This document shows, piece after piece, positions 1 through 64,000 of a stretch of 64,000 nucleotides of DNA. Positions within the stretch are counted from its first letter, which is position 1. Each line of letters begins with the position of its first letter. Position numbers and translations under genes: made by a program. Under the pieces are notes generated by a model. The model was not told where the DNA came from. It saw only the letters and a program-made list of their open reading frames with translations, and did no database searches. Where the stretch lies: contig NZ_LS483370.1 in the NCBI RefSeq assembly GCF_900475285.1, positions 882,001-946,000 on the forward strand. The letters are read 5' to 3'. Source of the DNA: Pseudomonas taetrolens. Lineage in GTDB: Bacteria > Pseudomonadota > Gammaproteobacteria > Pseudomonadales > Pseudomonadaceae.

Positions 1-809
1 AAAATGGTACGGGTGGACAGGGCGACCACCACGATCATGGGCAGGTCGCGCACCTGAGAGAAGTTATACAGGCGTTCAACGTGATAAAGCCCGGACATGG
101 CGATGAAGCTGCCATAGCGCTCATTCAGGAACCTGATGAAGTTGGGCGCCTGGCTCACGTTCTGGCCGATGCGAATCGCCTCGGTCTGGGGGTATTGCAT
201 CAGCAGCGTACCATCGGTGCTGACAAGGCTGATGTTGCCATGTATGCCGACATCCAGGCCGCGTAACAGGCTAGTGAAGTAACTCAGTTTCATCTGGGCC
301 ACGGCCACCCCGCGAAACTCTCCATCCGGTCCTGACATGCGGCGGCTGAAGCGGATGCTCCAGTCATTCGGGGTGCGGCTTGCCTGAAAAGGATTGCTGA
401 TAAAAACCTCTTCATTGGCCATGGCCTGATGCACCTTGAACCAGGGTTGTTCCGTGAGGTTGAGGTCAGCTGGCTGGTCGGGGCGGGAGCTGCTAATCAG
501 CTTGCCCGAGGCGTCCACGACGAAAAAACCGTCACAGGACGGAAGCTCGGAGGTTCTGTCGAATAACAGCAATTGCCGGGTCGGGGAGGAGAGGGGTGTG
601 AGGACTCCGCTTTGCAGCAAGTTGGTCACACGCACCAGCGCGGAGTCATACAGGGTCACCGTGTTGCGGACATCGCGGTCGATCAACTGCACGATGTTCA
701 TCGTGGCACGCGTTGCCTCTTGTGCGGTATTACGGTACTCCCGGACCAGTAAGTAACTCACGATGCTCAAAATAGTGAGCACCGACAGCGCAGTGGCCCC
801 GACCAGCAT
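1..809 (-). CDS. Membrane-anchored dCache sensor protein, N-terminal part (runs off left edge)
   Basis: About 270 residues can be read on the minus strand. A short basic N-terminus (ITRRM) leads into one hydrophobic membrane segment (VGATALSVLTILSIVSYLLV), then a long extracytoplasmic region with double-Cache features, including DRDVRNTVTLYDSAL, FFVVDASGKLI, WSIRFSRRMSG and YNFSQVRDLPMIVVV. This architecture is known from membrane diguanylate cyclases, chemoreceptors and histidine kinases that sense small ligands in the periplasm. The output domain lies outside the window, so the class is not decided; a diguanylate cyclase is my first guess. The start is uncertain. I give the first in-frame ATG at 809, but it has no ribosome site and the membrane segment begins at once. 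A non-canonical ATT at 848, preceded by GAGGG, would add a cytoplasmic tail beginning IKYFPRSH. Confidence 0.7.
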   Translation of the reverse strand, partial: MLVGATALSVLTILSIVSYLLVREYRNTAQEATRATMNIVQLIDRDVRNTVTLYDSALVRVTNLLQSGVLTPLSSPTRQLLLFDRTSELPSCDGFFVVDASGKLISSSRPDQPADLNLTEQPWFKVHQAMANEEVFISNPFQASRTPNDWSIRFSRRMSGPDGEFRGVAVAQMKLSYFTSLLRGLDVGIHGNISLVSTDGTLLMQYPQTEAIRIGQNVSQAPNFIRFLNERYGSFIAMSGLYHVERLYNFSQVRDLPMIVVVALSTRTI

Positions 810-908
810 ACGACGCGTGATGATGTGGGAACGGGGAAAGTATTTAATGACGTGACCCTCATGGATGCGATGCGTGCATCGACATAATGTGTCGCCATTA
901 AGGCACAA

Positions 909-928
909 GGCCAGCTAAAAAGCTGGCC
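909..928 (-). terminator. Hairpin downstream of the OprD porin gene
   Basis: Perfect 8-bp stem (GGCCAGCT/AGCTGGCC) with an AAAA loop, just after the porin stop codon. The T-run following the stem is weak (TTGTG), so termination may be inefficient. Confidence 0.55.
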
Positions 929-941
929 CTGTGATCACGCT

Positions 942-2261
942 TTAAAACACATCGAGAGGATAGTCGATGATGACGCGGTACTCATCGACATCGTTGTCCA
1001 CGCTCTGGTAGGCATCATTGCCGCGGTTGGTTGCCCAGCGTAGGCCAACTGCCAGATCTTTGGCCTTGCCTTCCTGAATTACGTACTTGAGCCCCAGATC
1101 TCGCTCCCAGTGATGGGCGTTCTTGCCTTGCGGGTTGTACCAGTTGCCATAGCCGATGCTGTTCGGATCCGCCTTGGTCAGATCCAGCTCGCCTCGGGAG
1201 TACGAGGCGCTGGCGGTCAGGCCGGCAACTCCGAGGCCGCTGAAGTCATATTCGTATTGAAGCTTCCATGAGCGTTCGTTGGGGCCGTTGAAGTCCGAGT
1301 ACTGTTGCGAGTTATCGAGGTAAACACTGTCGCCCTGATTGATGTAGTCGAACGGGGTGTCGCCGTTGACCCGCTGGTAGGCCGCCGTCACAGTGTGCCC
1401 GGCCATCGCCACGGCGAGGTGCAGACTGAAGGTGTTGTTATTGATATCGCCCAACAGGGCCTTGCCAGTGTCCCGGGTGTGATAGAAATGCAGGCCTGGG
1501 TTCAGGCTGATGCTTTCATTCAGCGCATAGGTGTAATCCAGGTCGTAGTAATACTGATTCCAGACATCCTTCAACTCGGCGGCATATAAACTGCTGCTGA
1601 GCTCAGGAAGTGCGCTCCACGACGCGCCGGCCCAGGTCAGGTGTTTGATGGACTGGTCACCCAGGTCGCCGTAGGTGGTGGTCAGGCGGTGCACTCCGCT
1701 CTGGTTGTACGGTTTGTTGAAGCTGACCTGGCCTCCTTCAAACATCCAGCCGTCAAAGTGAGTGTTGGTCAGGCTCACACCGCGGAACGTTTGCGGGAGC
1801 ATGCGCGTTTCACCGCCGGCAATCACCGGGTTGGTCAAGAACAGGTCGCCGGCTTTGAGTTCAGTATCGAACGCGCGCATTTTCAGCGCTGCACCAGCTG
1901 TAGAGAAGGTCGTTGGGGCTTTGCCGCTGCCGTCACTGACCGGCAGGATGCTGCTGCCGTCGGTACCGCCGCCGCCGTCGAGTTTCAAGCCGAGCATGGC
2001 ATGCACGTCCAGGCCAAAACCCACCACGCCCTGGGTAAACCCCGATTCGAATTTGCCAAGAAACCCTTGGCCCCATTCTTTGCTGTCCTCGGCGTGCGGG
2101 CCACGGATGTCGTGGTTCATGTAGTAGTTGCGGGCGTGTAGCTTGAGGCTGGAGCCTTCAATGAAACCGTCTTTTGAGGCTTCGTCTTCTGCAGAGGCAA
2201 ATGTCGGGATCGTTGCAGCCAGGGCAATGAATAGTGGGCTGAGTTTGAGTGAGTGAATCAC
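942..2261 (-). CDS. OprD-family outer-membrane porin
   Basis: A 439-residue protein of the size usual for the OprD/OccD-OccK porin family, which forms 18-stranded beta-barrels for uptake of amino acids, small peptides or aromatic acids across the outer membrane. A signal peptide is seen at residues 1-24 (hydrophobic core [13 protein letters not shown], cleavage after SA). The mature part begins with the family's typical segment [17 protein letters not shown], and the chain ends in YPLDVF with the C-terminal Phe needed for barrel assembly. The start is GTG at 2261, preceded by AAGGAG. The substrate cannot be told from sequence. It stands alone, with its own 3' hairpin; a small exported-protein gene lies upstream in the same direction but is separated by a strong terminator. 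Confidence 0.92.
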
Positions 2262-2361
2262 TGTTGGAGAGCTCCTTGAGAATGGCGGAAATTTTTATTT
2301 TCTTTAGATAATTCCGTTCTTGTGCAAAGACGACCAGCGTTCTGACGGCTTTTTAACAAAC

Positions 2362-2390
2362 AAAAAAAAGCCGCTATGGTAGCGGCTTTT
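2362..2390 (-). terminator. Rho-independent terminator of the small exported-protein gene
   Basis: AAAAGCCGCT/AGCGGCTTTT stem with a 5-nt loop. On the minus strand it is followed by a run of eight T. It ends transcription of the gene at 2453-2677 and shields it from the porin gene. Confidence 0.85.
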
Positions 2391-2452
2391 GAAACAATCA
2401 GTCATGTTTTCATGTCATGGCTGATTGGGTCGGGAAGTCTTCAGGCGTGCGA

Positions 2453-2677
2453 TCAGCTGTCTTTGGATTGATCCTGAGGGCTGGTTGTAGCCTGTGTTTG
2501 CTGTGGTTTTGCGTCGTTTTGATGGCGTGCTGCGAGCTCCGCCTGGCTCTTCTCAAAAGCGGCCGCACGGGCTGCATTTTGTGCGACGAACGCTGGTGAT
2601 TCTTCCGCCATGGCCAAGGGCGACAATAACAAAGACGACAAAACGAAAACGCTGGCCATACCCATGCTGCTGGACAT
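2453..2677 (-). CDS. Small exported protein of unknown function (74 aa)
   Basis: The reading frame is open much further upstream, but the start at 2677 fits best: AAGAAGG lies 8 nt upstream and the product then begins with a clear signal peptide (MSSSMGMASVFVLSSLLLSPLAMA, given here in outline), cleaved before EESPAF. The mature part of about 50 residues is Ala/Gln/Lys rich and hydrophilic (AARAAAFEKSQAELAARHQ) and probably helical, ending in a low-complexity Gln/Thr/Ser tail. I do not recognise a domain. It is probably periplasmic. It is a single-gene unit with its own terminator. Confidence 0.6.
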   Translation of the reverse strand: MSSSMGMASVFVLSSLLLSPLAMAEESPAFVAQNAARAAAFEKSQAELAARHQNDAKPQQTQATTSPQDQSKDS

Positions 2678-2951
2678 TTCAAAGACCTTCTTGCTGAGCA
2701 AGTTATGTGTGGTGCGATCAAAATATAGCGCTCTCACACCGTGAAAAAGCCCTGTTCTGGACAAGCACTTTTGCGTAATGGGTAACAAAGCAGGGGAGTG
2801 GCGGGCTAGACACATCGCCCAGAGCAGGGCGGGTTCAGGCGGTAAATGGATGAGCCGGTAATTGTGCGCCAGGCATCAAGAAGTGCACAGGGCGGCCGAC
2901 TGTTTTAGAAAGTGCGGGCGCGCAGGGGCGTTCCTGATTCGGGAGGTGCTT

Positions 2952-3287
2952 ATGGTTTTATCGTCGAAACGCTTGGCTGCGTGCGCAGTGTTCTGGTTCT
3001 CGATGCAGGCGTGTGCGCAACCGAACATCTCAAGTGGGATGATGGTGCTTCAGGGCGCGGTGGTTGAGTCAGGATGCGAGACAGGAACCGTGGGTTCGAT
3101 AGATTTCGGGGCTCTAACCCGGCTGGTCGAGGTCGCTCCCCGGGTAATGCTTGCCGTTAATATGGCCCGCGAAGGGTGTGGTATCGATGTTGTACCGTTC
3201 GTCACCTCTTTTCAGCTTATACAGCCCTCGGCGTACAACGAAGATGCATACGGGAGCAAAGGGATCGTGACGATTTCCTACCTATGA
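2952..3287 (+). CDS. Small secreted protein resembling a type-1 fimbrial subunit (111 aa)
   Basis: ATG at 2952 follows a GGGAGG ribosome site; the upstream in-frame extension has no signal. Residues 1-22 look like a signal peptide ending ACA. The mature part contains GAVVESGCETG, which resembles the first strand of FimA-type pilins (GxVVExxC), a second Cys (REGCGIDV) that could form the usual pilin disulfide, and a C-terminal GSKGIVTISYL close to the conserved ending of such subunits. At about 90 mature residues it is shorter than a normal pilin of about 150, and no chaperone or usher gene is nearby. It may be an orphan or shortened fimbrial-like protein. The family assignment is tentative. 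Confidence 0.5.
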   Translation: MVLSSKRLAACAVFWFSMQACAQPNISSGMMVLQGAVVESGCETGTVGSIDFGALTRLVEVAPRVMLAVNMAREGCGIDVVPFVTSFQLIQPSAYNEDAYGSKGIVTISYL

Positions 3288-3372
3288 CTGCAACGCCGGA
3301 GAATCAGACAGGTATACTGCGCGGTCTTGCGCCACTTGGCCCGATACATTTACTGCATTCTCCGGAGCTTTC

Positions 3373-3618
3373 ATGACTTCCCCTACACAACCGACGGCTC
3401 CTGACGCCCTGGACACTGAACAGGTTGAAACTGAAACCGCGCAGAACACTCCGGCAAAACCGGCGATTCCTGCGTTTACCTTTCCGTTCAAACCGTCAGC
3501 CTTTGCCAAGGCCAAGACAGAAGGCCAAGCGTATTACCAGAAGGGGAATTCGGGCCATCACCACAAAACCCCTGACGCTCCGCCTCACGGCACACGTAAA
3601 ACCATGGGCAAGCGTTGA
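3373..3618 (+). CDS. Small conserved hypothetical protein (81 aa)
   Basis: ATG at 3373 is preceded by CGGAG at good spacing. The product is low in complexity: an acidic Thr/Pro-rich N-terminus (TSPTQPTAPDALDTEQVETE), a central IPAFTFPFKPSAFAKAK motif, and a basic His-rich tail (GHHHKTPDAPPHGTRKTMGKR). No signal peptide or membrane segment is seen, so it should be cytoplasmic and largely disordered. It ends 20 bp from the convergent acetyltransferase gene. I recognise no domain. It is kept as a gene because of its ribosome site and its separation from both neighbours. Confidence 0.6.
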   Translation: MTSPTQPTAPDALDTEQVETETAQNTPAKPAIPAFTFPFKPSAFAKAKTEGQAYYQKGNSGHHHKTPDAPPHGTRKTMGKR

Positions 3619-3637
3619 TTTAACGTCGGCTCCTCGT

Positions 3638-4111
3638 TCACAGCTCGACGCGTTGAACCTGAACCATGCCGGCTCGCTCATACATTCGGCGAGCCCGCAC
3701 GTTGCTCTGCATGACCTTCAGGTCAACCCAGGGCTCACCGCGCTGTTTGTATGCCTCAAAGACCTGCGCCAGCAGTGCTCTGCCAATTCCTTGCCCTTGA
3801 TAGCGCGCGTGTACGACCAAGTCCTTGAGATAAGCGCTGGTCCAGCCATGTGCCACTCCGATCACGTCCCCGTCACGCATTGCGATAAAGCACAGCTGCG
3901 GGTCGTATTCGGCATCCCGACGCCAGCGCTGAGACCAGATATCAAAAGGTTCGACGCTGCCGCTGGCGTCGGCATATCCCAGGCGGAGCAAGGCATGGAC
4001 GGGCAGTAGCAGGTCATCGCACAGGGCCACAAGGCTGACATGCGCTGGCCATTGCACAGCGTTGAGCGCAACCCTCAGGTCTTTGCGCAACAGCAGGCAC
4101 TCAGTGTTCAT
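3638..4111 (-). CDS. GNAT-family N-acetyltransferase
   Basis: The 157-residue product carries the GNAT fold signature in its second half: strand beta-4 with YLKDLVVHARYQGQGIGRALL, which contains the acetyl-CoA pyrophosphate loop Q-x-x-G-x-G, followed by VDLKVMQSNVRARRMYERAGM, the usual N-x-x-A-x-x-x-Y-x-x-x-G-F/M element. The acceptor substrate cannot be predicted. It lies 4 bp downstream of cheV on the same strand and is therefore probably cotranscribed with it, although no functional link is known. Confidence 0.85.
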   Translation of the reverse strand: MNTECLLLRKDLRVALNAVQWPAHVSLVALCDDLLLPVHALLRLGYADASGSVEPFDIWSQRWRRDAEYDPQLCFIAMRDGDVIGVAHGWTSAYLKDLVVHARYQGQGIGRALLAQVFEAYKQRGEPWVDLKVMQSNVRARRMYERAGMVQVQRVEL

Positions 4112-4115
4112 CGGT

Positions 4116-5015
4116 TCAGTAACCTTGTTCGGTCACTGTGCGAGCGGCAAGGATCAGGCATTGGGTCAGCTCGGGTGACGAGAACTTGGTCAGTACAGCG
4201 TTGGCCCCGGCCAGGCGCGCCTTCTCACTGTTCATCGCGCTGTTCAGCGAGGTGTGGAGCAGCACGTAAAGGTGGGCAAAGTCCGGGGTGTCGCGCACGG
4301 TCCGGGTGAAAGCGTAGCCGTCCATTTCCGACATTTCGATGTCAGACACCAGCACGTTGATCTGGTCCGGGGTGCCCTGCAGTTCCAGCAGGCGCTCTAT
4401 AGCTTCTTTCGCGCTGCGCGCCGTGTGGCAATGCAGTCCCAGATTGCGCAGGGTTATGACCGATTGTTGCAGCGCCACCTGGCTGTCATCCACCACCAGG
4501 ATTCGTGCGTTGGCCAGTAGTTGTGCCTCTTCAGGACTCAAGGCTGGCGGGGTCGCCTCCACGCGGGCGGGGGTAATACCGTGGATCACTTTTTCAATAT
4601 CGAGTACTTGCACAATTACGCCATCGACCTGGGTGACACCGGTAATGTATGAACGCTTGCCGGAGCCGTAGGGCGGCGGGCGAATATCGGTGCTCAAGCA
4701 ATGGATGATTTTGCTCACCGACTGCACGTGCAAACCCTGTTTGGAGCGGCTGACATCCGTGACGATCAGGCAGCCGCCTGCTGGATCCAGCAACGGTTGT
4801 TCACCGATGGCACGGCTCAAGTCGATCACCGACAAAGAGGCACCGCGCAACACGGCAATGCCTTTTACGTGAGGATGCGACTCGGGCATTTTCGTCAGCG
4901 GTGGGCAGGGGATGATTTCACTGACTTTCAACAGGTTGATCGCCATCAGCTTACCGCTGCGCAAGGTAAACAGCAGCAGCGAAAGTGAATCTGCGCGAGC
5001 GGTGTGGGATGACAT
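4116..5015 (-). CDS. cheV: Chemotaxis coupling protein CheV (CheW domain plus receiver)
   Basis: The 299-residue protein joins two domains. Residues about 10-155 form a CheW-like coupling domain (GKLMAINLLKVSEIIP, GIAVLRGASLSVIDLS, YITGVTQVDGVIVQVLDIEKV) that links chemoreceptors to the CheA kinase. Residues about 170-290 form a response-regulator receiver with the acidic pair in ILVVDDSQ, the phospho-acceptor Asp in VLVSDIEMSEMDG, a Thr/Ser-type switch residue (LLHTSL) and the conserved Lys in VLTKFSS. CheV proteins tune the array by being phosphorylated by CheA. Length and domain order are normal for the family. Other che genes are not in the window. Confidence 0.93.
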   Translation of the reverse strand: MSSHTARADSLSLLLFTLRSGKLMAINLLKVSEIIPCPPLTKMPESHPHVKGIAVLRGASLSVIDLSRAIGEQPLLDPAGGCLIVTDVSRSKQGLHVQSVSKIIHCLSTDIRPPPYGSGKRSYITGVTQVDGVIVQVLDIEKVIHGITPARVEATPPALSPEEAQLLANARILVVDDSQVALQQSVITLRNLGLHCHTARSAKEAIERLLELQGTPDQINVLVSDIEMSEMDGYAFTRTVRDTPDFAHLYVLLHTSLNSAMNSEKARLAGANAVLTKFSSPELTQCLILAARTVTEQGY

Positions 5016-5124
5016 AAAAACCTTCTAAAAACCAAGAGTGGCGGGCAATAGAGGGTTATCGACCTCTAAGCCTATTCCTGTAGCGCTGTTCTAGGCTGCA
5101 GGTATTGCGCGACTGCTGCCCAGT

Positions 5125-5201
5125 CGGACGCGGCCTCGTTCTACTCGACCGCTGCTACGCAGATTGCGTAGCAGTTGACGAGTGCAACGAGGCTACGTCC
5201 G
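5125..5201. repeat. 77-bp imperfect palindrome (REP-like intergenic hairpin)
   Basis: Arms CGGACGcgGCCTCGTT (5125-5140) and AACGAGGCtACGTCCG (5186-5201) pair at 14 of 16 positions. Inside them a second stem pairs ACTCG...GCTGCTACGCA with TGCGTAGCAG...CGAGT, leaving a loop of only a few bases. It fills the gap between the norR 3' end and cheV and resembles the dispersed GC-rich palindromes of Pseudomonas genomes. It could act as a transcription or mRNA-stability barrier. No T-run follows. Confidence 0.65.
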
Positions 5202-5216
5202 GCGTTGGAGTAGTCG

Positions 5217-6761
5217 TTATTTCAATCCCAAACGCTTGGCCATCCGCCCCAGGTTGGCCCGGTCCAGCCCCAGTTCGCGAGCGGCACTCGCCCAGTTGTG
5301 TTGATGACGCTCCAGGCAGGCCCTGATGATCTGGCGCTGATAGTTTTCAGTGGCCAGGCGCAGATCGCCTGTAGCGTGCGGCACCTGTTCGGGTGCTTCC
5401 ACGGCTGCGGCCCGGGTGGTTGTGGGCAAGTCCAGGTCAGCGGCGGTCAAGGTCAGGATGCGCGGGCGTGTGGTGCAATTACCCAGTGCCTTGAGCGCAC
5501 TGCGGCCAATCAGGTGTTCCAGTTCGCGCACGTTGCCCGGCCATGGGTAATGCACCAGAGCCGCTTGCGCGTCGGGGCTCAGGCGCAAGCTGCCCAGGCC
5601 CATGCGAGAGCGGTTCTGCTCGAGAAAGAAACCGCTCAACAGCAGCACGTCGCGCCCGCGCTCACGCAGAGCGGGCACATTGAGCGGGTAAACACTCAGG
5701 CGATGATAAAAGTCGGCACGGTAGCGACCGCTGCGCACTTCTTCGGCCAGATCGCGGTTGGTCGCGGCGATCAGGCGCACATCGACCTGGTGTTCCAGGT
5801 CTGAACCCAGGCGCTGCAATTGCCCGCTCTGCAGCACCCGCAGCAGTTTGGCCTGAACCGTCAGTGACAGCTCGCCGACTTCATCCAGAAACAGGGTGCC
5901 GCCATTGGCCAGTTCGAATTTGCCCCGCCGGTCCTGGGTCGCCCCGGTAAAAGCGCCGCGTACATGGCCAAACAACTCGCTTTCCACCAGGGTGTCGGGG
6001 AGTGCCGCGCAGTTCAGGCTGATCATGGGTTTATCGGCCCGTGGCGAAGCCGCGTGAATGGCGTTGGCCACCAGTTCTTTGCCAACCCCGGTTTCGCCGG
6101 TGATCAGCACGGTCAGGTCGCTGCCACCCACCAGGGCGATTTCTTCGAGCAGGCGCTTGTGGACTTTGCTCTGGCCGATCAGCTCTTTGTTTGGCGAGCC
6201 GTTGGCCTGTCGATAGAGCTCGGCTCTCTGTTGCTCGTCTTCGACCCGCAAGGCCAGGCGCTCGATGCGCTGAACGACATTGACTGTCGCGCCAGCAAGG
6301 CTGGCAAACGCCTGCAGGTCATCCAGATCAATCGGCTCAAAGCGCTTCGGGTCCAGAGCATCCAGGGTCAGCAGGCCCCAGGGGCGTTCGTCGACAAACA
6401 GTGGGCAGCCCATGCAATCGTGCACCTCGAGATGTTCGGTCAAGCCATCGACCAGGCCGTCGTAAGGGTCTGGCAGCTCACAGTTGCTGGGGAATCGAGT
6501 GGGGCCGGGACCGCTGAGCAGTGCTTCGAAACGTGGGTGCTCGCTGACTTTAAAGCGTCGCCCCAGCGTATCGAGGCTCAAGCCATCGACGGCCAGCGGT
6601 ACCAGCCACTCACCATCAAGGCGCAGAAGTGCCGCGGCATCACAGGGAAGCAGGGCGCGCAAGGTTTGCAGCAGGCGTCGGTAACGCTCGCTTTCTGGCA
6701 GGTCGCGTGACAGGTCAGCGACCAAGGGAAGGAGTGCTGTTAACAAAGGTTTTGCAGTCAT
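5217..6761 (-). CDS. norR: Nitric-oxide-responsive sigma-54 activator NorR (FhpR-like)
   Basis: The 514 residues contain, in order: a GAF domain (about 1-180) that in NorR holds the non-haem iron sensing NO; an AAA+ sigma-54-interaction domain (about 195-430) with Walker A GETGVGKE, the GAFTGA loop that contacts sigma-54, Walker B-type [12 protein letters not shown] and the arginine-finger region; and a Fis-type helix-turn-helix at the C-terminus ([26 protein letters not shown], given in outline). Length is typical. Start ATG at 6761 has GAGG upstream. It is divergent from hmp, with two GT-N7-AC operator-like sites in between, as in NorR- or FhpR-controlled NO detoxification loci. It should activate hmp when NO is present. 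Confidence 0.95.
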
Positions 6762-6774
6762 TTTGACCTCATGT

Positions 6775-6787
6775 AGTCGAAGTGACT
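6775..6787. promoter_or_regulatory. Probable NorR binding site 1
   Basis: AGTC-N5-GACT dyad, which matches the NorR core GT-N7-AC. It lies in the norR/hmp intergenic region, about 80 bp upstream of the candidate sigma-54 promoter. Confidence 0.65.
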
Positions 6788-6800
6788 ATAAAGCAGCTAG

Positions 6801-6813
6801 AGTCATAATGACT
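6801..6813. promoter_or_regulatory. Probable NorR binding site 2
   Basis: A second AGTC-N5-GACT dyad, followed like the first by AT. Its centre is 26 bp from that of site 1. Paired sites suit the hexameric enhancer-binding protein. Confidence 0.65.
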
Positions 6814-6853
6814 ATCTTTGTTATAAGCTGCTGATTTTAAAGGATATAAATGT

Positions 6854-6869
6854 TGGCATGAAAGCTGAT
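6854..6869 (+). promoter_or_regulatory. Candidate sigma-54 promoter of hmp
   Basis: TGGCATG-N4-CTGAT resembles the -24/-12 consensus TGGCACG-N4-TTGCW. The -24 GG is perfect and the spacing is right, but the -12 GC is GA here. Transcription would start near 6880, leaving a short leader before the hmp ATG at 6917. Confidence 0.5.
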
Positions 6870-6916
6870 TGGTAAAAGGCAGTTCAGTTAATGTCTACGT
6901 ACTCAGGAGTCACTCT

Positions 6917-8098
6917 ATGCTTACTGCTCAGGACCGTGCCATCGTCAAATCTACAGTGCCCCTGCTGGAAAGCGGTGGCGAAGCCTTGATCACCCACTTT
7001 TACCGCATGATGCTTTCAGAGCATCCCGAGGTCCGCTCCCTATTCAATCAGGCGAATCAGGCCAGTGGGGATCAACCGCGAGCGCTGGCTAATGGCGTAT
7101 TAATGTATGCCCGGCACATCGATCAGCTCGACCAATTGGGCGATCTGGTGGCCAAGATCATCAACAAGCACGTTGCCCTGCAAATCCTCCCCGAGCATTA
7201 CCCGATTGTCGGCAGCTGTTTGCTGCGGGCGATTGAGGAAGTCCTGGGCAGTGACATTGCCACGCCTGAAGTGCTCGCCGCTTGGGGCGCAGCCTATAAC
7301 CAATTGGCCGATATCCTGATTGGTGCCGAAGCGGCCATCTATGACGAAAAAGCGGCAGCCCCTGGCGGCTGGCGGGGTGGACGTGCGTTCAAGCTGGCCA
7401 CCAGGGTCCAGGAAAGCGCAGAAATCACCTCGTTCTATTTCCGTCCTGTGGATCAGCAACCGATTCTCGATTTCGCACCGGGTCAGTACATCGGTATGAA
7501 GTTGATGATTGATGGCGAAGAAGTTCGCCGCAACTATTCATTGTCGGCATTGGCTCAGGTTGGCCATTATCGCATCAGCGTCAAGCGCGAAGCCGGTGGT
7601 GTGGTGTCGAACTACCTGCATGATCGCCTGCAGGTCGGTGACACCCTGGAGCTGTTCCCGCCGGCTGGCGAATTCACGCTGACCGCCAGCGAAAAACCGC
7701 TGGTGCTGATCAGTGGCGGTGTGGGCATTACCCCGACGCTGTCGATGCTGGAGGCCGCATTGGCGACCCAGCGCCCAATTCACTTCATTCACTGCGCCCG
7801 CAATGCCAATGTGCACGCGTTTCGCAGCTGGGTCGATGAGCTGGCTGAGCAGCACCCGCAACTGCAGCGCTTCTACTGTTATGCAGAGTCGGACGAGCAG
7901 GGGCCTGTGGCCGATCACGTGGGCCTGCTGACCGAGGACGTGCTCGCCAAGTGGCTGCCCCAAGAGCGTGATGTCGATGCTTACTTCCTGGGCCCTAAAG
8001 GGTTCATGAGCGTGGTCAAGCGCCAGCTCAAGGCGTTGGGTGTGCCAGAGAAGCAAAGCCGCTATGAGTTCTTCGGCCCGGCTGCAGCCCTGGAGTAA
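6917..8098 (+). CDS. hmp: Flavohaemoprotein Hmp, nitric oxide dioxygenase
   Basis: The 393-residue protein oxidises NO to nitrate using O2 and NAD(P)H, protecting respiration from nitrosative stress. An N-terminal globin domain (about 1-140) holds the proximal haem His in KIINKHVALQ. It is followed by an FAD-binding ferredoxin-reductase domain with RNYSLSA, and an NAD-binding domain with LISGGVGITPTLSML and the C-terminal YEFFGPA. I start at ATG 6917 (AGGAG 8 nt upstream, protein begins MLTAQDRAIVK as in the family) rather than at an upstream in-frame codon. It is controlled by the divergent norR. Confidence 0.96.
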   Translation: MLTAQDRAIVKSTVPLLESGGEALITHFYRMMLSEHPEVRSLFNQANQASGDQPRALANGVLMYARHIDQLDQLGDLVAKIINKHVALQILPEHYPIVGSCLLRAIEEVLGSDIATPEVLAAWGAAYNQLADILIGAEAAIYDEKAAAPGGWRGGRAFKLATRVQESAEITSFYFRPVDQQPILDFAPGQYIGMKLMIDGEEVRRNYSLSALAQVGHYRISVKREAGGVVSNYLHDRLQVGDTLELFPPAGEFTLTASEKPLVLISGGVGITPTLSMLEAALATQRPIHFIHCARNANVHAFRSWVDELAEQHPQLQRFYCYAESDEQGPVADHVGLLTEDVLAKWLPQERDVDAYFLGPKGFMSVVKRQLKALGVPEKQSRYEFFGPAAALE

Positions 8099-8294
8099 CC
8101 TGCCCGGGCGGTACCCATCCTGGGGGGCGAGGCAATCTCGCTCCCTCAGCATTCCCCCCCTTAATCTTCCATTAATCCCCCTGCGACACGTTCCGTGCAC
8201 AGTTCTCATACATTCAGGCCGTGGCTCTGGGTGTAAACTGTGCGGTTTGTGAAAGCTGCAAAACCACCGACACAATCAGGTTAAGGGACGCGGG

Positions 8295-8795
8295 ATGACG
8301 GAAGACATGATGCGGTTGGGCCGGGAGAAGCGTTTTCTGGTCCTGCTGGGGTTGATCTGCCTGGCACTGATCGGCGGTGCGCTGTACATGCAAATCGTGC
8401 TCGGTGAGGCGCCTTGCCCGCTGTGCATCCTGCAGCGTTACGCCTTGCTGTTTATCGCGATTTTCGCCTTTATTGGCGCGGCAATGCCTACCCGGCGTAG
8501 CCTCACGGTGTTTGAAGGATTGGTGGTGCTCAGCGCCATCGGAGGGATTGTCGCCGCCGGGCGTCACGTTTATATCCTGGCCAATCCGGCGGTCAGCTGT
8601 GGCCTGGATGTGTTGCAGCCGATTGTGGACGGCCTGCCTCTGGCAGCGGTTTTCCCGTTGGGGTTCCAGGTTGACGGCTTTTGCTCGACGGCCTATCCGC
8701 CGGTCTTCGGTCTGTCGCTGGCGCAGTGGGCATTGCTTGCCTTCGTGTTAACCAGCGTACTGGTGCCGCTGGGTATTTACCGGAATCGCAAATAA
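8295..8795 (+). CDS. dsbB: Disulfide bond formation protein DsbB
   Basis: A 166-residue inner-membrane protein that re-oxidises periplasmic DsbA and passes the electrons to ubiquinone. Four hydrophobic segments are visible. The first periplasmic loop has the redox pair C41-P-L-C44 followed by ILQRYA, which contains the quinone-interacting Arg. The second loop has the other Cys pair (VSCGLD and GFCSTAY). Length and topology fit the family. It is a single gene closed by a strong terminator at 8826-8862 and lies upstream of the cyo oxidase operon. Confidence 0.95.
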   Translation: MTEDMMRLGREKRFLVLLGLICLALIGGALYMQIVLGEAPCPLCILQRYALLFIAIFAFIGAAMPTRRSLTVFEGLVVLSAIGGIVAAGRHVYILANPAVSCGLDVLQPIVDGLPLAAVFPLGFQVDGFCSTAYPPVFGLSLAQWALLAFVLTSVLVPLGIYRNRK

Positions 8796-8825
8796 TCCCT
8801 CCCGGACGACTGAGTCCGGCAGGCG

Positions 8826-8862
8826 GCCCCGTACCTCTGATGGCGGTACGGGGCTTTTTTTT
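8826..8862 (+). terminator. Rho-independent terminator of dsbB
   Basis: Perfect 10-bp stem GCCCCGTACC/GGTACGGGGC with a 9-nt loop, followed by eight T. Confidence 0.93.
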
Positions 8863-9607
8863 GCCTGAGGGGAAATGTCAACAGGGCGTGAATCAGCCCG
8901 CTAAATAAGGGGTGCGACACTGCGACATATTGTCACGCGGTGTGGTGCGCGGGTCGTATCCCTGTCTGACAAAAGAGGCGCGCGAAGCATCGTGAGGGGT
9001 ATTCGGCCTGAGGCGTTTTGACGCTGATGGCAGGCTTGAAAGTGACGCCGTGGCACTCCAGGGAAAAACGCTGTAGCCCTCTTTATTTGGGCATTACGGC
9101 GGGTTGCCCATGAGGTTGCAGTGCGCTAAAAAGGGGCGCGGCGGTTCGGGAAGTTGACGTGCTACAAGAGCCAGGTCTGAGTGTGTTTTAACGCAGATGG
9201 TAAAAATAGTCATTGATTGTTACGGCAACCGAGAAGAATTATTTCTGGATAAGACATGGTTTATAGAGAGCTACCTAACTACAATCGCCCGCACTGAACG
9301 TCCAGCCTGCTCATCCCTGAGCCCAAGCGGGGAGTTGACGGTCGTCTGGGCAGTTCATGACAGATGTCCCATGCGATTCCCAGGTACTGGCAACCCTTCT
9401 AAGTTCCGCACCAAATGGAATTGGTCTGAGACAAGGCCATTGACCACGTATCGAATAAGAAATCACTGCTAGCCCAGGATTTGCCCACTCGCCAGATGGT
9501 GATAGAGCAGGCCCTTATTCAATTCCGGAAAATTGCCAACCCTTGGCAGGGTGAAGTGTTGGCGAAACAACCAACTGCATTGTGCAAGCTGTTTTAGAGG
9601 TCGTGAG
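8863..9607 (+). other. Long non-coding leader/regulatory region upstream of cyoA
   Basis: About 745 bp without a convincing gene. The 91-codon frame at 9197-9472 shows no family features. The region holds a dyad GCGAC-N5-GTCAC at 8922-8936, close to the RegA/PrrA/RoxR-type recognition pattern, just after the dsbB terminator. A TTGACG at about 9156 could be a -35 element. The cyoA ribosome site AGAGG is at its end. The length suggests a long 5' leader or an unrecognised small RNA. Confidence 0.4.
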
Positions 9608-10546
9608 ATGACTAAAAAAAGGTACCCCAGACTCTTTGGCTTATTGCCACTTTTCGGCACGTTGCTGCTGGGAGGCTGCAATATGACGTTGCTCGATCCG
9701 GTCGGGCAGGTCGGCATCGATGAAAAGAATCTGATCATCACTGCAACATTGCTCATGCTCTTGGTCGTGATCCCGGTGATCGCGATGACTTTCATCTTCG
9801 CGTGGAAATACCGGGCGTCGAACACGAAAGCCACCTACACACCGAAATGGTCGCACTCCACCAAGATCGAAGTCGTGATCTGGACTGTTCCTATCCTGAT
9901 CATCATTGCTCTGGGCGTGATCACCTACAAGTCGACTCACGCACTGGACCCGTATCGTCCGCTCGAGTCTGACGTCAAGCCGATTACCATCGAAGTGGTG
10001 GCAATGGACTGGAAGTGGATGTTCATCTACCCGGAACAGGGTATCGCCACCGTCAACAAGATCGTGTTCCCGGCTAACACCCCGGTCAATTTCCGTATCA
10101 CCTCTGACACGGTCATGAACTCGTTCTTCATTCCAGGTCTGGGCGGTCAGATCTACGCCATGGCCGGCATGACGACCAAGCTGCACCTGATTGCCAACCG
10201 CAACGCTGAAATGGAAGGCATCTCTGCCAACTACAGCGGTGCCGGTTTCACTGGCATGAAATTCAAAGCGATCGCGACTTCTCAGGCTGACTTCGATGCC
10301 TGGGTAAGTGAAGTCAAAGCGTCACCTAAACAGCTTGATGAAGCTGCATATGCCGCCTTGTCCGTCTCCAGTCAGAACAATCCCGTGGAGCTGTTCTCCT
10401 CGTACACACCGAACCTGTTTCAGAAAATCGTCGACAAGTACGAAGGTATGACACCAGGCAAGCCGGTCAAGCACGAGAAGAAAGAAGTGGCCGGGAATGA
10501 CGTGGTGGACACAAGTTCGCATTCAGCTGCCGGGGCAGAGGAGTAA
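9608..10546 (+). CDS. cyoA: Cytochrome bo3 ubiquinol oxidase subunit II
   Basis: Subunit II of the terminal oxidase that reduces O2 with ubiquinol and pumps protons. I start at ATG 9608 (AGAGG upstream). The 312-residue product then begins with a lipoprotein signal ending LLLGGC, so the mature N-terminal Cys is lipidated, followed by [10 protein letters not shown] as in known CyoA. Two transmembrane helices ([21 protein letters not shown] and [20 protein letters not shown], given in outline) precede a cupredoxin domain ([33 protein letters not shown]) lacking the Cu-A ligands, as expected for a quinol oxidase. It is the first gene of cyoABCDE; the gap to cyoB is 3 bp. Confidence 0.97.
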
Positions 10547-10549
10547 ACG

Positions 10550-12574
10550 ATGTTTGGTAAATTAAGTTGGGAAGCGGTCCCGTTCCACGAGCCGATTGTC
10601 ATGGTCACCATTGCCATGATCGCGCTCGGTGGTCTGGCGCTGTTTGCAGCACTCACGTACTACAAAAAGTGGACCTACCTGTGGACTGAATGGCTAACGT
10701 CAGTCGACCACAAGAAAATCGGCGTGATGTACATCATCGTTGCCATGGTCATGCTGCTGCGCGGCTTTGCCGACGCCGTCATGATGCGTACCCAGTTGGC
10801 CATGGCCACCGAGGGCTCGCCTGGCTACCTGCCGCCTGAACACTATGACCAGATCTTCACCGCTCACGGTGTGATCATGATCATCTTCATGGCGATGCCA
10901 TTCTTCACCGGCCTGATGAACCTTGCAGTGCCGCTGCAGATTGGCGCACGTGACGTGGCTTACCCGTTCCTGAACTCCCTGAGCTTCTGGCTGCTGGTAT
11001 CCGGCGTTGTGCTGATTAACCTGTCGCTGGGCGTCGGCGAGTTCGCCAAGACCGGCTGGGTTGCTTATCCGCCGTTGTCGGGCTTGCAGTACAGCCCTGG
11101 CGTGGGGATGGACTACTACATCTGGGCGCTACAGCTATCGGGCCTGGGTACGACGTTAACCGGGGTTAACTTCCTGGCGACCGTACTGAAGATGCGCACC
11201 CCTGGCATGAAACTGATGGACATGCCGATCTTCACCTGGACCTGCACCTGGGCCAACGTCCTGATCGTGGCTTCGTTCCCGATCCTGACGGCTACCCTGG
11301 CACTGCTGACACTTGACCGCTACATGGATTTCCACATTTTCACCAATGAACTTGGTGGTAATCCAATGATGTACGTCAACCTGTTCTGGGCATGGGGTCA
11401 CCCTGAGGTGTACATCCTGATTCTGCCAGCGTTCGGGATCTTCTCTGAAGTCATCTCCACGTTCACCGGCAAGCGTCTGTTCGGTCACCACTCGATGGTC
11501 TACGCCTCCGGCGCGATCTCGGTACTGGGCTTCATGGTTTGGCTGCACCACTTCTTCACCATGGGTTCGGGGGCCAGCGTCAACGCCTTCTTCGGCCTGG
11601 CGACGATGCTGATTTCGATCCCGACGGGGGTGAAGCTGTTCAACTGGCTGTTCACCATCTACCAGGGCCGTCTGCGCTTCACCAGCCAGGTTCTGTGGAC
11701 CCTGGGCTTCATGGTGACCTTCGCTATCGGCGGCATGACTGGCGTACTGCTGGCCATCCCGGGTGCTGACTTCGTACTGCACAACAGCCTGTTCGTAATT
11801 GCTCACTTCCATAACGTGATCATCGGCGGCGCGGTATTCGGTTACATCGCAGGCTTCAGCTTCTACTTCCCTAAAGCGTTCGGCTTCAAACTGAACGAGA
11901 AGTGGGGCAAGGCAGCGTTCTGGTTCTGGTGCGTCGGCTTCTTCGTGGCCTTCATGCCGCTCTATGCACTGGGCTTCATGGGCATGACCCGTCGTCTGAA
12001 CGCCAGCACCAACCCTGAGTGGGTGCCTTACCTGTACGTTGCTCTGTTCGGCGCGGCACTGATCGCTATCGGTATCGCCTGCCAACTGATCCAGCTGTAC
12101 GTCAGTATCCGCGACCGCAAGCTGGCAGAGAACGCCTGCGAGCACGGCGATCCATGGAATGCACACACGCTGGAATGGTCGACTTCGTCGCCACCACCGT
12201 TCTACAACTTTGCTGTACTGCCAAAAGCTGACGGTATCGACCCGTTCACCGAAGCCAAGGAAAACGGTACTGCGTACCAGGCTCCGGCCAAGTACTCGCC
12301 GATTCACATGCCTAACAACACCGCTACCGGTGTGTACATGGGTGCTTTGCTGACCGTGTTCGGTTTCGCAATGATCTGGCACATCTGGTGGTTGGCGATC
12401 GCTGGTCTGGTAGGCACTGTCGTGGTCTTCGTTGCCCACGCTGCCCGTGACGACCAAGGCTACATGGTGCCGGTTGAGACCATCGAGCGTATCGAGGCCG
12501 AGCAGCACAAGCGTCTGGTAGCCGCCAAAGCAATCCCGGCTACTCGTGTTGAAACCAAGTTGGAACAGGCTTAA
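10550..12574 (+). CDS. cyoB: Cytochrome bo3 ubiquinol oxidase subunit I
   Basis: The 674-residue catalytic subunit with about 15 membrane helices binds low-spin haem b, the high-spin haem o3 and Cu-B. Visible family marks are the haem-ligand region [15 protein letters not shown], the Cu-B/cross-linked His-Tyr segment [17 protein letters not shown], the His pair in [10 protein letters not shown], and [17 protein letters not shown] with the haem ligands. Length is as in E. coli CyoB (about 663). It is translated 3 bp after cyoA and 3 bp before cyoC, so the operon is tightly coupled. Confidence 0.98.
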
Positions 12575-12577
12575 ACC

Positions 12578-13204
12578 ATGTCGAACTTAGCGACTCATGC
12601 TGGAAACGCTCATGGTCATGACCATGAGCACGATGATCATCACCACGATTCGGGCGAGACAACCATTTATGGTTTCTGGCTCTACCTGATGACCGACTGC
12701 ATCTTGTTTGCGTCGATCTTCGCGGTATACGCGGTATTGGTGAACAACGTTGCAGGTGGCCCGTCGGGCCACGACATCTTCGAACTGCCTTATGTACTGG
12801 GCGAAACTGCCCTGCTGCTGTTCAGCTCGATCACCTACGGCTTCGCCATGCTGGCGTTGTTCAAGGGCAAGAAGCCGCAGGTCCTGTTCTGGCTGGCCAT
12901 GACGTTCCTGCTCGGTGCAGGCTTCATCGCCATGGAAATCAACGAGTTCCACCTGTTGATCTCCGAGGGCTACGGCCCTAGCCGCTCAGGCTTCCTGTCC
13001 GGCTTCTTCACCCTGGTCGGTACCCACGGTCTGCACGTGACCAGCGGTCTGATCTGGATGGCGATCATGATGTATCAGGTGCAGAAAAACGGCCTGACCT
13101 CGACCAACAAGACGCGCCTGAGCTGCCTGAGCCTGTTCTGGCACTTCCTGGACGTGGTGTGGATCTGCGTATTCACCGTTGTTTACCTGATGGGGACTTT
13201 GTAA
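12578..13204 (+). CDS. cyoC: Cytochrome bo3 ubiquinol oxidase subunit III
   Basis: The 208-residue membrane subunit starts with a His-rich cytoplasmic tail ([18 protein letters not shown]), then five hydrophobic helices. The conserved subunit III segments [37 protein letters not shown] and [19 protein letters not shown] are present. It stabilises the oxidase core. Its stop codon overlaps the cyoD start by 1 nt (TAATG). Confidence 0.97.
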
Positions 13205-13530
13205 TGGCTAACGCACATTCCGACGGCGCCAACCACGGCAGCGTGAAGTCCTATGCGATCGGCTTCATCCTGTCGGTGATCCTGACCGTTATTCCGTTCG
13301 GGCTGGTGATGTACCCATCGCTGCCCAAATTCACCACTCTGGCGATCGTGCTGTTGTTCGCTGTCGTGCAAGTGGTTGTTCACCTGGTGTACTTCCTGCA
13401 CCTGGACCGTTCGCCTGCACAACGCAACAACGTCACGGCGCTGGTATTCGCAGCCCTGGTTATTGTGCTGCTGGTGGGCTTGTCCCTGTGGATCATGTTC
13501 AGCATCCACACTGAAATGATGGCGAAGTGA
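13204..13530 (+). CDS. cyoD: Cytochrome bo3 ubiquinol oxidase subunit IV
   Basis: The 108-residue protein has three membrane helices, including IGFILSVILTVIPFGLVMY and the His-containing VVVHLVYFLHLDRS typical of subunit IV, needed for Cu-B assembly. The start ATG at 13204 overlaps the cyoC stop; an upstream in-frame start would lie inside cyoC and has no ribosome site. Confidence 0.96.
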   Translation: MANAHSDGANHGSVKSYAIGFILSVILTVIPFGLVMYPSLPKFTTLAIVLLFAVVQVVVHLVYFLHLDRSPAQRNNVTALVFAALVIVLLVGLSLWIMFSIHTEMMAK

Positions 13531-13541
13531 GGTAAGACCCG

Positions 13542-14429
13542 ATGTCCTTTAAGCACTTTATCCAAATCACCAAACCGGGGATCATTTTCGGTAACGTGCT
13601 TTCTGTGGCAGGCGGGTTCTTCCTGGCCTCGAAGGGGCATTTCGATCTTGCCCTGTTCCTGGCCGCGGTGATCGGCACTTCTCTGGTGGTGGCGTCCGGT
13701 TGTGTGTTCAACAACTGCATCGACCGTGACATCGACATCAAGATGGACCGCACCAAAAACCGCGTGCTGGTACAAGGCCTGATTTCCCTCAAGGTGGCAC
13801 TGATTTACGCCACCTTGCTGGGCGTCGCCGGTCTTGTCCTGCTGTATCGCGTGGCCAACCCGCTGGCGGCCTTGTTCGCTGCGATTGGCTTCGTGATCTA
13901 CGTCGGTTTGTACAGCCTGTACTTCAAGCGCAAGTCGGTTCACGGCACGCTGATTGGCAGTCTGTCCGGTGCGATGCCGCCCGTTATCGGCTACGTGGCT
14001 GTGAGCAACAGCTTCGACATGGCCGCACTGACCCTGTTGGTGATGTTCAGCCTGTGGCAGATGCCGCATTCCTACGCGATTGCGATCTTCCGCTTCAACG
14101 ATTACCTGGCCGCATCGATTCCGGTGTTGCCAGTGAAGCGCGGGATCAAAGTTGCCAAGAAGCACATCCTGCTCTACATCCTCGCGTTCCTGATTGCGAC
14201 CCTGATGCTCACCCTCGGCGGTTACGCCGGCATGAGCTACATGGCCGTGGCAGCCGCGATGGGCATGTACTGGTTGTACATGGCCTGGACAGGCTACAAG
14301 GCAGTGGATGACAAGGTCTGGGCACGCAAGCTGTTCGTGTTCTCGATCTTCACCATCACCGCCCTGAGCGTCATGATGTCTCTGGACTTCAAAGTGCCGA
14401 CTGAGTTGCTACTGACTTACGCGCACTAA
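13542..14429 (+). CDS. cyoE: Protohaem IX farnesyltransferase (haem O synthase)
   Basis: The 295-residue polytopic prenyltransferase converts haem b to haem o by adding a farnesyl group, supplying the cofactor of this oxidase. The substrate-binding motif [18 protein letters not shown] and the second polar loop [20 protein letters not shown] are intact. Length is normal. It is the last gene of the cyo operon and is followed 12 bp later by a terminator. Confidence 0.97.
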
Positions 14430-14441
14430 GACAGCCAGACC

Positions 14442-14482
14442 AAAAAAGCCCCGCCTTCGACAAGAAGTGCGGGGCTTTTTTT
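14442..14482 (+). terminator. Rho-independent terminator of the cyo operon
   Basis: AAAAAAGCCCCGC/GCGGGGCTTTTTTT stem with a 14-nt loop. It is symmetric enough to work on both strands. Confidence 0.9.
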
Positions 14483-14891
14483 GCACCCTGTTTTTTACGC
14501 GGGTCGAACCCTGGCAGTACATCGAGCGCGATGGCTGGCGTGGGGTAGTCGGCAAGCCCTCTGTGCCTTCTCAGCAGCTTTGCCGGGCGACTCTGGCATC
14601 GCAGTCCAGCAGATCGAGGCCAGCTCTCTGGCCAGGCGCGATTTGTAGGCTAAGGCAGGCACGGGTATATAGGTGTTGGACTGGGTTTCACAGCATGACA
14701 ATCCTTGTACGAGAAACGGCGCGGTCAATGTCTTTACCGGTTTTTGAGCGGGCCGAAGTCTATCCCGATCAAAGCACATGTCGCACATGCGTTTAATCGC
14801 ATTTGTGATCTTGGGTTAAGGGCTCTGTTTTGCTGCAGCCTGCCGCGTACTAAGGTGTAGCCAGGGTTTTTATCTAATGAGGGGGTGATGC
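14483..14891. other. Intergenic region, no gene supported
   Basis: About 410 bp between the cyo terminator and the DUF924 gene. Frames of about 100 codons exist on both strands (14467-14796 plus, 14495-14788 minus) but neither shows composition, ribosome site or motif of a real gene. The ribosome site GAGGGGGTGATGC of the next gene is at the end. Confidence 0.4.
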
Positions 14892-15452
14892 ATGACCACG
14901 ATCAAAAGTGAACAGCCACTGACACCGCAAACAGTGATCGAGTTCTGGACGCAGGCCGGTCCCAAGCACTGGTTCGCCAAAAGTGAGGCGTTCGATAACC
15001 GGTTTCGCGAGACCTTTTTCACGGCTCACTTTCAGGCCGCCCGACGTGAGCTGGAACACTGGACCGGCGATGCCGAGGGCGCGTTGGCATTGCTCATCCT
15101 GTTGGATCAATACCCGCGCAACGCTTTTCGCGGCACGGCTCATATGTTCGCGACCGACCCGCTGGCACGTTTGTATGCTCGCCAAATGATCGACGCTGGT
15201 ATGGATAAACAGATCGACGCCTCATTGCGACTGTTTTGCTATTTGCCGTTCGAGCATTCAGAAGAGGCTGCGGATCAGCAGCTGTCGCTGGCATTGCATC
15301 GACAGCTGAGCCCCGAACTCGACAAATGGGCCAAAGAGCACGCCGATATCATTGAACGCTTTGGACGCTTTCCTCACCGCAACGCAATGCTCGGTCGGCA
15401 GACCTCAGAGGCCGAGCGGGCATTCCTGGAGAGTGGCGGGTTTGCCGGGTAA
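14892..15452 (+). CDS. DUF924 family protein
   Basis: The 186-residue cytoplasmic protein has the hallmarks of DUF924, an all-helical family with tetratricopeptide-like shape: VIEFWTQAGPKHWFAKSEAFD near the N-terminus, LLILLDQYPRNAFRGTAHMFATDPLA in the middle, and FCYLPFEHSE followed by ERFGRFPHRNAMLGR. These three blocks are the conserved core. The biochemical function of the family is not established. Start ATG at 14892 lies just after a GAGGGGG ribosome site. Convergent with the OYE-family gene, 50 bp apart, with no terminator visible. Confidence 0.9.
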   Translation: MTTIKSEQPLTPQTVIEFWTQAGPKHWFAKSEAFDNRFRETFFTAHFQAARRELEHWTGDAEGALALLILLDQYPRNAFRGTAHMFATDPLARLYARQMIDAGMDKQIDASLRLFCYLPFEHSEEAADQQLSLALHRQLSPELDKWAKEHADIIERFGRFPHRNAMLGRQTSEAERAFLESGGFAG

Positions 15453-15501
15453 CCGGGGTTCGCGCGGGTGAGGGAGTATGTCTCTCTTAAGCGTCCATGG
15501 C

Positions 15502-16599
15502 TCAGACCAGTTCACGGTGCTTGATATCGGCGATGGGGCCCAGAACTGAAGTGTCGAAGTCTTCAATCGCCAGCCTGTTCACCAGGCGATTCGGATAGTC
15601 GGGATTGGCCAGCGCGGCCTTGCCCAGGGCAATGATGTTGGCACCCTCATTGAACGCCTGTTCGGCATGCTGAGGCGTGTGCAACCCGCCGTTGGCAATC
15701 ACCGCCACCTCTGGCGCGAAACGCCGGGCCAGGCTGATCAGGCTGGCTTCACCTGCGGGGAAGGCTGGCTGCCATGCTTCAAATTCGGTGACATGAATGA
15801 AATCGACACCGGCGTCCGCCAAGGAGCCAAAGAGGGTCTCGGCAGCCGCTTCGCCTTCTGCCCATTTGTGTTGGTAATCATTGACCTTGGCTTGCGAAAT
15901 GCGCACGCCCACGGGCGCCACACCTGCCGCATCACGAACGGCCTTGATCACCTCAAGCGTCAGACGAATGCGGTTACGCAAACAGCCTCCCCAGCGGTCG
16001 GTTCTCTGGTTGGTGTAATCGGTTAGAAACTGATCCAGCAGGTAGCCGTTCGCGCCGTGAATTTCTATGCCATCAAAGTTTGCCGTGCCGACGGACAATC
16101 GTGCCGCGCTGGCGAAACCCTCGATGGCGTCAGCAATGTCTTCGTCAGTCATGGCATGCGGTACGCGGTAGGGGCCATCGCCGTAGTAAAACTTCATCTG
16201 CTCCCCTTTAGGCCGCACGGCAGAGGGTCCTGCAGACTGCTGCACAAAGCGATTGCCCTGGCTCAGGGCGCCGGCGTGCATGAGTTGAGCAAAAACAACG
16301 CTGTTGTGAGCGTGGATCCCGCGGGTCGTGGCTTGCCACGCCAGGGCTTGCTCGGCATCAGTGATACCGGGCTGACATACATAGCCTTGAGCGAATTTTC
16401 GATCGGTATAAATCCCTTCGGTAATCACCAGGCCAAAACCGCCCTTGGCAAAGCGCTCGTAGTAGCGTGCCATGGTCTGCGAGGCGTTGCCGTCAGCGGA
16501 CGCGCTGACACGGGTCATGGGGGCCACCGCGAGCCTGTTGGTGAGTGGGAGGCTGCCGATATCAAAAGGCGATAGGAGTGTGTCGTGTACAAAGGGCAT
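15502..16599 (-). CDS. Old Yellow Enzyme-family NADH:flavin oxidoreductase
   Basis: The 365-residue protein is an FMN-dependent TIM-barrel ene-reductase of the OYE family. Conserved elements are LTNRLAVAPMTRVSA at the N-terminus, AQLMHAGALS, FDGIEIHGANGYLLDQFLTD with the His-x-x-Asn substrate motif, TNQRTDRWGG, and the phosphate-binding VIANGGL...ALGKAALANPD near the end. Family members reduce activated C=C bonds of enones, nitroesters or similar compounds; the physiological substrate here is unknown. It is divergent from a LysR gene at 16724, which is probably its regulator. Confidence 0.93.
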   Translation of the reverse strand: MPFVHDTLLSPFDIGSLPLTNRLAVAPMTRVSASADGNASQTMARYYERFAKGGFGLVITEGIYTDRKFAQGYVCQPGITDAEQALAWQATTRGIHAHNSVVFAQLMHAGALSQGNRFVQQSAGPSAVRPKGEQMKFYYGDGPYRVPHAMTDEDIADAIEGFASAARLSVGTANFDGIEIHGANGYLLDQFLTDYTNQRTDRWGGCLRNRIRLTLEVIKAVRDAAGVAPVGVRISQAKVNDYQHKWAEGEAAAETLFGSLADAGVDFIHVTEFEAWQPAFPAGEASLISLARRFAPEVAVIANGGLHTPQHAEQAFNEGANIIALGKAALANPDYPNRLVNRLAIEDFDTSVLGPIADIKHRELV

Positions 16600-16723
16600 G
16601 GTCTCAGCTCTCGTCGGTCGTAAAGTGCTATAAATCAGCGATTACCGCCAAAGTAGACCGGACGCCCGGCATGCAGAAGTGCCCCGGATTGATTAGGCGC
16701 CTTAACGAAAAAGGATATGAAAC

Positions 16724-17605
16724 ATGCAGATTGCGGAGGTTGAGGTGTTTTGCGCCATCGCACTCGCCAACAGCCTTTCAGAGGCTGCACGGCGGCTGGG
16801 CTTGTCCGCCATGACAGTGTCCCGGCGTCTGGCGGCCCTTGAGCGGGAGTTGGGTGTGAGGCTCGTGCACCGCACCACTCGCTCGGTGTCGCTGACGCCA
16901 GAGGGCGAGGTGTTGCTGCCCTATGCCAAGACCATGCTTGAGGCCGATGAAGCGGCCCGCGCCACGTTGAAAACCAATACTGCCCTGGCCAGCGGTATGC
17001 TCAGGGTGACTGCCCCTACGGTTTTCGGCCAGGCGGTCATCATGCCACTGATACCGGCCTTGCTCGCCGAGAACCCTGCATTACAGGTCAGCCTGACGCT
17101 GTCCGACAGCATCGTCGACATAGTGGGGTTGGGCATCGATGTCGCCATTCGCATTGCAACCCTGCGCGACTCGGCTCTGGTCGCTCGCACGCTGGCGCCC
17201 AACCCCCGGGTGGTTTGTGCCAACCCGGATTATCTGGCACGGCATGGCACCCCGGCGACCCTGGAAGACCTCAAGCATCACGCCTGTATCGGTTTGCATG
17301 GCATGCCTTACTGGCCGTTTGTTCGCGGGGGTGAAAGCCTGTCCGTTCGCGCCGACGCGGCCTTTTCGGCCAACAGCGTTGAGGCCGTGCGTTCGGCGTG
17401 CAAATGGGGCTTGGGGATGGCGATGCTGACTTACTGGGACATTCGTGACGAGCTGGCTGACGGAAGTCTTGTTCGCGTTGAATTGGCGGATGCGGCTGCG
17501 GAGCGCCTTTCGATCACGGCAGTGCTGCCTACACGACATCACGTGCCTCACCGGGTCAGGGTTTTTCTGGACCGGCTTGAGCAGGCGCTGACGGCGTCTC
17601 ACTAG
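16724..17605 (+). CDS. LysR-family transcriptional regulator (adjacent to OYE gene)
   Basis: The 293-residue regulator has an N-terminal winged helix-turn-helix (FCAIALANSLSEAARRLG, LSAMTVSRRLAALERELGV, LVHRTTRSVSLTPEGE) and a C-terminal periplasmic-binding-protein-like effector domain (VTAPTVFGQAVIMPLIP onward) of the CrgA/DsdC-like subgroup. AAAGGAT lies upstream of the ATG. The divergent 124-bp gap with the OYE-family gene is the usual LysR arrangement, so I infer that it controls that gene and itself. Confidence 0.93.
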   Translation: MQIAEVEVFCAIALANSLSEAARRLGLSAMTVSRRLAALERELGVRLVHRTTRSVSLTPEGEVLLPYAKTMLEADEAARATLKTNTALASGMLRVTAPTVFGQAVIMPLIPALLAENPALQVSLTLSDSIVDIVGLGIDVAIRIATLRDSALVARTLAPNPRVVCANPDYLARHGTPATLEDLKHHACIGLHGMPYWPFVRGGESLSVRADAAFSANSVEAVRSACKWGLGMAMLTYWDIRDELADGSLVRVELADAAAERLSITAVLPTRHHVPHRVRVFLDRLEQALTASH

Positions 17606-17672
17606 ACGTGCGCTGCACCATCAATGGTAGGGTAAGACAGGCCCACAGCATGGCTGACTTCTTGGGAGATTT

Positions 17673-18497
17673 ATGCGCGACACGATCACCATCGGCATCA
17701 TCGGCGGGACAGGCTGGCTCGGACGGTCCATCGCCACGGCATTGCTGGACAGCGGGTTCGTGGGACTCGAATCGCTGATCTTGTCCAGCCGGTCGGGTGA
17801 ACTCAAGGGGGCTGAAGGTTCGCTCGCGAGCGTTCAGGTCACCGACGACAATCAGCGTCTGGTGGGGCTGAGCGATGTGGTGATTCTCTCGGTACGGCCT
17901 GAGGATCTGGCAGCGGTCAAGATCGATCTGGCAGACACGTTGCTGGTGTCACTGGTCGCTGGGGTTTCTCTGCACGATATTGCGCTGCACAGCGGGGCGC
18001 GCCGTGTGGTGCGGGCCATGCCCAATGCCGCGCTGGAGTTGCGCACCTCATACACTCCCTGGCTGGCCAATGAGCAAGTGGATGGCCCGGACAAAATCCT
18101 GGTTCAACGCCTGTTTGAAACCTGTGGGGAGGCTGACGAAGTCTTCAGTGAAAACGATCTTGACTACCTGACCGCGTTGTCGGGAACCGGGCCATCTTAC
18201 CCGGCGCTATTGGCCAAGGCCTTGTATGACGGTGCAATTGCTCAAGGTTTGTCCGAAACCGTCGCACGACGTGCAGTCACTGGCGTGGTGGTACACGCCA
18301 GTCAGTTAATCAGTGAAACCCGTGGCTTCGAAGCCTTGCTGGATACGCTGGTGGGCTATCGCGGCGTCAGTGCCGCCGGCATTCAGGGGATGACGGCGGG
18401 TGGGCTTGCAGCCAGCGTGAGCGCCGGCATCAGTCGGGCTCACGAGGTGGCACAGTCCCGGTTGTTTGACGTTAAGGTCCCCGGGCGAACCGAGTAG
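17673..18497 (+). CDS. Pyrroline-5-carboxylate reductase-like protein
   Basis: The 274-residue protein has an N-terminal Rossmann fold with the NAD(P) loop IGIIGGTGWLGRSIA and a ProC-type all-helical dimerisation domain (ALSGTGPSYPALLAKALYD, VHASQLISETRG, then MTAGGLAASVSAGI). VVRAMPNAAL corresponds to the conserved MPN of ProC. ProC makes proline from pyrroline-5-carboxylate. Here the gene stands alone, away from the usual yggS-proC-yggT cluster, and the C-terminal signature is degenerate (PGGTT is replaced by YRGVSAAG), so it may be a paralogue acting on another imine. GGGAG ribosome site. Confidence 0.8.
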   Translation: MRDTITIGIIGGTGWLGRSIATALLDSGFVGLESLILSSRSGELKGAEGSLASVQVTDDNQRLVGLSDVVILSVRPEDLAAVKIDLADTLLVSLVAGVSLHDIALHSGARRVVRAMPNAALELRTSYTPWLANEQVDGPDKILVQRLFETCGEADEVFSENDLDYLTALSGTGPSYPALLAKALYDGAIAQGLSETVARRAVTGVVVHASQLISETRGFEALLDTLVGYRGVSAAGIQGMTAGGLAASVSAGISRAHEVAQSRLFDVKVPGRTE

Positions 18498-18537
18498 GCT
18501 GCGCGCAGTTTGAGGCTCGAAGATTGCCACCCAGCCC

Positions 18538-20970
18538 TCAGAAGTCTGCCTTGAGCGACATCACCAGGTTACGGGGCTCGCCATAGAAGTTACCGAATCC
18601 TTCGGTGCCGACGGTTGCGTAATAGCGCTTGTCGAACAGGTTGTTACCGTTCAGGGCAACGGACCAGGTGTCGTCGATGCGGTAGCCGATACGGCCGTTC
18701 CAGATGGCATACCCGGATTGGCTGATGTCGTTGCCGCTGATGGGTGAAACCCGGTAGTTGCGGCTTTGGGCATTGACGCCGGCGCCGACAGTGACGCGCT
18801 CCAGAGGGCCGCTGAGCGCATAATCGGCCCAGACCCGCAGCAGGTGCCGTGGAACGTACGAGTTATAGGACAGCCCGTCCTGAGTGGCATCGGCGTCTTC
18901 CAGCACCTTGGTCTGGGTGTAGGTATAGCCCGCCAGCAACTGCAAGCGGTCAATGACTTCACCGCTGACTTCGGCTTCGAAGCCTTGGGCGCGGACTTTG
19001 CCAGAGTTTTGCGAGCAACTGCTGTCCGGGCAGGCCGGGTCATCCTGGGCGGCGTCTTTCTGAACGGTGCGGAACAGGTTGAAGGCGCTGTTCAGCCGGC
19101 CGTCAAACCATTCGCCCTTGATCCCAAGTTCATAGCTCTGACCGATCAATGGCTTGAGCGTGGCGCCCGTGATGGTTTTGTAATTGCCTTGGGGAGTGAA
19201 GATGTCGGTGTAGCTGGCATAGGTGGTCAGGTTGTCGTTAAGGTCGAACAAGATGCCGGCAAACGGAGTGACTTGCCCGCTTTCTCTCGATTCGGAACGC
19301 AAAGGCGTGCCTTCACCGCGGTAGTACGACACGCCTTCGTTTTCGGATTTGTACCAGCTCACGCGGCTGCCCAGTACAAAGGTCAGCGGGTCGGCCAGTT
19401 TCAGACGGACCGTGGAATAGGCCCCGTATTGCTTGACCCGCATGTCGACCGGGCCACCCCGGGAAGCATTGGCCAGGTAGTAACTTTCGTCCGGTTGCGC
19501 AAGATGGTGGTTGGGGTTCAACACATCCTGGCGATCGGGCAACAGTGCTACCGCGTAGAAATCATCCTTTCGCGAGTGGCTGGCGTTGGCGCCGACGATC
19601 AGCTCGTGCTGTTGGCCAAAGGCGTCGAATTTGCCATCTACATAGGCATCAAAACCGTAGTCGGTCTGGTCGTAGTCATAGATGCTGCCGATCATCGGGG
19701 TGCTGGACTGAGTGCTGCCGACCGGTACCGAACCGCTGGGGAAGGCATATTCCATGTCCTGGGTGTTTTTCGAGTAAACCCCGGCGACCTTGAGTGCCCA
19801 GTCGTCATTGAAGGTGTGCTTCATGTCGCCAAAGAAGGTGGTTCGCTGACTGCGCTGCTGGTTCCAGGCGGTGTTCAGGCACGTGGAACGCTTGAGTTTC
19901 AAGTCACTGCCATCGGCATAGCGCGGCAGCCCGCCCCAGCAGGGCGTGGCATCCACATCTTCATAGGCGATACCGACTCCCACGGTGGTGTCGGGGCTCA
20001 GGTCATAATCCAGCGCGCCATAGTAAATCTGGTCTTTGCGATCCCCGATATCATAGAAATACTGGCGCGTTTGCTGAGTGACCACGGCTCGCCCGCGCAA
20101 GGTGCCGTCCTCGTTGAGGGGGCCGCCGGTATCTATTTGCCCGCGATAATTGTCCCAAGTGCCAGCCGACAACGACAGTTGGGTATGGGGCGTGTATTCA
20201 CCGCGTTTGCGCACGAAGTTCACCGCACCGGCAGTGCCCCCGGCACCTTTCATCATCCCGGCGGCACCGCGCAATACTTCGACCCGGTCATAGATCGCCA
20301 TATCGCTGCTAAAACTGTCGGCTTGCACATAGCTGCTGCCGATATCCAGCGGTACACCGTCGTATTGATATTGGCCGGTCATGCGGAAACCACGGGAGTA
20401 AAAGTACTTGCCTCCCATCGGGGAGTCATAGACCGTGATGCCCGGGGTTTTCTCCATGACTTGTTCGATGGTGTTCAGGTTCTGGTCATCGAGCATTTTG
20501 CGCGTCATGACGGTGACCGATTGCGGGGTTTCCTTGAGGGTGTGGGCACCCTTGCCGATGGTCACCGTTCGGGGCGTATACGACCCTGAGCCTTCACTGG
20601 TGGGGTCGAGGCTGCGCTCGACAATGCTGGTGACGCCCAATTGCAACGCTCCGCTGTCCTGTGCGGCGGGTTCTACGCTGAAGTTGCCCTGGCCGGTGAT
20701 TCGCAACTGCAACTGACTGCCCGAGAGCGCTCTGTTCATTGCCTGTTCCGGCGACATTCGACCGATCACTGCTGGTGCCTGTTTGCCCTGTACCAGCGCA
20801 GGCTCAAGCGAGACGATCTGCCCGCTCTGGCTGGCGATGGCATTTAGCGTGTTGCCCAGGGGGCCGGCCGGCAGGTTGAAGCTCAGTTCTTGTGCCTGCA
20901 CCGGGGCAGGGCTCGCCAGAGTTGCCAGGGCAACGGCGACAGATAGGGTGTAGGGCCACGGGTTGAGCAC
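18538..20970 (-). CDS. TonB-dependent siderophore receptor with STN signalling domain
   Basis: GTG at 20970 with AGGAGAATGCT upstream gives 810 residues beginning with a signal peptide that ends VQA; the frame is open further upstream but without a ribosome site. Residues about 26-105 form the secretin/TonB N-terminal domain that signals to a FecR-type protein. The plug follows (LKETPQSVTVMTRKMLDDQN, GVPLDIGSS, YDRVEVLRGAAGMMKGAGG) and then a 22-strand barrel ending KADF. It imports a ferric siderophore, which I cannot name. It is the target of the fecI-fecR pair just upstream, and a Fur-box-like sequence lies at 21038-21052. Confidence 0.94.
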   Translation of the reverse strand: MLNPWPYTLSVAVALATLASPAPVQAQELSFNLPAGPLGNTLNAIASQSGQIVSLEPALVQGKQAPAVIGRMSPEQAMNRALSGSQLQLRITGQGNFSVEPAAQDSGALQLGVTSIVERSLDPTSEGSGSYTPRTVTIGKGAHTLKETPQSVTVMTRKMLDDQNLNTIEQVMEKTPGITVYDSPMGGKYFYSRGFRMTGQYQYDGVPLDIGSSYVQADSFSSDMAIYDRVEVLRGAAGMMKGAGGTAGAVNFVRKRGEYTPHTQLSLSAGTWDNYRGQIDTGGPLNEDGTLRGRAVVTQQTRQYFYDIGDRKDQIYYGALDYDLSPDTTVGVGIAYEDVDATPCWGGLPRYADGSDLKLKRSTCLNTAWNQQRSQRTTFFGDMKHTFNDDWALKVAGVYSKNTQDMEYAFPSGSVPVGSTQSSTPMIGSIYDYDQTDYGFDAYVDGKFDAFGQQHELIVGANASHSRKDDFYAVALLPDRQDVLNPNHHLAQPDESYYLANASRGGPVDMRVKQYGAYSTVRLKLADPLTFVLGSRVSWYKSENEGVSYYRGEGTPLRSESRESGQVTPFAGILFDLNDNLTTYASYTDIFTPQGNYKTITGATLKPLIGQSYELGIKGEWFDGRLNSAFNLFRTVQKDAAQDDPACPDSSCSQNSGKVRAQGFEAEVSGEVIDRLQLLAGYTYTQTKVLEDADATQDGLSYNSYVPRHLLRVWADYALSGPLERVTVGAGVNAQSRNYRVSPISGNDISQSGYAIWNGRIGYRIDDTWSVALNGNNLFDKRYYATVGTEGFGNFYGEPRNLVMSLKADF

Positions 20971-21037
20971 AGCATTCTCCTGATCGTGTGGAAGTCTCAG
21001 GAGATAGGTGGGCTGAGAAATGAAAACCGGACACAAA

Positions 21038-21052
21038 TAAGATTCATTTTCA
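21038..21052 (-). promoter_or_regulatory. Candidate Fur box upstream of the siderophore receptor gene
   Basis: On the minus strand TGAAAATGAATCTTA matches 11 of the 14 defined positions of the 7-1-7 Fur consensus TGATAATNATTATCA. It is 68 bp upstream of the receptor GTG. Confidence 0.45.
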
Positions 21053-21082
21053 TAAAAAGCTGTTCCAGTTCTCGCCGCTGTA

Positions 21083-22051
21083 CTACCGCGTACCAATCAA
21101 GGTTAGCCATGGACCGTAACGGTCCACGCGAATCGGCAGGGTTTCAGCCAGCGCGGTGAGGGTGCGTTCGGGGTCGTTGAGCGGGAAAACCCCCTGAACC
21201 CGCAACTGTCGGACCTCGGGCGCCACCCGCACGAACCCTCGGCAATAAGGTCGCAAGGCATCGACCACGTGCTGCAGTGGCTCGTCCAGCACATTCAGCC
21301 TTCCGTTCAACCAGTCGGCACGGCGGCGCTGGTCTCCAGTGACAGGAACGATGCTCGTGGCATTCATTTCAGCGGACTGGCCCTCTTGCAGCTCGAGCGT
21401 GACGCCATTGAACAACCGTGCCTGGACGCTGTGCTGAAGCACCACGACTCTTGTCGCAGAAGCTTGCTGGGAGACCAGAAAACGCGTACCGAGCGCCTGT
21501 ACTTCACCTTCAGCCGTCCGGACCCGCAGCGGACGCAAGGGATCGGATGCCACCTGAATCACCAGTTCGCCGTGATGCAGCACGATCAACCGTTGACGCT
21601 CATCGAAGTGCAGGCTCACTGCGCTGTTGGCGTTCAGGCTCAGGCGACTGCCGTCAGCTAGGCTGTAGTTTTGCTGCTGACCACGGCCAGTGGACAGATC
21701 CGCCAACAGCGAATCGCCCAGCGGGCTGCGCGCCCCCAGCCACAAACCGCCGCCGAGCAACCCCAGTCCGGTGATTGCACGCAACGCATCACGTCGCGTG
21801 CCGTTGGGTTGCAGCAATAGCTGGCGAGCTTCGCCGGCCTGGCCGGGCACGCGTTTATCCAGAGCACGCACGGTGTTGAAAGAGCCGGCAAGACGCTCCT
21901 GCAGTGTTGCCCAGGCTTGAGCATGTGCCGGGTCCTGTGCCAGCCACGCATTGAAGCGCGCCAGCAGCGCCGCATCGGGTGTGCCGGCGCGCAGCTTCAC
22001 CATCCAGTCAATGCTCTGTTCGCTGATCGGGTCCAGGCGCGGCTTGCTCAT
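21083..22051 (-). CDS. fecR: FecR-type anti-sigma/transmembrane sensor
   Basis: The 322-residue protein starts at ATG 22051, overlapping the fecI stop by 4 nt (ATGA). The N-terminal DUF4880-type helical region (ISEQSIDWMVKLRAG, FNAWLAQDPAHAQAWA) binds the sigma factor; a hydrophobic segment (ITGLGLLGGGLWLGA) crosses the inner membrane; the periplasmic FecR domain (LSTGRGQQQNYSLADGSRLSLNANS, and GLVIQVASDPLRPLRVRT-like stretches) receives the signal from the receptor's STN domain. It regulates the ECF factor encoded upstream according to siderophore occupancy. Confidence 0.93.
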   Translation of the reverse strand: MSKPRLDPISEQSIDWMVKLRAGTPDAALLARFNAWLAQDPAHAQAWATLQERLAGSFNTVRALDKRVPGQAGEARQLLLQPNGTRRDALRAITGLGLLGGGLWLGARSPLGDSLLADLSTGRGQQQNYSLADGSRLSLNANSAVSLHFDERQRLIVLHHGELVIQVASDPLRPLRVRTAEGEVQALGTRFLVSQQASATRVVVLQHSVQARLFNGVTLELQEGQSAEMNATSIVPVTGDQRRRADWLNGRLNVLDEPLQHVVDALRPYCRGFVRVAPEVRQLRVQGVFPLNDPERTLTALAETLPIRVDRYGPWLTLIGTR

Positions 22052-22554
22052 GGGGCCGCTTCGCTCAGGTAGCACTGACGCAATGCCTGTTTCATGTACC
22101 GGCTGACCGTGCGCTCAGACAGCCCCAGCTTGTGCGCAATCGCCACATAACTCAGGCCATCCAGCTGGCTGTAAAGGAAAGTCGCTTTGACCACCATGGG
22201 CAAACCGTCGATAGCCCGGTCAATGGCCACCAAGGCCTCGATCAACTGCAACTGCTCTTCGGGCGACGGCGCTACGGCTTCGGGAAGCAAGGCCAGACGT
22301 TCCAGATACGCCGTTTCCAGCTTGCGCCGTCGATGGCGATCGAATATCAGCCGTCGGGCGATGGTTGCCAGGTAAGCCCGAGGCTGCTCAATGCTGTCGG
22401 GATCAACCCTGGCCATGAGCATCTGGCAAAACGTATCTGCAGCGGTGTCTTCAGCATCTGCATGATTGCGCAGACGTCGCTGAAGATGCTGCAACAGCCA
22501 ACGATGATGATCGCTGAAAAAGAAGCCCAGCTTGCGGGTAGGAAGAGGTTGCAC
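22048..22554 (-). CDS. fecI: ECF sigma factor, FecI family
   Basis: The 168-residue protein contains sigma region 2 (LLQHLQRRLRNHADAEDTAADTF, YLATIARRLIFDRHRRRKLE) and region 4 (GLPMVVKATFLYSQLDGLSYVAIAHKLGLSERTVSRYMKQAL), both read in outline, which are standard for iron-starvation ECF factors. It should transcribe the siderophore receptor gene when released by FecR. The start at 22554 is GTG with no clear ribosome site, so a slightly different start is possible. A Fur-box-like sequence lies 22 bp upstream, consistent with iron repression. Confidence 0.92.
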   Translation of the reverse strand: MQPLPTRKLGFFFSDHHRWLLQHLQRRLRNHADAEDTAADTFCQMLMARVDPDSIEQPRAYLATIARRLIFDRHRRRKLETAYLERLALLPEAVAPSPEEQLQLIEALVAIDRAIDGLPMVVKATFLYSQLDGLSYVAIAHKLGLSERTVSRYMKQALRQCYLSEAAP

Positions 22555-22575
22555 CGTCGGTGATCCAGAGGTGAG

Positions 22576-22590
22576 TGCGAATAGTTCTCA
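22576..22590 (-). promoter_or_regulatory. Candidate Fur box upstream of fecI
   Basis: Minus-strand TGAGAACTATTCGCA matches 10 of the 14 defined positions of the Fur 7-1-7 consensus and lies 22 bp from the fecI start codon. Confidence 0.45.
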
Positions 22591-22756
22591 ATAGTAGCGG
22601 CGAGATGATGGCGACTGCAATCACTGACTGCGAAGAGGCGGGGCGTGGTCAGAACATCATGCCTGTCACGACTGGGGAAAGACCCGGCAAGCAGGCATAA
22701 TTGGCGGCTGAGCCAGAACATCCTTGTCGCGTGCAATGCCTGAAGTGGAGCTGCCC

Positions 22757-23146
22757 ATGAAACCCCTCGCCTTACTGACCTTCGCCATGATCCTCAATGC
22801 CGGCCTGTACAGCGGCATGGCAGCGGCGGCAGGCGGTGCCGAGGCTGGCGCGAAGCTGTTCACCAAGACCTGCGGTGGCTGTCACAGCGTGGGAGAGAAC
22901 GCCCGGGGATCGTTTGGTCCGCAGCTCAATGGCGTGATTGGCCGGACGGCCGGGTCGACCGCCGACTATCAATACTCCGAGGCAATGAAAAACTCCGGCG
23001 TGGTCTGGACCCGCGAGAAGCTGGCGGCGTACATCGAGTCCCCGAAGAAAGTCATCAGCGGCACCCGCATGATTTTCTGGGGGATCAGCGATCAGGAGAA
23101 GATCGACAATTTGCTGGCCTACCTGGAAACGTTCCAGGGGCAATGA
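22757..23146 (+). CDS. Small class I cytochrome c
   Basis: ATG at 22757 (GTGGAG upstream) gives 129 residues with a Sec signal peptide ending AAAA. The mature 105-residue domain has the haem c attachment site C-G-G-C-H, the usual GPQLNGVIGRTAG segment after it, and the Met ligand in ISGTRMIF, as in cytochrome c2/c550-like electron carriers. It is periplasmic. Its redox partner is not indicated by the neighbours. The stop codon abuts the 3' end of the convergent hypothetical gene. Confidence 0.92.
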   Translation: MKPLALLTFAMILNAGLYSGMAAAAGGAEAGAKLFTKTCGGCHSVGENARGSFGPQLNGVIGRTAGSTADYQYSEAMKNSGVVWTREKLAAYIESPKKVISGTRMIFWGISDQEKIDNLLAYLETFQGQ

Positions 23147-23476
23147 TCACTGGATGGCTTTAAGGTAATCCTTCAGCGCGATCAGCGGAGCGTGCAATTG
23201 CTCGATCGTGGCGGCCTGCCTGAAGTCGTCGGCCAGCTTCTGCAGCTCACGGCCCATGACTGACTCCGCGCCACCGACAGCGTCCAGCGCCAATACCAGG
23301 CACTCATTCACTTTGCACTGCAGCGCCTCGACATCGCCATTACGAACCAGCAAGGCAAACACCTCGCGCTGATACGCATCCATGGCCGGGTCGTCGCGCA
23401 GAAGCGGACTTTGGCCTTCCGTCTCATAGACCAGCTTGAGAGAAAAAAGAGCGACTGCCTCCAGTGGCAATTCCAT
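23147..23476 (-). CDS. Conserved hypothetical protein (109 aa)
   Basis: The frame runs to 23596, but ATG at 23476 has AAGGAACT upstream and gives a compact, mostly helical cytoplasmic protein (LEAVALFSLKLVYETEGQSP, VFALLVRNGDVEALQCKV, LQKLADDFRQAATIEQLHAP). No signal peptide, no membrane segment, and no domain that I recognise. Its 3' end abuts that of the cytochrome c gene with no gap or terminator. Confidence 0.6.
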   Translation of the reverse strand: MELPLEAVALFSLKLVYETEGQSPLLRDDPAMDAYQREVFALLVRNGDVEALQCKVNECLVLALDAVGGAESVMGRELQKLADDFRQAATIEQLHAPLIALKDYLKAIQ

Positions 23477-23659
23477 GGTGCGAGTTCCTTTACTGTCTTG
23501 CCGAATGGCGATAATCAGGGGGGGTACAGACGAAAAATGACCTTGGGCTTGACGGTCATTTTCATGGAGGGCGCGATTGTAGCGGCAGGGCTGCAAGCTG
23601 TCGCTTGCGGGCTCATTCTGCAGGTGACTGAGCGCCGCTGGAATGTTCTGCCACGCTGT

Positions 23660-24004
23660 TCAGTTCGACCGAAAACTCCAGACAATTTCAACCACGCGCA
23701 CAGCAATCACCACATACGCCACAATCAGCAAAAGCTGGAAAAACACGTGATAGCGCAGAACGGCGAGCCGGCGAATCCCGTCACTGACATTGAGCACCAA
23801 GAGCACACTGGAAATCCCGATGAGCCCCCATCCCGCCATACTGGAAGCCAAAATCCCCAGGAACAGATCATGCGTTCCCCTCAGCGCCTCTGTACCCGCC
23901 GCAAAAAGAAGCGCACACACCACCAGGTTCTTAACATTGTCGAAAATCTGCGTACTCAGATCCTTCGCCAGCAAAGCCTGATATTGCTTCCAGAGTTTCT
24001 GCAT
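23660..24004 (-). CDS. Small inner-membrane protein of unknown function (114 aa)
   Basis: Three probable membrane helices (VKNLVVCALLFAAGTEAL, GILASSMAGWGLIGISSVLLVL, VFFQLLLIVAYVVIAVRVVEIVW, given in outline) follow a polar N-terminal helix KLWKQYQALLAKDL. I recognise no family. It is a single gene between azoR and the 109-residue hypothetical gene, all on the minus strand. Confidence 0.6.
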   Translation of the reverse strand: MQKLWKQYQALLAKDLSTQIFDNVKNLVVCALLFAAGTEALRGTHDLFLGILASSMAGWGLIGISSVLLVLNVSDGIRRLAVLRYHVFFQLLLIVAYVVIAVRVVEIVWSFRSN

Positions 24005-24176
24005 ATTGGAAATGCCTCAACGATGCTGCATCGGCCATTAAACAATAGTTGCTGCGAGGCCGGTTGCTGCTGACAAGCAGGTATTTTCAGCGGCGACCCC
24101 AGGACCGGCTCTTCAGCATAGCTGCTGGATCTGCGCGCCGTATGAAGGGCGCCTGCGCTACTTTTCCATCGGCCCC

Positions 24177-24818
24177 TCAGCGACAAATATCATCGGCCAA
24201 TCGCCCGGCCTGCTCAGTTGCCCTCTCGCGTGCGCCACGATCAACGTCTTCACCCAAGATGGTTTTCTCCACAATCACCGAATGCACATCGGTCACGCCG
24301 ATGAACTGCAGCCAGGCTTCGACATAAGGCTTCTGGAAGTCGAAACGCTCCGCCGGCGTGATCGACTGCGGCGAAAAATCCAGGCCTCGGGCATACGCCA
24401 CCACGGCGATTTTATTGTGCAGCATGCCTTCCAGGCCGCGTTCTGGATCGAAGCTGAACAGGATGTCCTTTTGCGACACCAGGTCGATGAAGTGTTTGAG
24501 CTTATAAGGGATGCTGAAATTCCAGAGCGGTATGGACAGCACCAGCACATCCGCGCGGTGCAAGTGCGCAGCCAGCGCTTTCAGGATATTCCAGGCCTCT
24601 TGTTGCGCAGGCAGCAAGGCGCTGCCATTGAGTCCTGCATATTTGGCTTCCATTGCCATCTCGTCGAATTCAGGCAGCGCCATGTTCCAGAGGTCGAGGG
24701 TGATGATCTCAGCGTCCGGAGTATGTTCCTGATAACGCGCAATGAAGCTGCGGGCGACTTCAAGAGACGCCGAACGCTGCTTGCGGGGAGAGCATTCGAT
24801 ATGCAGAAGAGTAGTCAT
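24177..24818 (-). CDS. azoR: FMN-dependent NADH-azoreductase/quinone reductase
   Basis: The 213-residue flavodoxin-fold protein reduces quinones and azo compounds by two electrons at the expense of NADH. Features: the FMN phosphate loop LHIECSPRKQRSASLEVA, VLSIPLWNFSIPYKLKHFIDLV, and the AYARG-type segment at FMN. ATG at 24818 has GAGG upstream; longer in-frame starts have none. It is divergent from a LysR gene, and the region between carries a perfect 13-bp inverted repeat, so it is probably under that regulator's control and induced by a quinone-like effector. Confidence 0.88.
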   Translation of the reverse strand: MTTLLHIECSPRKQRSASLEVARSFIARYQEHTPDAEIITLDLWNMALPEFDEMAMEAKYAGLNGSALLPAQQEAWNILKALAAHLHRADVLVLSIPLWNFSIPYKLKHFIDLVSQKDILFSFDPERGLEGMLHNKIAVVAYARGLDFSPQSITPAERFDFQKPYVEAWLQFIGVTDVHSVIVEKTILGEDVDRGARERATEQAGRLADDICR

Positions 24819-24852
24819 GGCACGCCTCAAACGGTGGGTAGAGAGGCATTGC

Positions 24853-24918
24853 AACATAGTTATATTTGAAATATAAATCGTAAAATAATGCTAAATTGAT
24901 CACGTATATAACTATGTT
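24853..24918. promoter_or_regulatory. Perfect 13-bp inverted repeat and nested palindrome in the azoR/LysR control region
   Basis: AACATAGTTATAT (24853-24865) and ATATAACTATGTT (24906-24918) are exact inverted copies 40 bp apart. The inner part holds TATATTT-G-AAATATA (24861-24875), a perfect 7-1-7 palindrome. The right arm covers the LysR ATG at 24914. This is a likely LysR operator set controlling both divergent genes. Confidence 0.65.
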
Positions 24919-25768
24919 CGATACGCTGCTACTCAAAACATTTGTCGCTGTGGTCGATGAACAAGGCTTCAGCCGTGCAGCCCTGAAGCTGCACCTCACC
25001 CAGTCTGCGGTCAGTGGCCATGTGCGGCGACTGGAAGAGCAGGTGGGTAAACCGTTATTGACGCGCACCACCCGTTCCCGGCAACTGACACCTGATGGCG
25101 AGCGCTTGCTCGCTTATGCCCGCACGATTCTTACGTTGAACCGTGATGCCTGGGCAGAACTGACGCGTAAGCCGTTTCACGGGCGGCTACGGATCGGGGT
25201 GTCCGAAGATTTTGTCGACCCCCGGTTACTGCGCGCGTTTCAGGACTTCGCCGCGCAGTACCCAGGAATGGCAATCGACGTGCAAATGGGCATACCCGGT
25301 ACGTTGCTGGCGCTGATGAAGCAAGGCCATCTGGAGTTGGTCATCGGCTCACTGTGCGAAACCAGCGACGCGGGCATCGTACTGTGGCAAGAACCGCTGG
25401 TATGGGCCTGGCCGGCGCAACCCGTCATCCCGTTGCCGACGCCCTTGCCACTGGCCCTGTTCCCCGAACCATGCCCTTATCGCGAGGTGGTATTGAGCCG
25501 ACTGGCCCAGGCCGGGATCCCCCAGCGCACAGCGATGTTATGCAGCAGCACCGCCGGGCTGCGAACGGCGGCGCTTGCAGGCTTCGCGGTCGCGCCCATG
25601 ACACTCAGCCAGTTAGGGCAAGGATTAGTGGCTCTTGGGGCTGAACAAGGATTGCCGGAGTTGCCGGATGCAGAGTTTCGGCTATTTGCCTCGCCTGAAG
25701 CCGATCAACTGGTCGTGGCGGCAGTCACCCGGCTTATCGTGGAGTACTGCTCCACACGCAGGGCTTAA
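24914..25768 (+). CDS. LysR-family transcriptional regulator (adjacent to azoR)
   Basis: The 284-residue LysR protein has the N-terminal winged helix-turn-helix (MFDTLLLKTFVAVVDEQGFS, LHLTQSAVSGHVRRLEEQVG, LLTRTTRSRQLTPDGERL) and a C-terminal effector-binding domain. I start at ATG 24914 because most LysR proteins begin this close to the helix-turn-helix; it has no ribosome site, and an in-frame TTG at 24896 is an alternative. It is divergent from azoR. It is the last chromosomal gene before the island's left repeat. Confidence 0.9.
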   Translation: MFDTLLLKTFVAVVDEQGFSRAALKLHLTQSAVSGHVRRLEEQVGKPLLTRTTRSRQLTPDGERLLAYARTILTLNRDAWAELTRKPFHGRLRIGVSEDFVDPRLLRAFQDFAAQYPGMAIDVQMGIPGTLLALMKQGHLELVIGSLCETSDAGIVLWQEPLVWAWPAQPVIPLPTPLPLALFPEPCPYREVVLSRLAQAGIPQRTAMLCSSTAGLRTAALAGFAVAPMTLSQLGQGLVALGAEQGLPELPDAEFRLFASPEADQLVVAAVTRLIVEYCSTRRA

Positions 25769-25779
25769 CCGTTCTGTCG

Positions 25780-25866
25780 AGCAGGCAGAAGACGAATTTC
25801 AGGCACAAAAAAACCGGCGCGGTGGCCGGTTTTCTTGTGCTGCGAGTCCTGTTAGAGACTTGCAGG
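25780..25866. repeat. Left 87-bp direct repeat of the island (attL-like)
   Basis: It matches 37293-37379 at 84 of 87 positions, in the same orientation. It includes a terminator hairpin. Just inside it, 25870-25892 keeps a decayed copy of the 3' end of the tRNA-Leu (TGGT, GAGGGAGA and TCG are shared), so the duplicated block is probably about 113 bp and reaches the tRNA gene. Confidence 0.88.
25807..25833. terminator. Terminator hairpin in the left repeat
   Basis: 9-bp stem AAAACCGGC/GCCGGTTTT with a 6-nt loop and A/T runs on both sides. It now ends the LysR transcript and probably derives from the tRNA-Leu terminator. Confidence 0.8.
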
Positions 25867-25995
25867 GAATGGTAGGGGGCGAGGGAGACTCGTGCGTTCC
25901 ATATTATTCGTGCCTTGCAGAGCAATTATATAGCTAGGGATACACGCAGGGATACAGATTCATTCCGGCTGCTCCGCTTTCCTGGATGTCTAGAG

Positions 25996-26868
25996 TCATT
26001 CAATACGAGCGTCGGCGATGGACCTCTCAATATTTTCAATGAAAGTTCTCACGTTCTCCATAACCTCCATGACCCATGCCGCGGGGAATGAGTGTTCCTC
26101 TCCGTCCTTGCCTTTTCCGCTCCGATGAACAACGTCATGCCTAATTTTTACAAATCCAAGAAGCCGGACCTTGAGATCCTCGTCTGGAAAGATATTGATG
26201 TTTAGCGCGATTTTAAAGATTGCTTCGACTTTAGGTAGGTTGTGATACAGCAGTCCCTTGAGGTAGATCCGGATTTTGTCGCTGACCACATTTGGGTTAT
26301 CCAAGATGACACTCAACGCCACCTTCTCGGCCGAGAGCTCCCTATCCTTAGCCGCGAGACTTTGCATCGCTTTTGGAGTGGCAAGCACTGTCAGTTGGAG
26401 TATGTCACCTAGGTATGCCTCCATTGAGCTAATGGTCTCAGCGAAAATCATTCTCTGAATTATTGCTGCCGATTGCCTAAAAACATACTGTTCACCGCGC
26501 GGGCACTCTGCAAGCACTTCACCCAGATGATGGTAGTTATCGATGTAGATTTCGTACGGTCTTAGTGGGATAGAGTTGTTAAGCCATTCATTCTCTTGCG
26601 GGTCATCTGATGAGAATGGGGCCTCCTCTGCATCAACCTTTACCTCGGGATGATCAAGCAATTCTATAAAGCAGCCAGCAGGGGAGTTCTGGATTTTTAT
26701 GTTGAAAAACTCCCGGCATTTGTCGCATTCCATTTCGCCGTCATCCTCAGATAGCGAGTCGGACAGAGGTTCAACGCACCAATCGACCTCGGGTACGTCA
26801 ACCGTGACACGCGCTTCTTTCTTACATAGAGGGCAGTCAAATCTTGCTGTAGTGGTTAACTGGCTCAT
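25996..26868 (-). CDS. Zinc-ribbon plus HEPN-like domain protein (island)
   Basis: In this 290-residue protein, residues 12-51 hold two CxxC pairs (CPLC at 12-15, CDKC at 48-51), a likely zinc ribbon. A helical C-terminal region (IFAETISSMEAYLGDIL, then VKIRHDVVHRSGKG) contains the R-X4-H motif R243-H248 of HEPN domains, many of which are metal-independent RNases in toxin or defence systems. It resembles cytoplasmic HEPN proteins related to the MAE_28990/RiboL-PSP group, but the exact family is uncertain. It lies at the left end of the island, transcribed outward, and is AT-rich compared with the chromosome. Toxin, abortive-infection effector or regulatory RNA-binding protein are all possible. 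Confidence 0.7.
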   Translation of the reverse strand: MSQLTTTARFDCPLCKKEARVTVDVPEVDWCVEPLSDSLSEDDGEMECDKCREFFNIKIQNSPAGCFIELLDHPEVKVDAEEAPFSSDDPQENEWLNNSIPLRPYEIYIDNYHHLGEVLAECPRGEQYVFRQSAAIIQRMIFAETISSMEAYLGDILQLTVLATPKAMQSLAAKDRELSAEKVALSVILDNPNVVSDKIRIYLKGLLYHNLPKVEAIFKIALNINIFPDEDLKVRLLGFVKIRHDVVHRSGKGKDGEEHSFPAAWVMEVMENVRTFIENIERSIADARIE

Positions 26869-26962
26869 GGCTTGCTCAGTCTCAATATTTCGAAGGAACG
26901 AATGAGGTCATAGTGGATTATGACGTGAAAAACGCTGGGGCTCCTGGAGCATACACGACGGT

Positions 26963-26980
26963 ACGGGGTCGGAAACCCGC
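26963..26980 (-). repeat. 18-bp element, inverted copy
   Basis: Reverse complement of the element at 27186-27203 with 16 of 18 matches (GGAAACCCGC and ACGGGG are kept). Confidence 0.7.
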
Positions 26981-27120
26981 GGGATTTTTTTAGCAGCAGG
27001 GCACCCAGCTTATTGAAATTTTAATCGTTGAAATTGAAAGGTATTGAAGAAAAGAGGCGGGGTGGGTCTTGGCCCGCAGCAGGGCACTGGATGTGTTGCT
27101 GATAGTGAACACCTAGGTGA

Positions 27121-27153
27121 GTCAACTGGGTCAACCGGTCAAGTGTGGTCAAC
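27121..27153 (+). repeat. Iteron-like array A: four GTCAA repeats
   Basis: GTCAAC or GTCAAG begins at 27121, 27130, 27138 and 27148, spacing 8-10 bp, about one helical turn. Confidence 0.6.
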
Positions 27154-27185
27154 AAACCTTGGAACCCAGCCACTAACGATTTCCT

Positions 27186-27203
27186 GCGGGTTTCCTGCCC
27201 CGT
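27186..27203 (+). repeat. 18-bp element, direct copy 1
   Basis: GCGGGTTTCCTGCCCCGT, identical to 27328-27345, 142 bp apart. Confidence 0.75.
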
Positions 27204-27261
27204 GTCTCCTCGAAATGCCCAGGGTCCTCAGCGTCTTCGGAGTCATAGTGCAAATGCACTG

Positions 27262-27295
27262 GTTAACCTGCAGTTCACCCGGTTCACCTGTTCAC
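27262..27295 (+). repeat. Iteron-like array B: GTTAAC plus three GTTCAC repeats
   Basis: Repeats begin at 27262, 27273, 27282 and 27290, spacing 8-11 bp. It lies 141 bp from array A, so array plus 18-bp element form a duplicated unit. Confidence 0.6.
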
Positions 27296-27327
27296 TAAGC
27301 TGTGCACTTTTCCTCTAACACAATCAC

Positions 27328-27345
27328 GCGGGTTTCCTGCCCCGT
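27328..27345 (+). repeat. 18-bp element, direct copy 2
   Basis: Exact copy of 27186-27203. Confidence 0.75.
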
Positions 27346-27461
27346 ACCTGACCCAAAGTCCCAGGGGCCCCGCCACTTTCAACGCGCAGGGAATTGCTTT
27401 AGCTTCTATCGCTGGAGGAACCATCGATTAGGGGGGGAGGGGATATTCTCTTAAAGGCTAT

Positions 27462-27479
27462 GTTACGAGTGTTACGAGT
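27462..27479 (+). repeat. Tandem GTTACGAGT pair
   Basis: Two adjacent 9-bp copies; GTGTTAC recurs at 27547 and about 27564, so this may be a third iteron family. Confidence 0.5.
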
Positions 27480-27915
27480 TCAATTAAGCAATTGATTTCA
27501 AAGGATTTTATTTATGTTGCGGCGCACTGAATCGTACCCATAGGTAAGTGTTACAAGGGCCACTGGTGTTACATGTGGGGGGCCTAGAATTGGTTGCTAT
27601 AGCCTACCAAGGCTGTGGTTGCACAGGCTTTGATGTTTACCAAAGCTTAAATGGTGGCGGTGATAGCAGGCTACTATAACGGTGGTCCAATTTTTTTTGG
27701 AGCTTGTATTGACGATTTCGTTAGCGTTGCCAGTTTCGTATAGTGCGGAAAGCGTAAGGAGCTAGGCCCTTTTCTGCTCAAACTTGATCATGCATAAAAG
27801 AAGCTGATTTTTTGGGGAGGGCAACAAATAATGACTGTGCCTGGAAGACCGCATTTATGGCTATCCCACATAAGTAAATCTATCAAGAGATAGAGCCTGA
27901 TTAGGAAGGTGTATT

Positions 27916-28650
27916 TTGCAAGAGACATCGCTCGACAAAAACTTGATAGACCATCCGAGTTTAATAATCCTTCTCCCTCACATGCACAGCTATTGTGAAA
28001 AAGGACTAACTCGGTTTTCTGAGGGTAAAGATAGTTTTTCTTTGACAACCATCGAAACGTACACATGCGGAGTTTTTGAGCGTGTTGCTGAGCTAGATAG
28101 CGCGCTGATCTCCTTGCGTTTAGCGTGCAAGTTTGTAGCCGAGCTTGGTTTCGAGCAAAATCCGAGCCCTGAAGTTTATCGTTATCACTACGAAAATTTT
28201 GTGCTTCGGGTGATTGGATTGGTGGATCGGGCACATAGGCTTGTTGGAGCTTCCCTGCTCTTGCCTTCTAACAAATATGAAGTCGTTGGAGGAAACTCCT
28301 TCGTTCAGAGAGCTATCAAAACAAGTCATCCTGGGTTGAATAGAGCCTTGGACGCAGTTGCTGATGCCGTAAATAGCTACCGAGGCCCTAGGAATGAGTT
28401 GATCCACTCAAGCGCCTACTCTAGTCGTGAACTTGGTATCTTCATGGGGGTAGAGCAATTCACCGTGGATACTGGCACCGTAGACATTACAGAGCTTAAG
28501 CGGGATTACTCATCAGCCGGAGCTGTCGAGATTGGACAAACCATAGGGCGATTGATATTAACACTAACAGTGTTGCTGGAAGAGCTAGAGCCGGTATTTT
28601 CAACGGCGCAGAAATTTAGCATCTTAAAAAGAGATAAAGCTAATACTTAA
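27916..28650 (+). CDS. HEPN-domain protein, Cthe_2314-like (island)
   Basis: The 244-residue protein appears to start at TTG 27916, preceded by AGGAAGG; no in-frame ATG precedes the conserved region. The all-helical sequence has VYRYHYENFVLRVIGLVDRAHRL followed by YRGPRNELIHSSAYSSREL, in which R159-N-E-L-I-H164 is the R-X4-H catalytic motif of HEPN RNases with the Asn often found at the second position. This resembles the Cthe_2314 HEPN family. It is a free-standing gene, low in GC, between the repeat-rich segment and the methyltransferase operon. It could be a toxin, with no obvious antitoxin next to it, or an effector working with the operon downstream. Confidence 0.7.
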   Translation: MQETSLDKNLIDHPSLIILLPHMHSYCEKGLTRFSEGKDSFSLTTIETYTCGVFERVAELDSALISLRLACKFVAELGFEQNPSPEVYRYHYENFVLRVIGLVDRAHRLVGASLLLPSNKYEVVGGNSFVQRAIKTSHPGLNRALDAVADAVNSYRGPRNELIHSSAYSSRELGIFMGVEQFTVDTGTVDITELKRDYSSAGAVEIGQTIGRLILTLTVLLEELEPVFSTAQKFSILKRDKANT

Positions 28651-29030
28651 TCCTTGTGGCGTTAATAGAGCTAGCTAGGGTTATGTAACGATTTTCATCG
28701 TAACCACTCAAATACAGAGTCTTTTAACAAGGCGCGATCTATAAGGTGCTCACGAGTCTTCAGCAATGGTAGACATAGCTTTTTAGGCGTTCCAATACTA
28801 AGCGAGCTGCTCTGGGGGGCGGAATGAGGGAGGCAGCACTACATATTTTTTGCGAAAAAGTTTACTTTTTTGGAGTGGTTAATATGTTTTTATCGGTACT
28901 AGAATGGCACTAATTGAGGCAGAAGACTTTCATAGGTTTTTAATGCTGTAGATATCAATCCTAGCTGCTATTTACTTGTTTATTTTTTGGGGTATGATCA
29001 TACGCATTTTATTTTTTGGGGTGGTATTCT
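28651..29030 (+). promoter_or_regulatory. Control region upstream of the methyltransferase operon
   Basis: 380 bp, AT-rich, no gene. At its end TATTTTTTGGGGT occurs twice (28981-28993 and 29010-29022) with the perfect 12-bp palindrome GTATGATCATAC (28992-29003) at the first copy; a similar TTTTTTGGAGTGG is near 28866. This looks like an operator cluster for autoregulation. Confidence 0.5.
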
Positions 29031-30740
29031 GTGCTTGTTGATGAGTCTCTTCTGCTAGATGAGATGCACATATTAAAGAGCGATGAGCGCAGAAGAAGTC
29101 TCGGCGCTTTCTATACGCCAAGCTTTTTAAGCAAGTTATTGTGTCAGTGGGCAATACGAAAAAAAGATGATGTTGTTTTGGAACCAAGTTTTGGAGGCTG
29201 TACTTTCCTAGAAGAAATAGCGGATCGTTTTCTAGAGTTAGGGCTAGATGACCCGTTGGAAAGTGTTTACGGGTGTGATATTGATAAGAATGCTTTTGCC
29301 AAGTTAGAGACACTGAAGGTTTATTCGAGAAACAGCAATTTTTTGTTGAAGGATTTCTTGCAGTTGGAGTCTGTAGATTTCTGCCAAGGAAAAGCGGATG
29401 TTGTAATTGGTAATCCCCCTTATATTGGGAGCTCTCAGATTAGCGTCGAGCAGCGTAAGACTCTGGAGTTGTGGAAGAAAAGTTGTGGCATGGATATTGA
29501 GGCTCGGTCTAGTCTATGGGTGTATTTTTTTATTCATGCTTTAACTTTTCTTAAAGCTGGGGCTAGGTTAGCATTCGTTTTGCCAGGTAGCTTCTTATCC
29601 TCAGATTACGCTAAGAAAATACACGAGCTGATAAAAAGTCGCTTTGATCGGAGTTTAGTGGTTTCTCTTGCTGAGAGGATTTTTGTCGCTGAAGGTGCTG
29701 AAGAAAGAACTGTTATTTTGCTTGCTGAGGGTTACAGGTCCGATGGCTTTGGCAAAGGCGTTGTCAAAGTAGCTCATTCTCCACGACTCCTAGGATTGCC
29801 AAAACTATTTGAGAGTTGGCGAGCTGATGAGCAGGTATTTGATGATTTCGACAATGTTGGTATCGGTTCGTTTTTAGCACGATCTGCTTCAGAGAATTTC
29901 TTTTCCCTATGCGCGCGCCTCCCATGTATTGAGTTGGGGAGTATCGCGGCTGTCAGTATTGGAATAGTGACAGGTGATACAAGGTTCTTCATTCGAACCC
30001 TCAGTGAGTGGCGTCAGTTTGGGATCGATGAGAGGTTCTATAAGTTTGTTGTGCCTAAGATAAAAGGCATAGCAGGTGTTAACCTGACAAAGTCACAAGT
30101 CAAATCATTGATTAGCTCAGATGTGAGGTGTCTTCTTCTTGATACAAGTAGTCATGAACTGTCTGGTCAAGTTTTAAAATATTTAAGTAGTTACCCTGTA
30201 GCGAAGCATGGCCTGGCAACTTATAAAAAAAGAGTTATTTGGCATCAGCCTGATGATAAAAAAACCCCTGATGGTTTTTTTACCTTTTTGACTCACAACG
30301 GACCGCGCATTGTCCTGAATAGTGCGAAGGTAAATTGTACTAATTCGGTGCATAGGGTTTTTTTAAAGGAGAAGTTAAGCAAGGTTCAATTGAAGCTTGT
30401 GGCTTTATCAATGCTTTCAACCTTTACTCAGACGCATGCTGAAATTATTGGTCGGCCTTGCGGGTCAGGTGCTTTGAAACTAGAGCCTAAAGACGCTCTT
30501 CAGCTTAAATTATTATACCCTGATGACATTGATCCCGAGCTAATTACGAAAGCGTTCAAAGACGTACAAAATGCATTGGACAAAAGCCCCCCCGATGAGT
30601 CCGGGGCTCGAAAAATAGCTGACTTGGCCCTAGCTAAGATGATAAAAATCAATTTTGATGATGAAATTTTACAGCTTGAGCAGTCTTTGAAAATTGCTCG
30701 CGAGCATCGAAAGGGTAATGTCGAGTCAAACCATTTCTAG
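29031..30740 (+). CDS. N6-adenine DNA methyltransferase, Eco57I/TaqI-like class (island)
   Basis: GTG at 29031 follows GGGGTGG at workable spacing and gives 569 residues; an in-frame TTG at 29016 and ATG at 29064 are alternatives. The motifs run in gamma-class order: motif X GAFYTP (25-30), motif I LEPSFGGCTFL (50-60) for S-adenosylmethionine, and the catalytic motif IV NPPY (128-131). A C-terminal region of about 300 residues, with GRPCGSGALKLEPKDALQLKLL, is probably the target-recognition domain. No endonuclease domain is seen. It opens a four-cistron operon: the kinase gene begins 15 bp downstream. The expected job is self-DNA marking for the system encoded next to it. Confidence 0.85.
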   Translation: MLVDESLLLDEMHILKSDERRRSLGAFYTPSFLSKLLCQWAIRKKDDVVLEPSFGGCTFLEEIADRFLELGLDDPLESVYGCDIDKNAFAKLETLKVYSRNSNFLLKDFLQLESVDFCQGKADVVIGNPPYIGSSQISVEQRKTLELWKKSCGMDIEARSSLWVYFFIHALTFLKAGARLAFVLPGSFLSSDYAKKIHELIKSRFDRSLVVSLAERIFVAEGAEERTVILLAEGYRSDGFGKGVVKVAHSPRLLGLPKLFESWRADEQVFDDFDNVGIGSFLARSASENFFSLCARLPCIELGSIAAVSIGIVTGDTRFFIRTLSEWRQFGIDERFYKFVVPKIKGIAGVNLTKSQVKSLISSDVRCLLLDTSSHELSGQVLKYLSSYPVAKHGLATYKKRVIWHQPDDKKTPDGFFTFLTHNGPRIVLNSAKVNCTNSVHRVFLKEKLSKVQLKLVALSMLSTFTQTHAEIIGRPCGSGALKLEPKDALQLKLLYPDDIDPELITKAFKDVQNALDKSPPDESGARKIADLALAKMIKINFDDEILQLEQSLKIAREHRKGNVESNHF

Positions 30741-30755
30741 CGAGGGCGAAACAGT

Positions 30756-31808
30756 ATGGATATTGAGAACCTTAAAAAAAACCTCGCTGATGCGCTTAGT
30801 GATACTGAGGTTGATTACAATAAGATTTTAACTTTGGCAAATCAAATCTCAAAATTTGATACGGAAAATGTCAGGTTTTCGATTGATGCTAGCCATATTT
30901 CTAGATTAGGTCATGAGCTTGTATCTAAGCAAGAAACAGCAGTCGCAGAGTTGATTAAGAATGCCTACGATGCTGATGCGGCTTATGTGAAGGCTGTTTT
31001 CAAAAATACTTCTAAGGCTGGTGGTGAACTTATTATAACTGATAACGGCTTGGGTATGAGTCGTGAAGAGTTAGTTAATGGGTTCATGCGTATCTCGACG
31101 AGAGAGAAAAGTGATAATCCCCGCTCTCCGAAATATGTCCGACAGCGTGCGGGGCGTAAAGGAATCGGTAGATTTTCAGCTCAGCGTTTAGGAATGCGCT
31201 TACAGCTTTCGACTCGTCGTGAGCAGGATAGCGTTGGTATATGCATTGATATCGACTGGAGTAAGTTTGATGATATTGGCGATCTAATTTTGGTTTCGAA
31301 TCAAATTAGAAACGATCCGAGCGCTCCAGTAGGTACTAGGTTAAATATTAGCAATCTTAAAGACTCTTGGAGCAACGCTCAAATCCAGAGAGCGTATCGT
31401 TATATCTCTGACCTCCTTCAGCCGGTGCCATTACGCTTTGCACCTAGTAAAAAGGACGGGAATCCTGGGTTTAGAGTAGAGTTTTACGAAGAGATTTGTG
31501 GCGATGAGATTTTGATCGCCAGTGAGCAACAAAATATATTGGATAATGCTCATGCAATACTGTCTGGCTACGTAGATGAGCATGGGGTCCCCTACTTCTC
31601 ACTTAAATCAAAACGGTTTGGTATTGATACGGAGTCTGAACAGCTGTATTCAGATAGTAAGGTCAAAACCGTTTTTGATGCAAATGTTAGTGACTACTCT
31701 CAACTATCTGGCGTGAGCTTTCAAGCACATTACTTTATTGAAGATGATTTGCCTGCAGGCTATCGAAATATAGTGAGGAATGTGCTGAAGAAAAATGGGG
31801 GGGGTTAG
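30756..31808 (+). CDS. GHKL ATPase/sensor kinase, N-terminal part (frame broken at G8 tract)
   Basis: This 350-codon frame contains an Hsp90/MutL/MORC-type GHKL ATPase: VAELIKNAYDADA (Asn at 69, motif I), ITDNGLGMS (Asp 96, motif II) and AGRKGIGRFSAQRLG (133-147, lid and motif III). It stops at 31806-31808 immediately after an 8-G run. The next frame continues with VRIYRNGFRVLPYG, the expected continuation of the same GHKL/transducer fold, so the ancestral protein was one chain of about 760 residues. One G fewer would join them. It may be a sequencing error, a phase-variable switch, or a real split gene with coupled translation. Confidence 0.85.
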   Translation: MDIENLKKNLADALSDTEVDYNKILTLANQISKFDTENVRFSIDASHISRLGHELVSKQETAVAELIKNAYDADAAYVKAVFKNTSKAGGELIITDNGLGMSREELVNGFMRISTREKSDNPRSPKYVRQRAGRKGIGRFSAQRLGMRLQLSTRREQDSVGICIDIDWSKFDDIGDLILVSNQIRNDPSAPVGTRLNISNLKDSWSNAQIQRAYRYISDLLQPVPLRFAPSKKDGNPGFRVEFYEEICGDEILIASEQQNILDNAHAILSGYVDEHGVPYFSLKSKRFGIDTESEQLYSDSKVKTVFDANVSDYSQLSGVSFQAHYFIEDDLPAGYRNIVRNVLKKNGGG

Positions 31809-33039
31809 AATTTATCGAAACGGATTTCGAGTGCTGCCTTATGGTGACGCCCAGGATGACTGGCTTGGGTTGCAACGATCATCAGCATTAAGACAGCTTT
31901 TACCTCCTCATGCAAACTCGAATTTTATTGGGTTTGTACAGTTAACGGACTTAGATGGCACTAATTTTGAAGAGACTGCTAGTCGCGAAGGTCTTATAGA
32001 GAATATGGCCTTTTCACAATTGCAGGATTTTATATATAAGTCTTTAATGCATGGAATTATTAAAATAGCACATGCTCGTGGTAAGAAAATATTTTCAAGT
32101 GATGACGCCGTTCAGCGAACACCTAAGGATAGAGTGGAGCAGCTGGCTTCGAAGATCACCACGTTGGTGGAAAATTATAGTAGTCCTAATCTTGTTCGTG
32201 CGCCTAGTGAACAAGCTAAGCTTGAGGAGGATGCTTCCGATATTATTGACGAGATTGTGTTGCTTGAGAAGGATACTCAAGTCCTTCTAGAAGAAATTGG
32301 AATGCTACGAGTGCTCGCGAGCTTGGGCCTAACGATAGGTGAGTTTACTCATGAAACCAGGCATGTTCTTTCAGCGCTGTCTGCAGGTATATTGAGTCTC
32401 AAGATGTCAAGCCCAGCTGCGGAGGGTTTCAAAACCTTACAGGGCAACATTGAGTCTCTTCAAGCTTATATGCGTTATTTCGACAAGGCAGTAACCCAAA
32501 ATTCTCAAAGAAGCTTGAGTGTCCACGAGATTCGAGACTTGCTAAGCGATTTCGAGCAGGTGGTTTCGTCTTCTTTGCAGCGACAGCGAGTAAATTTGAA
32601 GATTGAAGTTAAGGGTTATGACTTATTTGTTCAGTCAAGCCATAAGCCGGAATGGGCATCTATATTTTTCAATTTGTTTACAAACTCTTTAAAAGCTATT
32701 AATCGTGCTCAGGTGGCTGGTAGTATTCTCATTGTTGCAGGTGAGGTTGATGAATCAAGATTGTATCTAGAGTTTATTGATAATGGTGATGGGATATCGG
32801 ATGCTAATAAAGAAAAAGTGTTCGATGCTTTCTATACGACAAGTACTCCAGCGGATGCTCTTGCAGATGATGAAGTACATATAACCGGCTCTGGCTTAGG
32901 TCTTAAAATCATTAAGGATATTATTGAGGATGGAGGGGGTGACATCTATTTGTCAGTCCCGCCTGAAGGTTTTTCAACATGCGTTCGCATAGAATTTCCA
33001 CGGGCCTCGGATGAGGAAATACCTGATGACTTGCGTTAA
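31795..33039 (+). CDS. GHKL ATPase/sensor kinase, C-terminal histidine kinase part
   Basis: 414 codons from ATG 31795, overlapping the upstream frame by 14 nt. The start follows the end of a transducer-like domain (to about 90), then a long helix and an H-box-like segment GLTIGEFTHETRHVL with H186 as the likely phospho-accepting His. A HATPase_c domain follows: N box FFNLFTNSLKAI (291-302), G1 IDNGDGIS (328-335) and G2 TGSGLGLKII (364-373). So the intact chain has two ATPase modules, one MORC/Hsp90-like and one of histidine-kinase type. The receiver-like gene downstream overlaps by 14 nt, which suggests a His-to-Asp relay between them. Confidence 0.85.
   Translation: MGGVRIYRNGFRVLPYGDAQDDWLGLQRSSALRQLLPPHANSNFIGFVQLTDLDGTNFEETASREGLIENMAFSQLQDFIYKSLMHGIIKIAHARGKKIFSSDDAVQRTPKDRVEQLASKITTLVENYSSPNLVRAPSEQAKLEEDASDIIDEIVLLEKDTQVLLEEIGMLRVLASLGLTIGEFTHETRHVLSALSAGILSLKMSSPAAEGFKTLQGNIESLQAYMRYFDKAVTQNSQRSLSVHEIRDLLSDFEQVVSSSLQRQRVNLKIEVKGYDLFVQSSHKPEWASIFFNLFTNSLKAINRAQVAGSILIVAGEVDESRLYLEFIDNGDGISDANKEKVFDAFYTTSTPADALADDEVHITGSGLGLKIIKDIIEDGGGDIYLSVPPEGFSTCVRIEFPRASDEEIPDDLR
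31797..31804 (+). other. 8-G homopolymer at the kinase frame break
   Basis: Eight consecutive G preceded by AAAAAT. With 7 G the two kinase frames join (...KNGGVRIYRNG...). Runs of this length are prone to slipped-strand mutation and to sequencing error. Confidence 0.8.
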
Positions 33040-34165
33040 ATATTTGTGTATGGACGATCAGCCGGAAGAGTATATACTTCCGTTGTTAGATCAGTTGAGT
33101 CTTTTTTGCGATGACTTGAAGTTTGAGCGTATGCATCCACAGGATTTCGCTCTCCAATTTGAGCGTATCCAAGGACTTGCAAATGAAGGCGTATATTTTG
33201 GGCTTCTTGTCGACCTTCGCTTAGATCAAGATTCAGATGCTGAAGGTAATAAGGTATATTACCGAGGTCCAACGCTTGCACAAGAGTTACGCACTCGCAT
33301 GGCTGAGGGGAGCATGTCCAGTTTTCCAATAATATTATGGTCGATGAACGATAATATTGTGCGCTCATATGCTCCAGATAGTTCCTCCCATGATCTGTTT
33401 GATGCAGTATATGCAAAGGATGATGCGAATCACCCCTTAGATCGAACTGTTTCATGCCAGCTAGTCGCTCTAGCTGTAGGCTATCAGAATCTCGTAAGTA
33501 TACTCTCAGAAAGTGCCAATCCCTCTATTGATAAAGTTATTGGTTTGCTTGATGGTGATAGAGATTATTTAGATCCTCGACTAATTTCTTACTTGAAGGG
33601 TAATGCCGTTTATGAGTTGGCGGGCAAAGTGTTGAATACTTTGTTACGTTGTGATGGTGTTTTAATTAACGAGGTTATGTTAGCTGCGCAGCTTGGTGTT
33701 GATGTTGAGCGGTCTGGCGAGCAATGGATAGCATTTCTTGAAGCTGTGAGTAAGTGTCAGTACTCTGGAGTGTTTCATGAGGCCTGGCCTCGCTGGTGGA
33801 AGCATCGCATAGAAGCATTTTGGACTGAGTTTGTATCAAACAAAGGGTCCTTGAGGAAGTACACTGCTGATGAACGTGTGGCTATACTGAATGAGAAAAT
33901 TGGTGTGGCACTTGTTTCCGCAGCCCCTATTGCTGAAGGTTATAGTCACAGATTTTCAACTGTATGTGTGGCATTGAAGTCCCCTTTAGATCCAGTAGAT
34001 GGATTCAAAGTTCATACTCCTAGACAAGATGCCTGGCAAGATAGTCGATATGTTTCTGCTCACGCTGTTATAAATAGGCTTAAAAAATCCGAGTGGAGCC
34101 TCGATCCCTTGGAGATTGATCGTTTTAAACAGCTTATGGAAAGGCTGAAACATGAAGCGGTGTAA
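33026..34165 (+). CDS. Receiver-like response regulator with unknown C-terminal domain (island)
   Basis: ATG at 33026 with GAGGAAA upstream gives 379 residues. Residues 1-135 look like a receiver: acidic pair in YLCMDDQPEE (D10, D11), probable phospho-acceptor D63 in GLLVDLRLDQD, Ser after the central strand (IILWSMND) and Lys in VYAKDD (131). The remaining 240 residues match no domain I know; conserved-looking stretches are WPRWWKHRIEAFW and GYSHRFSTVCVALKSP. No helix-turn-helix is evident, so output may be enzymatic or through protein contact. Overlaps of 14 nt with both neighbours indicate translational coupling with the kinase and the last gene. Confidence 0.75.
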   Translation: MTCVKYLCMDDQPEEYILPLLDQLSLFCDDLKFERMHPQDFALQFERIQGLANEGVYFGLLVDLRLDQDSDAEGNKVYYRGPTLAQELRTRMAEGSMSSFPIILWSMNDNIVRSYAPDSSSHDLFDAVYAKDDANHPLDRTVSCQLVALAVGYQNLVSILSESANPSIDKVIGLLDGDRDYLDPRLISYLKGNAVYELAGKVLNTLLRCDGVLINEVMLAAQLGVDVERSGEQWIAFLEAVSKCQYSGVFHEAWPRWWKHRIEAFWTEFVSNKGSLRKYTADERVAILNEKIGVALVSAAPIAEGYSHRFSTVCVALKSPLDPVDGFKVHTPRQDAWQDSRYVSAHAVINRLKKSEWSLDPLEIDRFKQLMERLKHEAV

Positions 34166-34886
34166 GCCTGACGCTTTTAGAAAACAAGTTGCTAGTGAGT
34201 TGAGGCAGTTGGGAGGCGTACTTAATCAAAATGCTAGCGAAGTCTGTTTTGATACTGGGCCAATACTCCAGGCTGCCAGCATGTGTATTGTTTCAAAGCC
34301 TTACGGTGGTGAATCCTGGGGTTATCAGATTGATGATCTCAGGTTCAGAGTCAAAACACCTCAGAAGGTGATCCCAAATACGGTTGGGGATTATCTGAAT
34401 GTTGTAATGAATTTTAAAATTCAAGGAAAGTGTTCTAATGAGTTTTCAGAGCTTATAAAGTTGCTTGAGTTTAGTATTGTTGTTACTAGCAATGATGGTG
34501 TCTATCTCTCGTCCTGGCACTTTGATAAGCATATAGTTTCTGATGATGGTATGGACGAGGAACCAGAGGATGCACATCCGTTGTACCACTTCCAGTATGG
34601 AGGGAAAAATCTATTGCCACTTGGTGGAAATCATGGGGGTATATTGATTTTGCCTTCTCCCCGTATCGGGCATCCTCCGATGGATGTTGTTCTTGCTATT
34701 GATTTTGTTTTGTCAAATTTTGCAGGTTTGCATTGGCGCAAGCTAAGAGGTAAGTCGGACTATACTAATCGTTTGGTTGAGGCGCAAGATAAGTATCTTA
34801 AGCCATATATAGAGAGTATGTTTTCTTGGTGGGATGCTGGGCGGGAATCTCCATATGTCAAAAGTTTGTGGCCTCATCTGATATAG
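34152..34886 (+). CDS. Unrecognised protein, last gene of the island operon (244 aa)
   Basis: I do not recognise the family. It has no signal peptide or membrane helix. Notable stretches are HPLYHFQYGGKNLLPLGG, ILILPSPRIGHPPMDVVLAID and FVLSNFAGLHWRKLRG, rich in His, Gly and Pro turns, plus an acidic linker DDGMDEEPEDAHP. The ATG at 34152 lies inside the 3' end of the receiver-like gene (14-nt overlap), so it is almost certainly made together with it. It is followed by a terminator. As the only member without an assigned role it could be the effector or a substrate-recognition subunit. Confidence 0.7.
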   Translation: MKRCKPDAFRKQVASELRQLGGVLNQNASEVCFDTGPILQAASMCIVSKPYGGESWGYQIDDLRFRVKTPQKVIPNTVGDYLNVVMNFKIQGKCSNEFSELIKLLEFSIVVTSNDGVYLSSWHFDKHIVSDDGMDEEPEDAHPLYHFQYGGKNLLPLGGNHGGILILPSPRIGHPPMDVVLAIDFVLSNFAGLHWRKLRGKSDYTNRLVEAQDKYLKPYIESMFSWWDAGRESPYVKSLWPHLI

Positions 34887-34922
34887 AAGTTCTCTAGGGT
34901 TGAAGTTTTTTGTGGTGATAGT

Positions 34923-34963
34923 AGAGGGAAGTCAATAGGCTTCCCTCTGTTTATGGGTTTTAC
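34923..34963 (+). terminator. Terminator of the methyltransferase-kinase operon
   Basis: Perfect 9-bp stem AGAGGGAAG/CTTCCCTCT (34923-34931, 34940-34948) followed by a T-rich stretch (GTTTATGGGTTTT). Confidence 0.75.
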
Positions 34964-35236
34964 TATTTTACTCACTGGTTTGAGGTTGATTAAACTGAGG
35001 GTTTTAACTGTCCTGGCTTGGTTGTCGAATATGCAGGAAGTGTCTCCATAATCTACGGAGTTAGACCCTGGTTGGCTGTTGCTTAGTTTTCGGTTTACCG
35101 AGGTTTGCCGAGAACATCAGTTGTAATGTCCTTAAATTATTGAAATACAAATATGTGAAAGTACGTATGGGTGCATGAAGATTTTCAGTGTGATCCTGCT
35201 AGGGCTGAAGGCTAAAGCTTGTAACTCAGATTAATG
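34964..35236. other. Intergenic region between island operons, nothing recognised
   Basis: About 270 bp of AT-rich sequence between two convergent transcription units. No reading frame or clear repeat is seen. Confidence 0.4.
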
Positions 35237-35257
35237 CGGAAGTCTGCAGGGCTTCCG
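35237..35257 (-). terminator. Weak hairpin after the 62-codon gene
   Basis: CGGAAG/CTTCCG stem with a 9-nt loop, just downstream of the stop codon. No T-run. Confidence 0.4.
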
Positions 35258-35265
35258 GATTAGGA

Positions 35266-35454
35266 TTAACCCCGCTTCTTCAGCTGCTGCTCTATGATGC
35301 TAATCTCTGCTTTAATTGCTGCTATTGTCATAGTCTCTATTTTTGTAGTTTTCCCTGACTTTGGCTTGACGAGATTGATCAGTCCGCTTAGGTGGGCTTT
35401 TCTTGCTTTCAGGGTATCTGAATAACTAATTTGGCTTTGTATGGCAGCGTTCAT
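35266..35454 (-). CDS. Small helical protein of unknown function (62 aa, island)
   Basis: ATG at 35454 is preceded by GAGAGG at good spacing. The product is basic and helical (LKARKAHLSGLINLVKPKSG, MTIAAIKAEISIIEQQLKKRG in outline), with a C-terminal coiled-coil-like heptad pattern. It is downstream of the coiled-coil gene and separated from it by a hairpin. No family recognised; phage or plasmid accessory protein is likely from context. Confidence 0.5.
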   Translation of the reverse strand: MNAAIQSQISYSDTLKARKAHLSGLINLVKPKSGKTTKIETMTIAAIKAEISIIEQQLKKRG

Positions 35455-35473
35455 GGTTGGACCTCTCGGGTGA

Positions 35474-35504
35474 CCGAAACAGCCTGGTCTTAAGGCTGTT
35501 TCGG
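35474..35504 (-). terminator. Hairpin between the two coiled-coil genes
   Basis: Perfect 11-bp stem CCGAAACAGCC/GGCTGTTTCGG with a 9-nt loop. No T-run on the minus strand, so it may be an attenuator or an mRNA-stabilising stem. Confidence 0.55.
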
Positions 35505-35516
35505 GGGATTCGCTTT

Positions 35517-36359
35517 TTACATAGTGAGCACATCTTGCAAGCTGTGTTTATAAGAGCGCTCTGCAAGCTCACTTGATGTCCAACTCCAGAAGTTTTCTCC
35601 CTGCTGCGGAATGTTCAGCTTACACAGCGCAAGCGAGCCCCTGTTAATAAGACGCTGAGCTGCCCATAGCTTGCCTCCGACATCGAGTAGTGCTTTTTCT
35701 GCCTCATTCCATTTTTCCTCAAGTACTGTATAGGCTAGATGCGCAGCTTTTTTCTCGATGGCTTCGTACTCTTTCTGGGCCTCAATGATGTGTTTGTCGA
35801 TGGCGATGAGTTCCTGCTCTAGCGCAGTGATAATCAGTAGTTGGCGACGGTTATGCTCAGTTGCGGTGCAGAGCTTTTTCGCCGCCTTTTCTGCATCACT
35901 ACTGGCATTTTTTTCACCATCTACATCCCCCCAAGCGACTGCCTGCGCATAGGCTGTTGCAGCCTCAGTCTCGGCCTGCCGGGCTTTTGCCATATCATCA
36001 TGTGCTTGCTGGCGGATCTGCTCTAAGCGAGTACTGATTCTGCAACGTTTATCTTGGAGCTCTTCTTCATCTGACTTCCAAGTCGTCATAGACTCGATAT
36101 AGCCAGCCATTAAGCTCTCTTGATTAACCAGATTTTCACGGCGATATATTTTCCGCGAGAGCGTGAGAATTTCTAGGTCTAGTGAATCAAACTCTCTTTT
36201 CTGCTCGTTGTATTGCTCGCGTGCTTCGCGTTCGCGGCCTTGCGCGATGACTTCCGGGCATTCCAGTGCTGCTTCAAAGGAGGCCAGTTTAGTCCGCAGA
36301 TTTTCCAGTTTGATGGTCAGTTTTTCGTGGCGAATTTTCATTTCTTGAAGTTCGTTCAT
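35517..36359 (-). CDS. Long coiled-coil protein of unknown function (280 aa, island)
   Basis: Almost the whole protein is heptad-rich helix: MKIRHEKLTIKLENLRTKLA at the start, REREAREQYNEQKREFDSL, RCRISTRLEQIRQQAHDDMAKA, and LEQELIAIDKHIIEAQKEYEA later, each in outline. A globular tail with GENFWSWTSSELAERSYKH ends it. No membrane segment. The architecture is shared by unrelated phage, plasmid-partition (KfrA-like) and defence proteins, so no function can be claimed. The start at 36359 has a weak ribosome site; the Met seven codons further in is an alternative. Confidence 0.55.
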   Translation of the reverse strand: MNELQEMKIRHEKLTIKLENLRTKLASFEAALECPEVIAQGREREAREQYNEQKREFDSLDLEILTLSRKIYRRENLVNQESLMAGYIESMTTWKSDEEELQDKRCRISTRLEQIRQQAHDDMAKARQAETEAATAYAQAVAWGDVDGEKNASSDAEKAAKKLCTATEHNRRQLLIITALEQELIAIDKHIIEAQKEYEAIEKKAAHLAYTVLEEKWNEAEKALLDVGGKLWAAQRLINRGSLALCKLNIPQQGENFWSWTSSELAERSYKHSLQDVLTM

Positions 36360-36451
36360 TTGTTCTGTCTCAATGTAATTCGATTAGGAGTTGGCTGAAT
36401 GGCTGGCGAGGCCGGGAATGAGCCGGCACTACCCCGATCAATTGGCAACCG

Positions 36452-37127
36452 TCAGGCAGCCCTAGCCTCGCTCTCATCTGTCCCTGGAACCGTATTTACG
36501 ATGTAGCAGCGTTGTGGCCCTAACCCCGGAAGGCGAACGAGGCTAGACGCCTTTCCATTGCTTCCAGGTTCAAGCACGCCACGACGCAGCAGCTCCTTGT
36601 TCACGGCGTTGATGTTCATGCCTTTGAATACTTCGGAGCGCCAAGCCTCGGGCAGCACGTAGTAGGTGTTGGTGGTATGCAGCTCGTCGCCCAGACCATG
36701 CTCCAGCGATTTGCGAAAGCCCAACCGGTCAATGGTGCGCGGGCCGTGCTCATAGAGCTTGGCTGCGGCAGATTCCCAGCGAGTGAAGCGGCTTTCACCA
36801 AAGCGCTCGATGACTTGGCGCAGACGAGCCACGATGGCGTCACCTTCATAGTTACCGGCGCCGCCACGTTCATTCAGCCATGCGTTGAGACAGGCACGGG
36901 CTGCAGCGTTCTCGAAACCGTTAAGTACGTCGAACATGCATACTTCCATGCCTGCTTTGAGCTCTTTGTTGGCCAAGATCATTAGCCCGGGCTTTCCCGG
37001 TGCCGTTGCCGAACATGTAAACGGTTTCGCCAATGATGCGCGGATCGCACATGCCGATTTCGTCGAGTACGAGGAGGCCGTCCGGGTGCGCGGCAGCGAT
37101 GGACTCCAGGGTGTTATCGGTCGAGCG
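36452..37127 (-). pseudogene. Decayed DUF927 (phage/plasmid helicase-primase type) gene
   Basis: Two frames carry pieces of one family. From 37127 down, one frame reads RSTDNTLESIAAAHPDGLLVLDEIGMC, then GETVYMFGNGTGKARAN, the DUF927 ATPase core with a Walker-B-like LVLDE. Near 36983 the match moves to another frame, which continues ANKELKAGMEVCMFDVLNGFENAAAR to the natural-looking C-terminus (LHTTNTYYVLPEAWRSEVFKG, RCYIVNTVPGTDESEARAA). The Walker A part and everything upstream are missing, and a stop codon borders the 5' fragment. So it is truncated, with an internal deletion or frameshift. DUF927 proteins belong to phage-satellite and integrative-element replication modules. Confidence 0.75.
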
Positions 37128-37292
37128 TTATGAGCTGACCAGGCGTGGCTTCGACCTTGCGATTTCTGAGCAGGGAAAGAGGTCGGTATTCCAGCCATTT
37201 GGCCAGCAGGCGGCTACGTAGGCAGAGAGGCGGGGGAAGCATTTTTCTCATGATGCGCATGAGAATGCGGGGATGCAGCAGGCCGGGAAGGA

Positions 37293-37379
37293 AGCAGGCA
37301 GAAGAGGAATTTCAGGCACAAAAAAACCGGCGCGGTGGCCGGTTTTCCTGTGCTGCGAGTCCTGTTAGAGGCTTGCAGG
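37293..37379. repeat. Right 87-bp direct repeat of the island (attR-like)
   Basis: 84/87 identical to 25780-25866. It is 10 bp from the 3' end of the tRNA-Leu gene and includes that gene's terminator hairpin. It marks the right end of the island. Confidence 0.88.
37320..37346 (-). terminator. Terminator of the tRNA-Leu gene
   Basis: AAAACCGGC/GCCGGTTTT stem with a 6-nt loop and, on the minus strand, a run of seven T. Confidence 0.85.
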
Positions 37380-37389
37380 TACTGCTAGA

Positions 37390-37474
37390 TGGTGCCCCGA
37401 GGGAGAATCGAACTCCCACTTCTTTCGAAAACGGATTTTGAATCCGCCGCGTCTACCAATTCCGCCATCAGGGC
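37390..37474 (-). tRNA. tRNA-Leu (anticodon CAA)
   Basis: 85 nt including an encoded CCA. The 5' GCCCTGA pairs with TCGGGGC of the acceptor stem (one G-T pair). The anticodon loop is ATT-CAA-AAT in a GGATT/AATCC context; a long variable arm (TTTTCGAAAGAAG) and the T-loop GTTCGATTC identify a leucine tRNA. It has the same anticodon as E. coli leuX, a well-known integration hotspot. The gene is intact on the right side of the island. Confidence 0.96.
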
Positions 37475-37580
37475 TCAATGGCGGCGAAGTATAGAGACGA
37501 GGTTTAGGCCGGTCAACAACTTATTGGTCTATTTTTACTAAGTCCGTTAAACTCCCCGGCCCTGCTAGACGAAACCTATC

Positions 37581-39769
<2,189 letters not shown>

Positions 39770-39811
39770 GTTTCGGACCTTTAAGAAACAACTTTGCAAC
39801 TGGAGTGCTTA

Positions 39812-40150
39812 ATGAGCTTTTTCATCTCTTCCGCTTTCGCGGACGCTGCTGCACCTGCCGCTGCTGGCCCTATGGGCGGTGGTTTTGAATGGATTTTCCT
39901 GGTCGGCTTCCTGGTCATCTTCTACCTGATGATCTGGCGTCCACAGGCCAAGCGCGCCAAAGAGCAGAAAGCCCTGCTGGGTAATCTGCAAAAAGGTGAC
40001 GAAGTTGTAACGACTGGCGGTATCGCCGGCAAGATCACCAAAGTATCCGATGCTTTTGTTGTGATCGAAGTGTCTGACACTGTCGAGCTGAAAATTCAGA
40101 AAGGCTCTGTTGCAGCCACGTTGCCCAAGGGCACGCTGAAAGCGATCTAA
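39812..40150 (+). CDS. yajC: Preprotein translocase subunit YajC
   Basis: The 112-residue inner-membrane protein has one helix (WIFLVGFLVIFYLMIWRPQ) and a small cytoplasmic domain (GDEVVTTGGIAGKITKVSD). It associates with SecD-SecF and AcrB-type transporters. I take ATG 39812, with GGAG upstream; an earlier in-frame start lacks one. It leads the yajC-secD-secF unit. Confidence 0.96.
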   Translation: MSFFISSAFADAAAPAAAGPMGGGFEWIFLVGFLVIFYLMIWRPQAKRAKEQKALLGNLQKGDEVVTTGGIAGKITKVSDAFVVIEVSDTVELKIQKGSVAATLPKGTLKAI

Positions 40151-40217
40151 AGTTTCAAATTTTAACAATCGACGGGGCGCGCAAGGCGCCCCGCGTTTTA
40201 AGCGGGCGGCGTGATTG

Positions 40218-42086
40218 ATGCTGAACAAATACCCTCTGTGGAAATACATTCTGATCCTGGCCGTGCTGGCGATCGGTTTTATTTATTCTGCTCCCAATCT
40301 GTACCCTGACGACCCGGCCATTCAGGTGTCGGGCGCGAGCACGGCTCTGCAGGTCACTCAAGCTGATCTGGAACGTGCAAGCAAGGCGCTGGCTGATGCA
40401 GGCATTGTCGTAAAAGGCGCTACCCTGGCCGACAACGGCAAGGGCGGCCTGCTGCGTCTGGTCAGCAAGGACGATCAGCTTCCGGCCAAGGATGTGGTGC
40501 GCAAGGCTTTGGGTGATGACTACGTCGTTGCGCTCAACCTGGCACAGACCACGCCTCAATGGTTGCGTAGCCTGGGTGCTCACCCAATGAAATTGGGTCT
40601 GGACTTGTCGGGTGGTGTGCACTTCCTGTTGGAAGTGGACATGGACAAGGCCGTTGATGCGCGCATGAAAGTCTACGAGAGCGACGTCAAGAGCCTGTTG
40701 CGTAAAGACAAGGTGCGTTATCGCAGCCTGCCGCAGCTCAATGGCTCCATTCAGTTGGGCTTTGCTGATGAAGCAGTCCGTGAACAAGCGCGTAGCCTGA
40801 TTCGCAAGAACTTCAATGACTTCGACGTAACGGCCGCCGATCTTAATGGTCAGCCGGTTCTGCGTCTGGCGATGACCCCGGCCAAGCTGGCGGAAATCCG
40901 TGAATACTCCATCAAGCAAAACCTGACAACGGTCCGTAACCGGGTCAACGAATTGGGTGTTGCCGAGCCATTGGTTCAGCGTCAGGGTGCCAACCGCATC
41001 GTGGTTGAGCTGCCTGGCGTACAAGACACTGCCGAAGCCAAGCGTATTCTGGGCAAGACGGCCAACCTTGAGTTCCGTCTGGCAGCAGAGCCGGGCGCTT
41101 CGAAAGCGACTTCTGAAACGTTCGAGTTCCGCGAAGGCAATCGTCCTACGGCACAAATCGAACGCGGTCTGATCATCACGGGTGATCAGGTGACAGACGC
41201 TCAAGCAGGTTTTGACGAGCAGGGCCGTCCACAGGTGAACATCAAGCTTGATGGTCACGGTGGTGAGTTGATGAGCCGTTCGACCCGCAGCAATGTCGGC
41301 CGCAGCATGGCGGTGATCTTCATCGAGCAGAAGCCGGTGACGACCTACACCAAGCAAGTGGTCAACGGTGTCGAAAAAGAAGTGCCGGTCCAGGCCTTCA
41401 AGGAAGAGAAAAAAATCATCAGCCTGGCGACCATCCAGTCGCCGCTGGGCAGCCAGTTCCGCATTACAGGCCTGAACGGTCAGGGCGAGGCTTCCGAGCT
41501 GGCTCTGCTGTTGCGTGCCGGCGGTCTGGCAGCACCGATGTACTTTGCTGAAGAGCGCACCATTGGTCCTAGCCTGGGCGCTGACAACATCGTCAAGGGT
41601 ATCGATGCTTCGTTGTGGGGCATGTTGTTCGTGTCGCTGTTCATTATCGCCATCTACCGCTTCTTCGGTGTGATCGCGACGGTGGCCCTGGCGGTGAACA
41701 TGGTGCTGCTGCTGGCGCTGATGTCGTTGCTGGGCGCGACCCTGACCTTGCCGGGTATTGCCGGTATCGTATTGACGATGGGTATGGCGGTCGATGCCAA
41801 CGTGCTGATCTTCTCGCGTATTCGTGAGGAAATCGCCGCGGGCATGTCGGTTCAGCGAGCCATCAATGAAGGCTTCAGTCGTGCGTTTACGGCGATTGTC
41901 GACTCCAACCTGACAACACTGTTGGTCGGCGGGATTCTCTTTGCCATGGGTACCGGGCCGGTTAAAGGCTTTGCGGTGACCATGTCCCTCGGGATCTTTA
42001 CCTCGATGTTCACGGCCATCATGGTGACCCGCGCAATGGTCAACCTGATCTACGGCGGTCGGGACTTCAAGAAGTTGTGGATTTAA
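40218..42086 (+). CDS. secD: Protein translocase subunit SecD
   Basis: The 622-residue RND-type membrane protein that with SecF uses the proton gradient to pull preproteins across the inner membrane. An N-terminal helix (WKYILILAVLAIGFIYSAPN) leads into a large periplasmic domain with GLDLSGGVHFLLEVDM. Five C-terminal helices follow, containing GIAGIVLTMGMAVDANVLIF, the Asp of which is the proton-relay residue. Start is ATG 40218. Confidence 0.97.
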   Translation: MLNKYPLWKYILILAVLAIGFIYSAPNLYPDDPAIQVSGASTALQVTQADLERASKALADAGIVVKGATLADNGKGGLLRLVSKDDQLPAKDVVRKALGDDYVVALNLAQTTPQWLRSLGAHPMKLGLDLSGGVHFLLEVDMDKAVDARMKVYESDVKSLLRKDKVRYRSLPQLNGSIQLGFADEAVREQARSLIRKNFNDFDVTAADLNGQPVLRLAMTPAKLAEIREYSIKQNLTTVRNRVNELGVAEPLVQRQGANRIVVELPGVQDTAEAKRILGKTANLEFRLAAEPGASKATSETFEFREGNRPTAQIERGLIITGDQVTDAQAGFDEQGRPQVNIKLDGHGGELMSRSTRSNVGRSMAVIFIEQKPVTTYTKQVVNGVEKEVPVQAFKEEKKIISLATIQSPLGSQFRITGLNGQGEASELALLLRAGGLAAPMYFAEERTIGPSLGADNIVKGIDASLWGMLFVSLFIIAIYRFFGVIATVALAVNMVLLLALMSLLGATLTLPGIAGIVLTMGMAVDANVLIFSRIREEIAAGMSVQRAINEGFSRAFTAIVDSNLTTLLVGGILFAMGTGPVKGFAVTMSLGIFTSMFTAIMVTRAMVNLIYGGRDFKKLWI

Positions 42087-42095
42087 GGGGCTGCC

Positions 42096-43010
42096 ATGTT
42101 ACGTACAATCAACTTCATGGGCGTTCGCAACATTGCGTTCGGCGTCACTGTACTGCTTACCGTGCTGGCCTTGTTCAGCATGTTCCACAAGGGTATGAAC
42201 TACGGCCTGGACTTCACCGGCGGTACGCTCATCGAGCTGACCTACGAGAAGCCCGCTGACCTGACCAAGGTGCGTTCGGAGCTGGCTTCGGCCGGTTTCG
42301 AGGATGCCGTGGTGCAAAGCTTTGGTGCGACTACCGATCTGTTGGTGCGTATGCCGGGCGATGATCCTTTGCTGGGTAATCGCGTTGCAGAGGCTCTGGG
42401 GCAGGCGGACAACACCAACCCGGCGGTGATCAAGCGCGTCGAGTTCGTAGGGCCGCAGGTAGGTGAAGAACTGCGGGACCAGGGCGGCCTCGGCATGCTC
42501 ATGGCCCTGGGCGGCATCATGATTTACCTGGCTTTCCGCTTTCAGTGGAAGTTTGCGGTCGGCGCGATTGCGTCCCTGGTGCATGACGTGATCGTCACCA
42601 TGGGGGTGCTGTCGTTCTTCCAGATCACCTTCGACCTGACGGTGCTGGCGGCGGTGCTGGCGATCATCGGTTACTCGCTCAACGACACCATTGTGGTGTT
42701 TGACCGGGTGCGTGAGAACTTCCGGGTTCTGCGCAAGGCCAGTCTGATCGACAATATCAATATTTCGACCACGCAGACGCTGCTGCGTACCATGGCGACC
42801 TCGATCTCCACGTTGCTGGCGATCATGGCGCTGCTGGTCTTTGGTGGCGATAACCTGTGGGGCTTCTCGATTGCGCTGTTTGTGGGTGTATTGGCGGGTA
42901 CTTACTCGTCGATCTACATTGCGAACGTGGTGCTGATCTGGCTGAACCTGAGCAGTGAGGATTTGATTCCTCCTGTGACCAGCGACAAGGAAATCGACGA
43001 CCGTCCATGA
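42096..43010 (+). CDS. secF: Protein translocase subunit SecF
   Basis: The 304-residue partner of SecD. It has six predicted helices, the periplasmic start GMNYGLDFTGGTLIELTYE and the membrane motif ILGYSLNDTIVVFDRVREN-like IIGYSLNDTIVVFDRVREN with the conserved Asp residues. It begins 9 bp after secD and is followed by a strong terminator. Confidence 0.97.
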   Translation: MLRTINFMGVRNIAFGVTVLLTVLALFSMFHKGMNYGLDFTGGTLIELTYEKPADLTKVRSELASAGFEDAVVQSFGATTDLLVRMPGDDPLLGNRVAEALGQADNTNPAVIKRVEFVGPQVGEELRDQGGLGMLMALGGIMIYLAFRFQWKFAVGAIASLVHDVIVTMGVLSFFQITFDLTVLAAVLAIIGYSLNDTIVVFDRVRENFRVLRKASLIDNINISTTQTLLRTMATSISTLLAIMALLVFGGDNLWGFSIALFVGVLAGTYSSIYIANVVLIWLNLSSEDLIPPVTSDKEIDDRP

Positions 43011-43040
43011 TGGTTGCTTGATGTCCAGGTGACACCTAAA

Positions 43041-43071
43041 AGGCGCGAGTATTGAACTCGCGCCTTTTTTT
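43041..43071 (+). terminator. Rho-independent terminator after secF
   Basis: Perfect 10-bp stem AGGCGCGAGT/ACTCGCGCCT, 5-nt loop, seven T. Confidence 0.93.
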
Positions 43072-43131
43072 GTGCTCCAACGGTAGGATTGATGTGGGAC
43101 TGTTCCCACTTGTGATGGTCTGGAGGTTCAA

Positions 43132-43674
43132 GTGAACAAGTCTTTGCTAGTGGGTGCTGTATTGGGTGCTATCGGTGTCACTGCCGGGGGTGCTTTTGCA
43201 ACCTATAGCCTGGTTAAAGGCGGTCCTGAGTCTGCGCAAGTACTGGCTGTCGTGCCGGTCAAACAACAGATCAAAACACCTCGTGAGGTGTGCAAGGACG
43301 TGACGGTGACTCGTCAGGCGCCGGTCAAGGATCAGCATCAGATCGTGGGTAGCGTGATTGGTGCGGTGGCGGGCGGCTTGCTCGGCAACCAGATCGGTGG
43401 CGGTAGTGGCAAGAAAATCGCAACGGTCGCAGGTGCGGTCGGCGGCGGTTATGCCGGCAACAAGGTTCAGGAAGGCATGCAGAATCGTGACACTTACACC
43501 ACGACTCAAACGCGCTGCAACACGGTCAACGACATCAGTGACAAGGTAGTCGGTTATGACGTGCGTTATTCGCTGGACGGTAAGGAAGGCAAGGTGCGGA
43601 TGGATCACGAGCCGGGTAACGAAATACCGGTGGGCAAGGATGGTCGACTGATTCTGGGGCAGAACGGACAGTAA
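43132..43674 (+). CDS. Glycine-zipper 2TM-domain envelope protein
   Basis: A GTG start at 43132 with GGAGG upstream gives 180 residues. An N-terminal hydrophobic stretch (LLVGAVLGAIGVTAGGAFA) acts as signal or anchor. The centre is a glycine zipper (VGSVIGAVAGGLLGNQIGGG, then VAGAVGGGYAGNKVQEG), typical of SlyB/Rickettsia 17-kDa-like proteins that insert in or lie on the outer membrane. The C-terminal VVGYDVRYSLDGKEGKVRMD is a small beta domain of such proteins. Exact role unknown; envelope stability is likely. Confidence 0.88.
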   Translation: MNKSLLVGAVLGAIGVTAGGAFATYSLVKGGPESAQVLAVVPVKQQIKTPREVCKDVTVTRQAPVKDQHQIVGSVIGAVAGGLLGNQIGGGSGKKIATVAGAVGGGYAGNKVQEGMQNRDTYTTTQTRCNTVNDISDKVVGYDVRYSLDGKEGKVRMDHEPGNEIPVGKDGRLILGQNGQ

Positions 43675-43708
43675 GGCTGGCTGTATTTCTGAATCGAATT
43701 TCAGCCAT

Positions 43709-43738
43709 AAAAAAAGCATCCCGAGGGATGCTTTTTTT
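43709..43738. terminator. Bidirectional terminator between the glycine-zipper gene and suhB
   Basis: AAAAAAAGCATCCC/GGATGCTTTTTTT hairpin with a 2-3 nt loop; A/T runs serve both convergent genes. Confidence 0.92.
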
Positions 43739-43753
43739 GTCTGCGGGATTCGC

Positions 43754-44569
43754 TTAGCGTTTCAGCGAAGCCGGCAGGTGTGGCTGGATTGCGGTCAGCA
43801 CGGCTTTGAAGCACTTGGTGTTGCCGGCGACGATGTGGCCTTTTTCAAGGAAATCGTGGCTGCCGGTGAAGTCGCTGACGAGACCGCCAGCTTCCTGGAT
43901 CAGCAGTGCGCCTGCAGCCATGTCCCACTCGGACAGGCCCGACTCCCAGAATGCATCAAAACGACCGGCGGCCACGTAGGCCAGGTCCAGGCTGGCAGCG
44001 CCTGCGCGACGGATACCGGCAGTCTGGCCTACCAGGCTGCGGAACATGCCCAGGTAGTTGTCCAGGTTGTCCATCTGGTTGTCGCGGAACGGGAAGCCGG
44101 TACCCAGCAGGGCGCCTTCAAGGCTGGTACGGCCGCTGACACGCAGGCGACGACCGTTCAGTTGGGCGCCACGGCCGCGGCTGGCGGTGAATTCTTCCTG
44201 GCGAACCGGATCAAGTACGACGGCGTGCTCAAGGCGGCCGCGGTATTTGCAGGCGATGCTGACGGCGAAGTGTGGAACGCCACGCAGGAAGTTGGTAGTG
44301 CCATCCAGTGGGTCGATGATCCACAGGTAGTCTTCACCTTCACCGCTGCCTGGGTGCATGCCGGTTTCTTCACCGAGGATGCCGTGCGTCGGGTAAGCCT
44401 TGCGCAGGGCGTCGATGATTTTCTGTTCAGCAGCACGATCGACTTCAGAGACGTAATCCTTGGCGTCTTTTTCGTCAACCTTGATGGTATCCAGGCGCTC
44501 GATGGAGCGGAAAATCAATTCACTGGCGCTGCGGGCGGCGCGCAGCGCGATATTCAGCATGGGCTGCAT
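43754..44569 (-). CDS. suhB: Inositol-1-monophosphatase family protein SuhB
   Basis: The 271-residue Mg-dependent phosphatase has the metal-binding motifs ILGEETGM, WIIDPLDGTTNFLRG and, near the C-terminus, WDMAAGALLIQEAGG. In enterobacteria SuhB also acts in the rRNA antitermination complex; in Pseudomonas it influences virulence gene expression. It is divergent from trmJ. Confidence 0.95.
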   Translation of the reverse strand: MQPMLNIALRAARSASELIFRSIERLDTIKVDEKDAKDYVSEVDRAAEQKIIDALRKAYPTHGILGEETGMHPGSGEGEDYLWIIDPLDGTTNFLRGVPHFAVSIACKYRGRLEHAVVLDPVRQEEFTASRGRGAQLNGRRLRVSGRTSLEGALLGTGFPFRDNQMDNLDNYLGMFRSLVGQTAGIRRAGAASLDLAYVAAGRFDAFWESGLSEWDMAAGALLIQEAGGLVSDFTGSHDFLEKGHIVAGNTKCFKAVLTAIQPHLPASLKR

Positions 44570-44700
44570 GGACGTTTCACCTAAGGTTGTTAAAGAAAGC
44601 CGAATATTCTATCAGAAAATTTTGGCAGATGAAGGTTTGCGTTAGCTTTCGTAGCTTATGCCGTTTTGCTTAGGTAAGATTTGCTCCCTTTTACCGGTCT

Positions 44701-45483
44701 GTGAGCGCTCCTTTGCTGCCTAATATTCGTGTCGTTCTGGTCAATACCAGTCATCCCGGGAACATCGGTGGGGCTGCGCGTGCCATGAAAAACATGGGGT
44801 TGTCGCGGCTGGTGCTGGTTGAGCCTCGGCTGTTTCCGCATCACGAAGCGGATGCGCGTGCGTCGGGAGCCGGTGACATTCTCGAAAATGCCCAGGTCGT
44901 TGCCACCCTGGAAGATGCGCTGGTGGGCTGCAATCTGGTGTTGGGCACCAGTGCCCGCGATCGTCGCATTCCCTGGCCGTTGCTGGATCCGCGTGAATGC
45001 GGGCAAAAAGTGGTCGAAGAGGCGAGTCAGGGGGCTGAAATTGCCCTGGTGTTCGGTCGTGAAGACTCGGGTCTGACCAATGATGAATTGCAGCGTTGTC
45101 ATTTTCACGTTCATATTCCCTCGGACCCGGAATTCAGTTCGCTGAACCTGGGGGCTGCCGTACAGGTGCTGAGTTACGAGATCCGCATGTCCTGGCTTGC
45201 GGCTCAGGGTCAGCCGAGCAAGGTCGAGAAGGACGAAGTGGCTTCCACCAAGAGTGGTGAGCTGGCAACAATGGATGAGCTGGAGCGCTTTTATGAGCAT
45301 CTGGAGCAGACGCTGGTGGCTATCGAGTTTCTTGATCCGGAAAAGCCGCGTCACCTGATGGCGCGCTTGCGTCGACTGTACGGGCGCAGCGCTGTCAGCC
45401 GTGCAGAGATGAACATTTTGCGTGGCATTCTCACTGAAACCCAAAAAGCAGCCCGTGGCGAGCTGCTCAAGCGCAAGGATTAA
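44701..45483 (+). CDS. trmJ: tRNA (cytidine/uridine-32 2'-O) methyltransferase TrmJ
   Basis: The 260-residue SPOUT enzyme methylates the ribose of residue 32 in several tRNAs. The N-terminal [37 protein letters not shown], and the knot [15 protein letters not shown] are the three SPOUT motifs. A helical C-terminal extension ([30 protein letters not shown]) is typical of TrmJ. The start is GTG at 44701. It is followed 2 bp later by cysE and stands just upstream of the isc operon, as in other Pseudomonas. Confidence 0.95.
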
Positions 45484-45485
45484 CG

Positions 45486-46262
45486 ATGTTCGAGCGTCTG
45501 CGTGAAGATATTCAGAGTGTTTTTCACCGTGATCCGGCTGCACGCAACGCGTTTGAGGTGCTGACGTGCTATCCGGGGATGCATGCCATCTGGATTCATC
45601 GTCTGTCTGCCTTGTTGTGGGGGGCTGGCTGGAAATGGCTGGCTCGCCTGGTCTCGAACTTTGGCCGCTGGCTGACCGGGATTGAGATTCACCCGGGTGC
45701 CAAGGTGGGGCGCCGCTTCTTCATAGATCACGGCATGGGCATTGTGATCGGTGAAACCGCCGAGATCGGCAATGACGTGACGCTGTATCAGGGGGTAACC
45801 CTGGGCGGTACCAGTTGGAACAAGGGTAAGCGTCACCCGACGCTGGAAGATGGCGTTGTGGTAGGTGCCGGGGCCAAGGTGCTGGGGCCGTTCACGGTGG
45901 GGGCTGGTGCCAAGGTTGGTTCCAATGCCGTGGTGACCAAGGCTGTGCCTGCCGGTGCGACGGTTGTGGGGATTCCGGGGCGTATCATTGTCAAAAATGA
46001 TGATGAGACCGAGGCCAAGCGCAAGGCGATGGCAGAAAAAATCGGTTTTGATGCTTATGGCGTAGGCGAGGACATGCCGGATCCGGTGGCGCGTGCCATC
46101 GGTCAGTTGCTGGACCATTTGCAGGCGGTCGACGGCAAGCTCGACGGCATGTGTGGTGCGCTCAAGGATTTGGGCAGCCCTTACTGTGCCCAGGAGCTGC
46201 CTGAGCTGCGTGAAGAAGACTTTGCCTGCGTCAAGGATGAGGACGAAAGCAAGGCGGTCTGA
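45486..46262 (+). CDS. cysE: Serine O-acetyltransferase
   Basis: The 258-residue enzyme makes O-acetylserine, the precursor of cysteine. An N-terminal helical region ([20 protein letters not shown]) is followed by a left-handed beta-helix of hexapeptide repeats ([52 protein letters not shown]) with the catalytic His and Asp. Placed between trmJ and iscR, it supplies cysteine, the sulfur donor used by IscS. Confidence 0.96.
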
Positions 46263-46477
46263 TCGTGCGCTCGCCGCCAGGCTTGCGGTTGCCGCAGGTG
46301 CCGGGGTGTGTGAGGGTCGGGCGGAGGTTGTATTCGGTGGCGGGTGCGGGCTGTTTGAAAGCCGAAGAGCCTTTAGGGCAGGGCGCCTGCGCGATCTCCC
46401 GTGTGCCATTGCGTCGCAGACCCTGCTACAATGCGCGCGCTCTTTTGCGGGTAATCCCGACTAAAGTACTAGGTCTA

Positions 46478-46510
46478 ATAGTTGACTTAAATGGTCGGGA
46501 ATAGCATACT
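46478..46510 (+). promoter_or_regulatory. iscR promoter with IscR type-1 binding site
   Basis: The -35 box TTGACT (46482-46487) and -10 box CATACT (46505-46510) are 17 bp apart. ATAGTTGACTTAAATGGTCG and the following GGAATA cover the -35 and match most of the IscR type-1 consensus. [2Fe-2S]-IscR should repress here. A second, weaker match (CCGACT...AGGTCT) lies just upstream at 46457-46475. Confidence 0.75.
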
Positions 46511-46542
46511 CGCCCTCATTCCGAATTCCGTGGTACCTGTCC

Positions 46543-47034
46543 ATGAGACTGACTACAAAAGGCCGTTACGCCGTAACTGCAATGCTCGATTTGGCGTTGC
46601 ACGCACAGCACGGGCCGGTGTCCCTGGCCGATATTTCCGAGCGCCAGGGCATCTCTCTATCCTACCTTGAGCAACTGTTTGCCAAGTTGCGCCGCAGCAG
46701 TCTGGTATCCAGTGTGCGTGGCCCCGGTGGCGGCTATCAGCTGTCGCGCGACATGCAAGGGATTCAGGTTGCCCAGGTCATCGATGCAGTGAACGAGTCC
46801 GTCGACGCCACGCGTTGCCAGGGCCTTGGCGATTGCCATGCCGGCGACACGTGCCTGACCCACCATTTGTGGTGCGACCTGAGCCTGCAGATCCACGATT
46901 TTCTCAGCGGTATCAGCTTGGCTGATCTTGTCACTCGCCGTGAGGTACAAGAAGTAGCCCAGCGTCAGGATCAGCGCCGCTGTAATGGCAAAGCGCCGCA
47001 CCTGGATAAGATCGAAGCGTCCGCCGTCGAGTGA
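46543..47034 (+). CDS. iscR: Iron-sulfur cluster regulator IscR
   Basis: The 163-residue Rrf2-family repressor has a winged helix ([39 protein letters not shown] in outline) and the cluster ligands in C-x5-C-x5-C ([14 protein letters not shown]). It senses cluster supply: holo-IscR represses its own operon. First gene of iscRSUA-hscBA-fdx-iscX. Confidence 0.97.
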
Positions 47035-47083
47035 TTGCATAAATACGACGGTGCGCCAGCCAGCCTGATTTAGGAGATAGTCC

Positions 47084-48298
47084 ATGAAATTGCCGATTTA
47101 CCTTGATTACTCAGCCACCACCCCGGTTGATCCGCGTGTTGCTCAAAAAATGAGCGACTGCTTGCTGGTTGACGGGAACTTCGGTAACCCTGCTTCCCGT
47201 TCTCACGTCTTCGGCTGGAAAGCTGAAGAAGCGGTCGAAAACGGTCGTCGTCAGGTTGCAGATCTGGTTAATGCCGATCCGCGTGAGATTGTCTGGACCT
47301 CCGGTGCGACCGAGGCGAACAACCTGGCAATCAAGGGTGCTGCGCATTTCTATGCCACCAAGGGCAAGCACCTGATCACCGACAAGATCGAACACAAGGC
47401 CGTTCTCGACACCATGCGCCAGCTGGAGCGTGAAGGCTTTGAAGTGACCTACATCGAGCCGGGCGAAGATGGCCTGGTGACTCCGGCGATGGTCGAAGCT
47501 GCGATGCGTGACGACACCATCCTGGTTTCGATCATGCATGTGAACAACGAAATTGGCACCGTCAACGACATCGCGGCCATTGGTGAGCTGACTCGCTCCC
47601 GCGGCGTGCTGTTCCATGTCGATGCAGCACAGTCCACCGGCAAGGTTGAAATCGACCTGGCCAAGCTGAAAGTCGACCTGATGTCCTTCTCGGCCCACAA
47701 GACTTATGGCCCTAAAGGCATTGGTGCACTGTACGTCAGCCGCAAGCCTCGCGTCCGTATCGAAGCCACCATGCACGGCGGCGGTCACGAACGTGGCATG
47801 CGTTCGGGTACTCTGGCGACCCACCAGATTGTCGGCATGGGTGAAGCATTCCGCATCGCCAAAGAAGAGATGGCGGCTGAAAACGTCCGTATCAAAGCCT
47901 TGAGCGACCGCTTCTTCAAGCAGGTAGAACACCTTGAAGAGCTGTATGTGAATGGCAGCATGATCGCGCGCGTTCCGCACAACCTGAACCTGAGCTTCAA
48001 CTACGTTGAAGGCGAGTCGCTGATCATGGCGCTCAAGGATCTGGCAGTGTCGTCCGGCTCGGCTTGCACCTCGGCCTCCCTGGAGCCGTCCTACGTGTTG
48101 CGTGCCCTGGGCCGCAATGACGAGTTGGCTCACAGTTCGATTCGTTTCACCTTCGGTCGATTCACCACTGAAGAAGAGATCGATTACGCCGCGCAGAAGG
48201 TCTGCGAGGCTGTTACCAAGCTGCGCGCCTTGTCGCCGCTGTGGGACATGTACAAAGACGGCATCGACATTTCGAAAATCGAATGGGCGGCGCACTAA
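47084..48298 (+). CDS. iscS: Cysteine desulfurase IscS
   Basis: The 404-residue pyridoxal-phosphate enzyme takes sulfur from cysteine and hands it to IscU and to tRNA thiolation proteins. The cofactor Lys lies in [12 protein letters not shown], and the catalytic Cys on the mobile loop [17 protein letters not shown]. The C-terminal partner-docking tail ending EWAAH is complete. Confidence 0.98.
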
Positions 48299-48395
48299 CA
48301 ATTTAAGTCGCCGTTGGCAGACGCTGTAAAACGCAGCGAACAGCAGCTTTTACAGCGTCTCAAGAGCGACTCTCTGATGAGTGAGGATAAGTACC

Positions 48396-48782
48396 ATGGC
48401 TTACAGCGAAAAGGTTATTGACCACTACGAAAACCCGCGCAACGTCGGCAAGATGAACGCGGAAGATCCAGATGTCGGCACCGGCATGGTCGGCGCGCCA
48501 GCGTGTGGTGACGTGATGCGTTTGCAAATCAAGGTTAACGAGCAGGGCATCATTGAAGACGCCAAGTTCAAGACCTATGGCTGTGGTTCGGCAATCGCTT
48601 CCAGCTCTCTGGCAACCGAGTGGATGAAGGGCAAGACTCTGGATGAAGCAGAGACCATCAAAAACACTCAGCTGGCTGAAGAACTGGCTTTGCCACCTGT
48701 GAAAATCCACTGCTCGGTACTCGCTGAAGACGCCATCAAGGCTGCTGTTCGCGACTACAAGCAGAAGAAAGGTTTGATCTGA
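48396..48782 (+). CDS. iscU: Iron-sulfur cluster scaffold IscU
   Basis: The 128-residue scaffold on which [2Fe-2S] clusters are built. Ligand Cys residues sit in GAPACGDVM, YGCGSAIASS and HCSVLAEDAI, and the HscA-recognition motif LPPVK is present (ALPPVKIHC). ATG 48396 with GAGGATAAG upstream is preferred over an in-frame start five codons earlier. Confidence 0.98.
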   Translation: MAYSEKVIDHYENPRNVGKMNAEDPDVGTGMVGAPACGDVMRLQIKVNEQGIIEDAKFKTYGCGSAIASSSLATEWMKGKTLDEAETIKNTQLAEELALPPVKIHCSVLAEDAIKAAVRDYKQKKGLI

Positions 48783-48848
48783 TCTGTGCTTGCCTGCCGG
48801 TAACGGCGTGGGCGCAGTGACGATACTGGCGATACGTAAGGAGTCCTG

Positions 48849-49172
48849 ATGGCTATCAGCATGACAGAAGCGGCGGCTCGGCATATTCGTCGCTCCCTTG
48901 ACGGGCGCGGCAAAGGTGAGGGGATTCGTCTGGGTGTTCGCACCACGGGCTGTTCCGGCCTTGCCTATGTGCTGGAGTTTGTCGATGAAGTGGGCGAAGA
49001 AGACCAGGTGTTCGAAACCCATGGCGAAAAAGTGATCATTGATCCCAAAAGCCTGACTTACCTTGACGGTACCGAGCTCGATTTCGTCAAGGAAGGTCTG
49101 AACGAAGGCTTCAAGTTCAATAATCCCAACGTACGCGGCGAATGTGGCTGCGGCGAAAGCTTCAACATCTGA
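48849..49172 (+). CDS. iscA: Iron-sulfur carrier protein IscA
   Basis: The 107-residue A-type carrier with the three conserved Cys residues in [15 protein letters not shown] and ECGCGESF. It starts [15 protein letters not shown] after AAGGAG. It transfers clusters to apoproteins. Nine bp separate it from hscB. Confidence 0.97.
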
Positions 49173-49180
49173 GGCTGCTC

Positions 49181-49702
49181 GTGGGTACTCCTTGTCATTT
49201 CGCCTTATTTGAACTGCAGCCGAGCTTCACGCTGGATCTCGAGCAGTTGGCTACGCGCTACCGTGAACTGGCGCGTGGTGTTCATCCCGACCGGTTTGCT
49301 GATGCTTCCGAGCGTGAGCAGCGTCTGGCGCTGGAGCAATCGGCCAGCCTCAACGAGGCCTACCAGACACTCAAGAGCCCACCCAAGCGCGCGCGGTACC
49401 TGCTTGCGATGAATGGGCGTGAGATGCCGCTGGAAGTGACCGTGCATGATCCCGAGTTTCTGATGCAGCAGATGCAATGGCGCGAAGAGCTTGAAGATTT
49501 GCAGGACAGTGCCGACATGGCCGGTATTACGGCATTCAAGCGTCGGCTGAAGGTCGCTCAGGATGAACTGAACGATAGCTTTGCTGCTTGTTGGGATGAT
49601 GCTGCGCAACGTGAACAGGCCGAACGCCTGATGCGGCGCATGCAGTTCCTCGACAAGCTCACTTACGAAGTGCGCCAGTTAGAAGAGCGCCTCGACGATT
49701 AA
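49181..49702 (+). CDS. hscB: Co-chaperone HscB
   Basis: The 173-residue J-protein starts at GTG 49181, giving the usual N-terminus [15 protein letters not shown]. The J domain has HPDRF, and a C-terminal three-helix domain binds IscU. It delivers IscU to HscA and stimulates its ATPase. Confidence 0.95.
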
Positions 49703-49752
49703 CCCAGTGCCGCCACGGTTGCACGCCTGATTACAGATAAGTCCTGATTACG

Positions 49753-51615
49753 ATGGCCCTACTGCAGATCGCCGAACCCGGCCAAAGTCCTCAACCGCAC
49801 CAGCGCCGTCTGGCTGTGGGGATTGACTTGGGCACTACCAATTCGTTGGTTGCTGCATTGCGCAGCGGCCTTTCCGAGCCTCTGGCTGACGAGCAGGGCA
49901 AAATCATTTTGCCCTCTGCTGTGCGCTATCACGCTGATCATGTCGAGGTCGGCGAGTCCGCGCGACTGGCGGCCTCCAGTGATCCTTTCAACACCGTGCT
50001 GTCGGTCAAGCGCTTGATGGGTCGTGGTCTTTCCGACGTCAAGCAATTGGGCGAGCAGTTGCCTTACCGTTTTGTCGGTGGTGAATCGCATATGCCGTTC
50101 ATTGACACCGTGCAGGGGCCGAAAAGCCCGGTAGAGGTGTCCGCCGATATTCTGAAAGTGCTGCGTGAGCGTGCTGAAAAGGCCTTGGGCGGCGAGTTGG
50201 TGGGCGCGGTGATTACCGTTCCGGCGTATTTCGATGACGCGCAGCGTCAAGCGACCAAGGATGCTGCCCGGCTCGCTGGGCTGAATGTCCTGCGTCTGCT
50301 GAACGAGCCAACGGCCGCTGCTGTGGCATATGGTCTCGACCAGCATGCCGAAGGTCTTGTGGCCATCTATGACCTGGGGGGCGGCACATTCGACATCTCG
50401 ATCTTGCGCCTGACTGGCGGTGTCTTTGAAGTATTGGCGACGGGCGGCGATAGCGCGCTTGGCGGCGATGACTTCGATCATGCGATTGCCAGCTGGATTG
50501 TTGAACAGGCCGGCTTGTCCGCCGACCTTGATCCGGGTACCCAGCGCAAGTTGTTGCAGATTGCCTGTGCGGCCAAGGAGGCGCTGACCGGTGCCCGCTC
50601 TGTATCCGTTGCTTATGGCGACTGGCGTACAGACCTGACCCGTGAAGCCTTTGACGCCCTTGTCGAACCGATGGTTGCGCGCAGTCTCAAGGCTTGCCGT
50701 CGCGCCGTGCGTGATGCCAATGTCGAGCTCGAAGAGGTCAAGGCGGTTGTGATGGTCGGCGGTTCGACCCGCGTACCGCGCGTTCGTGAGGCAGTTGCCG
50801 AGATGTTTGGTCGCGAGCCGTTGACCGATATCGATCCTGATCAAGTGGTTGCGATTGGTGCTGCGATTCAGGCCGATACCCTGGCGGGCAACAAGCGCGA
50901 TGGCGCTGAGTTGCTCCTGCTGGATGTGATCCCGCTGTCGCTTGGCCTTGAGACCATGGGCGGGCTCATGGAAAAGGTCATTCCGCGCAACACCACGATT
51001 CCTGTGGCGCGAGCGCAGGATTTCACCACGTACAAAGATGGCCAGACGGCCATGATGATTCACGTGCTGCAAGGTGAGCGTGAGTTGATCAGCGACTGTC
51101 GTTCCCTGGCGCGCTTTGAGTTGCGCGGTATCCCGCCGATGGTGGCCGGTGCTGCGAAAATTCGTGTGACCTTCCAGGTGGATGCGGACGGCTTGCTCAA
51201 TGTGTCGGCCCGTGAACTGGGGTCGGGGGTTGAGGCGAGTATCCAGGTCAAGCCTTCCTACGGGCTGACCGATGGCGAGATCGCCAAAATGCTCAAGGAT
51301 TCGTTCCAGCACGCCAGTGACGACAAGGTCGCGCGCGTATTGCGTGAACAGCAAGTCGATGCTCAACGCCTGATTGAAGCCGTGCAAGCGGCCCTGGCGG
51401 TTGATGGCGAGCGTTTGCTGGATGCTGAAGAGCGCATGGTCATCGAGCTGCAAATGCAGGAATTGTCCGAACTGATGAAAGGCACCGATGGTTATGCCAT
51501 CGAGCAGCAGACCAAGCGTCTGTCGCAAGTGACCGATGCCTTTGCTGCCCGCCGCATGGACTTGACCGTCAAGGCTGCTCTGTCCGGGCGCAACCTGAAT
51601 GAAATCGAGGAGTAA
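49753..51615 (+). CDS. hscA: Hsp70-type chaperone HscA
   Basis: The 620-residue specialised Hsp70 releases clusters from IscU. Nucleotide-binding domain: [41 protein letters not shown]. The substrate domain and helical lid follow, with [20 protein letters not shown]. Length equals that of E. coli HscA (616). Confidence 0.97.
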
Positions 51616-51618
51616 TTG

Positions 51619-51960
51619 ATGCCGCAGATCATTTTTCTGCCACACGCCGAGCATTGCCCGGACGGTATGGTTGTTGAGGCTGAGACCGGCAAGACCCTTC
51701 TCGAAGTTGCTCATGAGAACCACATTGAGATCGAGAGTGCCTGCGGCGGCGTGTGTGCCTGTACCACCTGTCACTGCGTGATTCGCGAAGGTTTTGATTC
51801 GCTGAACGAGGCTGACGAGCTGGAAGAGGACTACCTTGACAGGGCTTGGGGGCTGGAAGCGACTTCACGCCTGAGCTGCCAGACCATCGTCGGGACTGAA
51901 GACCTCACGGTCGAGATTCCGAAGTACTCTCTCAACCATGCCGCCGAAGCGCCGCACTGA
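51619..51960 (+). CDS. fdx: ISC-type [2Fe-2S] ferredoxin
   Basis: The 113-residue adrenodoxin-type ferredoxin donates electrons for cluster assembly. Cluster ligands are in ESACGGVCACTTCHC and RLSCQTIV. ATG 51619, one codon into the open frame, follows GAGGAGTAATT. Confidence 0.97.
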   Translation: MPQIIFLPHAEHCPDGMVVEAETGKTLLEVAHENHIEIESACGGVCACTTCHCVIREGFDSLNEADELEEDYLDRAWGLEATSRLSCQTIVGTEDLTVEIPKYSLNHAAEAPH

Positions 51961-51974
51961 TTCAAGGAAGTGTC

Positions 51975-52175
51975 ATGAGCCTGAAATGGGTTGATGTACA
52001 GGAAATCGCTATCCAGCTGTCCGAAGCTCATCCAGATGTCGATCCGACACGGCTGAACTTTGTAGATCTGCGTAAATGGGTAATGGATCTCCCTGAATTT
52101 GATGATCTTCCTGACCGAAGTGGGGAAAAAGTCCTCGAAGCAATTCAGGCACTCTGGATCGAAGAGTTGGACTGA
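51975..52175 (+). CDS. iscX: Fe-S assembly accessory protein IscX
   Basis: The 66-residue acidic protein begins MSLKWVDVQEIAIQL and ends AIQALWIEELD, as in the IscX/YfhJ family. It binds IscS and iron and modulates sulfur transfer. Last gene of the isc operon; a hairpin follows at 52205. Confidence 0.95.
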   Translation: MSLKWVDVQEIAIQLSEAHPDVDPTRLNFVDLRKWVMDLPEFDDLPDRSGEKVLEAIQALWIEELD

Positions 52176-52204
52176 CCCACGCAGCAGGTTATGCAATACC
52201 CAAG

Positions 52205-52235
52205 AACCCGCGTATAATTCGCGGGTTTAATTTTT
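52205..52235 (+). terminator. Terminator of the isc operon, loop containing a TATAAT
   Basis: Perfect 8-bp stem AACCCGCG/CGCGGGTT followed by TAATTTTT. The 7-nt loop reads TATAATT, an exact -10 consensus, and could double as part of the ndk promoter (the -35 is not clear). Confidence 0.8.
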
Positions 52236-52265
52236 CGCTAAAATCACTGTTTCTGGAGTTACACC

Positions 52266-52691
52266 ATGGCTGTTCAACGTACTTTCTCCATCATCAAGCC
52301 TGACGCCGTTGCTAAAAACGTTATCGGTAAGATCGTTTCCCGTTTCGAAGACGCCGGCCTGCGCGTTGTTGCTTCGAAAATGAAGCAACTGTCCAAAGCT
52401 GAAGCTGAAGGTTTCTACGCTGAGCACAGCGAACGTGGTTTCTTCGCTGACCTGGTTGCGTTCATGACTTCGGGCCCAGTTGTTGTTCAGGTTCTGGAAG
52501 GCGAAAACGCCATCGTTCGCAACCGCGAGCTGATGGGCGCTACCAACCCTAAAGAAGCTGCTGCCGGCACTATCCGTGCTGACTTCGCTGAATCCATCGA
52601 TGCCAACGCTGTTCACGGTTCCGATTCGGAAGCAGCTGCTGCGCGCGAAATCGCTTACTTTTTCGCAGCTACTGAAGTAACCACTCGATAA
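52266..52691 (+). CDS. ndk: Nucleoside diphosphate kinase
   Basis: The 141-residue enzyme balances NTP and dNTP pools. It has [14 protein letters not shown] at the start, and NAVHGSDS with the phosphorylated His. ATG 52266 follows GGAG. It begins the ndk-rlmN-pilF-rodZ-ispG-hisS series typical of gamma-proteobacteria. Confidence 0.98.
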
Positions 52692-52719
52692 GCATTGGCT
52701 TGTGAGTGAGGGTGAAGAC

Positions 52720-53868
52720 ATGATTGCAACGACTGGCAAAACTAACCTGTTGGGTCTGACTCAGCCGGAAATGGAGAAATTCTTCGACTCAATCGGGGAG
52801 AAGCGTTTCCGTGCCGGTCAGGTCATGAAGTGGATTCACCACTTTGGCGTCGATGATTTCGACGCCATGACTAACGTCAGCAAGGCCTTGCGCGACAAGC
52901 TCAAGGCCATTGCTGAGGTTCGTGGTCCGGAAGTCGTCAGCGAGGACATTTCCACCGACGGCACCCGTAAATGGGTGGTGCGCGTGGCGTCCGGCAGCTG
53001 CGTCGAGACCGTATACATTCCCCAGGGCAAACGTGGCACATTGTGCGTTTCGTCCCAGGCTGGCTGTGCCCTGGACTGCAGTTTCTGCTCCACCGGCAAG
53101 CAAGGTTTCAATAGCAACCTCACCGCCGCCGAAGTCATCGGGCAGGTGTGGATTGCCAACAAATCCTTTGGCAGTGTCCCGGCAACCGTCGACCGTGCCA
53201 TCACCAACGTGGTGATGATGGGCATGGGTGAGCCGCTGCTGAACTTCGACAACGTAATCGCCGCCATGCATCTGATGATGGATGATCTGGGCTACGGCAT
53301 TTCCAAGCGTCGTGTGACCTTGTCCACCTCGGGCGTGGTACCGATGATCGATGAGCTGGCCAAGCACATCGATGTCTCGCTGGCGTTGTCGCTGCATGCA
53401 CCCAATGACGAGCTGCGCAGTCAACTGGTGCCGATCAACAAGAAGTATCCACTCAAGATGCTGCTTGAGTCCTGCCGTCGCTACATGGCGACTCTGGGCG
53501 AAAAGCGCGTACTGACAGTTGAGTACACCATGCTCAAGGACGTGAACGACCATGTCGATCACGCTCGAGAGATGATCGAGCTGCTCAAGGATACGCCGTG
53601 CAAGATCAACCTGATTCCGTTTAACCCTTTCCCGCACTCGGGCTATGAGCGTCCAAGCAATAACGCCATTCGCCGTTTCCAGGAGTTGCTGCAGCAAGCG
53701 GGTTACAACGTGACAGTACGCACCACCCGCGGCGAAGATATCGACGCGGCCTGCGGGCAACTGGTCGGTCAGGTCAATGACCGGACCCGTCGCAGCGAGC
53801 GTCACATTGCCGCGCGTGAGATCAACGTCGAGGCAGAACTGGCGCAAAACGCTGCGTCTGCGTCTTAA
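52720..53868 (+). CDS. rlmN: Dual-specificity 23S rRNA A2503/tRNA A37 methyltransferase RlmN
   Basis: The 382-residue radical-SAM enzyme makes 2-methyladenosine. The cluster motif C-x3-C-x2-C lies in [15 protein letters not shown]; the two catalytic Cys residues are probably in GSCVETV or nearby and in [12 protein letters not shown] 52720 with GAGGGTG upstream is preferred to an in-frame GTG at 52702. Confidence 0.97.
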
Positions 53869-53880
53869 GAGAGGACGCCC

Positions 53881-54639
53881 ATGAGTTTGCGCGCTGCGCG
53901 TTCTGTCGTGCTGGCCAGTCTTCTGACTGGCTGTGTGTCATCGGGTGATTCAAACCCGATGTCTACCGACAAGGGACGTGATGAGGCACGCAAGGCTTAT
54001 GTTCAATTGGGGCTCGGCTATCTTCAGCAGGGGATGACCGAGCAGGCCAAGATGCCCTTGAGCAAAGCTCTGGAAATCGACAAGACGGACCCGGATACCC
54101 ATGCCGCACTGGCATTGGTGTTTCAATCCGAAATGGAACACGAGCTGGCCGAAGAGGCCTTCCTCAAGGCGTTGCGCGGTCGACCTGCCGATGCACGCAT
54201 TCTCAATAACTACGGCAGTTTCCTGTTCCAGCGGCAACGCTATCAGGAGGCTTCTGCACAGTTCCAGAAAGCTGCGGCAGATAACCTTTACCCTGAGCGC
54301 TCTCGTGTCTACGAGAACCTGGGAATTACTTCGCTCAGATTGGGCCAGCGTGAAGCGGGTCGCCAGCAGCTCGAAAAAGCACTGCGCCTGAATCGTTTGC
54401 AGCCAAGAGCATTGCTCGAAATGGCTGAGTTGTCTTACGAAGACAGGCATTATGTAACTGCACGTGACTTTTACGATCGTTTTAGCCTGCTTAGCGGGCA
54501 AAATGCACGTAGTCTATTGCTGGGTGCGCGACTGGAACATATTTTCAACGACCGCACCTCCACTGCCAATTATGGCCAGCAACTAAAAAGACTCTATCCC
54601 GGCACGCCGGAATATCAGCAATACCTGTCGGAGCAATGA
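53881..54639 (+). CDS. pilF: Type IV pilus biogenesis lipoprotein PilF (PilW)
   Basis: The 252-residue outer-membrane pilotin for the PilQ secretin. The signal peptide ends in a lipobox (SLLTGC). The mature protein is a string of about six tetratricopeptide repeats (AYVQLGLGYLQQGMTEQAKM, ILNNYGSFLFQRQRYQEASA, in outline). The position between rlmN and rodZ is as in P. aeruginosa. Confidence 0.94.
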   Translation: MSLRAARSVVLASLLTGCVSSGDSNPMSTDKGRDEARKAYVQLGLGYLQQGMTEQAKMPLSKALEIDKTDPDTHAALALVFQSEMEHELAEEAFLKALRGRPADARILNNYGSFLFQRQRYQEASAQFQKAAADNLYPERSRVYENLGITSLRLGQREAGRQQLEKALRLNRLQPRALLEMAELSYEDRHYVTARDFYDRFSLLSGQNARSLLLGARLEHIFNDRTSTANYGQQLKRLYPGTPEYQQYLSEQ

Positions 54640-55613
54640 TGAAAGCGGCGCAACCCGAAGTTCTAGCAGCGACTCGTGTCAATCCCGGTGAGACCTTGCG
54701 TCAGGCCAGGGAGAACAATGGATGGACGTTGGCTGAAGTCGCCTTGAAACTCAACCTCACGGTCAGCTCATTGAGCCATCTTGAGACGGGGGCGTTCGAC
54801 AAACTGCCAGGGCATACCTTTGCCCGTGGTTACATTCGTGCCTATGCCAAATTGCTTGGCATGGATCAGGCCAGTCTGGTCCATGAGTTTGACCTGTACA
54901 CCGGCACTGATGCCAACGGCAGCAATGTGCACAGCCTGGGTCGAATAGAAGAGCCGGTTCGCGTATCCCATACCATTTTGCGTATTGTCAGCCTGTTGCT
55001 CCTGATAGCCGTCACTGTCGGCGGTTTTATCTGGTGGCAGGATCAAACCTCCATGCGTGCCAAGGATCTGGTCAGCCTGACACCGGAGCATGTTGAGGTT
55101 GAAGGGGCCGACGGCACGACCCAGATCCATCCGCTCGACGAACCTGAAGATCAAGCCGTGGTCGAATCGGCTACCGGTGAAGCGCCCGTAGCGGTTGAGC
55201 CTGCGCCTGAAACTGCCGGTACTGCGCTGGCCCTGCCGGTTGCCCCGGGCGCAGTGCCTGCTCCTGCCGTACCTGCTGCTCCGGTTCCGGCGGCGATTCC
55301 TGCCACCGTTGCTCCAGTCGCTCCGGCTGCAGCTGCTGTTCCTGCGACCACCGTTACAACGCCAGTCGCAGGTATGGGTAAAGTAGCGTTGCAATACACC
55401 GCTGATTGCTGGACTCAGGTCACTGATGGCACGGGTAAAGTGCTGTTTGGTGGCCTGAAGCGCAAGGGCGAGAATCTTGAAGTGAGCGGCAAGCCTCCAC
55501 TGAGCCTGCGCCTGGGCTTTGCCCGTGGCGCGCAGGTAACCTACAACGGTCAACCTGTGGATGTGGCTCCTTTCACCAGTGGCGAGACTGCTCGCCTGAA
55601 GTTAGGTCAATAA
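54636..55613 (+). CDS. rodZ: Cytoskeletal protein RodZ
   Basis: The 325-residue protein links MreB to the cell-wall machinery. The Xre-type helix-turn-helix is at 15-85 (LRQARENNGWTLAEVALKLN). A transmembrane helix ILRIVSLLLLIAVTVGGFIW is near 115-135. A long Ala/Pro-rich periplasmic linker (190-250) is followed by a DUF4115 beta domain (ADCWTQVTDGTGKVLFGGLK). ATG 54636 overlaps the pilF stop by 4 nt; ATG at 54639 is also possible. Confidence 0.95.
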   Translation: MMKAAQPEVLAATRVNPGETLRQARENNGWTLAEVALKLNLTVSSLSHLETGAFDKLPGHTFARGYIRAYAKLLGMDQASLVHEFDLYTGTDANGSNVHSLGRIEEPVRVSHTILRIVSLLLLIAVTVGGFIWWQDQTSMRAKDLVSLTPEHVEVEGADGTTQIHPLDEPEDQAVVESATGEAPVAVEPAPETAGTALALPVAPGAVPAPAVPAAPVPAAIPATVAPVAPAAAAVPATTVTTPVAGMGKVALQYTADCWTQVTDGTGKVLFGGLKRKGENLEVSGKPPLSLRLGFARGAQVTYNGQPVDVAPFTSGETARLKLGQ

Positions 55614-55616
55614 GTC

Positions 55617-56726
55617 ATGCACGGCGAATCACCAATCAAACGTCGCGAATCGCGCAAAATATGGGTCGGCTCGGTACCGGTAGGGGGCGATGCGCCTATT
55701 GCAGTACAGAGCATGACGAACAGCGACACCAATGATGTCGCCGCGACCGTTGCGCAAATCAATCGTCTAGAGGCCGCAGGCGTCGATATCGTGCGGGTTT
55801 CCGTACCGGACATGGACGCTGCAGAAGCCTTTGGTCGTATCAAGCAGCTGGTCAAGGTTCCGCTGGTTGCCGATATCCACTTCGACTACCGCATTGCTTT
55901 GCGTGTGGCTGAACTGGGCGTTGACTGCCTGCGAATCAACCCGGGCAACATCGGTCGCGAAGACCGTGTACGAGCGGTGGTTGATGCTGCGCGTGATCGT
56001 GGGATCCCGATCCGCATCGGGGTCAACGCCGGCTCGCTTGAAAAAGACCTGCAAAAAAAATATGGCGAGCCCACACCTGCTGCCCTGGTCGAGTCTGCAC
56101 TGCGTCACGTTGAGCACCTCGAACGCCTGAATTTCAAGGACTTCAAGGTCAGCGTCAAAGCTTCTGACGTGTTCATGGCTGTCGAGGCCTATCGTTTGCT
56201 GGCGAAGGAAATCGTCCAGCCACTGCATTTGGGTATTACTGAAGCAGGCGGTTTGCGCTCGGGCACAGTGAAATCTGCCGTGGGCCTAGGTATGCTGCTT
56301 GCCGAAGGAATTGGCGATACTATTCGCATCTCGTTGGCAGCAGACCCGGTAGAGGAAGTAAAAGTCGGCTACGACATCCTCAAGTCCCTGCACCTGCGTT
56401 CGCGAGGCATCAACTTTATCGCGTGCCCAAGCTGCTCCCGACAGAACTTCGACGTGGTCAAAACCATGAACGAGCTCGAAGTGCGGCTTGAAGACTTGCT
56501 GGTGCCGTTGGATGTGGCGGTGATCGGTTGTGTGGTCAACGGTCCTGGCGAAGCCAAAGAGGCGCATGTGGGGCTCACTGGTGGCACCCCCAACCTGATT
56601 TACATAGACGGCAAGCCGTCGCAGAAACTGACGAATGACAACCTGGTGGATGAGCTGGAAAGGCTGATCCGGCAGAAGGCGGCCGAAAAGGTCGAAGCTG
56701 ACGCAGCAGTTATCGCGCGCGGCTAA
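55617..56726 (+). CDS. ispG: 4-hydroxy-3-methylbut-2-enyl diphosphate synthase (flavodoxin)
   Basis: The 369-residue [4Fe-4S] enzyme performs the seventh step of the methylerythritol phosphate pathway of isoprenoid synthesis. The cluster ligands are in [13 protein letters not shown] and [14 protein letters not shown], and the N-terminal TIM-barrel start is [14 protein letters not shown]. It begins 3 bp after rodZ and depends on the ISC system encoded nearby. Confidence 0.97.
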
Positions 56727-56748
56727 TCAAACGAATAAAGGATTTTTT

Positions 56749-58038
56749 GTGAGCAAGTCTTTGCAAGCCATTCGTGGCATGAACGATATCCTGCCCGAGC
56801 AGACGCCCCTGTGGCGTTTTTTCGAGAGCAAGGTTTCGCGTTTGCTGGATAACTACGGTTACAAGCAAATCCGCATGCCTATCGTCGAGTTCACCGAGCT
56901 GTTCAAGCGCTCGATCGGTGAAGTCACTGATATCGTCGAAAAAGAGATGTACACCTTTGAGGACCGCAACGGCGATTCGCTGACCCTGCGTCCTGAAGGC
57001 ACTGCTGCGTGCGTGCGTGCGGTGCTTGAACACGGCATTACCGGCGGCGGACAGGTGCAAAAACTGTGGTACATCGGTCCGATGTTTCGCCACGAACGCC
57101 CTCAGAAAGGCCGCTACCGCCAGTTCCATCAAATCGGTGTCGAAGTGTTCAACCTTGATGGTCCGGACATCGATGCCGAACTGATCGTATTGACCTGGCG
57201 TCTGTGGGGCGAGCTGGGTATCCGCGATGCGGTCAAGCTTGAAATCAACAGCCTTGGCACCAGCGAAGCCCGTGCGCGTTATCGTGCCGCGCTGGTCGAA
57301 TATCTGTCCTCGCGTCTGAGCGAGCTTGACGAAGACAGCCAGCGTCGCTTGAAATCCAACCCGCTGCGGGTACTCGATACCAAAAATGCCGATACCCAGG
57401 CTGTTTTGGTCGATGCGCCTAAGCTGGTGGATTATCTCGATGAAGACTCCCGTGTGCATTTTGAGGGGCTCAAGGCTCGTCTTGATGCTGCCGGCATTCC
57501 CTATGTCATCAACCCCAAGCTGGTTCGAGGACTCGACTACTACAGCAAGACCGTATTTGAATGGGTGACCGACAAGTTGGGCGCTCAGGGTACGGTGTGT
57601 GCAGGCGGTCGATATGATGGCCTGGTTGAGCAAATGGGTGGCAAGCCTACGGCGGGTGTCGGTTTTGCAATGGGCATCGAGCGTTTGATCCTGCTGCTTG
57701 AAACCCTTGAGCAAATCCCGGAAGAAATCGCACGTCAGGTTGATGTCTACCTCTGCGCTTTCGGTGAAGCCGCTGAACTGGCTGCTCTGGCGCTGAGCGA
57801 ACGTGTTCGCGATCAGTTGCCGAACTTGCGTTTGCAGATCAATGCTGGTGCTGGCAGCTTCAAGAGCCAGTTCAAAAAGGCCGACAAGAGCGGTGCACTG
57901 TATGCACTGATCCTGGGTGACGACGAATTGGCCCAGCAAGTGGTGGGTGTCAAGCCGTTGCGTGGCCAGGGTGAACAACAAACTATTGCCTGGGATGCTC
58001 TTTCCGAGCACTTGGCCACCTGCGTCGTGCAGGATTGA
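56749..58038 (+). CDS. hisS: Histidyl-tRNA synthetase
   Basis: The 429-residue class II synthetase. Motif 1 region [15 protein letters not shown], motif 2 [16 protein letters not shown], the histidine-specific loops [15 protein letters not shown] and AGGRYDGL, and motif 3 [14 protein letters not shown] are all present, with an anticodon-binding C-terminus. Start GTG 56749. Confidence 0.98.
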
Positions 58039-58079
58039 AGCTGTAAAAACAGCCGATTTATCGAATAAGGAGTGTTGGG

Positions 58080-58721
58080 GTGTCGAGTAACGATGATGAT
58101 CAGTTGGGCGAGTTGAAAGACTGGTGGCAGCGCAACGGCAAACCCCTGGTTACTGGTGGCTTGTTGGCGCTGGTCGTGGTGTTCGGCTGGAAGGCTTGGC
58201 ACACGTATCAGAGCAACCAGTCGCAAGGTGCTTCGGTTCTCTACCAGCAATTGCTTGAAGCCACACTGACACCCGACGGCCAGCCAGATACGGCCCGCGT
58301 GGTCGATCTGGCCGGCAAGTTGAAAAGCGAATACGGCGGTTCGGCCTATGCGCAGTTTGGCGGTCTGTTTGTTGCCAAGGTGGCAGTGGACAGCGGCAAG
58401 CTGGATGATGCGGCCAGCGAGCTGAAAGTCATTGTCGACAAACCTGCCAGCGTTACCCTGGGTGAAGTGGCGCGTCAGCGCCTGGCTCAGGTTCTGGCTG
58501 CACAAGGCAAGGTTGAGGATGCCCTGAAGCTGCTTGAGGGTGACTCGGACAAGGCGTTCCTGGCCAGCCGCGAGGAGCTGAAAGGCGACTTGCTGGTTCA
58601 GCTGGGTCGTACTGATGATGCACGTACTGCCTACGAACAAGCCAAGGCTGCGCTGTCGGATGAAGCAGCGGTCGGTGGCCTGCAAATCAAGCTCGACGAC
58701 CTGGCCAAAGGGGATGCGTGA
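58080..58721 (+). CDS. yfgM: YfgM family ancillary SecYEG translocon subunit
   Basis: The 213-residue protein has a short cytoplasmic N-terminus, one membrane helix (LVTGGLLALVVVFGWKAWHTY) and a periplasmic tetratricopeptide domain (LAQVLAAQGKVEDALKLLEG). YfgM proteins bind the Sec translocon with PpiD and hand over exported proteins. GTG start at 58080. It lies between hisS and bamB, its standard place. Confidence 0.93.
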   Translation: MSSNDDDQLGELKDWWQRNGKPLVTGGLLALVVVFGWKAWHTYQSNQSQGASVLYQQLLEATLTPDGQPDTARVVDLAGKLKSEYGGSAYAQFGGLFVAKVAVDSGKLDDAASELKVIVDKPASVTLGEVARQRLAQVLAAQGKVEDALKLLEGDSDKAFLASREELKGDLLVQLGRTDDARTAYEQAKAALSDEAAVGGLQIKLDDLAKGDA

Positions 58722-58725
58722 AGTG

Positions 58726-59865
58726 ATGCGTTGGAAACATGCAGCATTGCTGGCTCTGGTCATTTTGGCCGCGGGTTGCAGCAGCAACAGCAAAAAAGAA
58801 TTGCCGCCTGCCGAGCTGACCGACTTCAAAGAAGAAGTGGTCTTGCAAAAGCAATGGGACCGTTCCATTGGTGACGGTCAGGGCAAAACCTACAACATGC
58901 TGGTTCCGGCTGTTGAAGGTAATACCATCTACGCGGCTGACGTGACCGGCGTAGTGATGTCCCTCGACCGCATGAACGGCGACGTTCAGTGGAAGACGGA
59001 CCTCGAGCTGCCTGTTTCTGGCGCCGTTGGCGTGGGCTACGGCATGGTCATGCTCGGCACCCTGCGAGGTGACGTGATTGCCCTTGACGCCAGCACTGGT
59101 GAAGAGCAATGGCGCTCGCGAGTGAACAGCGAAGTGCTGGCGCCACCTGCAACCAACGGCGATATCGTTGTGGTTCAGACCCAGGACGACCGTCTGATTG
59201 GCCTGGATGCCTCGACGGGCAATCAGCGCTGGAGCTACGACAGCACGCCGGGCGTTCTGACCTTGCGAGGTACCGGTGCACCGCTGGTGACCAATCGCCT
59301 GGCAATCGCGGGTCTGTCGACCGGTAAAGTGGTTGCCCTCGATACCCGTAACGGCGTACCGGTGTGGGAGCAACGTGTTGCAATCCCTCAAGGCCGTTCG
59401 GAGCTTGAGCGTATTGTCGATATCGACGGTGGTTTGCTGATGTCGGGTGGCACGTTGTACGTGGCCAGTTATCAGGGCCGCATGGCTGCACTTGAGATGG
59501 AAAGCGGTCGCGTGCTCTGGCAGCGTGATGCTTCCAGCTACGCAGGTGTCGCTCAAGGTTTTGGCAGCGTCTACGTCAGCCTGGCGTCCGGCACTGTTGA
59601 AGGCATTGATGAACGTTCGACCACAGCACTGTGGAGCAACGATGCTCTGGCCCGCCGTCAATTGTCGGCTCCGGAAGTCTTCTCCAGCTATGTGGCAGTC
59701 GGTGACATGGAAGGCTATCTGCACCTGCTAAGTCAGGTCGATGGTCGCTTCGTGGCCCGTACCCGCATTGACAGTGATGGTCTTCGGGCGCGTCCGCTGG
59801 TGGTCGGTGACATGATTTACGTGTTTGGTAACAGCGGCAAACTGGAAGCCCTGACCATTCGCTAA
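58726..59865 (+). CDS. bamB: Outer-membrane assembly lipoprotein BamB
   Basis: The 379-residue protein begins with a lipoprotein signal ending VILAAGC and is an eight-bladed beta-propeller of PQQ-like repeats (VALDTRNGVPVWEQRV, LIGLDASTGNQRWSYD, ALEMESGRVLWQRD). It is part of the BAM complex that inserts beta-barrels such as the porin and receptor above. ATG 58726 is 4 bp after the yfgM stop; a GTG at 58723 is an alternative. Confidence 0.96.
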   Translation: MRWKHAALLALVILAAGCSSNSKKELPPAELTDFKEEVVLQKQWDRSIGDGQGKTYNMLVPAVEGNTIYAADVTGVVMSLDRMNGDVQWKTDLELPVSGAVGVGYGMVMLGTLRGDVIALDASTGEEQWRSRVNSEVLAPPATNGDIVVVQTQDDRLIGLDASTGNQRWSYDSTPGVLTLRGTGAPLVTNRLAIAGLSTGKVVALDTRNGVPVWEQRVAIPQGRSELERIVDIDGGLLMSGGTLYVASYQGRMAALEMESGRVLWQRDASSYAGVAQGFGSVYVSLASGTVEGIDERSTTALWSNDALARRQLSAPEVFSSYVAVGDMEGYLHLLSQVDGRFVARTRIDSDGLRARPLVVGDMIYVFGNSGKLEALTIR

Positions 59866-59949
59866 GGCGTCTATGCTTGAGGCCCCCAGGGCCTCGGGCA
59901 GCCTTGCTCATGCAAGGTTTGCGGCACATTTGTGCTGTTCCGAACTCTG

Positions 59950-59972
59950 GCCGCTGCCTTGCAGCGGCTTTT
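59950..59972 (+). terminator. Terminator between bamB and der
   Basis: Perfect 8-bp stem GCCGCTGC/GCAGCGGC, 3-nt loop, then TTTTGTATTTT. A second 7-bp stem without a T-run precedes it at 59879-59895. Confidence 0.75.
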
Positions 59973-60004
59973 GTATTTTCTGAAATAACGAAGTGGAGAG
60001 CCGC

Positions 60005-61474
60005 ATGGTTCCCGTAATCGCCCTGGTGGGCCGACCAAACGTCGGCAAGTCCACCTTGTTCAACCGCCTGACCAGGACTCGTGACGCCATTGTCGGCGAC
60101 TTGTCCGGTCTGACCCGTGATCGCCAATACGGTGAGGCCAAGTGGCAAGGGCGTTCCTACATTCTGGTCGACACCGGCGGTATCTCCGGTGACGAGCATG
60201 GTATGGACGAAAAGATGGCTGAGCAGTCGCTGCTGGCCATCGAAGAAGCTGACGTCGTTCTGTTCCTGGTAGATGCAAAAGCGGGTTTCACTGCCGCTGA
60301 CCAGATGATCGGCGAACACCTTCGCAAACGTAACAAGCGTTCGTACGTTGTGGCCAACAAGGTCGACAACATCGACCCGGACATGGCACGTGCAGAGTTT
60401 GCTCCGCTGGGCATGGGTGACGCGATTCCTATCGCTGGTGCTCATGGCCGGGGTATCACCCAGTTGCTGGAAATTGCCCTGGGCGATTTCCCGCGCGACG
60501 AAGATGATGCCGAAGAAGGCGAAGCTGAAGTTGTTCTCGAAGGTGAGGAAGCCAAGCGCATTCCTGGCCCGAGTGAAAAAGACGGCATCAAGATTGCCAT
60601 CATCGGTCGCCCGAACGTGGGCAAATCGACACTGGTCAACCGCATGCTCGGTGAAGACCGTGTCATCGTGTACGACCAGCCAGGTACCACCCGCGACAGT
60701 ATCTACATCCCGTTCGAGCGTAACGACGAGAAGTACACGCTGATCGACACTGCCGGTGTGCGCAAGCGCGGCAAGATCCACGAAGAAGTTGAAAAGTTCT
60801 CCGTGGTCAAAACCCTGCAAGCCATCAAGGACGCCAACGTGGTGATCTTTGTGATGGATGCCCGTGAAGGCGTGGTTGACCACGACCTCAACCTGTTGGG
60901 CTTTGCGCTGGAGGCCGGTCGTGCTCTGGTCATCGCGATCAACAAGTGGGACGGCATGGTCCCGAGCGAGCGCGATTATGTGAAAACCGAGTTGCAACGC
61001 CGGTTGTTCTTCGTCGACTTCGCCGATATTCACTTTATCTCGGCCCTGCACGGAACTGGCGTAGGCAACTTGTACCAATCGGTGCAGAACTCCTTCAAGT
61101 CGGCGGTTACCCGCTGGCCGACCAACCGTCTGACCCAGATTCTTGAAGATGCGGTTGGCGAGCACGCACCGCCGATGGTGAACAACCGTCGGATCAAGCT
61201 GCGCTATGCCCACTTGGGTGGCGCCAACCCGCCGATTATCGTGATCCACGGTAACCAGGTTGAGAAGGTTCCGAAGTCTTACGTCCGTTATCTCGAAAAC
61301 ACCTACCGTCGTGTCTTGAAGCTGGTCGGTACGCCGATCCGCATCGAGTTCAAAGGTGGCGAGAACCCGTACGAAGCCAACAAGAATTCGCTCACCGACC
61401 GTCAGGTCAACAAGAAGCGCCGCATGATGTCGCACCACAAGAAAGCCGAGAAGAAGCGTAAAGACAAACGCTAA
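60005..61474 (+). CDS. der: Ribosome biogenesis GTPase Der (EngA)
   Basis: The 489-residue protein has two tandem GTPase domains, unique to Der: G1 GRPNVGKS occurs twice (near residues 10 and 203), each with its DTxG (DTGG and DTAG) and NKxD (NKVD, NKWD) motifs. A C-terminal KH-like domain follows, ending in a Lys-rich tail. It acts in 50S subunit maturation. ATG 60005 is preferred to the GTG at 59993. Confidence 0.98.
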
Positions 61475-61497
61475 GAGCGCATTGTCTCGTCGCACTG

Positions 61498-61523
61498 AAA
61501 AAGGGCCGGAAACGGCCCTTTTT
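61498..61523 (+). terminator. Rho-independent terminator after der
   Basis: Stem AAAAAGGGCCG/CGGCCCTTTTT with a GAAA tetraloop. Confidence 0.95.
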
Positions 61524-61597
61524 CGTGTCTGACGTTTGGGCTATCCTCGAAAGATCCTGTGCCGTAGTCAGCGCCGGGAATTCATCAGGAAGTGGCC

Positions 61598-62746
61598 ATG
61601 ATTACCAGCAAGTTGCCTAACGTAGGCACCACCATTTTCACGCGCATGTCGCAGCTTGCGACTGAAACTGGCGCACTCAACTTGTCTCAAGGGTTTCCTG
61701 ACTTCGATGGTCCCCAAGCGTTGCGTGATGCGGTAGGCCATCACATTGCCAGTGGGCACAACCAGTATTCGCCCATGACCGGATTGCCTGTATTGCGCCA
61801 GCAAGTTTCAGCCAAAATCGCCCGCAGTTATGGGGTGCAGGTCAATGCCGACACCGAGGTGACCATCACCCCGGGGGCGACCCAGGCGATCTTCTGTGCG
61901 ATTCAGGCGGTGATTCACGCCGGTGATGAGGTCATTGTGTTTGACCCCTGCTACGACAGCTATGAGCCTTCGGTGGAGCTGGCGGGTGGGCGTTGCGTGC
62001 ATGTGCAACTGGGTCAGGACGACTTTGCCATTGACTGGCAAAAACTCGAGGACGCGCTGAGTCCGCGCACTCGAATGATCATTCTCAATAGCCCGCACAA
62101 CCCAAGCGGTGCGTTGATCAGTCGTAACGAGCTGGATCAATTGGCCAGGCTGATCGCTGACCGTGATATCTACCTCATCAGTGATGAGGTGTATGAGCAT
62201 CTGGTGTACGACGGCGTGTCTCATGTCAGTGTTTTGGCTCATCCTGAGTTGTATCATCGTGCTTTCGTTGTCAGCTCTTTCGGCAAGACTTACCACGTTA
62301 CGGGCTGGAAAACCGGTTATGTGGTCGCTCCGCCAGCGCTGACAGCCGAGCTGCGCAAGGTTCACCAGTACGTCAGTTTTTGCGGCGTAACGCCGTTGCA
62401 GTATGCGCTGGCGGACTTTATGCAGGCTCATCCCGAGCACGTCGAAGAGCTACCGGCCTTTTATCAGGCCAAGCGTGATTTGTTCTGTGATTTGCTGGGC
62501 CCGTCGCGGTTTACCTTCAAGCCGGTGGCAGGGACTTATTTCCAGTTGGTTGATTACTCCCTTATTCGTCCGGACCTCAATGATGTCGACATGGCCATGT
62601 GGATGACCCGAGAGCATGGTGTGGCGACTATTCCGGTTTCGGTCTTCTACCAGACCCCGCCCGAAGGGCAGCGGCTGGTTCGTCTGTGTTTTGCAAAACG
62701 CGAGGAGACGCTGCGTGAAGCGGCAGGAAAACTATGCGTGATTTAA
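61598..62746 (+). CDS. Pyridoxal-phosphate aminotransferase, methionine aminotransferase type (YbdL-like)
   Basis: The 382-residue class I/II aminotransferase. The cofactor Lys lies in SSFGKTYHVTGWK; NLSQGFPDFDGP, NSPHNPSGALIS and the tail RLCFAKRE are as in YbdL/kynurenine aminotransferase-like enzymes. These use methionine or glutamine and 2-oxo acids. AGGAAG upstream favours ATG 61598. The next gene overlaps it by 13 nt and encodes an omega-amidase, so the pair probably works as a transamination and omega-amidase route, for example in methionine salvage. Confidence 0.9.
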   Translation: MITSKLPNVGTTIFTRMSQLATETGALNLSQGFPDFDGPQALRDAVGHHIASGHNQYSPMTGLPVLRQQVSAKIARSYGVQVNADTEVTITPGATQAIFCAIQAVIHAGDEVIVFDPCYDSYEPSVELAGGRCVHVQLGQDDFAIDWQKLEDALSPRTRMIILNSPHNPSGALISRNELDQLARLIADRDIYLISDEVYEHLVYDGVSHVSVLAHPELYHRAFVVSSFGKTYHVTGWKTGYVVAPPALTAELRKVHQYVSFCGVTPLQYALADFMQAHPEHVEELPAFYQAKRDLFCDLLGPSRFTFKPVAGTYFQLVDYSLIRPDLNDVDMAMWMTREHGVATIPVSVFYQTPPEGQRLVRLCFAKREETLREAAGKLCVI

Positions 62747-63525
62747 GTGCTTTACCCGATTTGACCGTAGCGCTGGTGCAGACCACGCTGGCCTGGCATG
62801 ACCGTCAGGCGAATTTTGCGCATTTTGATGAGCTGCTTGAGCAGACAAAGGGTGCAGACCTGGTGGTTTTGCCAGAGATGTTCACCACCGGCTTTAGCAT
62901 GGAGTCAAAAAACCTGGCCGAACCTGAAAATGGTCCCACCAGCAAGTGGTTGCAGGCTCAGGCCAAAAAGCTCGATGCAGTGGTCACTGGCAGCGTGATT
63001 GTGCTGGCAGCCGATGGCAGCCATCGCAACCGGCTGTTGTGGGCTCGTCCTGATGGTGAGGTGTTGCACTACGACAAGCGCCACTTGTTCCGCATGGCGG
63101 GTGAGCATGAGCACTTTACCCCGGGCGAACGTCAGGTTCAGTTCGAAGTGAAGGGTTGGCGCATTCGGCCGCTGATTTGCTACGACCTGCGCTTCCCGGT
63201 CTGGAGTTGCGACGCGCACGACACAGATTTGCTGCTGTACACGGCTAACTGGCCGGGTGCGCGCCGCTTGCACTGGAACCGGTTGTTGCCTGCGCGGGCC
63301 ATTGAGAACCTGTGCTACGTCGCTGCAGTCAATCGGGTGGGGACTGATGGCAAAGGCTTGGTCTACACGGGTGACAGCCATATTTTTGACTTTCAGGGCG
63401 AGTCGCTGCTCAGTGCCGGTGAGGCGGATGGTGTATTCACCATGAGCCTCAGTGCCGCTGACCTGGGCGCCTATCGTGAGCGTTTCCCGGCGTACCTGGA
63501 TGCGGACGATTTTGAGCTGCATTGA
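62734..63525 (+). CDS. Omega-amidase of the nitrilase superfamily (YafV-like)
   Basis: The 263-residue enzyme has the nitrilase catalytic triad: Glu in VVLPEMFTTGF, Lys in YDKRHLFRM and Cys in LICYDLRFPVW. YafV/Nit2-type enzymes hydrolyse 2-oxoglutaramate or 2-oxosuccinamate. It overlaps the aminotransferase gene by 13 nt, so the two are translationally coupled; the amidase pulls the transamination forward. Confidence 0.9.
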   Translation: MRDLSALPDLTVALVQTTLAWHDRQANFAHFDELLEQTKGADLVVLPEMFTTGFSMESKNLAEPENGPTSKWLQAQAKKLDAVVTGSVIVLAADGSHRNRLLWARPDGEVLHYDKRHLFRMAGEHEHFTPGERQVQFEVKGWRIRPLICYDLRFPVWSCDAHDTDLLLYTANWPGARRLHWNRLLPARAIENLCYVAAVNRVGTDGKGLVYTGDSHIFDFQGESLLSAGEADGVFTMSLSAADLGAYRERFPAYLDADDFELH

Positions 63526-63575
63526 TTATTGAGGTAGCCGTAGCCTCGCTCCTGCGGCGGCTGCACAGTGTCAAT

Positions 63576-63610
63576 AAAAACCCCCCAAGGCTCTCACCTT
63601 GGGGGTTTTT
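63576..63610. terminator. Bidirectional terminator between the omega-amidase gene and leuA
   Basis: AAAACCCCC...AAGG/CCTTGGGGGTTTTT stem with a short loop. A and T runs on both sides serve both convergent genes. Confidence 0.9.
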
Positions 63611-63626
63611 GTGTATCGGGCCAGGC

Positions 63627-64000
63627 TTACGCGGCTTTAGCTTCCGTCTCGCTCAGCGAGCGGTTCAAGGCGCTGAACAAGGCCTTGAAGCTGGCCGTGG
63701 TGATGTTTTCATCGATCCCTACACCGTGTACGGCGCGTTCACCGTTCACGCGCAGTTCGATGTAGGCCGCGGCCTTGGCATTAGTGCCTGAGCCGATGGC
63801 ATGTTCGTTGTAGTCCATGATCTCGGCCTTGACCGGCAGGCCTGCCACCAGAGCCTCCAGGGCGCCGTTGCCTTTGCCGTTCCAGCGCAGGTTGGTCTCG
63901 CCGCCACCCTTGGCCGACACTTCCACTTCAACGGCGCTATGACCGTTCTCTTCCTGCAGGCGATGGCTGACCAACGCGTAAGGTGTGTTGGCTTGCAAGT
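63627..64000 (-). CDS. leuA: 2-isopropylmalate synthase, C-terminal regulatory part (runs off right edge)
   Basis: The last 124 residues of the first enzyme of leucine synthesis. They belong to the leucine-sensing LeuA dimerisation domain: [38 protein letters not shown] (outline), [19 protein letters not shown] and a short helical tail ending EAKAA. The catalytic barrel is beyond the window. The Met at 63998 is internal, not the start. Confidence 0.9.

Follow-up and report, generated by a model that had tools for sequence, protein, structure and literature searches.

A kinase, a receiver and a third conserved protein beside exchangeable DNA-modification genes: a candidate defence module under phosphate signalling

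In a stretch of 64,000 nucleotides of the Pseudomonas taetrolens genome (hereafter the window, part of a single-contig genome of 4.84 Mb), a DNA methyltransferase gene is followed by genes for a GHKL-type histidine kinase, a receiver protein and a further conserved protein, UNK. Scattered, distantly related bacteria carry the last three, mostly next to DNA-marking genes and in a few cases next to those of a chemically different mark, which suggests self/non-self defence under phosphate signalling. The reading somewhat favoured here is that of a mobile, restriction-like defence module gated by His-Asp signalling. At the sequence level it is supported by the tight clustering of the genes, by the conservation of both ATPase sites, the histidine, the receiver pocket and the H/D core of UNK, and by the replacement of the modification partner; conservation of this kind, including that of a His-Asp phosphotransfer pair, in clusters with exchangeable DNA marks fits a restriction-like module.

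The island and its methyltransferase

The genes lie in a low-GC stretch (0.42-0.48 at 26-36 kb, against mostly 0.55-0.60 outside) flanked by a direct repeat of 96 nt, with the left copy at 25780..25875 (+ strand) and the right copy, 94% identical, at 37293..37388 (+ strand), where it abuts the tRNA-Leu (CAA) gene at 37390..37474 (- strand) that forms the island edge. Inside the island, the order on the + strand is N6-adenine methyltransferase, GHKL ATPase ORF, histidine-kinase ORF, receiver protein and UNK. A terminator-like hairpin of 14 pairs (34920..34951, + strand) lies 3′ of UNK, the last gene; it is a consensus match only, from a scan that gave 10 such sites in the region versus 5.9 expected.

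The methyltransferase (29031..30740, + strand; 569 aa, GTG start) has an NPPY motif and was matched by the Pfam families N6_Mtase (4.9e-14) and Eco57I (3.5e-14) and, over residues 22-509, by the PADLOC MTase_II model PDLC03267 (8.9e-66). An earlier note on this DNA had described an N6-adenine methyltransferase with NPPY and without a nuclease domain, and no nuclease was among the Pfam matches. The 14-nt overlaps that it reported between the histidine-kinase ORF and the receiver gene, and between the latter and the gene for the 244-residue protein, were both recovered. Its grouping of the genes as a four-cistron unit is to be corrected in one respect: in the neighbourhoods of 29 related loci (see below) the methyltransferase is the replaceable part rather than a fixed fourth cistron.

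The kinase and its frame break

The N-terminal kinase half (30756..31808, + strand; 350 aa) is a GHKL (MORC/MutL/Hsp90-like) ATPase matched by HATPase_c_3 (2.8e-20), and the C-terminal half (31795..33039, + strand; 414 aa) contains an H-box and an HATPase_c domain (2.4e-14) with N, G1 and G2 boxes. The ATP-site residues of the GHKL half are invariant in the 27 kinases aligned. H186 of the C-terminal ORF (codon 32350-32352) corresponds to H532 of P0201, an intact relative of 760 aa, and H532, E533, N643, D675, G711, G713 and G715 (P0201 numbering) are invariant in 27 of 27 kinases, so that the H-box histidine and the N and G boxes are present throughout.

The domains of the kinase, H186 included, were thus as first described, but the single gene was not, as there are two ORFs in different frames. 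The change of frame falls at a tract of eight G (31797..31804, + strand). In 26 of the 29 genome loci a single ORF of 732-946 aa encodes the kinase; of the other three, L027 has a decayed kinase gene and L029 a split one, and the stretch covered for L030 does not include it. With 98.9% (349 aa) and 99.3% (413 aa) identity between P0201 and the two window ORFs, these are halves of one protein, and their 14-nt overlap is a by-product of the frame break.

The break may reflect phase variation, a fixed loss or a sequencing error, which are indistinguishable from one genome sequence. That the tract is a switch, by phase variation or programmed frameshifting rather than error or decay, is an unlikely addition, compatible with any of the functional readings discussed below. 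It is favoured by the position of the tract exactly at the break, this being the only run of at least eight G or C in the 64 kb, by the existence of intact kinase alleles and by the open frames of all remaining operon genes. Against it, relatives do not conserve the tract: the others matched have longest G runs of 2-6 there (2 in L002, from Pseudomonas sp. CBZ-4, and in L050), and the eight G of L015 lie in an open frame. This lack of conservation makes a programmed frameshift unlikely, and a sequencing error is possible in a single genome sequence. Because the kinase frame is broken, the module in the window genome is probably silent or switched off.

The receiver and the third protein

The receiver protein (33026..34165, + strand; 379 aa) consists of an N-terminal receiver domain, at about residues 1-166, and a C-terminal region without an assigned fold; its best protein match, 97% identical, is named Pseudomonas fragi. 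The receiver fold with its DD pair, Asp and Lys was found: D10, D11, D63 and K131, pointed out earlier from the single sequence as a DD pair, D63 and K131, are invariant in an alignment of 33 sequences. Pfam Response_reg had no match in the 33 members, and Foldseek returned no receiver match at E<=0.001, the best receiver being at 3.2e-3, which counts against the favoured reading. No DNA-binding family was matched in Pfam, PADLOC or NCBIfam, in agreement with the earlier description. The suggestion of phosphate signalling is supported on its sequence side, as the invariant phosphotransfer residues on kinase and receiver fit His-Asp signalling.

UNK (34152..34886, + strand; 244 aa), a candidate output or effector partner with 71 homologues, has a conserved H/D-rich core, and W122, H123, D125, H142, P143, H146, G150, G151, P170, R171, P176, D184 and F185 are invariant in 34 sequences. 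It belongs to no family in Pfam, PADLOC or NCBIfam and was rightly called unrecognised; a structure prediction, as the note had proposed, gave a model with a pLDDT of 84 and without a clear fold match. UNK is favoured as the putative effector only because none of the other proteins has an invariant polar core that lacks an explanation. In kinase, receiver and UNK, neither a nuclease nor any other effector domain was recognised with Pfam, PADLOC and NCBIfam, some of their folds being unassigned, and this counts against the defence reading.

Relatives and distribution

Searching with the receiver yielded 159 homologues at E<=0.001, 120 of which were listed, and the UNK search gave 71; for the alignments, 32 receiver and 33 UNK homologues were picked for spread and combined with the respective window sequence. 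Separately, 29 genome loci were found by scanning genome contigs with the receiver alignment alone. Homologues of the GHKL and histidine-kinase parts, the receiver and UNK occurred together in 27 of them (L002-L028, with the decayed kinase of L027), and in L030 just UNK and a fragmented receiver are present. As the loci were fetched by the receiver alone and kinase and UNK nevertheless flank it in 27 of 29, the association exceeds chance, and the co-occurrence that had been set as a check of the first reading was found for these three genes. The kinase stop lies at most 26 nt from the receiver start in 26 of the 27 loci (L027 is the exception), with overlaps of 14 nt in nine and 11 nt in four.

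By record titles, many of them of MAGs, the hosts belong to Pseudomonadota, Thermodesulfobacteriota, Bacteroidota, Verrucomicrobiota, Chloroflexota and Bacillota; a further kinase match, P0289, was named Hodarchaeota. The family is rare: among 398 Pseudomonas genomes it was present in five, counting that of the window and a divergent one; among 398 Pseudomonadota genomes in two, namely the window genome and one with a match that is weak and partial; and among 395 Bacteroidota genomes in two, one of them the genome used as centre. The Pseudomonas locus L052 is a more distant branch of the system, with an Eco57I-type methyltransferase, a kinase, a receiver that matched at 9.8e-6 in its C-terminal region, and UNK at 7.4e-4; its receiver seems, by eye, to be without the Lys, which counts against the favoured reading. 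The Hymenobacter plasmid NZ_CP014303.1 bears a copy near a Piwi-domain gene: a kinase gene, an N-6 DNA methylase gene and, where the receiver and UNK genes would stand, two hypothetical genes, of which the first was matched at 33% identity.

Exchange of the modification partner

The module adjoins DNA-modification genes in 25 of the 29 loci. A homologue of the window methyltransferase is directly upstream in 14; another eight have a methyltransferase directly downstream, which in L027 is in two pieces. Those of L012 and L021 are of the Eco57I/N6_Mtase type, the other downstream ones being called by similarity, and the L012 enzyme falls into PADLOC family PDLC03335, as opposed to PDLC03267 for the window. 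In three Bacteroidota loci (L016, L018 and L023), genes for SspB, SspC and SspD, which serve single-strand phosphorothioation, are directly upstream of the kinase and no such methyltransferase was found. PADLOC matched SspB at 1.7e-106 in L018 and 4.7e-100 in L023, that of L016 being called by similarity to these two; SspC at E 0 in all three; and SspD at 6e-93, 5e-91 and 1e-90, all far above the BrxC, BrxP and DndC models. The contig of L010 begins just ahead of the kinase, and L029 breaks off within the receiver. In L013 and L030, both from Sphingobium Ant17, no modification gene was recognised among the neighbours scanned, which counts against the defence reading.

In a kinase tree of 30 rows, flagged for the long branches of L052 and the HEF_HK rows (see below), the Ssp-linked modules form one clade (100/100) inside the group with downstream methyltransferases (94/88, not starred), which fits a single switch of the DNA mark; the clade has only three loci and a long stem, and is placed on the unstarred fork. 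The reverse test covered 16 other Ssp loci: in Bacteroidota, 17 genomes had an SspC match and the nine best-scoring others were taken, and in the window's order all seven genomes matching DUF4007 were used. The module was in none of the 16, two of which (L100 and L101) were incomplete stretches, and other genes follow sspD, so the module is an occasional Ssp partner at most. In L016, an ATPase gene on the opposite strand, matched by PADLOC PbeC (3.9e-24) as well as by several further ATPase models, encodes a possible alternative partner.

Proposed mechanism and alternatives

In the favoured reading, the modification gene, here that of the N6-adenine methyltransferase, would mark the host DNA, and the kinase would use its N-terminal GHKL (MORC/MutL-like) ATPase to sense an invasion signal or the state of the DNA, and would autophosphorylate on the H-box histidine. 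The phosphate would then pass to D63 of the receiver, which, through its C-terminal region and UNK, may trigger an output that halts unmarked foreign DNA. We infer the relay and its direction, the defence role, unmarked DNA as the trigger and UNK as the effector. Defence with a methyltransferase marking self, as first suggested, fits the modification genes at 25 of 29 loci and the island with its repeat and tRNA edge; it fits less well with the interrupted kinase of the window.

The module might instead be a regulator, with the kinase-receiver pair setting how far the modification gene or another cellular nuclease is expressed or active. The invariant phosphotransfer His and Asp would suit this role, and signalling control of restriction-modification (R-M) systems has been suggested, as speculation on the HEF_HK/Response_reg_2 pair (PMC8011034). 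We consider it improbable, given that no DNA-binding family was found on the receiver, that a conserved third protein accompanies the pair in 27 of 29 loci, and that two N6-adenine methyltransferase families and SspBCD fit an output on marked or unmarked DNA better than the control of one gene. About equally improbable is a restriction-like defence in which the GHKL/HK protein acts as a paraMORC-style DNA-clamp ATPase and the His/Asp chemistry serves only as an internal switch or is a relic, with D63 off the signal path. The best match of the N-terminal GHKL half, the NCBIfam BbrUII/HgiDII restriction-enzyme model at 5e-22, points this way, as do paraMORC ATPases in R-M operons (PMC2292703, where the word "receiver" is absent from the text available). 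The invariance of H532 in 27 of 27 kinases and of D63 in 33 of 33 receivers, with an acidic pocket and a Lys, argues for the phosphorelay.

A bolder form of the favoured reading is offered only tentatively and is the less likely of the two. Kinase, receiver and UNK would be a modification-agnostic restriction module, the first in which the attack on unmarked DNA is gated by His-to-Asp phosphotransfer from a MORC-like DNA clamp. It could be re-paired with m6A methylation or SspBCD phosphorothioation and would hence be one missing partner of SspBCD systems without a known restriction module.

Significance

A 2021 survey counted 2,211 of 2,678 (as printed) sspBCD loci with neither known restriction partner (PMC8092258), and in Acinetobacter an Ssp system without a cognate nuclease has been described in a region also carrying a histidine-kinase two-component system, which does not imply kinship to the present module (PMC12421847). 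The module is a concrete candidate partner for a minority of the sspBCD loci without a known one. A role for two-component signalling in telling self from non-self DNA was predicted earlier on the basis of gene neighbourhoods (PMC8011034), and since the three genes stay the same while the DNA marks are chemically different, the module offers a clean test of it. Two broadly scattered protein families, unnamed in the libraries searched, are also defined.

Comparison with known systems

In Detocs (DtcA, DtcB and DtcC), a histidine kinase and a receiver serve phage defence, as they may in the present pair; Detocs is not known to be linked to DNA modification and its effector is different. Type II R-M systems share the Eco57I/N6_Mtase kind of methyltransferase in an island operon, whereas in the present operon, some of whose folds are unassigned, no restriction endonuclease was recognised with Pfam, PADLOC and NCBIfam.

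MORC-like ATPases are known from R-M operons (Iyer 2008, PMC2292703). MORC/paraMORC ATPases, the BbrUII/HgiDII-type enzymes and VcSduA (paraMORC3 type) have an N-terminal GHKL ATPase in a modification or defence setting in common with the present kinase, but come with helicases or fused nucleases in place of a histidine-kinase half and a receiver with no recognised nuclease. The BbrUII/HgiDII model (NF050001) covered only the GHKL part (78 bits over positions 2-176 of 659, cut-off 550), and identity with this enzyme was rejected. SspABCD-SspE and SspABCD-SspFGH (PMC8092258) resemble the three loci with the module directly behind SspB-SspC-SspD. SspF, as described there, carries a Walker A motif, and the end of SspH is FtsK-like, whereas the present proteins are GHKL/HK, receiver and UNK; scans of module proteins brought up neither a P-loop nor an FtsK family, and SspFGH was set apart by these described features rather than by sequence comparison. 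The available text of a 2024 analysis of phosphorothioation (PMC10853773) makes no mention of GHKL, histidine kinase, receiver, MORC, HATPase or two-component.

The closest published arrangement is that of HATPase_c_3-HEF_HK-HATPase_c kinases next to Response_reg_2 proteins and to R-M genes, among which C5 methylases and Vsr are prominent (Bellieny-Rabelo 2021, PMC8011034). The earlier note knew of no named system of this exact composition; the idea of a two-component-like arrangement beside R-M genes is not wholly new. Both systems have a kinase of HATPase_c_3, DHp and HATPase_c beside a receiver protein and a DNA methylase. Response_reg_2 was present in 7 of 200 Pseudomonadota genomes; the kinases of these seven loci match the kinase profile used here at 1e-35 to 6e-46, whereas the receiver and UNK profiles match none of their ORFs of at least 120 aa at E<=10. 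Response_reg_2 (PF19192) was in none of the 33 present receivers at E<=1, and hhalign gave a probability of 2.2% for the two profiles. HEF_HK (PF19191) had no match in the window kinase halves at E<=0.1, nor in L002 and L013, and reached 0.0015 (19.4 bits, below the cut-off of 24.1) in L012; the plan of an N-terminal HATPase_c_3 and a C-terminal HATPase_c is found in the window halves and in the intact kinases of these three loci. The one HEF_HK locus scanned, L043, has the order C5 methylase, kinase, Response_reg_2, Vsr. Its C5-cytosine methylase and Vsr, and the receiver ORFs of 567-721 aa in the seven loci, stand against an N6-adenine methyltransferase or SspBCD, a receiver of 379 aa and an additional third gene; the systems share kinase ancestry and plan, not the receiver or third gene. 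Set beside this published arrangement, the most telling feature of the module is the switch of the DNA mark.

The island and its other genes

The island that carries the operon lies between the two copies of a 96-nt direct repeat (25780-25875 and 37293-37388), which are 94% identical, the right copy adjoining the tRNA-Leu gene. The protein encoded at its left edge (25996-26868, minus strand) has weak zinc-ribbon-like and RiboL-PSP HEPN matches, all under cut-off. Within the same island, 5′ of the operon, there is a small ORF (27916-28650, plus strand) with a near-threshold match to Pfam HEPN_Cthe2314 (8.6e-6, under the cut-off of the model), and in the right part a 280-aa protein (35517-36359, minus strand) is weakly matched by a Rad50 model (0.0053).

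Damaged alleles and genomic settings of the module

Beyond the window, the kinase is decayed at one locus (L027) and split at another (L029), and the receiver is fragmented at one of the two Sphingobium Ant17 loci (L030). Damaged alleles may be recurrent in the module family, and errors in draft genomes or MAGs may be an alternative source of them. A gene 5′ of the split kinase (L029, 1292-2686) encodes a conjugation coupling protein (T4SS-DNA_transf, 8.6e-39), which is a mobile-element setting. In Sphingobium Ant17 (L013 and L030) the kinase ORF is longer, at 946 aa, with a DUF4365 gene upstream, and at L030 the 244-aa protein gene is followed by an IS66 transposase gene and by genes for a helicase (DEAD/ResIII) and a serine recombinase. 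The module is also present on two putative viral contigs, so classed by IMG/VR (L062 and L063), the former with a methyltransferase upstream, and on a Hymenobacter plasmid (NZ_CP014303.1), where an N-6 DNA methylase lies downstream and the neighbourhood also encodes a further DNA methyltransferase and a protein with a Piwi domain.

Relatives and other loci

In another Pseudomonas genome the full set of four genes has a divergent counterpart (L052, 5986-11559); judged by eye, the receiver of this counterpart seemingly lacks the conserved Lys. A kinase recorded as coming from a Candidatus Hodarchaeota bin (P0289) is 48% identical to that of Pseudomonas sp. CBZ-4. In two Pseudomonadota genomes (L060 and L061), DUF2290 proteins adjoin a long ORF that is tentatively taken to be a helicase.

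Neighbours of the Ssp genes

Two genes near SspBCD, at L091 (6249-8171) and L096 (11470-13356), match the GHKL kinase profile weakly (6e-6 and 7e-9, respectively) and are possibly another GHKL-type partner of Ssp. In the Bacteroidota locus L016, an ATPase gene lies 3′ of the Ssp-linked module on the opposite strand (11938-14136, minus); it is matched by PADLOC PbeC (3.9e-24) and more weakly by the LmuB, GajA and PtuA models.
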